Assembly: GCA_903866255.1 (NCBI GenBank)
Contig: CAIPMW010000085.1
Location: 1-36,964, forward strand
DNA length: 36,964 nt
Direction: 5' to 3'
Source of the DNA: an uncultured Chlorobiaceae bacterium
GTDB lineage: Bacteria > Bacteroidota > Chlorobiia > Chlorobiales > Chlorobiaceae
A program made the translations under genes and the position numbers. Positions 1-36,964 of this stretch are shown here, piece after piece. The notes beneath the pieces are model-generated. The model did not search any database. It had not been told where the DNA came from and was given only the letters and a program-made list of their open reading frames with translations. Numbering within the stretch: position 1 is the first letter of the stretch; the number at the start of each line of letters is the position of its first letter.

Positions 1-1268
1 CCTTGTGCTTGAGGGACATTCAGCTTTTCCTTCTAATTGCACCAATATGGAATTGAAACATTGCCAGCGCCTTGACTGGGACAAGGGAATGAAACACCTA
101 CAAATTGCACCAATATGGAATTGAAACTTCAAAGTGTCCTGCTTGGACTGACTTCGCCAGCGGTTCTTCTAATTGCACCAATATGGAATTGAAACTCAAA
201 ATCACAGCGATTGACGGAGGGATAAGAACACTTCTAATTGCACCAATATGGAATTGAAACTTTTTAATCATCAACTGTGGCGCTGTGGGAGCTTGTCGCT
301 TCTAATTGCACCAATATGGAATTGAAACAAGGAGTAGATGCACCAGACCCACCAGCAGAGAGAATAGCTTCTAATTGCACCAATATGGAATTGAAACTTT
401 TTTTCACAATCGGCGCTGAAGCCGCTTGTGTCACTTCTAATTGCACCAATATGGAATTGAAACCATCACTGTGGCTTTCGCTCAGGTGCATCGCGAAGAT
501 CTTCTAATTGCACCAATATGGAATTGAAACTATTGCGGAAATTGGGTCGATGTTAGCAATGAAGAGACTTCTAATTGCACCAATATGGAATTGAAACCAC
601 AATTGCAAGAATTGAGGTTGAAAAGGCGAGATGGTGCTTCTAATTGCACCAATATGGAATTGAAACTGTGAGGTCTGCCCCTGCGAGGTTTGCCCCTGCG
701 AGCTTCTAATTGCACCAATATGGAATTGAAACTATTTATGACAAGCGCAAAACCTTCATATTCAGCCCCTTCTAATTGCACCAATATGGAATTGAAACCA
801 GCACTCATCCCCTGTGTGCGCTTTATCTGAAGTCGCTTCTAATTGCACCAATATGGAATTGAAACGATGCAGTGGTTTTCGTTTCAGGGTCACGGCCAAG
901 ACTTCTAATTGCACCAATATGGAATTGAAACTTAGGTCAGACTTCGAGAACGTGGATAGGCATGACTACTTCTAATTGCACATAGGGAATATGGAATTGA
1001 AACTCGATTAAATTTCTCAGTGAATCGATGTTGTTTGGCTTCTAATTGCACCAATATGGAATTGAAACCCGTAAACAGCGAAATAAACCGAATGCGGCGT
1101 CATACTTCTAATTGCACCAATATGGAATTGAAACATTGCCGAAATCTCAGATAAATAGCGATATTGATAAATCTTCTAATTGCACCAATATGGAATTGAA
1201 ACCAAGGAATCGAAATCGGTAAATAAAGCGGATTTCCACTTCTAATTGCACCAATATGGAATTGAAAG
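1..1268 (+). CRISPR. CRISPR array, trailer part (19 repeats, 18 full spacers)
   Basis: A 30-base repeat beginning CTTCTAATTGC and ending ATTGAAAC occurs 19 times. Repeats start at 30, 98, 166, 231, 299, 368, 434, 501, 568, 637, 703, 769, 836, 902, 969, 1039, 1105, 1173 and 1239. The spacers are 35-39 bases and all different. Bases 1-29 look like part of another spacer, so the array continues beyond the left edge. The ATTGAAAC end resembles the 8-base 5' handle made by Cas6 in type I-B/I-D/III systems, so transcription is inferred to run left to right with the leader off-window. The final repeat ends in G instead of C, as is common at the trailer end. Repeat 2 has two substitutions near its start and repeat 15 carries an insertion. 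No cas gene is in the window, so the subtype cannot be fixed. Confidence 0.97.
969..1003 (+). repeat. Aberrant 35-base CRISPR repeat unit
   Basis: This is the fifteenth repeat. Both ends match the consensus, but the centre reads GCACATAGGGAATATGG where the others read GCACCAATATGG. One base is replaced by six, a net gain of five. The added block resembles a partial duplication of the neighbouring ATATGGAAT. Flanking spacers have ordinary lengths (37 and 35 bases), so the change lies inside the repeat and is not a shifted spacer boundary. Confidence 0.9.
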
Positions 1269-1289
1269 GTTTATATAAGTAGCCATCTA

Positions 1290-2077
1290 TTATTTTATAA
1301 CTTTGCGCAGGTAAACTCGAATATCGTCGATTGCCGGTACAATGGCTAACAATACAAGAAGGAGTGCGAGTGGTATGGTGAGTAAGTATCCAATGTATTT
1401 GAAGCCAAGAGCTCCACAGATACCGCCGCAAAAAAATGAGAGGGTCAGGCATGAAAGCACCATGAGTCGATCTCGATTCGCCACAACGTCTTGCTGCTTT
1501 TCTGAGGTATTCCGATTAAAGTAAAGGAGTTTTCCAAGTTCGATCCCCATGTCAGTAATGATTCCGGTCAAATGAGTTGTTCGAATCACAGCGTTTGACA
1601 GTTTTGTGATAACAGCATTCTGGAGTCCCATCATGAAGCAGAGCAACATCACTGTCGTGGGCACAAACATCCCCTTGATGGTAAAGAGTTGAGCGCCAAG
1701 CAGGCCAAAGCAAAGAAGGAGGGCGGCCTCGAGCAGGAGCGGAAAAGCATATTCGCTGTTCAGGCGTTGCCGTCTGGCATAGTTGACCATGATGGCCGTT
1801 ATTGCGGCACCACACAGAAAGGAGATAATACCTCCAAAGGCGCTGAGAGCAAGATCAACGTTGCCCAGTACCACATTGTCGGCTATTGATGAGACCATGC
1901 CAGTCATATGTGATGTATAGAGCTTGACGGCCAGATAGGCGCCAGCATTTGTCGCCCCTGCCACGAAGTCGAGCGCAAATCCCAGGTGTCTGTCGGATTC
2001 AGTTGATCGTTTGCACCCTGAAAGGCGTCTAACATACTCAGGGCATTATTATTGTTCAGTGGCTTTCTGTGTGTCAT
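1290..2077 (-). pseudogene. DUF1275 / YoaK-family membrane protein, apparently frameshifted near N-terminus
   Basis: The main reading frame (about 1290-2000) encodes a hydrophobic protein with the family signature AGATNAGAYLAVKLYTSHMTG, followed by several membrane segments and a charged C-terminus (PF06912 type). It probably has six to seven transmembrane helices; its function is unknown. This frame has no ATG. The first usable codon is a GTG at 1964, inside the first conserved segment, and the coding sense (HLGFALDFVAG) continues upstream of it. A good start exists in another frame: ATG at 2077, preceded by AGGGA, reading MTHRKPLNNNNALSMLDAFQ and then a plausible N-terminus that loses sense near 1990-2000. 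One missing base there would join the two halves. I therefore read it as a natural frameshift or a sequencing error; otherwise it is a shortened 224-aa protein from the GTG. It ends 21 bases from the last CRISPR repeat. Confidence 0.72.
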
Positions 2078-2179
2078 GCTTTATCCCTGAACGAGCGCGG
2101 ATGGAATTATTGTTATTGCTGTATCACTCATTATCTTCAAAGAAAGACTTTTTCTTTCTTACATCAAGGAGGCATGAAG

Positions 2180-2614
2180 ATGAAAACTGAGATCAAAATA
2201 GCGCTTATTGGTGGGGGAGTGACCATTTTCGCAGCCGTTCTGCCGATTATCCTTGGCTGGTATGGGCCATCAAGTGCAGAGAAGCAAAAGGTGATAACGG
2301 ACCAAACTGTGCAAAGTTCCCCTTCTGTACAGGATAACAGCGGTTTGGTCAATGCGGTGACTGGTGAGAAAAGCAAATCATCCACTTCCGGTGTCGATCG
2401 TTACAGCGCACCAGCCGCCACAAAATTATCGGCTCTTGGTGAAATCATTCGTAACCGCGACTTTCAGGCGGCAAAAGCCTCACCTCTCGTGAAGAAATTT
2501 GTTCAAGAGCGATATGGTACCGGGATTGAGCAATTGGATCGTAGACAAATGCTCAGATTCTGGCCTGAACTGACAAAATATCTGGTAGAACAAGAGCGGG
2601 CAGAGAAGAGGTGA
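2180..2614 (+). CDS. Hypothetical 144-aa single-pass membrane protein
   Basis: I do not recognise this protein. The ATG at 2180 is chosen because a strong ribosome binding site, AAGGAGG (2166-2172), lies 7 bases upstream; the frame is open further 5' but has no better start. Residues 7-27 form one hydrophobic segment (ALIGGGVTIFAAVLPIILGW), followed by a Ser/Thr/Lys-rich linker (about 30-75). A compact charged C-terminal part (about 80-144) has predicted helical character, including a segment rich in Phe, Arg and Trp (MLRFWPELTKYL). This suggests a small domain held at the inner membrane; which side it faces is uncertain. The gene stands alone between a divergent DUF1275 remnant and a flavoprotein gene. 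Confidence 0.7.
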   Translation: MKTEIKIALIGGGVTIFAAVLPIILGWYGPSSAEKQKVITDQTVQSSPSVQDNSGLVNAVTGEKSKSSTSGVDRYSAPAATKLSALGEIIRNRDFQAAKASPLVKKFVQERYGTGIEQLDRRQMLRFWPELTKYLVEQERAEKR

Positions 2615-2870
2615 CAGGGGTACCTCAAAAAGTGGTTTTTTTCACCTCTTTGTATGAAAATATCTTCAGTAACAGCCTCTGCTTGTTATTTTGCGGTTGA
2701 TTATCACGATGAACGAGAAGATTTTTTGTTACACTATTTCGCGATGAAATATTGCTTGGTGCGCGATGGTGTTGCAGGACTTGCTCTTTTGATGCGTAAT
2801 ATTAGTCGTGGCAATTGTGAAATGGTTTATTGGCGTTTAACTGTCTAACGAATACAAGGATATTGAACTC
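2615..2870. other. Intergenic region, 256 bases
   Basis: No supported gene. A 64-codon frame (2654-2848) lacks a ribosome binding site and recognisable content. The stretch just after the upstream stop contains A and T runs (AAAAAGTGGTTTTTTT) but no GC-rich stem that would make a convincing terminator. The last part carries AAGGA, which serves the flavoprotein start at 2871. Confidence 0.5.
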
Positions 2871-3506
2871 ATGAAAGTTATAGCAATTAATGGAAGTCCC
2901 AAGAAAGAGGGGAACACTTTTCATGCGCTGGCTGGAGTTGGCACTCAATTGCAGGAGGCTGGCATCGACTTTGAAATTTTGCACATCGGCAATCAGGTAA
3001 TCAGAGGGTGCATGGCCTGTGGCACCTGTGCCAGGAACAGGGATGAGAAATGCAGCATCACCAGTGACTCGCTCAATGAGTCGATTCAGTCGATGAAAAA
3101 GGCGGATGGCCTTATTATTGCTTCACCGGTCTATTTTGCAGGTATTGCGGGCACCATGAAATCGTTTCTCGACCGTGCCTTTATGGTATCAGGAGCCAAT
3201 GGCGGGCTTTTCCGTCAGAAGGTGGCGGCATCAGTTGTGGCGGTTCGCCGTACCGGAGGCTCTTCCACATTCGACAGCCTGAACCACTATCTGACCTATT
3301 CGGAGATGATTCTTGCAACCTCCAATTACTGGAATATAACGCATGGACGGGCACCTGGCGAAGCGTTGCAGGATGCGGAAGGGGTGCAAATAATGGAGGT
3401 GCTCGGGAGAAACATGGCATGGCTGCTCAAGATGCGCGAGGAGACAAAGGTTTCAGTGCCAGGGCCAGAAGCTGTCGGTAAAGTGTTTACCAGTTTTATC
3501 AGGTAG
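2871..3506 (+). CDS. NADPH-dependent FMN reductase-like iron-sulfur flavoprotein
   Basis: This is a cytoplasmic flavodoxin-fold oxidoreductase. The N-terminus has the FMN phosphate-binding loop NGSPKKEGNT (residues 7-16). Four cysteines at 47, 50, 53 and 61 (C-x2-C-x2-C-x7-C) match the compact cysteine motif that binds a 4Fe-4S cluster in archaeal-type iron-sulfur flavoproteins. The segment ASPVYFAGIAGTMKSFLDRA (about 84-103) is the usual second flavin-contact region. Its length of 211 aa is normal for the family. A redox or detoxification role in an anaerobe is likely, but the substrate cannot be told. AAGGA lies 12 bases before the ATG, longer than ideal. It is transcribed alone, with about 190 bases to the next gene. 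Confidence 0.87.
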   Translation: MKVIAINGSPKKEGNTFHALAGVGTQLQEAGIDFEILHIGNQVIRGCMACGTCARNRDEKCSITSDSLNESIQSMKKADGLIIASPVYFAGIAGTMKSFLDRAFMVSGANGGLFRQKVAASVVAVRRTGGSSTFDSLNHYLTYSEMILATSNYWNITHGRAPGEALQDAEGVQIMEVLGRNMAWLLKMREETKVSVPGPEAVGKVFTSFIR

Positions 3507-3696
3507 GGGATTCTGTTCATCCTGCGAGGTGCTCTGTTATGCGTTGTATCTTCCACGCCTCTATGGGGAGTCGTTGTTTTTTGAACCTCTTTACTCCTTT
3601 GTTACTGTCAGTTAAGGAATTTGCGCGTTACGTTTCTAATGCCTATAATGGCGATTAACCATGCAAATCATGTAATAGATATCCATAATTGTAAGG

Positions 3697-4863
3697 ATGA
3701 TAGCGAGGGTACTTAAAAAAAAACTTATCGATGCTCTTCAGCATTTTCCTGCCGTTGCTCTCCTTGGGCCACGGCAGGTTGGCAAAACTACTTTGGCATT
3801 TGAGATCAGCAGGAATTCTGATGCCCTTTATCTTGATCTGGAATCTGAAGAGGATCGGTCGAAAATGGCACAACCTCAACTCTACCTCCAGGACCATCAG
3901 GATAAACTGCTCATTCTTGATGAGGTACATCGTGTTCCAGCTCTTTTTCCTGTTCTTCGAGGTTTGATTGACAGTGGCCGCCGTGCCGGGCTGACAAGTG
4001 GGCGTTACCTGCTTCTCGGCTCAGCATCCCTTGATCTCTTGAAGCAATCAGGTGAAACTCTTGCAGGTCGTATTGCCTATCTGGAACTTTTCCCATTCAC
4101 TCTTATGGAAACAGGCTCAATACCTGTCGATGACTTATGGGTACGCGGTGGTTTTCCTGATAGTCTGCTTGCTGCAAGCCCTTCAGAGAGTCTGCAATGG
4201 AGGAGGAACTTCATTCGTACATACCTCGAACGGGATATTCCCCAGTTTGGCCCTCGAATTGCTGCTGAAACTCTTCGCAGATTCTGGATAATGCTGGCCC
4301 ATAATCAGGGAGGGCTCTTGAACACTGCGCAGTTGGCCCGCAATCTTGGCATTGATGTCAAAACGGTGAGCGGTTACCTTGACTTGCTGGTGGATCTGCT
4401 TCTTGTTCGTCGACTGCCACCATGGCAAAGCAATATTGGTAAACGCCTCGTCAAGGCGCCCAAAATTTATGTGCGCGACAGTGGATTGCTTCACGCATTA
4501 CTCACCATACCAGACAAGGAGAGCTTGCTCTCACATCCAGTTGTCGGGCAGAGCTGGGAGTGCTTTGTGATTGAAAATATTCTGAACTCGGCTCCGGATG
4601 AGGTTCAGGGGTACTTTTACCGAACAGGAGGTGGCGCCGAGATTGATCTGTTACTCTCCTGGCCGGATGGAACGCTTTGGGCGGTCGAAATAAAGCGAAG
4701 CATGACGCCAAAACTCGAACGAGGCTTCCACGCTGCCTGTATCGATCTCAACCCTGTACGAAAATATGTCGTCTACCCGGGAGCTGAACGTTATCGTCTT
4801 GCAGAGTATATTGAGGCGGTTTCACTTGCTGAACTGGTGCAACTGGTGAAAAAGAGTATTTGA
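3697..4863 (+). CDS. AAA-family ATPase with DUF4143 domain
   Basis: A 388-residue member of the AAA_14/DUF4143 family. The Walker A motif is GPRQVGKTT (24-32), Walker B is LLILDEVHR (71-79), and LGSASLDLL is a sensor-like segment. The middle has a winged-helix-like part (TAQLARNLGIDVKTVSGYLDLL). The C-terminus has a PD-(D/E)XK-like core, with AEIDLLL then WAVEIKRS (about 316-345). Members are widespread, often scattered and sporadically distributed; their true substrate is unknown, and links to toxin-antitoxin or mobile DNA are only suggested in the literature. The gene looks intact. The ATG at 3697 directly follows AAGG, so spacing to a ribosome binding site is poor and the start is a little uncertain. 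No partner gene is adjacent. Confidence 0.88.
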   Translation: MIARVLKKKLIDALQHFPAVALLGPRQVGKTTLAFEISRNSDALYLDLESEEDRSKMAQPQLYLQDHQDKLLILDEVHRVPALFPVLRGLIDSGRRAGLTSGRYLLLGSASLDLLKQSGETLAGRIAYLELFPFTLMETGSIPVDDLWVRGGFPDSLLAASPSESLQWRRNFIRTYLERDIPQFGPRIAAETLRRFWIMLAHNQGGLLNTAQLARNLGIDVKTVSGYLDLLVDLLLVRRLPPWQSNIGKRLVKAPKIYVRDSGLLHALLTIPDKESLLSHPVVGQSWECFVIENILNSAPDEVQGYFYRTGGGAEIDLLLSWPDGTLWAVEIKRSMTPKLERGFHAACIDLNPVRKYVVYPGAERYRLAEYIEAVSLAELVQLVKKSI

Positions 4864-4893
4864 ATTTTTGCACAATAAACTTCCTTATACCGA

Positions 4894-5649
4894 ATGTTTC
4901 TTGTAACTCCTGATTTTCAAAAACATCCCGCAACCGTAGCGCCAGACTCGCCAGTCCTCAACATCAGCGAGCTGTCGAAATCCTACGTCATGGGTGAGGT
5001 GCAGGTTGATGCGCTGAAGAGTGTGTCGGTGAAGTTTTATGCGGGTGAGCTGGTGGTGCTGCTGGGTGCTTCGGGGAGCGGGAAATCGACGTTGATTAAC
5101 ATTATCGGAGGGCTGGATGTGCCCTCATCGGGGAAGCTTTTTTTTCATGGGCGAGAGATTACTGCGGCCACTGAGGCTGAGTTGACGGCCTACAGGCGGC
5201 GCTCAATCGGCTTTGTGTTTCAGTTTTACAACCTGATATCGAGCCTGACCGCGCTTGAAAATGTGCAGCTTGTGACGGAGATTGCTGAACATCCGATGTC
5301 GGCAAAGGAGGCGCTTCTGCTGGTGGGGCTTGGCCATCGTCTCGACCATTTTCCGGCGCAGCTTTCGGGTGGTGAGCAGCAGCGGGTGGCTATTGCCCGG
5401 GCTATTGCCAAGCGGCCTGAACTGCTGCTCTGTGATGAGCCTACCGGGGCGCTTGATTTTCAGACCGGCAAGCTGGTACTTGATGTGCTTGAGAAGGTGA
5501 ATCGTGAACTGGGGACAACAACGCTGGTGATCACTCATAATGCTTCGATTGCCGGTATGGCTGACCGGGTGGTTCGCCTGCGCAGCGGTGAAATTGTTGA
5601 GGATAGAAAGAATCTTGAGCGTCTCTCGCCTTCTGAACTTGTCTGGTAG
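4894..5649 (+). CDS. ABC transporter ATP-binding protein (MacB/LolD class)
   Basis: This is the cytoplasmic ATPase of an export-type ABC system. Walker A is GASGSGKST (58-66), the Q-loop Gln is 110, the signature is LSGGEQQR (157-164), Walker B is LLLCDEP (177-183) and the switch His is 215. The [13 protein letters not shown]-like region after the Q-loop is typical of the LolD/MacB/FtsE branch, which drives mechanotransmission and not classical substrate import. The first 18 or so residues precede the conserved domain, so an internal start is possible. The permease begins 9 bases after the stop, followed by an adaptor gene, giving a three-gene operon. Confidence 0.93.
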
Positions 5650-5658
5650 GGGAGTGCG

Positions 5659-8022
5659 ATGAAACCCCTGCAGAGAAAGTTGTGGCGTGAACTGCTTCAC
5701 CTGAAAGGGCAGATGCTTGCTGTTGCAGCGGTGGTCGCTTGCGGCATTTCAGTCTTTGTCTCCATGAGCAGTGTGAAGTACTCGCTGGAGGCTTCGCGGG
5801 AGCGCTATTACAGTCGGTTCCGCTTTGCGGATCTCTTTGTTGAGGTCAAGCGAGCGCCGGAGTTTTATCGTGAGATGGTAAGCCGAATTCCGGGGGTGGC
5901 CTCGGTCAGCACACGCATTATTGCCGATGTGACACTTGATGTGCCGGGTCTTGATGAGCCTGCCACAGCAAGGCTGGTGTCGATACCTGAGTACCGGACA
6001 CCGGTGCTGAACGATATTTTTCTGAAGAAGGGGCGCTACATCGAACCGGGCAAGCCGGAGGAGGTGATTGTCAGCAAACCGTTTCTTGAGGCCAACCATC
6101 TGGTGCCTGGCGATCATATCAGTGCGGTGATCAACGGACGAAAGAAGGAGCTGCTGATTGTCGGGATGGGTCTCTCTCCAGAGTACATCTATGAGGTGCA
6201 GCCCGGCTCCTTTTTTCCCGACAAGCGCCGGTTCGGAGTCTTCTGGATGAGCCGCCGGGCTCTTGAGTCGGCCATGAATATGAGTGGCGCGTTCAATAAC
6301 ATGTCGCTGACGCTGGCGCATGGTGCCTCGGAAAAGGATGTGATCATGCAGCTCGACAACCTCTTCAGGCGCTATGGCTCGCTTGGGGCGTACGGGCGGA
6401 GTGAGCAGCTCTCTGACCGCTTTATTGTCGATGAAATCAAGCAGGTGGGCATCCAGATTACCTTTCTTCCTGTTGTTTTTCTTGCGGTTGCGGTCTTTCT
6501 GCTCAATGTGGTGCTTCGCCGTCTTGTGGCAACCCAGCGCGACCAGATTGCCGTGCTCAAGGCGATGGGCTACTCGAACGAGGATGTCGGGCTGCACTAC
6601 CTCGGTTTTGCCCTGATTCCCACCGCTGTTGGGTCGGTTGCAGGGACGCTGCTTGGCGCCTGGCTCGGCAGGGGGCTGATGAATATCTACGGCGATTTTT
6701 ACAATTTTGCGGAGCTGGTCTACTATTTTCGTTTTGAGGATGTCGCCCTGTCGGTGCTGTTGAGCTTCGGTGCGGCGGTCTTCGGTGCGCTTGGTGCTGT
6801 CCGAAAGGCGGTGCAGCTTCCTCCGGCAGAGGCGATGCGGCCCGAATCACCGGCAATCTATAAACCAGGCTTTTTTGATCGCGAGTCGTTGCGGAGCAAA
6901 ATACCGGTCTCCCTGAGAATTATTGTGCGTAATCTGGAGCGTCGTCGCTGGAAGGCGGCCCTGTCGGTGTTGATGATTTCGCTGGCGGTGGCTATTCTTG
7001 TTGCCGGACGCTTCACCTACGATTCAACTGAACGAATGGTGCAGGTTGAGTTTAGCGAGAAGCATCGTGAAGATGTGACGGTGCTCTTCAACACCCCCAT
7101 GCCTCCGTCGGTAGCTTATGCAATTGCTTCACTTGACGGGGTGCTGGAGCATGAATATTATCGGGAAGAGTCGGTAAAAATGGGCTTCGGCCACCGGGTC
7201 CGTCGTCAGTCGATCAGGGGACTCCAATCTTCGGAGGGGTTGCAGCGGTTGGTTGACAAAAACAACCGGCGATTGACTCTTCCGCCGGATGGTGTTGTGC
7301 TCACCAAAACGCTGGCGGATATTCTTGGTGTCAGGGTAGGCGACAGGATGCAGGTGGATTTTCTCCAGGGAAAACAGCTTCATCGGGAGGTGGTGGTCAG
7401 TGGCACCATTGATGAGATTCTGGGTCTGTCCGCCTACATGAATCTTGGAGCGCTCAACCGGCTTGCGGGTGATGGCGGGGCGCTGAATGCGGCCTATCTG
7501 CGCATTGATCAGGCAAAGGCTGCCACTCTCTACACCACCTTCAAAAAAATGCCGGGTGTTGCCGGTATCATGATGCTGAAGGCGATGAAGGAGAGTTTCG
7601 ATGAGCTGATTGCCCAAAGCATGACCACGTCGACGCTCATTCTCACCACCTTTGCCTGTGTGCTGGCCTTCGCTGTGGTCTACAACGGGGCGCGTATCTC
7701 CCTTTCGGAACGGGCGCGTGAACTCTCAAGCCTCAGGGTTCTTGGCATGACAGAAACTGAGGTCTCGGTTATTCTGCTTGGCGAACAGGCGCTGCTCACC
7801 ATTCTGGCCATTCCGGTTGGCTTTCTGATCGGGATAGGGCTCTCCTGGTTGCTGGCCGAAGGGCTAAGCTCTGAACTCTACCGGCTGCCGCTTGTCTTCA
7901 GCGCCTATAACTTTTTTTTTGCTTTTATGGTTATCATTATTGTTTCAGCACTTTCCGGACTTCTGGTCAGACGGAGGCTGGTGACGCTTGATCTGGTTGA
8001 GGTATTGAAAACAAGGGAATAG
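5659..8022 (+). CDS. ABC transporter permease, two FtsX/MacB modules
   Basis: A 787-residue inner-membrane permease. The first membrane helix (about 17-35) leads to a large periplasmic MacB_PCD-like domain. A first FtsX block has three helices (about 260-390), with the cytoplasmic coupling signature RDQIAVLKAMGYS. A second half begins with a helix near 430-450 (LSVLMISLAVAILVAG), then another periplasmic domain and a final FtsX block (about 655-780) with the matching signature ARELSSLRVLGMTE. This duplicated layout resembles YbbP/LolCE-related fusions, so one polypeptide may supply both halves of the transporter. GGGGA lies 4 bases before the ATG at 5659. The adaptor follows after 3 bases. 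The substrate is unknown; lipid, lipoprotein or small-molecule export would fit. Confidence 0.92.
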   Translation: MKPLQRKLWRELLHLKGQMLAVAAVVACGISVFVSMSSVKYSLEASRERYYSRFRFADLFVEVKRAPEFYREMVSRIPGVASVSTRIIADVTLDVPGLDEPATARLVSIPEYRTPVLNDIFLKKGRYIEPGKPEEVIVSKPFLEANHLVPGDHISAVINGRKKELLIVGMGLSPEYIYEVQPGSFFPDKRRFGVFWMSRRALESAMNMSGAFNNMSLTLAHGASEKDVIMQLDNLFRRYGSLGAYGRSEQLSDRFIVDEIKQVGIQITFLPVVFLAVAVFLLNVVLRRLVATQRDQIAVLKAMGYSNEDVGLHYLGFALIPTAVGSVAGTLLGAWLGRGLMNIYGDFYNFAELVYYFRFEDVALSVLLSFGAAVFGALGAVRKAVQLPPAEAMRPESPAIYKPGFFDRESLRSKIPVSLRIIVRNLERRRWKAALSVLMISLAVAILVAGRFTYDSTERMVQVEFSEKHREDVTVLFNTPMPPSVAYAIASLDGVLEHEYYREESVKMGFGHRVRRQSIRGLQSSEGLQRLVDKNNRRLTLPPDGVVLTKTLADILGVRVGDRMQVDFLQGKQLHREVVVSGTIDEILGLSAYMNLGALNRLAGDGGALNAAYLRIDQAKAATLYTTFKKMPGVAGIMMLKAMKESFDELIAQSMTTSTLILTTFACVLAFAVVYNGARISLSERARELSSLRVLGMTETEVSVILLGEQALLTILAIPVGFLIGIGLSWLLAEGLSSELYRLPLVFSAYNFFFAFMVIIIVSALSGLLVRRRLVTLDLVEVLKTRE

Positions 8023-8025
8023 AAT

Positions 8026-9189
8026 ATGCTCCTCTCAAAAACGCTGCGCCTTATCGGGATCTCAGTGGCAATTGCTGCGGTGATCCTCTTTTTTGTCATG
8101 CGACCCTCTCCGCTGCCGGTGGATTCCGGTGTGGTGAAGCGTGGCCCACTTCAGGTAACGCTTGACGGAGAGGGTGTTACCCGGGTGAATGAGCGCTTTG
8201 TTCTTGCTGCTCCGGTGACCGGAAAGCTGGTAAGAATAGCGCTTGAAGAGGGCGATGTTGTCAAGAAGAGGAGTGTTGTTGCCTCGGTGTTACCGGCTGA
8301 ACTTGATGCCCGGTCGTACAGTGAAGCCTCTTCACGGGTGGGGTCAGCCCGTGCAGCGCTTGACGAAGCTGTTGCCCGGCAGCGACGCGTGCAGCTCTCC
8401 CTTCAGCAGGCCGAACGCCGCCTTGCCCGCTATCAGAATCTCTATCGTGAAGGAGCTGTTCCGAAAGAGAGCTATGAACTTGCTGAAACCGAAGCCAACA
8501 TCGCGCAAAAAGAGGCTGATCAGGCACGTTCCAGCGTTGAAGCTGCCCGTTTCAATTTTGCGGCGCTTCAGGCAACGATAGATCGGCAGGTGGGAGGTAA
8601 AGCAGTTACAGTGCTCTCTCCGGTTGATGGGCGTGTGCTGAAGATTCATGAAAAAAGCGAACGCCTCGTTACTGCCGGTTCGCCACTGGTTGACATCGGC
8701 GACCCTTCGGCAATTGAACTTGTGATTGATGTGCTCTCGTCCGACGCCATTATGGTCAGGCAGGGGAGCAGGGTGTTGATTACCAACTGGGGTGGCGACA
8801 AGCAGTTGCAGGGCGTGGTGAAAACCGTTGTGCCTGCGGCATTCAACAAAGTGTCAGCACTCGGTATTGAGGAAAAACGGGTCAACATCGTAGCGGTACT
8901 TGGCGCAAATGAACCGCTGCTCGGCGATAACTTCCGTGTTCAGGCGAGCATTGTGCTCCGTGAAGCCAAAAGTGTGCTTCAGGTGCCGGTCAGCAGCCTG
9001 TTCAGAGGCAAGAATGGCTGGCATCTTTTTGTGATCGAAGATGGTAAGGCTGTCGAAAAGGCCGTTACACTCGGGATGCGCGGCACCTGGCAGGCAGAGG
9101 TGCTTGGCGGGGTCAGTGAGGGGCGGCGCGTTGTGGTTCATCCCTCCAATGAGCTGAAGGATGGGATGGCGGTGCAGATTCAGGAGTGA
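8026..9189 (+). CDS. HlyD-family periplasmic adaptor (membrane fusion protein)
   Basis: A 387-residue adaptor. A single N-terminal membrane anchor (about 7-25, LIGISVAIAAVILFFVM) is followed by the first half of a lipoyl domain, ending near FVLAAPVTGKLVRIALEEGDVVKK. A coiled-coil hairpin (about 95-185) is rich in Ala, Arg, Glu and Gln. The second lipoyl half (VLSPVDGRVLKIHEKSERLV) and beta-barrel domains follow. The adaptor should bridge the permease at the inner membrane to a TolC-like channel, and no channel gene is in the window. It starts 3 bases after the permease stop, so expression is coupled with the ATPase and permease. Confidence 0.93.
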   Translation: MLLSKTLRLIGISVAIAAVILFFVMRPSPLPVDSGVVKRGPLQVTLDGEGVTRVNERFVLAAPVTGKLVRIALEEGDVVKKRSVVASVLPAELDARSYSEASSRVGSARAALDEAVARQRRVQLSLQQAERRLARYQNLYREGAVPKESYELAETEANIAQKEADQARSSVEAARFNFAALQATIDRQVGGKAVTVLSPVDGRVLKIHEKSERLVTAGSPLVDIGDPSAIELVIDVLSSDAIMVRQGSRVLITNWGGDKQLQGVVKTVVPAAFNKVSALGIEEKRVNIVAVLGANEPLLGDNFRVQASIVLREAKSVLQVPVSSLFRGKNGWHLFVIEDGKAVEKAVTLGMRGTWQAEVLGGVSEGRRVVVHPSNELKDGMAVQIQE

Positions 9190-9380
9190 GTGATGCGAGG
9201 GTTTCTATTTTGAAATAAAAATTTCTATTGCACCACAACCTTGTACCGATTCGATTATAGCGGAACATCTTGGTAGGGTCGAGAACTGGCGCGTTGAGTT
9301 TAGGGTTCGGTGGTAATTCCAGCACTTTCGTCCTGGCCCTCAGTCCAACTCCCATGTTTACGTTTCCAATTCCCGCCACG
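9190..9380. other. Non-coding stretch between adaptor gene and intron domain V
   Basis: No gene is supported here. An 8-base direct repeat TTTCTATT occurs at 9202-9209 and 9222-9229. Because the intron remnant lies on the minus strand, its 3' end (domain VI and the exon junction) should fall within this stretch, but I cannot place the boundary. Confidence 0.4.
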
Positions 9381-9828
9381 TCAAACCCGGCGTACCGTTT
9401 TCCGGCACCGGGCTTTCCTGATAGCTTCTTCCCAAAGCTTATGAGACTGTTTCTGCTGGGCGTGCTTTAAGCTCCGGGGAGCCACCCTGTAACCGGCAAA
9501 TAGCCGGAGGTGGTTATACAACCAGTTTCTACTCCACCGTTTCCAACCAAACCCCTGACGCTTGCGCACTCGCATTAAATGTCGCCGAATTTTCTTCTCT
9601 ACCCAATCCTTAACGTAACCAAAACAGCTACTCGAGTGGCCTATCCGAAGTTATCCCGTCTATACCGGGAGCACCTCCATTTGATTTTGCCAGTCGGTAT
9701 GCTTCGTATAACGTTTCCTCCTTGCAGACATGAACATACAATTCCCAAAAGCGCCAAGTTTCTTTCACCTTCGCTTTGAGGTATATCTTCCTTCTCAGTT
9801 CCTGCAAATTAACAGGTGTATTTGTCAT
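9381..9828 (-). pseudogene. ltrA: Group II intron reverse transcriptase/maturase, internally deleted
   Basis: The N-terminal piece (9828 to about 9650) reads MTNTPVNLQELRRKIYLKAK and ends with GAPGIDGIT, the family's RT0/RT1 region. In a different frame, from about 9650 to 9381, comes the C-terminal end of the maturase: CFGYVKDWVEKKIRRHLMR and GFGWKRWSRNWLYNHL, typical of the extreme C-terminus of the Chlorobi/proteobacterial intron proteins. Everything between is missing, including the catalytic YADD region, so about 300 residues are deleted. The start has GGCAAGGGTG just upstream. The gene is non-functional. Confidence 0.88.
9383..9415 (-). ncRNA. Group II intron domain V
   Basis: On the minus strand the 33 bases begin AAGCCCGGTGCCG, pass a GAAA loop and end CGCCGGGTTT. 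The lower stem is 8 pairs including one G-U, with a 2-base CG bulge on the 3' side, an upper stem of about 5 pairs and the AGC catalytic triad near the 5' end. These are the hallmarks of domain V. The hairpin overlaps the last codons of the reverse transcriptase, as often happens in bacterial introns. Confidence 0.8.
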
Positions 9829-9895
9829 TCACCCTTGCCTCACATTTCGTTAGAAGAATACCATCAGTAGGGTGTCTCCTGCTGAACACACCAGC

Positions 9896-10435
9896 CTTCG
9901 CTGGACCATTCTTCCTCACGGAGTGCTCTTCCGTGGAGGTGTGGAGGAGCGTATCCGCACCAAATTGCTCAAGGACGGCCATATTGACACCGTCATTGGT
10001 CTGCCCGCCAACCTCTTTTTCTCCAATGGTATTCCCGTCTGCATTCTGGTGCTCAAAAAATGCAAGAAGCCTGACGACGTGCTCTTCATCAATGCCAGCG
10101 AGCACTTTGAAAAAGGGATGCGGCAGAACCGGTTGCGGGAAGATGATATCGAGAAGATTGTTGACACCTATCAATTCCGCTGTGAGGAGTTACGTTACTC
10201 TCGACGGGTAACGATGGAGGAGATTGAAACCAACGGCTACAACCTCAATATCTCACGCTATATCAGCACCGCTCAGGAAGAGGCTGAAATTGATCTCACA
10301 GCGGTACATGCTGACTTGGTCAACATCGAAGAGCGAATTGTAACAGCTACCAACAAACACAACGAGTGCCTGAAAGAGCTTGGTTTGTCTCCTTTACCGG
10401 CAGGAATTCGTGGACAAGGTTCTGATGCGCTTTAA
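9896..10435 (+). pseudogene. hsdM: Type I restriction methylase HsdM, C-terminal fragment
   Basis: The 180 or so residues match the last third of HsdM: ILPHGVLFRGGVEERIR, VIGLPANLFFSNGIPVCILVLKK, FINASEHFEKGMRQNRLR and NGYNLNISRYIS. The AdoMet-binding and NPPF catalytic motifs, which lie further N-terminal, are absent, so it cannot methylate DNA. Recognisable similarity starts close to 9896, directly against the intron remnant; the ATG at 9872 is only a chance start in intron sequence. No hsdS or hsdR is nearby. It looks like the survivor of a deleted type I restriction-modification locus. Confidence 0.88.
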
Positions 10436-10546
10436 AATGTCAAAGAGTATTATGTTTCCCAAAGTCGTAAAAAAAGTGTGGAGTTGTGTCAGTGTGTTAC
10501 AATACCGATGCATCTGATCGGCTAACGAGTTACAATGAGGGTGATG

Positions 10547-11659
10547 ATGAAAAAGCTGCCAGTAGGAATACTGACGTTCAGTAAAGTCATCGAGGGTGAT
10601 TATCTCTACATCGACAAAACGGAGATTGCCCGCAGCCTGATTGACAGCTTTCAATATGTCTTTCTGTCGCGGCCCCGGCGATTCGGCAAAAGCCTGTTTC
10701 TCGACACGCTGAAAAATATTTTTGAGGGAAATCGGGAGCTGTTCCGGGGACTGCTGATTGAGGAGCAATGGAACTGGGAGGTGAAATATCCGGTCATCAA
10801 AATCAGTTTCAGTGGGGGGATTCACAGCAGGGAAACTCTTCGCAAAAACCTTTTCTATATCTTGAATGGCAATCAGAAACGCCTTGATATTCATTGCGAC
10901 GAGAAAGAGGACCCCAACCAGTGTTTCGCAGAATTAATCGAGAAAGCATACGAGAAATATCACCAGAAGGTGGTCATCCTGATTGATGAGTATGACAAGC
11001 CGATTCTGGATAATATTGAGAATATTCCCGAGGCACTGGTCGTTCGGAACGGTATGCAATATTTTTACACAAAAATCAAGGAGAACGACGAGTATCTGCG
11101 CTTTGTGTTTCTCACCGGAGTGAGCAAATTTTCCAAAGTGTCGCTCTTCAGTGGTCTGAACAATCTCGAAGACATCAGCCTGAACCCTGACTATGGCAAT
11201 GTCTGTGGGTACACTCAGTTTGATCTGGAGAGCTCTTTTGTCCCTTATCTTGAGGGGGTCGATATGGAGCAGGTCAAACGGTGGTACAAGGGCTATAACT
11301 TTTTGGGAGACCGTGTTTATAACCCTTTCGATATCCTGCTCTTTATCAAAAACAATTTCGAGTTTGACAATTACTGGTTTGAAACCTGTACGCCGCGCTT
11401 CCTTGTTGAGCTCATCAAAAAAAACAGCTATTTCATCCCTGATTTTTTGAATATCACCGTTGACAAAAGTCTGGTCAACAGCTTTGACATTGAAAATCTC
11501 AATATAGAGACCATTCTGTTTCAGACCGGCTATTTGACCATCAAGCGCGTGATACATGATGAGATGGAAGTGATGTACGAGCTGGGATTTCCCAACAGGG
11601 AGGTGCAGCTCAGTTTTCACAAATATATTTTGCAATCAATGACGAGTGGTTCGGGATAA
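10547..11659 (+). pseudogene. AAA-ATPase-like protein (PDDEXK_9 family), N-terminal part cut by in-frame TAA
   Basis: The protein begins MKKLPVGILTFSKVIEGDY, followed by the P-loop region FLSRPRRFGKSLFLDTL and Walker B VVILIDEYDKPIL. This is the AAA-ATPase_like domain (PF09820 type), usually fused to a C-terminal PD-(D/E)XK nuclease-like domain in a protein of about 510-530 aa. Here the frame stops at TAA 11657-11659, after the LGFPNREVQLSFHKYIL segment that normally leads into the nuclease domain. The nuclease part continues in the same frame immediately after. I prefer the ATG at 10547 because GAGGGTG sits just upstream, although an ATG at 10535 is also in frame. The family is common and often decayed in Chlorobi and Bacteroidetes; its role is unknown. 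Confidence 0.82.
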
Positions 11660-12064
11660 GTGACGATCCGCCGTGAGCTGCTTGCTTTTTTGAAGAGTGG
11701 AGATGCTGAAAGTCTGGAACCTGTTATCAAACGCCTTTTTGCAAGCATTGCCTACAATAATTACACCAACAATGATATCGAGAGGTATGAGGGCTTTTAC
11801 GCCAGCGTACTCTATGCCTTTTTTGCCAGTATAGGGGTGGACATTGTTGCCGAGGACACGAGCAACAAGGGCAGAATTGATCTGACCATAAAGGCTGGCG
11901 AGAGAACCTTTCTCTTTGAATTCAAGGTGACCGACGGGGAGCCGCTTGAGCAGATCAAAAGAATGAAATATTACGAGAAATATGGTGGCGAGCGCTACCT
12001 GATTGGCATCGTCTTTGACCCCAGGGCAAGAAATGTCAGCAGGTTTGAGTGGGAGAAGTTGTAA
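11660..12064 (+). pseudogene. PD-(D/E)XK nuclease-like C-terminal part of the same gene
   Basis: The 134 residues continue the same reading frame directly after the TAA and form the second half of the family. They comprise a helical linker, the segment NDIERYEGFYASVLYAFFAS, then GRIDLTI and FLFEFKV, the D...ExK core of a PD-(D/E)XK fold. The C-terminus YLIGIVFDPRARNVSRFEW is the usual end. A GTG at 11660 could permit reinitiation, so two separate polypeptides are possible, but no ribosome binding site supports it. The simplest reading is one gene with a nonsense mutation. Confidence 0.8.
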
Positions 12065-12184
12065 CGATCGCAAAAAATATTTTGCTATGAATATTTCTGC
12101 GGCTGCAATTGCCGATAGCAAAGGGTAGCCTGGAAGCTGGTCGCTATAACGACGTGCATACAGCGAAATGAAGTTTCAGGGGTT

Positions 12185-13015
12185 TCAGGGCTCTTTGACA
12201 TCCATGGAGCTTACCTTGACCGAAACGCTCAGCCTCTCTTTGGCATTGCCTTTATAGGTTCCTCGTACTGGCGGCACGTCGTCGTAGTCGCGCCCTGATC
12301 CTATTTTGATGTAGCGTTCATCAACAAAGAGGGTCTTGTGAGTTGGGTCCATCCCGATCCATCCTCTCTCTTTGCCGCAATAGACCTCGCACCAGGCGTG
12401 GCTGGCTTCGTCACGTCCGTCAGGGGTGCTTCCTCCAAAGAGGTAGCCGCTGACATAGCGAGCCGGGATGTTGAGGTATCGGCAGGTAGCGAGCAGGATG
12501 TGGGCAAAATCCTGGCAGACTCCTCGTCCGAGAGCCATGACCACAGCACTGGTGCTGTGGACATCGGTCACTCCGGGTTCGTAGATGAAGGTGTCGTTGA
12601 TGTGGCGGCAGATTGATTCGGCAAGCTGAAAGCTGTTGCTTTCTGTTCCAAAACGGGCGGCAAACTCGCGGATTGCCTGGTCAAAATGGACGTAGCGGCT
12701 CTGGCACGAAAAATCCATCAGATAGATATCCTCATCCTCACCGGCAGCAGAGACGCCCATGCTGGTTTCGACCACCGAGGTGGCGACAATTTTCACCCGC
12801 TTGTGGCTCTGCAGCAGGTTGAAGTGGTTGACATGGTTTCCATAAAAATCGGTGTACTCAAAAAGGGTTGCCGGTGGATCGACCTCAAGCTTGAAGCTTG
12901 CACATCGCTGGGGAGCTGCCGGGTTGTTGTCGGGGTGGAGTCTTACCTCGGTCGCTGTTTCATAGATCGGATTATCATATTCAAACAGGGTTGCGTGCTC
13001 AACTTTCAGAATCAT
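12185..13015 (-). CDS. Transglutaminase-like cysteine protease family protein
   Basis: A 276-residue protein with an N-terminal bacterial transglutaminase beta domain (about 1-95) and a transglutaminase/protease core. The catalytic triad is visible: Cys167 in GRGVCQDFAH, His206 in ASHAWCEVY and Asp223 in GMDPTHKT. There is no signal peptide, so it should act in the cytoplasm as a peptidase or amidase. It is the last gene of the operon with the ATP-grasp and alpha-E genes and starts 22 bases after the alpha-E stop. This trio recurs in many bacteria and has been proposed, by genomic inference, to make and trim a peptide or amide tag; the substrate is unproven. Confidence 0.92.
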   Translation of the reverse strand: MILKVEHATLFEYDNPIYETATEVRLHPDNNPAAPQRCASFKLEVDPPATLFEYTDFYGNHVNHFNLLQSHKRVKIVATSVVETSMGVSAAGEDEDIYLMDFSCQSRYVHFDQAIREFAARFGTESNSFQLAESICRHINDTFIYEPGVTDVHSTSAVVMALGRGVCQDFAHILLATCRYLNIPARYVSGYLFGGSTPDGRDEASHAWCEVYCGKERGWIGMDPTHKTLFVDERYIKIGSGRDYDDVPPVRGTYKGNAKERLSVSVKVSSMDVKEP

Positions 13016-13037
13016 GCTCTTTGTTGTTTACATCCGT

Positions 13038-14117
13038 TTATTGCTGTTGCTGCTGCTGATGCTGTTGTGCCTGACTCCAGTAGGCCCGTCCACCGGCCAC
13101 TCCGGTAAAGGGGAGTGCCTCTTCGATATCAACCGGCTCAATTTCCGGGGTGTGATAGGCAAAATAGGTAAGGTGTACCTGTTCCCCAACTTTTACCAGT
13201 CGCTGTTCCAGATCCTCAAGATAGTGGTGCAACCCCTTGGCGTAGATATCTTCAATGGCGGTATAGCTCAGCTCGGCCTCCAGTTTTCCGATAAGCCGGT
13301 CGGCGTTGTTGACATAGCGGTGGCGGGAACTGCCCGAGATGCGCCAGAGGGCATCTTCAGCCGCACAAACCGAAAAGTTGATACTGCGCGGAAATGTCCG
13401 GTCGAGAATGAGAAAGCGCAGGATGTTGTCAGGATCAATTTTTGAGAGATAGACTTTGCGGAATGCCTCAAGAGCGCTGCAACTTTTGAGCACGGCCATC
13501 CACTGAATAATATCTTCCGAGCCAGCAACAATCTCGGTCTGGTTTTGCGCCTCCGAGAGCAGCATATGATATTTTACATCAATCAGTCGGGCAATATTAT
13601 CGGTGCGCTCAAGATATTTGGCAATCTGTATAAAGTCCCAACCCTCATTGTGGGAGAAGGTGTTGTCGGTGATTCCCTGAAAGAGATGAGAGGCATTTTT
13701 GATCTCTTTATAAAATCCATAAGGGTCGGTATGGACAAACTGGGGTGTCACGCTCTGCAGGTAGTGGTAGAGGTTGTTCACCTGCTCCCACATTTCGCTT
13801 GATATGCTCTCAATAATGCTCCGTCCGTTTTCCCGCGCCAGACCGATGCAGGAGGTGATGGAGTTGGGGTTGCTTTTATTGAACACCAGATAGTCGGTGA
13901 CTGTACGGGCCGAGTACTCGTCGTAGAGGCTGTTGAACCGCTCCTTGTCGCTGGTAACAAGAATAAGAGCGATCCAGTAGTTCGGGTTCTCAACGTGAGT
14001 TATTTTGTTGAGGTCGAGCAATAGGTTGAAATTGACATCAAGAAATCTTGCGGTATTCTCTGCCCGCTCAAAATAACGGCTCATCCAAAAGAGCGATTCG
14101 GCAACACGGCTTAACAT
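13038..14117 (-). CDS. Alpha-E domain protein (DUF403) with Gln-rich tail
   Basis: A 359-residue, mostly helical protein starting MLSRVAESLFWMSRYFERAEN, the usual N-terminus of the alpha-E family. It also contains NASHLFQGITDNTFSHNEGWDFIQIAKYLERTDNIARLID, the conserved central helix pair. No enzyme activity is established for the family, which almost always travels with a circularly permuted ATP-grasp protein. The last 12 residues are nearly all Gln (SQAQQHQQQQQQ), an addition beyond the conserved domain encoded by a CAG/CAA run. It lies 18 bases after the ATP-grasp stop, within the same operon. Confidence 0.92.
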   Translation of the reverse strand: MLSRVAESLFWMSRYFERAENTARFLDVNFNLLLDLNKITHVENPNYWIALILVTSDKERFNSLYDEYSARTVTDYLVFNKSNPNSITSCIGLARENGRSIIESISSEMWEQVNNLYHYLQSVTPQFVHTDPYGFYKEIKNASHLFQGITDNTFSHNEGWDFIQIAKYLERTDNIARLIDVKYHMLLSEAQNQTEIVAGSEDIIQWMAVLKSCSALEAFRKVYLSKIDPDNILRFLILDRTFPRSINFSVCAAEDALWRISGSSRHRYVNNADRLIGKLEAELSYTAIEDIYAKGLHHYLEDLEQRLVKVGEQVHLTYFAYHTPEIEPVDIEEALPFTGVAGGRAYWSQAQQHQQQQQQ

Positions 14118-14135
14118 GATGGTAACTGTTTTTGA

Positions 14136-15584
14136 TTATTCATCGACAACCCAGGTATCTTTACTGCCACCACCCTGCGAGGAGTTGACCACCAGAGAGC
14201 CGCGTTTCAGCGCCACTCTCGTCAGACCTCCCGGAACAATGGTGATGTTTTTACCATAGAGAACATAAGGGCGAAGGTCAATGTGGCATCCCCAAAGTTC
14301 AGTGTCATTGAAAAAGCTTGGGTGACGCGAAAGTGAAATGGTTGGCTGGGCGATGTAATTGCGCGGATTGGCCACTATCATCTCGGCAAACTTCTCCTGC
14401 TCCTCAATGGTTGACTCGGGCCCGATCAACATACCGTAGCCGCCGGATTCGTTGGCAGCCTTTACCACGAGTGAGCCAAGATTTGCCAGGATGTATTTCA
14501 GGTCATCCGGATTACTTGCCAGCCAGGTTGGCACATTCTCCAGAATCGGATCTTCCCCCAGATAGTATTTGATGATCTTTGGCACAAAGCTGTAGATAAC
14601 CTTGTCGTCAGCAACACCGCATCCAATGGCGTTGGCAAGGGTGACATTGCCTTTGCGATAGGCATTGACCAGACCAGCCACGCCAAGCTTCGAGTCGGGG
14701 CGGAACACCAGCGGGTCAATATAGGCATCGTCAACGCGTCGATAGATAACATCAACCAGTTCAAGGCCCCGAGTTGTTCTTGTATAGACTTTGTTATTGT
14801 TCACAACAAGATCCTTGCCTTCGGTCAGCTCAACTCCCATCTGTCGGGCAAGAAAGCTGTGCTCAAAGTATGCTGAATTGTAGATACCGGGGGTCAGCAC
14901 CACCACATTGGGTTCTCTGCGGGAAGATGGCCCAATCTCCTGAAGGGTGCGGAGCAGCTCCTGTGGGTAATTTTCAATGGGGCGGATCTTGTATTTATCG
15001 AACAGCACCGGAAAGGCACGTTTCATTGCCTGCCGGTTTTGCAGCATGTAGGAGACTCCGCTCGGAGTGCGCAGATTATCTTCGAGCACCAGATAATTTC
15101 CATGTCGGTCACGGATAATATCGCTACCCGTGACGTGAATATAGATGCCAAGCGGGGGATTTACCCCAACAAATTCGCGCCGGAAGTGCTGGCTTCCAAG
15201 AATCAGTTCGGCAGGTATAATCTTGTCCTTGAGAATTTTCTGATCGTGGTAGATATCATTCAGAAATGCGTTGAGTGCCGTTATCCTCTGAATAAGCCCT
15301 TTTTCGATGGTCTCCCACTCCTGGGCGGGAACCACTCTCGGAATCAGATCAAAGGGAAAAAGACGTTCGACCCCTTCATCTTCACCGTAGACGGTGAAGG
15401 TAATGCCCTGATTCCGGAAAAAAATATTGACAATCTCTCTCCGTGCCTTGATATCGTCTAAGGAGAACTGCCTGAAACGTTGGAGCATTTTGTCGTAGTG
15501 AGCACGGGGAGTGCCATCGTGAGAGATAACCTCATCAAAAAATTGACGGGTTTCTGGTTCGTACCGCTCAAAGAAGCGACTCAT
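14136..15584 (-). CDS. Circularly permuted ATP-grasp protein (DUF404/DUF407 type)
   Basis: The first gene of the three-gene operon. Conserved segments are [20 protein letters not shown], then [35 protein letters not shown], a [15 protein letters not shown] stretch, [18 protein letters not shown] and the C-terminal [21 protein letters not shown]. Family members are predicted to form amide bonds using ATP. The ATG at 15584 ([19 protein letters not shown]) fits the family's start and gives 482 aa. A longer frame from TTG 15635 adds a low-complexity polar leader, which I doubt. A palindrome (15641-15684) lies about 60 bases upstream of the chosen start. Confidence 0.9.
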
Positions 15585-15640
15585 AGTGATCTGATTTTTT
15601 GATGTTGACGGAGAATCATTCTCTATTATCACCAAAAGGC

Positions 15641-15684
15641 TTAAATTATTTCGGATATTATCGGAATATACCTGAATAATTTAA
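15641..15684. promoter_or_regulatory. Long imperfect palindrome in the divergent intergenic region
   Basis: Perfect 10-base arms TTAAATTATT (15641-15650) and AATAATTTAA (15675-15684) enclose further pairing, with one G-T pair and one mismatch. An inner ATATT/AATAT stem surrounds a 5-base loop. The dyad lies between the ATP-grasp operon (minus) and the epimerase gene (plus). It could be an operator or an mRNA hairpin; I cannot tell which. There is no T-run to make it a terminator. Confidence 0.55.
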
Positions 15685-15851
15685 ACTTCGCTTCTCTTTT
15701 TTACCTTTTTGTTGGTTTTTTCCTGAAAAGGGTTCTCTCTTTTGTCTTGCCAGGTCGATAAAATGTGTTTATTATGGCGTATCAAAACAACTTGAAGATA
15801 CTTTTCAAGCCATTCTGCACTTGGCAGAAACTCATAATTTGTCCCATCTCA

Positions 15852-16883
15852 ATGAAGATATTAGTGACTGGCGCGGCGGGGTTTATCGGCTTCCATGTTT
15901 GCAAACGACTGCTGGAGCGTGGAGAGAGGGTAACCGGCCTTGATAACCTGAACAACTATTACGATGTTTCACTGAAGTTGTCGCGGCTTGCCTTGCTTGA
16001 GCCCTTTGAGAAGTTCTCTTTTGTCAAGGCTGATCTTTCTGATCGTGCTGCGATGGAGGAGCTTTTTGCAACAGGGGAGTTTGACCGGGTGGTCAATCTT
16101 GCCGCCCAGGCTGGTGTGCGTTATTCTATTCAGAATCCACATGCCTATATTGAGAGCAATATTGTGGGCTTTCTCAATATTTTAGAGGGGTGCCGCCATT
16201 ACGGCGTGAAGCATCTGGTCTATGCCTCATCCAGCTCAGTGTATGGGGCAAATGAGACGCTCCCTTTTTCCGTGCATGATAATGTCGATCATCCTCTCTC
16301 TCTCTACGCGGCAAGCAAGAAGGCCAATGAGTTGATGGCCCATACCTACAGCAACCTCTATCATCTGCCGACAACCGGCCTCCGCTTTTTTACGGTCTAT
16401 GGCCCGTGGGGCAGGCCTGATATGGCTCTCTTTCTTTTTACCGACGCAATTCTGAACAACAAGCCGATCAAGGTCTTCAATTACGGCAAGCATCGTCGCG
16501 ATTTTACCTTTATTGATGATGTTGTTGAAGGAATCATCAGGACGCTGGATCATGTGGCTGAGCCCAATCCGGAGTGGTCAGGCCTCAAGCCCGATCCCGG
16601 CAGCAGCAAAGCGCCATGGAGGGTCTACAATATCGGGAACAACAGTCCGGTAGAGCTTATGGATTACATTGAGGCACTTGAGGGGCAGCTTGGCCGGAGC
16701 GCCATCAAGGAGTTTTTGCCACTGCAGCCGGGCGATGTGCCCGACACCTGCGCCGATGTTGATCAACTGATGGAGGATGTTCATTACAAGCCGGAGACAA
16801 CGGTGCAGGAGGGGATCAAGCGTTTTGTGGCCTGGTACCGGGAGTATTACCCTACTCCGGTTTCAGATGCGGGAAGAAAATAA
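15852..16883 (+). CDS. NAD-dependent sugar epimerase, UDP-glucuronate 4-epimerase type
   Basis: A 343-residue extended short-chain dehydrogenase. The ATG at 15852 starts [20 protein letters not shown], placing the GxxGxxG NAD loop at residues 7-13; the frame is open for 29 codons upstream but those residues are not family-like. Other motifs are [11 protein letters not shown] and the catalytic Tyr-x3-Lys in [14 protein letters not shown], then [18 protein letters not shown]. The closest families are LspL/CapI-type enzymes that interconvert UDP-glucuronate and UDP-galacturonate for surface polysaccharides. A UDP-glucose dehydrogenase at 32668 could supply its substrate. The 3' end overlaps lysS tail-to-tail by 32 bases. 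Confidence 0.88.
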
Positions 16884-18387
16884 CATCCCTGATTGAATCC
16901 TGACCGGTAAGAATCATTACCAGCCGGTCGATTCCGATGCCAAGTCCGGCACATGGGGGCATGCCGTATTCGATGGCTCGGAGGAAGTCCTCGTCAACAA
17001 TCATCGCCTCTTCGTCGCCGCGCTGACGCAGTTTGGCCTGCGACTCCAGCCTTTCCCGCTGAATGACAGGGTCGTTCAGCTCTGAGAAAGAGTTACACAC
17101 CTCTTTGCCGCCGACAATGAGTTCAAATCGTTCGACGATGCCCGGCTGTGATGGGTGCTCTTTGGCCAGAGGCGACATTTCAGTGGGGTAGTCGGTGATA
17201 AAAGTTGGCTGAATCAGCTTTGGCTCTACAAATTCACCAAAAATCTCGTCGATAATCTTGCCGCTGCTGATTTTTGGATCGAGTTCAAGTCCGAGCTCCC
17301 TGGCGGTGTAACGAAGTTCCTCCTCTGATTGGCCAGCAATATTTTTGCCGGTGTATTCCGCTATAGCATCAATAATGCTCAGGCGGCGAAATGGAGTTTT
17401 AAGGCTGATCTCGTTGCCAAGAAACATGGTGCTGTCGCTCTGGTTGACGGCAAGAGCGGTCCGGCAGATCAGCTCTTCGACCATCTTCATCATCCAGTTG
17501 TAATCTTTATAGGCAACATAGAGCTCAACCTGGGTGAACTCCGGATTGTGGAATCGGTCAATCCCTTCGTTGCGGAAATCTTTGGCAAATTCAAAGACAC
17601 CGTCAAAGCCTCCGACAATCAGTCGCTTGAGGTAGAGTTCGTTGGCGATGCGCAGGTAGAGCTGCATGTCGAGCGCATTGTGGTGTGTGGTGAAGGGGCG
17701 GGCTGCAGCGCCTCCGTAGATGGGCTGCAGAATAGGGGTTTCAACCTCAAGCCACCCCTGCCCGGTGAAAAAGTTCCGCATGGAGGAGACAATAGCTGAT
17801 CGCTTGATAAAGGTCTGCTTGACCTCCGGGTTGACAATCAGGTCTACATAACGCTGGCGGTAGCGCATCTCTTTGTCGCTGAAGGCATCAAAAATAACCT
17901 TCTCGCCATCAACCTCTTTCTCCTTGGCAACGGGGATCGGGCGCAGCGATTTGGTCAGCAGCTCCAGCGATTCGGCATGGACCGATATTTCGCCCGTTTT
18001 GGTTCGGAAGGAGAACCCTTTGACTCCGACGATATCACCGATGTCGAGCAGCTTGAAGATGTTGTAGGTTGCTTCGCCAACCTCATCCTTTTTCATGTAG
18101 ATCTGGATTCTGCCGCTGGAGTCCTGAAGATGGAAAAATGAGGCTTTCCCCATCTTTCTGATGGTCATGATTCTGCCGGCAACTGAGACAGGAGTTTTAG
18201 CCTCCTCTTCAAAATCTTTGATGATTTCCATTGAGGAGTTTGTCACCTCAAATTGGGTTGGATAGGGATTTATCCCTGCATCCATCAGGTGCTGGCGCTC
18301 TTCAAGACGACGCAGCATTTGGTCATTGAGGGAGAGCTGGGTTGGCTGTTCCAGGTTATTTTTATTTTGTTCGTTCTCTTTATGCAT
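16852..18387 (-). CDS. lysS: Lysyl-tRNA synthetase, class II
   Basis: Charges tRNA-Lys in the cytoplasm. The N-terminal OB fold binds the anticodon ([23 protein letters not shown]). Class II motif 2 is [23 protein letters not shown] and motif 3 is [15 protein letters not shown] near the C-terminus. I chose the ATG at 18387 ([11 protein letters not shown]), giving 511 aa. The frame is open to 18546, but those extra 53 residues run into the crtB coding region and are not LysS-like. It is transcribed after crtB with 55 bases between them. Confidence 0.96.
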
Positions 18388-18442
18388 GGTAATGAGTTCG
18401 GTCTGTGAATAAATATGGGCAACCCCTGCGGAGTCTTGACGC

Positions 18443-19366
18443 TTAACGGGTTTTCTGCCACACGGCAGGCAGAGTGCTGATTTTTTGCCAGAAGGAGCGA
18501 TATGCCCGTTTAGAAAAAACATCGTATTGATTCTCTTCAATGGCATTTAAAATATTGCCATAATTGACGCTGCTGATGGCGACACCGAAGCGGCTTCGCT
18601 GTTCAAGCATTGGAATTCCTCTATCCGATGAGCTGTAGTAGCTTCTTGCTCTTGCGATCTGAAACTTCATCAGCTCAAGAAAGTTGCTATTCATCCGTTT
18701 CTGCATCAGCTCTTCACTCGAATAGTTGAAGTGGCGCAGATCTTCAAGCGGAAGATAGATTCTGCCACGGTTCACATCTTCACCAACATCTCGCAGGATG
18801 TTGGTCAATTGCATGGCAATACCGAGTTCAATGGCATACTGCAGGGCCTCTTTGTTGCTGTAGCCAAAAATTTCTGCGGTTATCAGCCCAACAACTGATG
18901 CAACTTTGTAACAATAAACGTACAGCTCGTCAAACGTCTCAAATGGCTTAAACTCAATATCCATCGCAACACCATCCATTAAATCGAGCGGTAGCTCTAT
19001 CGGAATCGTGTAGCTTTTGAGCGTGTCATGCCAAGCCATCATGATGGGATCGTTTTCAACCTTTCCTGCATAGCAGGCCTTGAGTTTTGTTTTCCAGCTC
19101 TCAAGCATTCGACTGATCTCTTCTCTGGTGATAAGCCCCTGTTCAAGTCTCTCCTCAGCCATATCGACCACATCATCAACGGTGCGCAGCAGGGCATAAA
19201 TGGCAAAAATAGGTCTCTGCTGTTTTTTTGGCAGAAACAGGCTGGCAAGGTAGAAGGTTTTGGCGTGCTCTTTTGAAATCTGGCGGCAGTATGCATAAGC
19301 ATCGTCAAGCGTTATCAGCTTTTCCGTCTCCTGGTCAGCAGAGTTTCGGCTATCGTTCTGATTCAT
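18443..19366 (-). CDS. crtB: Phytoene synthase (squalene/phytoene synthase family)
   Basis: Condenses two geranylgeranyl diphosphates to phytoene, the first committed step of carotenoid synthesis. The two Asp-rich, Mg-binding motifs are present: DDVVD (64-68) within [14 protein letters not shown], and DVGED (193-197) within [18 protein letters not shown]. The length of 307 aa is normal. It probably supplies carotenoids for the photosynthetic apparatus in a green sulfur bacterium. A squalene synthase of the HpnC/HpnD type is the main alternative, but the motif context favours phytoene. It precedes lysS on the same strand. Confidence 0.88.
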
Positions 19367-19574
19367 CTGATGTGTGCATCTATTTGCCTGTTTGGATCAT
19401 TTCAGCTTAATTAGCCTTCTATAGTATGGGGGTGAAAGCAAAAAAGTGTACATTTTTGAACGGTTCGATATGATCCCATGATGAACCGCCAAGATAAAAC
19501 AATGGTTGTAATATAGCAACATGCCATATTGTTGATCATTACTTTTCATTTTTACGAAAATTATTACAGAACTT
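19367..19574. other. Divergent intergenic region crtB / hflX
   Basis: These 208 bases must hold both promoters. A 6-base inverted repeat CGGTTC (19460-19465) / GAACCG (19483-19488) is present. An imperfect stem from AACAATGG to CCATATTGTT (about 19497-19533) lies 40 bases ahead of hflX. I could not assign confident -35/-10 boxes. Confidence 0.35.
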
Positions 19575-20864
19575 TTGAATACTGTTACTCCTGAAAACAA
19601 AAGGGAAAAGGCTTTTCTTGTCGGCCTCTGTTCCCCCCCCGAAACACCTCGCTCACTGGTTGAGGAGTATCTTGATGAACTCGCTTTTCTGGCCGATACG
19701 GCTGGCGCTGATGTGGTGGATTCGTTTATCCAGGATCGGAAGTTGCGTGATCCCGCCTACTGTATAGGCAAAGGAAAGGTTGAGGAGCTTGTTGCGTTCG
19801 TCAAGGAGCACGAGATAGATCTGGTGATTTTTGATGATGATCTTTCGCCGGCACAGGCCAGAAACCTTGAACAGACTCTGGAGTGCAAGGTTATTGATCG
19901 TACAGGGCTGATTCTGCAGATCTTTGCTATCAGGGCTCAGTCGGCGCAGGCCAAAATGCAGGTAGAGCTTGCTCAGCTTGAGTATATGCTTCCTCGTCTT
20001 TCCGGCAAATGGACTCACCTCTCGAAACAGAAGGGAGGTATTGGCAACAAGGGTCCGGGTGAGACCCAGATTGAGACTGACCGGCGTCTGGTTCGTAACC
20101 GCATCTCCCTGCTGAAAAAAAAGTTGAAGGAGGTTGCCCTGCAGCATGATACCCAGACTCACAGTCGCCAGATGGTACAGCGGGTCTCTCTTGTGGGCTA
20201 CACCAATGCAGGCAAGTCAACCTTGATGAACGCACTTTGCCCTGAGGCGGAAGCCTTTGCTGAAAACAGGCTCTTTGCCACGCTCGATACCAAGACACGG
20301 CGTCTTGAGCTTAACATCAACAAGCTTGTGCTGCTCTCGGATACGGTAGGTTTTATCCGCAAATTGCCACACACGCTTGTCGAGAGTTTTAAATCGACAC
20401 TTGATGAGGTGTTGCAGGCCGATTTTTTGCTTCATGTGGTCGACATCAGCCATCCAGGTTTTGAGGAGCAGATGACCGTGGTGCGCGACACGCTGAAAGA
20501 GATCGGTGTCACCCACGACAACATTATTGAGGTGTTCAATAAAATTGATGCTCTTCAGGATCCTGGGCTGTTGCAGGAGCTTGGCGAAAAATATCCTGAA
20601 GCTGTATGTATCTCCGCTGTGCGGGATATCAATATCGCTCTCCTCAAGGAGATGATTGGCCAGCAGGTGGCGCGGGAATACACAGAACGCCATATCAGCG
20701 TTCATGTTTCCAATTACAAACTGATTACCTATTTGTACGAGCATACTGAAGTGATCGAAAAGAAACATGTTGATGAAGAGGTTGAGCTGACCTTCAGGGT
20801 GCGCAACAACCAGAGTAAACATATTGATTCCCTCATCAACGCATCACAACTGATGCAATTATGA
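19575..20864 (+). CDS. hflX: GTPase HflX
   Basis: A ribosome-associated GTPase that splits stalled or stress-inactivated 70S ribosomes. Its N-terminal HflX domain contains DRTGLILQIFAIRAQSAQAK and GGIGNKGPGETQIETDRR, followed by a coiled-coil linker. The G domain has G1 GYTNAGKST (about 209), G3 DTVGF, and G4 NKID. Length 429 aa. The start is a TTG at 19575; no ATG or GTG lies between it and the upstream in-frame stop, and there is no clear ribosome binding site, so translation may be weak. The stop overlaps the ybeY start as ATGA (20861-20864), so the two are coupled. Confidence 0.93.
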   Translation: MNTVTPENKREKAFLVGLCSPPETPRSLVEEYLDELAFLADTAGADVVDSFIQDRKLRDPAYCIGKGKVEELVAFVKEHEIDLVIFDDDLSPAQARNLEQTLECKVIDRTGLILQIFAIRAQSAQAKMQVELAQLEYMLPRLSGKWTHLSKQKGGIGNKGPGETQIETDRRLVRNRISLLKKKLKEVALQHDTQTHSRQMVQRVSLVGYTNAGKSTLMNALCPEAEAFAENRLFATLDTKTRRLELNINKLVLLSDTVGFIRKLPHTLVESFKSTLDEVLQADFLLHVVDISHPGFEEQMTVVRDTLKEIGVTHDNIIEVFNKIDALQDPGLLQELGEKYPEAVCISAVRDINIALLKEMIGQQVAREYTERHISVHVSNYKLITYLYEHTEVIEKKHVDEEVELTFRVRNNQSKHIDSLINASQLMQL

Positions 20865-21286
20865 CGATGGAAATTTACAATTCTACAAAAAGGGAAATCC
20901 CGGAGAAGTTGCTCGAAAAAGCTCTTCTTCTGGTTTTGAAACATGAGGGTTATTCGCCAGAATCAATCATTGGTGTCTATTGTGGTAACAAGATGATACA
21001 GCGCATCAATCGTGAGTTTCTTGACCACGATTATCCCACCGATACCATCACTTTCCGTTATAACAAGGGGAGTGATGTTGACGGGGAATTTTATATTTCG
21101 CTTGATGTAGTCAAAGAGAATGCGGTAAAGTTTAATGTTGATTTTCAGGAGGAGCTTCTCCGTGTCACCTTGCATTCTGCGCTGCATTTGATCGGTTATG
21201 ATGATCAGTCGGTGGAAGATCGGGCAGCTATGCAGGAAAAAGAGGCTTTTTTTCTCAAGTACTATCACTCAATGATTTCGGGATAA
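20861..21286 (+). CDS. ybeY: rRNA maturation endoribonuclease YbeY
   Basis: A small metal-dependent RNase needed for 16S rRNA 3' maturation and ribosome quality control. It is recognised by REFLDHDYPTDTITF and the metal site HSALHLIGYDD. The family's usual pattern is HGxLHLxGYDH; here the third His is Asp, leaving two histidines and an acidic residue. A replaced third ligand is known in Bacteroidetes/Chlorobi relatives, so it is probably still active. Length 141 aa is normal. It is translationally coupled to hflX and overlaps the trmH-type gene by 22 bases, tail to tail. Confidence 0.93.
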   Translation: MTMEIYNSTKREIPEKLLEKALLLVLKHEGYSPESIIGVYCGNKMIQRINREFLDHDYPTDTITFRYNKGSDVDGEFYISLDVVKENAVKFNVDFQEELLRVTLHSALHLIGYDDQSVEDRAAMQEKEAFFLKYYHSMISG

Positions 21287-21939
21287 AATCTTTTTGAAAT
21301 CCGCCCCTGTCCATCAAGAAGTGGATAGGGGAGTTCTTTTTCTCGCAGTTCCCGGCTCAGACGTGGATAAGAAAGCTCAAAGAGCATCTTTTCAAGAGCA
21401 TCTGGCTTGAGTTTGGGTTGATCGTACATTCCTTTCAGTGATCTCTGCCGTTGAGCTTCAAAAAGAACAACTGCGGTGGCGACCGATACATTCAGTGACT
21501 CTCCCATACCGAGCATCGGTATGGAAATGGTAATGTCTGCTCCCTTGATGGCCTCTTCCGACACCCCATCCCACTCGGCACCAACGACGAGTGCTGTCGG
21601 GAGGGTATAGTCAATGTTCCTGAAATCCTGGTACTCCACATTGTTTGTTGCCACGAGGATCTGCATTCCCGATGTCGTCAGCTTTTGGAAGGCACTCTCT
21701 ACATCAGGATAGAGATTCATGGTGATCCACTTGCTTGTGCCAGCGGCAGCATTTTGCTCGGTATATATTGACTTGCGGTACGAAACAGCATGGATTTCAC
21801 CAATGCCGACGCCCTCACAGCTTCTGATGATGGCCGAGAGGTTATGTGCTTTGTTCACATTGTCCATCACCACGGTAAGATCGGGTTGGCGATGACGCAG
21901 CATGTCGTGGATTTTCTGGAATCGTTCTGGTGAAATCAA
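21265..21939 (-). CDS. trmH: tRNA/rRNA 2'-O-methyltransferase, TrmH (SpoU) type
   Basis: A SPOUT-fold enzyme that methylates the ribose of a guanosine, in TrmH G18 of tRNA. The three SpoU motifs are present: DNVNKAHNLSAIIRSCEGVG (motif 1 with catalytic Arg), ALVVGAEWDGVS (motif 2) and ISIPMLGMGESLNVSVATAV (motif 3, the trefoil knot). The 224-aa length and C-terminal extension agree with TrmH proper; a different RNA target cannot be excluded. Its 3' end overlaps ybeY. Confidence 0.9.
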   Translation of the reverse strand: MISPERFQKIHDMLRHRQPDLTVVMDNVNKAHNLSAIIRSCEGVGIGEIHAVSYRKSIYTEQNAAAGTSKWITMNLYPDVESAFQKLTTSGMQILVATNNVEYQDFRNIDYTLPTALVVGAEWDGVSEEAIKGADITISIPMLGMGESLNVSVATAVVLFEAQRQRSLKGMYDQPKLKPDALEKMLFELSYPRLSRELREKELPYPLLDGQGRISKRFYPEIIE

Positions 21940-22152
21940 GAGTGCGGGATATGGTTTTTGTAGTCATCATAAGGTAATGTAGCATAAGTAAGCTATTTTT
22001 TCCAGCAATCGGAAAAGGGAACGCGTCATATCGTCATGTTGCAATGTACTCATTCTTGCGGAGCTTACTTTTTTTAAGTATATCAAGGAAGATATACCGC
22101 TCTGGAGCGGCAACAAATCCTGATAGAGGTTGAGACGCACGGCTGCTATACT
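21940..22152. promoter_or_regulatory. Divergent region with structured leader before the phosphoesterase gene
   Basis: Inverted repeat AAGTAAGCT (21986-21994) / AGCTTACTT (22062-22070) is perfect over 9 bases, and its right arm runs into a T-tract. Three small hairpins follow: TACTT/AAGTA (22066-22080), ATATC/GATAT (about 22080-22095) and CCGCTC/GAGCGG (22097-22110). Together they suggest a folded 5' leader for the gene at 22153. No known riboswitch was recognised. Confidence 0.45.
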
Positions 22153-23229
22153 ATGAAGCTCCATCACAACAAGAAACATCCTTACCTTGAGCATCTGCTG
22201 AAAACAGCAAAGCCGATTACGCTTGACTCTTCGTCGAAAGTGCTCATTCTCAGCGACCTGCATATTGGCAATGGAGGGCGACGCGACGAGTTCAAGCGTA
22301 ATGCTGAGCTGGTCAGCACCATGCTTGGTAGCTACTATTTGCCTGAAAAATATAGTCTTGTTTTGAATGGTGATATTGAGGAGCTTTTCAAATTTTCTCT
22401 TGACAGCATTGTCTCTGAATGGAGGGAGTTGTATGATCTGTTTCTCAAGTTTGAGTTGAATGGCTTTATGTTGAAAACGTATGGCAACCATGATGCCGCA
22501 TTGATGGAAGAGAGGGAGTACAGGCTGGCCTCGTCAATGTTTAATTCACTGAAGTTTCATTATGGCAATGAAACTCTTCTGCTTTTTCATGGCCACCAGG
22601 CATCGGAGCTGTTGTGGGAGACCTATCCGACGGTCAGCAGAGCGGTTATCTTTTTCATTCGCTACATCGCCAAACCTGTTGGCATCAGGAACTTTTCCAA
22701 AGCCTACAACAGCCCTCGACGGTTTGCCATCGAGAAATCGATTTATGAATTTTCAAACCAGGCAAAAATTGTCTCTATTATAGGTCACACCCACAGGTCG
22801 CTGTTTGAATCACTGTCAAAGGTTGATTTTTTGAACTATCGAATTGAAGAACTCTGCCGTGCGTATACAACAGCAGCCAGTGAGCATCGCAATGATATTG
22901 AGCAGACCATTGTTTCACTGAAAACTGAACTTGAGGCCTGTTACACGAAGGGCAAGAGAATCGGACTGCGAAGCGGCCGTTACAATACTATCGCCATCCC
23001 AAGTATCTTCAACTCCGGGTGCACCATTGGGAAGCGTGGTATTACCGCTCTCGAAATTGAGGGAAACAAGATTCGGCTTGTCTATTGGTATAACGGCAAA
23101 CAGAGCCGCAAGTTTACGAGTGACCGTAATAATCAGGCAAAGGAACTCGGTTCGACAGGCTTTTCAAGGATTGTTTTGAACGAGGACTCGCTTGACTATG
23201 TTTTTTCCCGCATCCATCTCCTTGCCTGA
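22153..23229 (+). CDS. Calcineurin-like metallophosphoesterase
   Basis: All metal-binding motifs are visible: DLHIG (35-39), GDIEE (73-77), GNHD (111-114), HGH (146-148) and GHTH (211-214). It is a cytoplasmic or membrane-peripheral dinuclear phosphoesterase. An insertion after GHTH, about residues 225-290, is rich in charged and helical residues (EHRNDIEQTIVSLKTELEACY) and likely forms a coiled hairpin; the beta-rich C-terminus then closes the fold. The substrate is unknown. It might be related to UDP-diacylglucosamine hydrolases, but the length (358 aa) and insertion differ from LpxH. No clear ribosome binding site precedes the ATG. It converges on priA. Confidence 0.82.
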   Translation: MKLHHNKKHPYLEHLLKTAKPITLDSSSKVLILSDLHIGNGGRRDEFKRNAELVSTMLGSYYLPEKYSLVLNGDIEELFKFSLDSIVSEWRELYDLFLKFELNGFMLKTYGNHDAALMEEREYRLASSMFNSLKFHYGNETLLLFHGHQASELLWETYPTVSRAVIFFIRYIAKPVGIRNFSKAYNSPRRFAIEKSIYEFSNQAKIVSIIGHTHRSLFESLSKVDFLNYRIEELCRAYTTAASEHRNDIEQTIVSLKTELEACYTKGKRIGLRSGRYNTIAIPSIFNSGCTIGKRGITALEIEGNKIRLVYWYNGKQSRKFTSDRNNQAKELGSTGFSRIVLNEDSLDYVFSRIHLLA

Positions 23230-23297
23230 ACTGCCCGCAGATATCAGATAGTATTGAAGTCAACTATTTGTGCGTATTTACACGGTCACTCTGCTGG

Positions 23298-25730
23298 TTA
23301 CATGAGGTTTTGTGGGTCAACATCAATCGTGAAAACGAGGCCTGATGGTCGGAAGCGTGCGGTTATATCGTTGCTCAATTGTTTGATGAAACTGGGTGAG
23401 AGCTTCCCGGTGAAAAGTTTGACGAGGAGGTGGTAACGATAGCGACTCCTAATTTTTGTAATACCTGCGGGTGCCGGACCAAGAATGGTTCCTCGCTCTG
23501 CCAGCAAGTGTTGTGCCAGCAGCTCTTTACAGTGGAGCGCGGCAGCTTCGGCCACTTTTTCATCCTCTGAGCTGCACTCAAATTTTATGAGCCTCGATGC
23601 AGGCGGGTAGTGCAGCTCCACTCTTGTTGCACACTCACGGATAAAGAATTTTTCATAACTGCCCTGCAGGATGGCCTTGAAGACCTCACTCTCCCTGTTA
23701 TAGACTTGCAGGTAAACTTCACCTGGCTTTGAGGCCCGTCCAGCGCGTCCAGCCACCTGTGTGAGCAGTGAAAAGACTCGCTCTGAAGCTCTGAAGTCGG
23801 GTATATTGAGTCCAATATCGGCCATGAGCACACCGACCAGTGTTACGGCAGGAAAATCAAGCCCTTTGGCCACCATTTGGGTGCCAAGCAGTATTCGGGC
23901 TTTGCGCTCGTGAAACTCTCTGAGAATCCGTCCGTGAGAACCTTTGGTGGTCGTGGTATCAACATCCATTCTGAGAATTTTCTCCTCAGGAAAAAGCGTT
24001 TGCAGCTCCTCTTCGATGCGCTCAGTGCCGCTGCTTTTAAAAAACAGCTCAGTCGATGCACATTTTTCGCATGATGCCGTATAGCGTTCAGTATGGCCAC
24101 AGTAGTGGCAACGGAGATGTTGTTGAGTGGAATGATAGACAAGGGGAATATTGCAGAACTTGCAGTGAGGGATATGGCCGCAGGTCAGGCAGAAGGTGCT
24201 TCCGGCAAATCCTCGTCGGTTCTGCAGGAGGATGACCTGTTCATCTCTCTCCATTCGAAAGGATATCTGCTGGTAAAGAAGCTCGGAGATTGATGCTGAT
24301 GCTTTTGGATTATCTCGCATCCAGACAAGATGTATCACCGGCATGGTTGCTCCATCAATCCGCTCAAGGAGATTAATAAGGGTGTATTTGCCATTCCGTG
24401 CGTTTTGGAACGATTCAAACGAAGGGGTGGCTGAGCCCAGTACACAGATTGCCTTGCTGAACAGCGCCCTCATAACGGCCGTGTCACGAGCGTTGTAGCG
24501 GGGATTGCGGTCTTGCTTGTAGGCCCCGTCATGTTCTTCGTCAACAATGATTGCTCCAAGGTTTTCGAGGGGAGCGAAAATGGTTGAGCGTGCTCCAAGG
24601 GCAATTTTTGTTTTCCCCTGCTTGAGGCTGTGCCAGGCGTCATATTTTTCCTGCTCGCTCATGGCACTGTGCATGATGGTGATCTCATTATGAAAATGCT
24701 CACGGAAGCGGCCTGCCGTTTGTGGTGTAAGGGCTATCTCAGGCACCAGCACAATTGCGCTCTTTCCTGCAGCAAGGACGATTTTCAGGAATTCGATATA
24801 CACCAGTGTTTTGCCACTTCCCGTAACACCATGCAGGAGAAAGGTGTGGTACTTTTGTTGTTCAAAAGCGTAACGGAGCTGCTCAAGCGCTTTTTTTTGT
24901 AAAGCCGTCAGATTTTTTTGGGATTGTGGTTGTTCTGCAAAGCCGGTTGAAAACTTGCTTGTTATCTCAAGAAGAATTTTTTCAGCCATCCCCTTATGTA
25001 CAAGAGTGTTCAATGTCTCTCTGGAAGCACCGATGGTTTCAGGAAACGTGTATTCGGGGTAGAGATCGGTCAAGCGTTGTAATGCATCAAGCTGTTTTGG
25101 AGAGATTTTCAGCTTCTCATGGATCTCGGTCAACAATGGGTTGATGTTGCGGTAAGCGAGTTTCTGTTTGGGTTTTCTTGATAAAAACTTTTTTGAAAGG
25201 AGAAGATATCCCCCACGCTCAAGTTCCGTAATTGTGCGATAGAGCTGTTTTTTTCCAAGTCGACGCTGAAGTTGTGGAATAGTAAGACGCTTTTCAGCAC
25301 TTAACATTTTTATAATTGAGCGTCGGAGGGAGGTGTTGACAATTCTTGGCGCTTCAGCATGCAGTTCAAAATCTGTGATCTCAACAACATCATGAACAGT
25401 TGTCCTTACGGCAGCGGGAAGGGCGGAGATAAGTGTATCAATTTGTCTTGTAAGGTAATAATCGGCCATCCAGGCTGTAAGCTGCAGAAGTTCCTGGCTC
25501 AGAACGGGACGACCACCATAGAGGAGGTCTGAGACTTCTATGGTGCAACTCTCTCCGTTATCTTCGGATAAAAAGGCCAGTATATAGCCGGTCGAGATGC
25601 GTTGATTTCCATTTTTGGCCGAAAGCAGCACCATGCACCCTGGATGGATCTCTTCAACCAGCGTATCGGGCAGCTTGATAACAAACGGCTCCCCTCTGAA
25701 AATTGTTTCTGATACCGTCAGTGCAAACAT
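23298..25730 (-). CDS. priA: Primosomal protein N' (replication restart helicase PriA)
   Basis: Reloads the replicative helicase at collapsed forks. An N-terminal 3'-DNA-binding domain begins MFALTVSETIFRGEPFVIKL. The helicase core has Walker A in HGVTGSGKTLVYIEF (about residue 300), DEEHDGAYKQ (motif II) and GSATPSFES (motif III). The zinc-binding insert carries paired cysteines (CLTCGHIPHCKFC, RCHYCGH, CEKC). Motif V-VI regions GTQMVAKGLDFPAVTLVGVL and QVAGRAGR follow. Length 810 aa is normal. A terminator-like hairpin ends 12 bases upstream of its ATG. Confidence 0.97.
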   Translation of the reverse strand: MFALTVSETIFRGEPFVIKLPDTLVEEIHPGCMVLLSAKNGNQRISTGYILAFLSEDNGESCTIEVSDLLYGGRPVLSQELLQLTAWMADYYLTRQIDTLISALPAAVRTTVHDVVEITDFELHAEAPRIVNTSLRRSIIKMLSAEKRLTIPQLQRRLGKKQLYRTITELERGGYLLLSKKFLSRKPKQKLAYRNINPLLTEIHEKLKISPKQLDALQRLTDLYPEYTFPETIGASRETLNTLVHKGMAEKILLEITSKFSTGFAEQPQSQKNLTALQKKALEQLRYAFEQQKYHTFLLHGVTGSGKTLVYIEFLKIVLAAGKSAIVLVPEIALTPQTAGRFREHFHNEITIMHSAMSEQEKYDAWHSLKQGKTKIALGARSTIFAPLENLGAIIVDEEHDGAYKQDRNPRYNARDTAVMRALFSKAICVLGSATPSFESFQNARNGKYTLINLLERIDGATMPVIHLVWMRDNPKASASISELLYQQISFRMERDEQVILLQNRRGFAGSTFCLTCGHIPHCKFCNIPLVYHSTQQHLRCHYCGHTERYTASCEKCASTELFFKSSGTERIEEELQTLFPEEKILRMDVDTTTTKGSHGRILREFHERKARILLGTQMVAKGLDFPAVTLVGVLMADIGLNIPDFRASERVFSLLTQVAGRAGRASKPGEVYLQVYNRESEVFKAILQGSYEKFFIRECATRVELHYPPASRLIKFECSSEDEKVAEAAALHCKELLAQHLLAERGTILGPAPAGITKIRSRYRYHLLVKLFTGKLSPSFIKQLSNDITARFRPSGLVFTIDVDPQNLM

Positions 25731-25741
25731 GGTGGTGAATG

Positions 25742-25775
25742 AAAAAAGTCAGCGCTTTGCCTGCACTGACTTTTT
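25742..25775 (-). terminator. Terminator-like hairpin between adk and priA
   Basis: Perfect 10-base arms AAAAAGTCAG (25743-25752) and CTGACTTTTT (25766-25775) enclose a 13-base loop whose ends can add two more pairs. On the minus strand it follows the adk stop and is followed by a run of six T, so it should end the adk transcript. The last T lies only 11 bases before the priA ATG at 25730, leaving no room for a priA promoter after it. Confidence 0.8.
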
Positions 25776-25804
25776 ATCCATTGAGAGAGATATTTTCTTG
25801 ATGT

Positions 25805-27248
<1,444 letters not shown>

Positions 27249-27262
27249 GGTTGTTGAAACTG

Positions 27263-28351
27263 TTAGAGGTTATTGCGGTTTAGTGGCATAACCGTCGTTG
27301 CGAGTTGGCCACACGCAGCATTAATGGTTGTTCCATAACTTTTTCTGATTGTAACATGAAGCCCTGCATCGACGAGGTATTCCCGGAAAAGGTCTCTTGC
27401 AGCATTACTAACAGGCCTGAAGCTCATATTAATGATTGAATTGTAATCAATCAAATTAATTTTACATAAAAAGCTTCTGGAAAAACGTGCAAGCAACTTT
27501 GCGTCTTCAAGAGAATCATTGATCCCCTTGAGAAGCATATACACGATGGTTACAGGCACTCCTGTTATTGCGCTGTATTCCGCAAGCGTTTTTGCAAGTT
27601 CTTTAAGCGGGTATTGTCTGGCAGCGACGGGCATGAGCGACTCGCGTTTTTGTTGATCGGCGGAATGAAGCGATACCGCCAGTTTTGTTTTCATGCCAGA
27701 TTTTCCAATTCTCTGAATCTCAGGAATTACTCCCACGGTTGAAATGGTTACTCTTTTTTGCGAAAGGGAGAATCGATAATTTCTTGTGCAGAGTGTCTCA
27801 ATGGCTTCAATAATGTTGTCGGTATTCAGCAGTGGTTCTCCCATTCCCATGAACACAAGGTTGGTTAAGGTGTGTCCGGGCTCTTTAGCTGTGATCAGGT
27901 TGTTGAGGGCGTAAACTTGTCCGGTAATTTCCCCGGCACTGAGATTGCGTCGCAGTCCCATTTTACCTGTAGCACAGAATGAGCATTGAAACGGGCAGCC
28001 CACCTGTGATGATATGCAGGCAGTCATCCGATCGGTTGAGGGAATAAGGACGCTTTCAATCAGGGAGTTGTCGGAGAGTTTCAGCAGAATTTTCTTTGCA
28101 GGATAGTCGCAGGCCTCGTCGATACTTTCATGGTGTTCGATCATCTCTGGACGAGTAATGGCAAATGTTTCCGCAAGCTTCTGGCGTAATCCAAGACTCA
28201 GGATGGTCATATTCTCAAAGCTTTGTGCATGGTGGCTAAAGAGCCACTGGTGTATCTGTGATGCTCGAAATCCAGGTTCACCCTTCGATATCATTGTCTG
28301 CTGAAGTTCCTTCAGGCTCAAATCCATGATGTTTGGCAGTGATGTGGTCAT
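27263..28351 (-). CDS. rlmN: Dual-specificity RNA methyltransferase RlmN
   Basis: A radical-SAM enzyme that methylates C2 of A2503 in 23S rRNA and A37 in some tRNAs. The cluster-binding cysteines are C119, C123 and C126 in GCPFQCSFCATGKMGLRR. The C-terminal ACGQL carries the Cys that becomes the methyl carrier (YGTTINAACGQLA). GMGEPLLN and SLHSADQQKRESLMPV are further family signatures. Length 362 aa is typical. It is the first gene of the rlmN - hypothetical - adk run and diverges from the DHH phosphoesterase gene. Confidence 0.96.
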   Translation of the reverse strand: MTTSLPNIMDLSLKELQQTMISKGEPGFRASQIHQWLFSHHAQSFENMTILSLGLRQKLAETFAITRPEMIEHHESIDEACDYPAKKILLKLSDNSLIESVLIPSTDRMTACISSQVGCPFQCSFCATGKMGLRRNLSAGEITGQVYALNNLITAKEPGHTLTNLVFMGMGEPLLNTDNIIEAIETLCTRNYRFSLSQKRVTISTVGVIPEIQRIGKSGMKTKLAVSLHSADQQKRESLMPVAARQYPLKELAKTLAEYSAITGVPVTIVYMLLKGINDSLEDAKLLARFSRSFLCKINLIDYNSIINMSFRPVSNAARDLFREYLVDAGLHVTIRKSYGTTINAACGQLATTVMPLNRNNL

Positions 28352-28467
28352 TGATTCGATAGGGAGTTACTTATTTAAAAAATAGAGAGGGTGAACGCCA
28401 AATTATATAAAACGGGGAAAAAAGCATAAATTCAATTTTATTGTCATATAACAGATATATCCAACGA

Positions 28468-29520
28468 ATGATAGTACCAGAGTATGGTCGGACGCTTAAC
28501 GCCGTAGAATGGTCTCCGGTCATCGATGCGCTGCTTGACGGGCAGCAGTTTGTGCTTACAACCCATGAAAATTCAGATGGTGACGGGCTCGGCAGTGAAA
28601 TTGCCCTTGCCCTTATACTCAAGTCTCTGGGAAAGGAGGTTTCGGTTGTCAACCCGACTGAAGTTCCACCCAACTACCAATTTTTAAATAATTTATATAA
28701 GATTTCTCATTTTGATAACAAAAGCGAGGAGGCTATCCAGGAGCTGACGCTTTGCGATGTTGTTGTGCTCCTTGATGCAAATTTACGCGACAGGATGGGC
28801 TCCCTCTGGCCTCATGTGAGTTTTTCAAGAGAGCTTGGCAGTCAAAAACTTGTTTGTGTCGATCATCATCTTGAACCTGATGATTTTACGGATGTTATGG
28901 TGTGTGAGAATTACGCTTCGTCAACCGGGGAGTTGGTTTATGGGTTGATTTATGCGCTTCAGAAGCGGGTGGGGCGCGAGCTCTTTACACCAAAGGTTGC
29001 TCAGGCTCTGTATGTCGCGGTTATGACGGATACAGGTTCTTTCCGGTTTCCAAAAACAACCCCCTATGTCTATCAACTTGCAGGGGATCTCGTCAGCAAA
29101 GGGGCTGATGCGGCTGAACTTTATGACAGAATCTATAACTCTTTGACACCAAATGCACTAAAACTTCTGGGCGCAGCCCTTAGCGCCATTACCATTCTTG
29201 ATAATGGGAAAATTTCATGGCTCTTCATATCACAGGAGATGATCAAGGCAACGGAAAGTAAACTCTTTGACACGGATCACATAATCCAGTATCTTTTGAG
29301 TGTCCCTTCTGTGCGCATTGCTGTGCTGATGGTTGAGATGCAGGATGGCCGAACCAAGGCGAGTTTCAGGTCACGCGGGGATATTTATGTCAATCAGTTA
29401 GCAAAAAAATACGGTGGCGGTGGTCACATGAATGCTGCAGGGTGTCTCTTTCAGTTTTCTTCTGACAAAGCACAGATGGTTTTACTCGAAGATCTGAGGT
29501 TGTTTCTTAAACAATCATAA
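28468..29520 (+). CDS. nrnA: DHH/DHHA1 phosphoesterase, NrnA-type oligoribonuclease/pAp phosphatase
   Basis: Degrades very short RNA oligonucleotides and/or 3'-phosphoadenosine 5'-phosphate. The N-terminal DHH domain shows THENSDGDGLGSE (metal-binding), LLDANLRDRMG and the signature VCVDHH. The C-terminal DHHA1 domain ends with the substrate loop GGGGHMNAAGC. I chose the ATG at 28468 (MIVPEYGRT), giving 350 aa; a TTG at 28441 is in frame but adds nothing conserved. The ribosome binding site is weak. The gene is transcribed away from rlmN and followed by pepA after 44 bases. Confidence 0.9.
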   Translation: MIVPEYGRTLNAVEWSPVIDALLDGQQFVLTTHENSDGDGLGSEIALALILKSLGKEVSVVNPTEVPPNYQFLNNLYKISHFDNKSEEAIQELTLCDVVVLLDANLRDRMGSLWPHVSFSRELGSQKLVCVDHHLEPDDFTDVMVCENYASSTGELVYGLIYALQKRVGRELFTPKVAQALYVAVMTDTGSFRFPKTTPYVYQLAGDLVSKGADAAELYDRIYNSLTPNALKLLGAALSAITILDNGKISWLFISQEMIKATESKLFDTDHIIQYLLSVPSVRIAVLMVEMQDGRTKASFRSRGDIYVNQLAKKYGGGGHMNAAGCLFQFSSDKAQMVLLEDLRLFLKQS

Positions 29521-29564
29521 AGAGTTATTTTTTTATGTTTAACTAACATCAATTATTACTTCCC

Positions 29565-31076
29565 ATGAAAATAATTGTAACAAAAAGTGATCTTCAGGGT
29601 ATTGGCGCTGATCTTCTTGTGTTACCGTTCAGTAGTATTGGATTGCAACATGAGGGAGAGAGAGCACTTTTGCCTTACGGTATTAATGTACAAGTTTTGA
29701 AATCTTTCAAGGCTGACGCTGGTGAAGCGGTAGTGGTATATGGTGGAAGCCAGGAGTATTCTGCGTCGAGGATAATTTTACTCGGTACTGGGGAGGGAAA
29801 AAAGCTTGATGATTGGCGGAAAGCGGCCATTGCCTTTGGTTCGAAAGCTGTCGAATTGAAGAGCGAAAAGGTGGTGGTTGACTGTTCCGGAGTTGAAGTT
29901 TATGCTTCTGCCATGGGGCAAAGTGTTGCAAAAATTATCGCAACACTTGTTGAGGGCTGTTATTTTGGTTCCTACAGGTTTGAACGTCTGAAAAGTGATA
30001 AACTGGATAAAAAGGGCGTAGACAACAAGTCGAAAAAGATTGCTGAACTTTTTGTCGTTGTTCCATCAGAAGTGTTGGTGGAGGCTGAAAAAGGTGTTGC
30101 CGATGGAAAGATTGTTGGTTCATGCAAAAAAATGGCCAGGGATCTGGTCAACCTTCCTGGTAATTATCTTCATGCTGAGGATATTTCAAAAGCTGCAGAG
30201 GAGTCAGGAAAAAAATACGGCTATGATGTAAAGGTCTTTCATAAAAAGGAGATAGAATCTCTTGGTATGGGTGGTTTACTTGCGGTCAACAAGGGAAGCG
30301 ATCATCCGCCGACCTTCACGGTGCTTGATTACAGGCCGAAAGGGAAAGCCAAAGTGGTTGTAGCGCTTGTTGGTAAAGGGATTACCTTCGATTCCGGTGG
30401 CATTTCGCTCAAGCCTTCTGAAAATATGGGGGAGATGAAGTCTGATATGTCTGGCGCAGCCAGTGTGTTGGGGGCAATTGAGGCGGCAGTCCGTCTCAAG
30501 CTTCCCCTCCATGTTGTCGGGTTGATCCCGGCTACAGACAATATGCCGAGTGGTACAGCCCAGCAACCCGGTGATGTTATGACGACGTATTCTGGAATTA
30601 CTGTTGAGGTTGGCAATACTGACGCTGAAGGCAGGCTTATTTTGGCTGATGCCTTGACCTATGCCAAACAGAAATATAATCCTGATGTGATTGTTGATGT
30701 GGCGACGCTTACCGGTGCTTGTATTGTTGCGCTTGGTTATACTGTCGCTGGACTTTTTTCAAATAATGATACGTTGGCGGACGAGATTTTTCAGGCTGGA
30801 GAGCAATCAGGTGAGAAGGTGTGGCGGATGCCGCTTTGGGATCTTTATGATGAGCAGATAAAGTCTGATATCGCTGATGTCAGTAACACTGGTGGTCGTG
30901 GGGCAGGTTCGGTAACAGCGGCGAAATTTCTTGAGAAATTTATTGATGGCCATACCAACTGGGCACATATTGACATTGCAGGTCCCTCTTTTATGCCGAA
31001 GAGCGGTGGAAAGGTAAATGGTGGGACAGGTTTTGGTGTTGGGTTGCTTGTTGAGTTATTGAAAAAATTGTCGTGA
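29565..31076 (+). CDS. pepA: Cytosol aminopeptidase PepA (leucyl aminopeptidase, M17)
   Basis: Removes N-terminal residues from peptides with a two-metal (Mn/Zn) site. An N-terminal alpha/beta domain (about 1-160) is followed by the catalytic domain with [35 protein letters not shown], and the family signature [14 protein letters not shown]. Length 503 aa is usual. A cytoplasmic role in protein turnover is expected. The ATG at 29565 fits the family's N-terminus; the ribosome binding site is poor. Confidence 0.96.
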
Positions 31077-31116
31077 TTTTGCGAGTTTATCAAAAAAGAT
31101 CGTTTCTGATACAATT

Positions 31117-31821
31117 ATGCTGGAGGTACCGAAGAATCCTGTAGTTATTATTCCTGGCGTTCTTTTCTGGGATACTCTTTATGGCTCCATGAAAGGAGCG
31201 ATTGCTGAATATATTCCAAAGGAGAGGATTGCAATTGCTCCCGTATCTTTTGCTGATTGGGTTGGATTTCCTCCGTCCCCTGAAAAATCGACAAACAGGG
31301 TCATGAAAAAAATTGATCGTGCGGTCAGGGAGATGGGGTATAAATTTCCTGGCGAACCGATAACGCTTGTGGCTCATAGCGGGGGAGGAACTGTGGCGAT
31401 GATTTATCTGCTTGAACACCCTTTTCAGGAGGATATTTACCATCCCGGAAGGCGTGTGGGCAAAATGATCACACTTGGAACCCCCTTTCATACTCATGAG
31501 TATTATGCCAGGATAAAGACAGATTTTATATTTACCCATCTTCGCCCGAAATTTTTTGAGCATTATCCAGTCGTGTCTGTAGTCAGTGATAAGTATTATG
31601 GCAAATATAACGGGAGTTTTGTTGAGAAAGCCTGTTTCAAGTTTTACGAAAGCGTGCAGGATGATGGTAATGTTGCTGGTGATGGTATTGTGCCAGCGAA
31701 AAGCTGTTTTCTTGAGGGCGCTGAAAATGTTACTATTTCAGATGCAGAACATCTTCCAACACCGCGTACCCGATGGTATGGCACAAAAGAGGGGGTTGAA
31801 CAATGGATTCAATGGCTGTAA
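31117..31821 (+). CDS. Alpha/beta hydrolase, lipase-like
   Basis: A 234-residue hydrolase. The N-terminal strand [11 protein letters not shown] is followed by the nucleophile elbow AHSGGG with Ser88; the Asp in [11 protein letters not shown] and the His in DAEHLP complete a plausible triad. [10 protein letters not shown] resembles the lipase GTP loop. There is no signal peptide, so a cytoplasmic or membrane-surface esterase or lipase is likely; the substrate is unknown. Its last 19 bases overlap the following lipoprotein gene, which suggests coupled expression. Confidence 0.82.
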
Positions 31822-32651
31822 GGGATAGCCGATTCAGGGTTGCTTTGGTTGTAGCTGCTGCTGTCCTGTTGCTTTTCTCATCATGTACGGCCGAGAAGCA
31901 AAAGCTGGACCCGCAGCAACAGCATATTGAATCAGTGATGGCGATTCTTGCTCAGGTGCAGAAAAATCTTGGTCGTATTCAGCAGAAAGAGGCGGTTGTT
32001 GAGCGCCTCTCTTCCGGCATTGAGGGTAAGAATAGCCAGAACGCAGAACAGATCGGCAAGGATATTGCGGCAAGTATTCACTTTATTGACTCTACGCTGG
32101 TGGCGAGCAAAAATCTTGTCCGCAAGCTGGAGGAAGAGAACAGCTCTTCCTCGTATCGTGTCGAATCTCTGGACCGGCTTGTATCAGAACTGCAACTTGC
32201 CATCAATACCAAAGACGGGGAGGTTACTGCGCTCAAAGGGAATGTTCAGAAACTGAATGCCCAACTCTCATCACTGCTCGCGACAGTGGATGTTCTTGAT
32301 GAGTACATTCAGGGTCAGGAGGCTCAGCTTTACACAGTCTACTACATTTCTGGCACTTTCGACGAACTTGTTTCAAAAGGTATTCTTGTATCTGTAAATC
32401 CTATCGAGAAGCTTTTTGGCAAAGAGTACCGTCTTGCTTCTGATTTTAATGTAAAGTTGTTTAAAAAGGTTGACATGCTGGAGACCAGAGATCTTTTTTT
32501 TGACAAGCCGATGAGAAGTCTTAATATTGTAACACCACATACTGCTGGTTCTTATGAACTTGTTGGTGGAAAAACTTCATCGCTTCTTCTTATTCGGGAT
32601 GAAAACGCTTTTTGGCAGAAATCACGTTGTCTGGTGATTGTTACGGAATAG
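31803..32651 (+). CDS. Lipoprotein with coiled-coil region
   Basis: The N-terminus is positively charged, then hydrophobic, and ends in a lipobox LFSSC with Cys28 as the lipidated residue, so the mature protein should be anchored to a membrane and face the periplasm. Residues 40-170 have heptad character ([50 protein letters not shown]). The C-terminus (about 180-282) looks globular. GAGGGGG lies 7 bases before the ATG at 31803, supporting this start even though it overlaps the upstream gene. I do not recognise a named family; a cell-envelope structural role is a guess. Confidence 0.8.
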
Positions 32652-32667
32652 AAAACAATTGTGACCC

Positions 32668-34005
32668 GTGAAGATAACCATATTTGGATCTGGATATGTT
32701 GGCCTTGTTACAGGCGCCTGTTTTGCTGAGGTGGGTAATGATGTTCTTTGCGTCGATATTGACCAGCAGAAGGTTGATAATCTTAAAGAGGGAACAATTT
32801 CTGTTCATGAGCCCGGTCTTGAAGAGATGGTTGGGGAAAATATACGGGCAGGTCGGCTGAAGTTTACTACAAATATTCGTCAGGGAGTAGGGTTCGGGCT
32901 TTATCAGATGATTGCTGTTGGCACTCCTCCCGATGAGGATGGCTCTGCTGATTTACGACATGTTCTCAGCGTGGCTGAAAGTATTGGCACCTTTATGCAG
33001 GAGTACCGGGTTGTTATCAGCAAGTCAACGGTTCCGGTAGGAACTGCTGATCTTGTACGAGAGAAGATAGCTTCGGTACTTGCTGACAGAAAGATTTCTA
33101 TTGATTTTGATGTTGTTTCAAACCCCGAGTTTCTCAAAGAGGGCGATGCGATCAACGACTTTATGAAACCGGAACGCATTATTGTTGGGGTCGATGATCC
33201 GCGAACCAAAGAGTTGCTCCGCTTTCTCTACGCACCTTTTAATCGCAGTCATGAGCGCTTTATCGCCATGGATGTTCGTTCAGCCGAGCTTACCAAGTAT
33301 GCCGCAAATGCCATGCTTGCCACAAAAATCAGCTTCATGAACGAGATAGCCAATATTGCTGAACGGGTTGGTGCCGATGTTGAGGCTGTGCGGAGAGGTA
33401 TCGGATCGGATTCAAGGATCGGATTCTCCTTTATTTATCCAGGAGTTGGTTATGGTGGCTCCTGTTTTCCAAAGGATGTACAGGCGCTCGAAAGAACCGC
33501 ACACAAGCACGGCTACCATTCCCGGATTTTGCAGGCTGTCGAGGCGGTCAATCACGACCAGAAAAGCACAATTATCAGAAAGATAAGAGGCCATTTCAGC
33601 GATAATATTGAGGGGCAGATTTTTGCAATCTGGGGGCTTGCCTTTAAGCCGAACACTGACGATATGCGAGAGGCTCCAAGCCGCAGGGTTATTGAAGAGA
33701 TTCTGAAAGAGGGGGGAAAGGTGAGGGTCTTTGATCCTGCCGCAATGGATGAGGTTAAGAAAATTTACGGCGTATGTGACGAAATTTATTATGCCTCAAG
33801 CCCGGAAAATGCAGTGAGAGGTTCCAATGCCCTTGTGGTGCTGACCGAGTGGCTTCTCTTCCGCAGCCCGGATTTTGAGATGATTAAACAAGAACTCAGC
33901 CATCCTGTTGTCTTTGATGGCCGAAATATCTACAGTCCGGAGTTTATGGCGCGGGCAGGGTTCACCTACTACTCAATAGGTCGCCAACCAACAGGAATGC
34001 AATAG
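32668..34005 (+). CDS. ugd: UDP-glucose 6-dehydrogenase
   Basis: Oxidises UDP-glucose to UDP-glucuronate with two NAD+. The GTG start at 32668 leads directly into the NAD-binding [19 protein letters not shown]. Further motifs are [31 protein letters not shown], and the catalytic Cys in [14 protein letters not shown]; the C-terminal NAD/UDP-binding domain contains [16 protein letters not shown]. Length 445 aa is normal. It starts 16 bases after the lipoprotein stop, likely the same operon. The product could feed the epimerase encoded at 15852. It ends 4 bases from the convergent thiD stop. Confidence 0.96.
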
Positions 34006-34009
34006 CTTA

Positions 34010-34822
34010 TCACCACTGACGATAAGAGTGGTGAAGCGGTCCGTTTCCTTTCCCGAGATGGTATTCGGCGCCAGCCTTCAAGGCCTCACCAGCCCATTTT
34101 TTCGCCTCTTTTACAGCACAATCTATTGTCAATCCTTTTGCCATGAAAGCCGCAATGGCAGAAGAGAGAGTGCAGCCAGTACCATGAGTGTTGCAACTGT
34201 TGATTCTTTTTGAGCTGAACCAGAAATAATGATTTTCATGCAGCAGGCAGTCGTGGCACTCCTCCCCCTCTCCATGCCCTCCCTTCACAAGAACTGAGGT
34301 TGCGCCGGTTTCACGTAATCTTCTTGCTGCATCCTCTATAGCCTCAGGAGTTGCCGGGGGATATTTTAAGCCCAATAGAGCAGCCGTTTCCGGCAGATTA
34401 GGGGTAATCAGTGAAGCAAGCGGGAAGAGCTTTTCCTTCATCAGATGGACTGCCTCCGGTGGAAGGAGAGTGGCTCCTCCAGAAGAGGCGAGAACAGTAT
34501 CCAGAATGACTGGCGGATCTCCCTTCAGTTCCTTCAGCAAGGCAGTAACAGCATCAATAATGCTGGCGTTCCCCAGCATACCGATTTTTACCGCATCAAT
34601 TGCCATATCGGAAGCAAGAGCCCGAAACTGCTCTGTAACGCATTTTTTGGAAAGAGGGTAGAGAGCTGTTACCCCCATGGTATTCTGCGCAGTAAGGACG
34701 GTTATGACCGATAAACCATAACATTGGAGGGCGGCAAATGTTTTGATATCCGCCTGAATCCCTGCCCCGCCGCTGCCATCAGAACCAGCAATAGTGAGAA
34801 CGGTGGTATAGGATTTTTTCAT
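34010..34822 (-). CDS. thiD: Hydroxymethylpyrimidine/phosphomethylpyrimidine kinase
   Basis: Phosphorylates HMP to HMP-P and then HMP-PP for thiamine synthesis. Ribokinase-fold signatures are TIAGSDGSGGAGIQADIKTF at the N-terminus and the anion-hole/catalytic region NSCNTHGTGCTLSSAIAA near the C-terminus. Length 270 aa is normal. It is the last gene of the thi operon, with its ATG overlapping the thiE stop by 4 bases. An 8-base inverted repeat (34010-34017 / 34027-34034) covers its final codons. Confidence 0.96.
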   Translation of the reverse strand: MKKSYTTVLTIAGSDGSGGAGIQADIKTFAALQCYGLSVITVLTAQNTMGVTALYPLSKKCVTEQFRALASDMAIDAVKIGMLGNASIIDAVTALLKELKGDPPVILDTVLASSGGATLLPPEAVHLMKEKLFPLASLITPNLPETAALLGLKYPPATPEAIEDAARRLRETGATSVLVKGGHGEGEECHDCLLHENHYFWFSSKRINSCNTHGTGCTLSSAIAAFMAKGLTIDCAVKEAKKWAGEALKAGAEYHLGKGNGPLHHSYRQW

Positions 34823-35442
34823 GAATCTCCCATTTTGATGGCGGAAACAAGCTTTTTTGTGGCAAGAGCGGGATCAACCGCCCCGCTGACTGCTGAAATA
34901 ACGGCCACGCCTGATGTGCCACAAGATATGAGCGATGCGGCGTTGTTGATAGTGATACCTCCAATAGCTACAATTGGCAGTGAAATAAGTTTTGAAACCT
35001 CCTGGAGTGCCCTGGGGCCAAGAGGCGGGTATCCCTTCTCTTTTGAGGAGGTCGGATAGATATGGCCAAATCCGATATAGTCCGCCCCATCTTTTTCCGC
35101 CATTATTGCCTCCTCAATTGAGGAGGTTGAAATCCCAATAATGCTGTTTTTACCCATTATTTTTCGAGCGACGGCGGCAGGCATATCCTGTTGGCCGAGG
35201 TGCACGCCATGGGCTTTGCTTGCCATCGCGATGTCCACACGATCGTTGATGATACAGAGCGCATTGTATCTCTTGCAACGGTTGAGAATTTCGATCGCCC
35301 AGAAGTAAAGTTGATTTCCAGACGCGCTTTTGTGCCTTAACTGGATCATGACAGCCCCCCCCTCGAGAGCCTTTTCAGCAAGAGAGACAGGGCAAAAAGC
35401 TTCATCGGTGATGACGCAGAGAAAAGGAAGGGAGGGGATCAT
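34819..35442 (-). CDS. thiE: Thiamine-phosphate synthase
   Basis: Joins HMP-PP and thiazole phosphate to thiamine phosphate. TIM-barrel motifs are MIQLRHK (PPi-binding), CIINDRVDIAMASKAHGVHLGQQD with Asp residues for Mg and substrate, IGISTSS, DYIGFGHIYPTSSK, and VAIGGITINN with GVAVISAV closing the barrel. Length 207 aa is typical. These residues are all in place, so it should be active. It is coupled by 4-base overlaps to the TenI-like gene before it and to thiD after it. Confidence 0.93.
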   Translation of the reverse strand: MIPSLPFLCVITDEAFCPVSLAEKALEGGAVMIQLRHKSASGNQLYFWAIEILNRCKRYNALCIINDRVDIAMASKAHGVHLGQQDMPAAVARKIMGKNSIIGISTSSIEEAIMAEKDGADYIGFGHIYPTSSKEKGYPPLGPRALQEVSKLISLPIVAIGGITINNAASLISCGTSGVAVISAVSGAVDPALATKKLVSAIKMGDS

Positions 35443-36086
35443 GGCGAGACAATGTGGTGAAATTGTTCCATGGTTTCAACAAATCGGGATGGATCCTGAA
35501 AAATTGAGAGTGCAGCAATGCCGTAAGCACCTTCGCCCATGCAGCGTTGTGCGTTTTCTGGAGTTATGCCGCCAAGGGCAAAAACAGGAAGCGTGGTTGT
35601 TCGGCAAAGCTCTCCAAGCCTTTCAACCCCTTGGGGCGCTCCGTATCTGCGTTTTGACGGGGTGTCAAAAACAGGCCCGAATAGCAGGTAATCGGCCCCC
35701 GATTCTTCAGCCTTATGCAGCGATTTTAGCGAGTGAACACTGCAGCCAAAGATTAATTTTGGAGCAACAGGGCGAAGTTTATCGGGTGAGCAGGCGCTTT
35801 CAGGCAGATGCACGCCGTCAAGAGAGGCCGCCAGAGCGATATCGACCCGCTCATTGACCAGAAGCAGAGTGCCTTCAGGCAGATCAACCTGGCGCACCTC
35901 CAGCGCCAGCGCCAAAAGCTGGCGAGAGTCAAGCTGTTTTTCCCGAATTTGTACCATACAACTGATAGAGCGGGGGAGAAGGCTGAGCTGCCTGGTGAGT
36001 CGTTTGTTGTGGTCAGGATCTTCCTCCCCGCTGCTGATCAGATAGATGCGCGAAAGGGAAGTTCGGGGTAGAATATTATGCTCCAT
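35439..36086 (-). CDS. tenI: ThiE/TenI-like protein, probable thiazole tautomerase
   Basis: A second TIM-barrel protein of the ThiE/TenI superfamily, first in the thi operon. It keeps the fold motifs (MVQIREKQLDSRQL, DYLLFGPVFDTPSK, VFALGGITPENAQRCMG) but differs where ThiE binds Mg: NERVD replaces NDRVD, and HLPESA replaces HLGQDD. The barrel end GIAALSIF resembles TenI. TenI isomerises thiazole phosphate carboxylate, and that role is plausible; a divergent ThiE is the alternative. I chose the ATG at 36086 (MEHNILPRTSLSRIYLIS); an ATG at 36113 adds 9 residues. It overlaps thiE by 4 bases. Confidence 0.8.
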   Translation of the reverse strand: MEHNILPRTSLSRIYLISSGEEDPDHNKRLTRQLSLLPRSISCMVQIREKQLDSRQLLALALEVRQVDLPEGTLLLVNERVDIALAASLDGVHLPESACSPDKLRPVAPKLIFGCSVHSLKSLHKAEESGADYLLFGPVFDTPSKRRYGAPQGVERLGELCRTTTLPVFALGGITPENAQRCMGEGAYGIAALSIFQDPSRFVETMEQFHHIVSP

Positions 36087-36210
36087 AGTGATCAATATGC
36101 TTTGATTTCTCACTGACTATAAATAATTTTAACCGCAACCACAACAGGATCGTTTGTGGCGTTTTTCTCAGGTATCTACCGCCTTTTTTAACCGTTTTAT
36201 CTTTTTATGT

Positions 36211-36690
36211 ATGAGTATTATCGAAGAAAAAATTGTCAAGGCTGGCTTCATCCTTCCGCAGTTGCCTCCAGTAGCTGGACTTTACTCTCCCGCCATTCGC
36301 ACGGGTAACCTGGTCTTTACCTCTGGTCAGCTTCCTCTCAGGAACGGCATATTGATAGAGCCCGGCGGGGCGGGCAAGGTGAATGATGCCAATATGGAAG
36401 AGGCGGCTTATGCATCAAGGGTTGCTCTTCTCAATGGACTTGCTGCAATTAAAACGCTGACAGGAACACTTTCGAGCATTGAGCGAATTGTCAAGCTCAC
36501 TCTCTATGTTGCCAGTGACCACCGGTTTTCAAGTCAACATATTGTAGCCAATGGTGCCTCTTCTTTGATTCATGAACTATTTGGTGAGTATGGTTTACAT
36601 GCAAGAAGTGCTGTCGGTGTTGCTGAATTACCACTTAATGCGAGTCTTGAGCTTGATCTTATAGTACAATGTAAATTCCCGATAATATAA
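36211..36690 (+). CDS. RidA-family (YjgF/YER057c/UK114) protein
   Basis: A 159-residue protein of the RidA superfamily. Key segments are GLYSPAIRTGNLVFTSGQLPLRNG, NMEEAAYASRVALLNGLAAI, IVKLTLYVASDHRF and the C-terminal HARSAVGVAELPLNASLELD. The Arg of the canonical RidA active site aligns in the HARSAVGV segment. RidA itself hydrolyses reactive enamine/imine intermediates, but this longer form belongs to a subfamily whose activity is less certain. The ATG at 36211 is the family-like start; the open frame upstream (from 36154) is not conserved in character. It diverges from the thi operon. Confidence 0.88.
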   Translation: MSIIEEKIVKAGFILPQLPPVAGLYSPAIRTGNLVFTSGQLPLRNGILIEPGGAGKVNDANMEEAAYASRVALLNGLAAIKTLTGTLSSIERIVKLTLYVASDHRFSSQHIVANGASSLIHELFGEYGLHARSAVGVAELPLNASLELDLIVQCKFPII

Positions 36691-36964
36691 TGACATAATA
36701 GAAATTTTATCCTTCTATTTCTGCTTATTATCATCAATAACCAAGTATCCTGATACATTATATTTCTTATTATAATAAATAAGTATGTCACTTTTATCAT
36801 TAATAGATATGATAAGAGTGATGTGTATACTTATTATTATTAATAATAAGTATATAATCATACAAATCATCATATTTACAATAAATTATTTCACAGATAA
36901 TATAAATTATTATCCATATATATTTTTATTATAATTGCCAATAATTTAATAAATTTTAATTTAA
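36691..36964. repeat. Very AT-rich non-coding tail with palindromes
   Basis: No gene. Base composition becomes extremely AT-rich, unlike the rest of the window. Inverted repeats are a CTTATT/AATAAG stem (about 36768-36784), a 12-pair hairpin with one G-T (36789-36820, loop 36801-36808), and a 14-base dyad ATACTTATTATTA / TAATAATAAGTAT plus one outer pair, centred on T36840 (36826-36854). GTATC/GATAC is a smaller one near 36745-36756. The purpose is unknown. Confidence 0.75.

Follow-up and report, generated by a model that had tools for sequence, protein, structure and literature searches.

Mobile group II introns, twintrons and introns without an open reading frame (ORF) are all known kinds of bacterial element. 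In the twintron reported by Copertino and Hallick in 1991, the inner intron may lie in domain V.

Fragmented group II introns are common, with truncated copies in the majority according to one source (PMC4028801). Twintrons are called rare in bacteria (PMC4649490), and two pipelines for collecting introns exclude them or miss the outer intron (PMC4028801, PMC8919778); here and below, what is said of published work refers to the accessible parts of the papers. Among the introns of Thermosynechococcus elongatus, the ORF of the TeI3 introns was lost once, and some TeI3 introns insert in domain IV (DIV) of TeI4 introns, between two start codons (PMC2882425). In a twintron of the Eutreptiella chloroplast, three nucleotides separate the internal intron from the 3' splice site of the outer one (PMC5572947).

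We have analyzed a stretch of 36,964 nucleotides (the window; contig CAIPMW010000085.1) from an uncultured Chlorobiaceae bacterium. It contains what is very probably a dead remnant, marked by two internal deletions, from a lineage of group II introns whose complete members carry a ribozyme of the Rfam D1D4-4 type and a reverse transcriptase (RT)/maturase of ~435 aa and most likely home by EBS1/EBS2 pairing. The relic alone is ordinary decay; the part worth following is an intron family that mostly enters other introns at the edge of their catalytic hairpin.

Anatomy of the relic and its flanks

A preliminary description, made from the letters of the DNA, had placed at 9381-9895 a group II intron fossil that keeps domain V. 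The identification is borne out by an RF00029 match of 28.9 bits to domain V (E 0.0016 in an 881-base search), by the fold of the hairpin (-20.6 kcal/mol, z -3.35) and by a copy in another species of the genus (locus L034, genome G307), to which 537/608 aligned positions are identical (88%), in addition to 28/30 bases at the 5' end. The RF00029 score is below the Rfam curated cut-off of 40, and an Rfam search of the whole window at the gathering threshold reported nothing; the domain V assignment therefore rests on the low-threshold match together with the comparison. The extent had to be corrected, since the relic spans 9273-9906 (Table 1).

Table 1. Features of the intron relic and of its flanks, with window coordinates.
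Feature	Position	Strand	Basis and remarks
hsdM 3' fragment	9907..10435	+	TIGR00497 and PF02384; profile positions 370-509 of 515
Whole group II intron relic	9273..9906	-	634 nt, intron nt 5 to 3' terminal AC; BLAST to L034, L035, L036, L037, L038, L039 and L040, with lengths and junctions
Kept intron 5' end, nt 5 to ~33-38	9906 to ~9873-9878	-	First four bases of GTGYG gone
DI-DIII deletion junction	9872..9878	-	428-430 nt gone including EBS1 and EBS2; split comparison with L034, L035 and L036
RT N-terminal fragment	9652..9828	-	ATG to about residue 59-60; aligned to the intact RTs of L035 and L036
RT deletion junction	9644..9651	-	~920 nt gone; short ACTTC common to both ends
RT C-terminal fragment	9381..9643	-	Other frame than N-terminal fragment; stop codon 9381-9383
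Domain V hairpin	9381..9417	-	AGC in 5' strand; RF00029 match over 9417-9273, and fold
Domain VI and intron 3' end	9273..9380	-	~108 nt, unusually long; same last bases conserved in other copies
Flank between HlyD-like gene and intron 3' end	9201..9272	.	72 bp; not domain-VI-like by eye

The two relatives with an intact RT are ~1,990 nt long (1,989 nt for L035), as compared with the 634 nt of the relic. Both belong to the genus; their RT/maturases have 435 (L035) and 448 aa (L036), match TIGR04416 with 370 and 372.5 bits, respectively, and contain PF00078 and PF08388. The RF02003 ribozyme domain was found in L034, L036 and L037. Along the relic follow nt 5 to ~33-38, a gap of 428-430 nt, DIV with the start of the RT, a gap of ~920 nt, the RT C-terminus, domain V, a long domain VI and the terminal AC. 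As had been described, the two ends of the RT lie in different frames (minus strand, 9828 to ~9650 and ~9643 to 9381). The N-terminal fragment has a weak TIGR04416 match (E 0.017), and the C-terminal fragment is 77-88% identical in DNA sequence to L034, L035, L036 and L039.

The losses differ in part from those proposed before. Most of the protein and of the 5' ribozyme had been regarded as lost, and most of the RT and of DI-DIII is indeed gone, but the extreme 5' end (nt 5 to ~33-38) survives and is 90-97% identical over 30-34 nt to four copies in which GTGC or GTGT directly precedes the matched stretch. The GTGYG 5' end is present in L034, L035, L036 and L037 and incomplete in the relic. The single internal deletion of the earlier account corresponds to the ~920 nt missing from the RT, and a second one (428-430 nt) exists besides. 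A truncation against hsdM was not found: the intron is kept from nt 5 onward, it adjoins hsdM at 9906/9907, and its main losses are internal. The alignment suggested at the time for placing the deletions, and the 3' splice site within 9190-9380, gave both gaps and a 3' end at 9273 (...CCCTAC, an 'AY' end), where matches to copies at other loci stop at 9273 or 9272. The anatomy of the relic, both its junctions and its 3' end are hereby established. Of the features of a functional intron, domain V and the 3' terminal AY are kept, and GUGYG, domain I with EBS1/EBS2 and an intact RT/maturase are absent. ORF-less mobile introns of the TeI3 type keep DI-DVI, as does L034 for DI-DIII; the relic has lost most of the latter.

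The segment at 9273..9380 folds with a z of -2.16, and 5/200 shuffles folded equally well. From domain V to the 3' end, the window copy and its relatives have ~108 nt, which exceeds the length of the Rfam model; this is either an extended domain VI or a 3' extension.

The relic sits, on the minus strand, between a HlyD-like gene and the hsdM fragment, and is flanked on its 5' side by hsdM sequence, the join being at intron nt 5. Homology to hsdM begins at 9907 in 8/11 and at 9908 in 3/11 of the related loci compared, intron nt 5 being 9906, and no overlap of the two sequences is visible at the join. As profile positions before 370 of 515 are unmatched, about 70% of hsdM is missing at the locus. 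A further partial N6_Mtase (hsdM) match exists in the same genome (G000:C107:2168-2602; profile positions 130-276 of 311). The start of the gene at 10535-11659 of the window matches many places in this and related genomes, and apparently belongs to a multi-copy family in the genus.

On the other side, the HlyD-side homology to the best match stops at 9200. The idea that the window copy is a twintron insertion was rejected, as no domain VI stem is seen by eye in the 72-bp 3' flank, and no visible feature places this copy inside another intron. A search with 9190-9275 gave matches in 5/65 genomes, one of which is the own genome. Three of the others (G044, G213, G315) share a 28-nt match at 9272-9245 (E 0.0025-0.0029), which starts at the first base past the intron and has an identical 20-base core in all three, so that the matches are not independent. 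It overlaps a 117-aa ORF in G044, and the G213 locus has no listed ORF of at least 80 aa. The match in G010 is a different, weak one (E 0.0012) deeper in the flank. The 28-nt match hints at a possible trace of the old target site of the relic.

Several other fragments of the intron were seen. A relic of ~196 nt (L040 1747-1942, genome G217) has two internal deletions and its three pieces lie nearly end to end. Fragments of ~170 nt, one of them shorter, run from domain V to the 3' end (L021 1501-1671, L029 1501-1670, L024 1503-1563) with flanks common to three genomes; those of L021 and L029 adjoin a stem that by eye resembles domain VI. The copy in L016 (1501-1878, genome G225) has its 5' side cut off almost exactly at the RT junction of the window, and the neighboring sequence is seemingly IS-derived.

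The RT deletion and residual activity

The copy in G307 (L034) has an RT deletion of 922 nt, the ends of which fall within about ten bases of those in the window. Its 5' ribozyme domain is recognized by RF02003 with 99.8 bits, its domain V scores 36.5 bits, below the cut-off of 40, and immediately upstream of it lie a domain V and an outer RT ORF.

We give an even chance to the possibility that the two RT deletions are independent, each produced when short stretches of similar sequence at the ends of the RT gene recombined. At the window junction ACTTC is common to both ends, at the G307 junction GGCCATT resembles GGTCATT, and L040 is another relic with internal deletions. What speaks against independence is the agreement of both ends to within about ten bases in a gene of ~1,300 nt. 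Somewhat below even we put the chance that both copies descend from one ORF-less intron, whose RT was lost once and which spread in trans to different sites, as TeI3 in Thermosynechococcus, with DI-DIII being lost later in the window copy. Common descent would agree with the 88% identity of the two copies (608 aligned positions), with the nearly equal size and closely placed ends of their RT deletions (920 and 922 nt), and with the different surroundings, L034 lying behind the RT and domain V of an outer intron and the window copy between HlyD and hsdM; the ORF deletion common to the TeI3 introns would be its precedent (PMC2882425). However, only two copies with such an RT junction were seen and their best split points differ (after 26 as against 29-33 of the compared stretch), with G307 following the N-side sequence further, so that two separate deletions at similar short repeats fit equally well.

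An assembly artefact, in which the deletions would be collapsed repeats, had been named as the alternative in the preliminary description. It is very improbable: although the assembly comprises 117 contigs and in relatives several copies lie at contig ends, a closely similar RT junction is found in a second assembly, that of G307, with unrelated sequence on both sides. That a hairpin and some ORF ends came together by chance and are no intron is, in spite of the low domain V score, refuted for practical purposes, since the sequence aligns collinearly with introns that have RT and RF02003 ribozyme domains.

The preferred reading is that of a dead intron, which lost most of DI-DIII and most of the RT through two internal deletions, in an order that we infer, and became joined to hsdM at intron nt 5 by a deletion or an illegitimate join. 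Activity has presumably been lost completely. It had been proposed that a full copy elsewhere in the genome, to be searched for, could act in trans on the remnant. No other copy is detectable in the assembly (99.19% complete, 117 contigs, with room for a copy in a gap), the DNA search of which recovered the window copy alone, and four matches to the GIIM domain in the same genome have no similarity comparable to the relic. Since the relic is without EBS1, EBS2, most of DI and the RT, has a damaged 5' end and has no other detected copy, neither splicing nor mobilization in trans is credible, judging from the known requirements of group II introns. For the ORF-less copy in L034, which keeps the 5' ribozyme, mobilization in trans appears possible.

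Landing sites and guide sequences of the family

Directly 3' of the domain V of another group II intron, the outer one usually being distantly related, lie 25/37 scored copies. In the first set, 30 copies have enough upstream sequence, and in 20/30 the base before the intron is the last one of a domain V hairpin of another intron (score of at least 9 against the domain V consensus), a score reached at 0.195% of 20,000 random positions in the same loci, which thus form the baseline rather than the flanks of other families. With the same threshold, a later set gave 5/7, all seven being from genomes or plasmid records already sampled. The 25 copies represent 21 clusters of different 5' flanks. 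Not at domain V by this threshold are 12/37 (10/30 and 2/7); among the ten, L160 is borderline (score 7) and the other nine are not at domain V. One copy outside domain V, L079, which shares its contig with L035, sits inside domain I of an RF02005-type intron.

The consensus-alignment score replaced a hand-made pair counter and a folding test, which was passed by 738/3,000 random positions; both were too loose. The family set took L079-L097 (19) of 76 loci, the other 57 having a best-segment identity of at most 52% except for the short segments L153 and L154. Dropped from scoring were L089, L091 and L166, in which the 5' end is not mappable, and L086, with only 11 nt upstream.

The surroundings of the copies point in the same direction. 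An RT-like ORF ends 33-89 nt upstream in 14/21 copies of the domain V type (L160 counted, L155_76 left out; three have <170 nt upstream) as compared with 0/8 of the others. Over the matched stretches, the outer RTs are 26-38% identical to the RT of L079 in 12 loci, 50% in L155 and 64% in L087, and the outer ribozymes recognized by Rfam are of the RF01999, RF02001 and RF02005 types. The 3' end was located automatically in 24/31 copies, at least that of L165 falsely; where it was located, the 3' flank is by eye domain-VI-like in 14/17 domain V copies (the false end of L165 among the 17) and in 0/6 others. In a Patescibacteria MAG (L087 1-1552) a copy lies right behind the domain V of a same-family copy, with 64% RT identity to L079.

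Members of the lineage were found in the Chlorobium group, Geobacteraceae, Desulfofustis and other Desulfobacterota, a Peptococcaceae MAG, Nitrotoga, plasmids of Burkholderiaceae and Bradyrhizobium, and the Patescibacteria MAG. For one Bradyrhizobium copy, 22/37 matching plasmid records contain its first 510 nt at 99% identity or more, and copies on such plasmids (L159, L161, L162, L176, L183, L187) have different 5' flanks, which suggests that they have moved recently. In L159, the sequence past the intron 3' end, from 3935 onward, resembles a new start of that intron's 5' end (GTGTGTCCAGG), and a broken second copy may lie there. Two wide searches of genomes for additional copies recovered only known ones, in at least 1/399 and at least 2/277 genomes, with up to two candidates scored per genome, so that further copies may be missed. 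A search for the 5'-end pattern in 394 genomes gave three copies, all known, and a scan of viral contigs one distant RT only.

To find the guide sequences, the aligned 5' parts were scanned without bias for stretches of six bases pairing better with the own 5' flank than with the flanks of other copies. Two places emerged, one near nt 215 that pairs with flank positions -6 to -1, and one near nt 186 that pairs with -12 to -7; by their position we take them to be EBS1 and EBS2, respectively. For EBS1-IBS1, 28/28 copies have at least 5 of 6 standard pairs (mean score 5.48, as against 3.22 with non-cognate flanks). For EBS2-IBS2, 10/27 copies have at least 5 of 6 and 18/27 at least 4 of 6 pairs (mean 3.91 against 2.55). 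The cognate sum was reached by 0/100,000 permutations for either site, numbers that are not clean probabilities, because the scan that picked the positions used these very data and because the copies are related to one another, several from Bradyrhizobium being near-identical. Left out of the permutations were L037, L163 and L165 (DI cut by a contig end, or near-identical to L162), and for EBS2 also L086.

EBS1 is typically AACCGT or AACCGG, and EBS2 AAGTGA or AAGTGC. Copies outside domain V have matching changes in EBS1, e.g. AGACCC/GGGTCT in L079 and AAAAGT/ACTTTT in L095, and L186 of the later set, which has an AT-rich flank, has by eye a matching AAAAAT. As EBS1 matches the own flank also outside domain V, intron boundaries and targeting agree, the usual target being the 3' strand of domain V. 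The pairing between EBS and target is shown by covariation.

Taken together, these sequence comparisons make it likely that the family is a broadly spread lineage specialized to home at the junction between domains V and VI of other, mostly distant group II introns, reading the 3' strand of the hairpin with EBS1 and EBS2. It would be a hyperparasite, with the window relic as a dead member. In complete relatives, the excised intron in complex with its protein would pair EBS1 and EBS2 with the target, which in most copies is the domain V 3' strand of a different group II intron; by analogy with known retrohoming, the intron would then reverse-splice between domains V and VI of the outer intron and be copied by the RT.

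No part of a group II intron tolerates change less well than domain V, and such a target could not easily escape the hyperparasite. If this is correct, splicing of the inner intron itself must restore the active site of its host intron. One lineage would repeatedly land on the most conserved piece of other introns, its guide sequences changing to match, which opens for tests of whether a ribozyme is parasitized via its own active site, whether inner splicing has to come first for the outer intron, and how guides drift under a near-invariant target. For targetron design, the copies provide a natural series of EBS/IBS pairs.

Comparison with described introns

A search for descriptions of a lineage homing to the junction of domains V and VI found none in the open-access literature, which leaves subscription papers mostly outside and makes this weak evidence of absence. 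Several described systems share parts of the picture. The Trichodesmium twintron is also a group II intron within a group II intron, but the inner one lies in domain I of one host intron, and the accessible part of PMC4649490 describes no site-specific family for it. In the nested introns of Methanosarcina, site-specific homing into group II introns is likewise repeated (review PMC4424553); the target, going by the title of the original study as cited in PMC4649490, is related intron ORFs and not domain V. The TeI3/TeI4 twintrons of T. elongatus have their insertion in DIV of TeI4, whereas the usual site here is the domain V/VI junction of mostly distant introns (PMC2882425).

As regards the relic, inactive fragments are likewise kept in the genome in the case of the RmInt1-like fragment FRE652 and of other fragmented bacterial introns (PMC5894124, PMC4496777). 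These introns are described as losing the 3' end. In the window relic, by contrast, the 3' end and almost the entire extreme 5' end are kept, and it is the middle that has gone. Closer in form are T. elongatus sequences without the protein and most of domains I-IV, which resemble the window relic (PMC8919778), and the ORF-less TeI3 introns, in which, as in the G307 and window copies, the ORF is deleted with both RT ends recognizable (PMC2882425). The family as a whole compares with bacterial mobile group II introns of the RF02003 type, which the relatives resemble in the GTGYG 5' end, domain V, the AC 3' end, the RT/maturase and the EBS1/EBS2 pairing. Unlike such introns, the window copy has lost its first four bases and the greater part of both DI-DIII and the RT, and its relatives are mostly located at the domain V of other introns.
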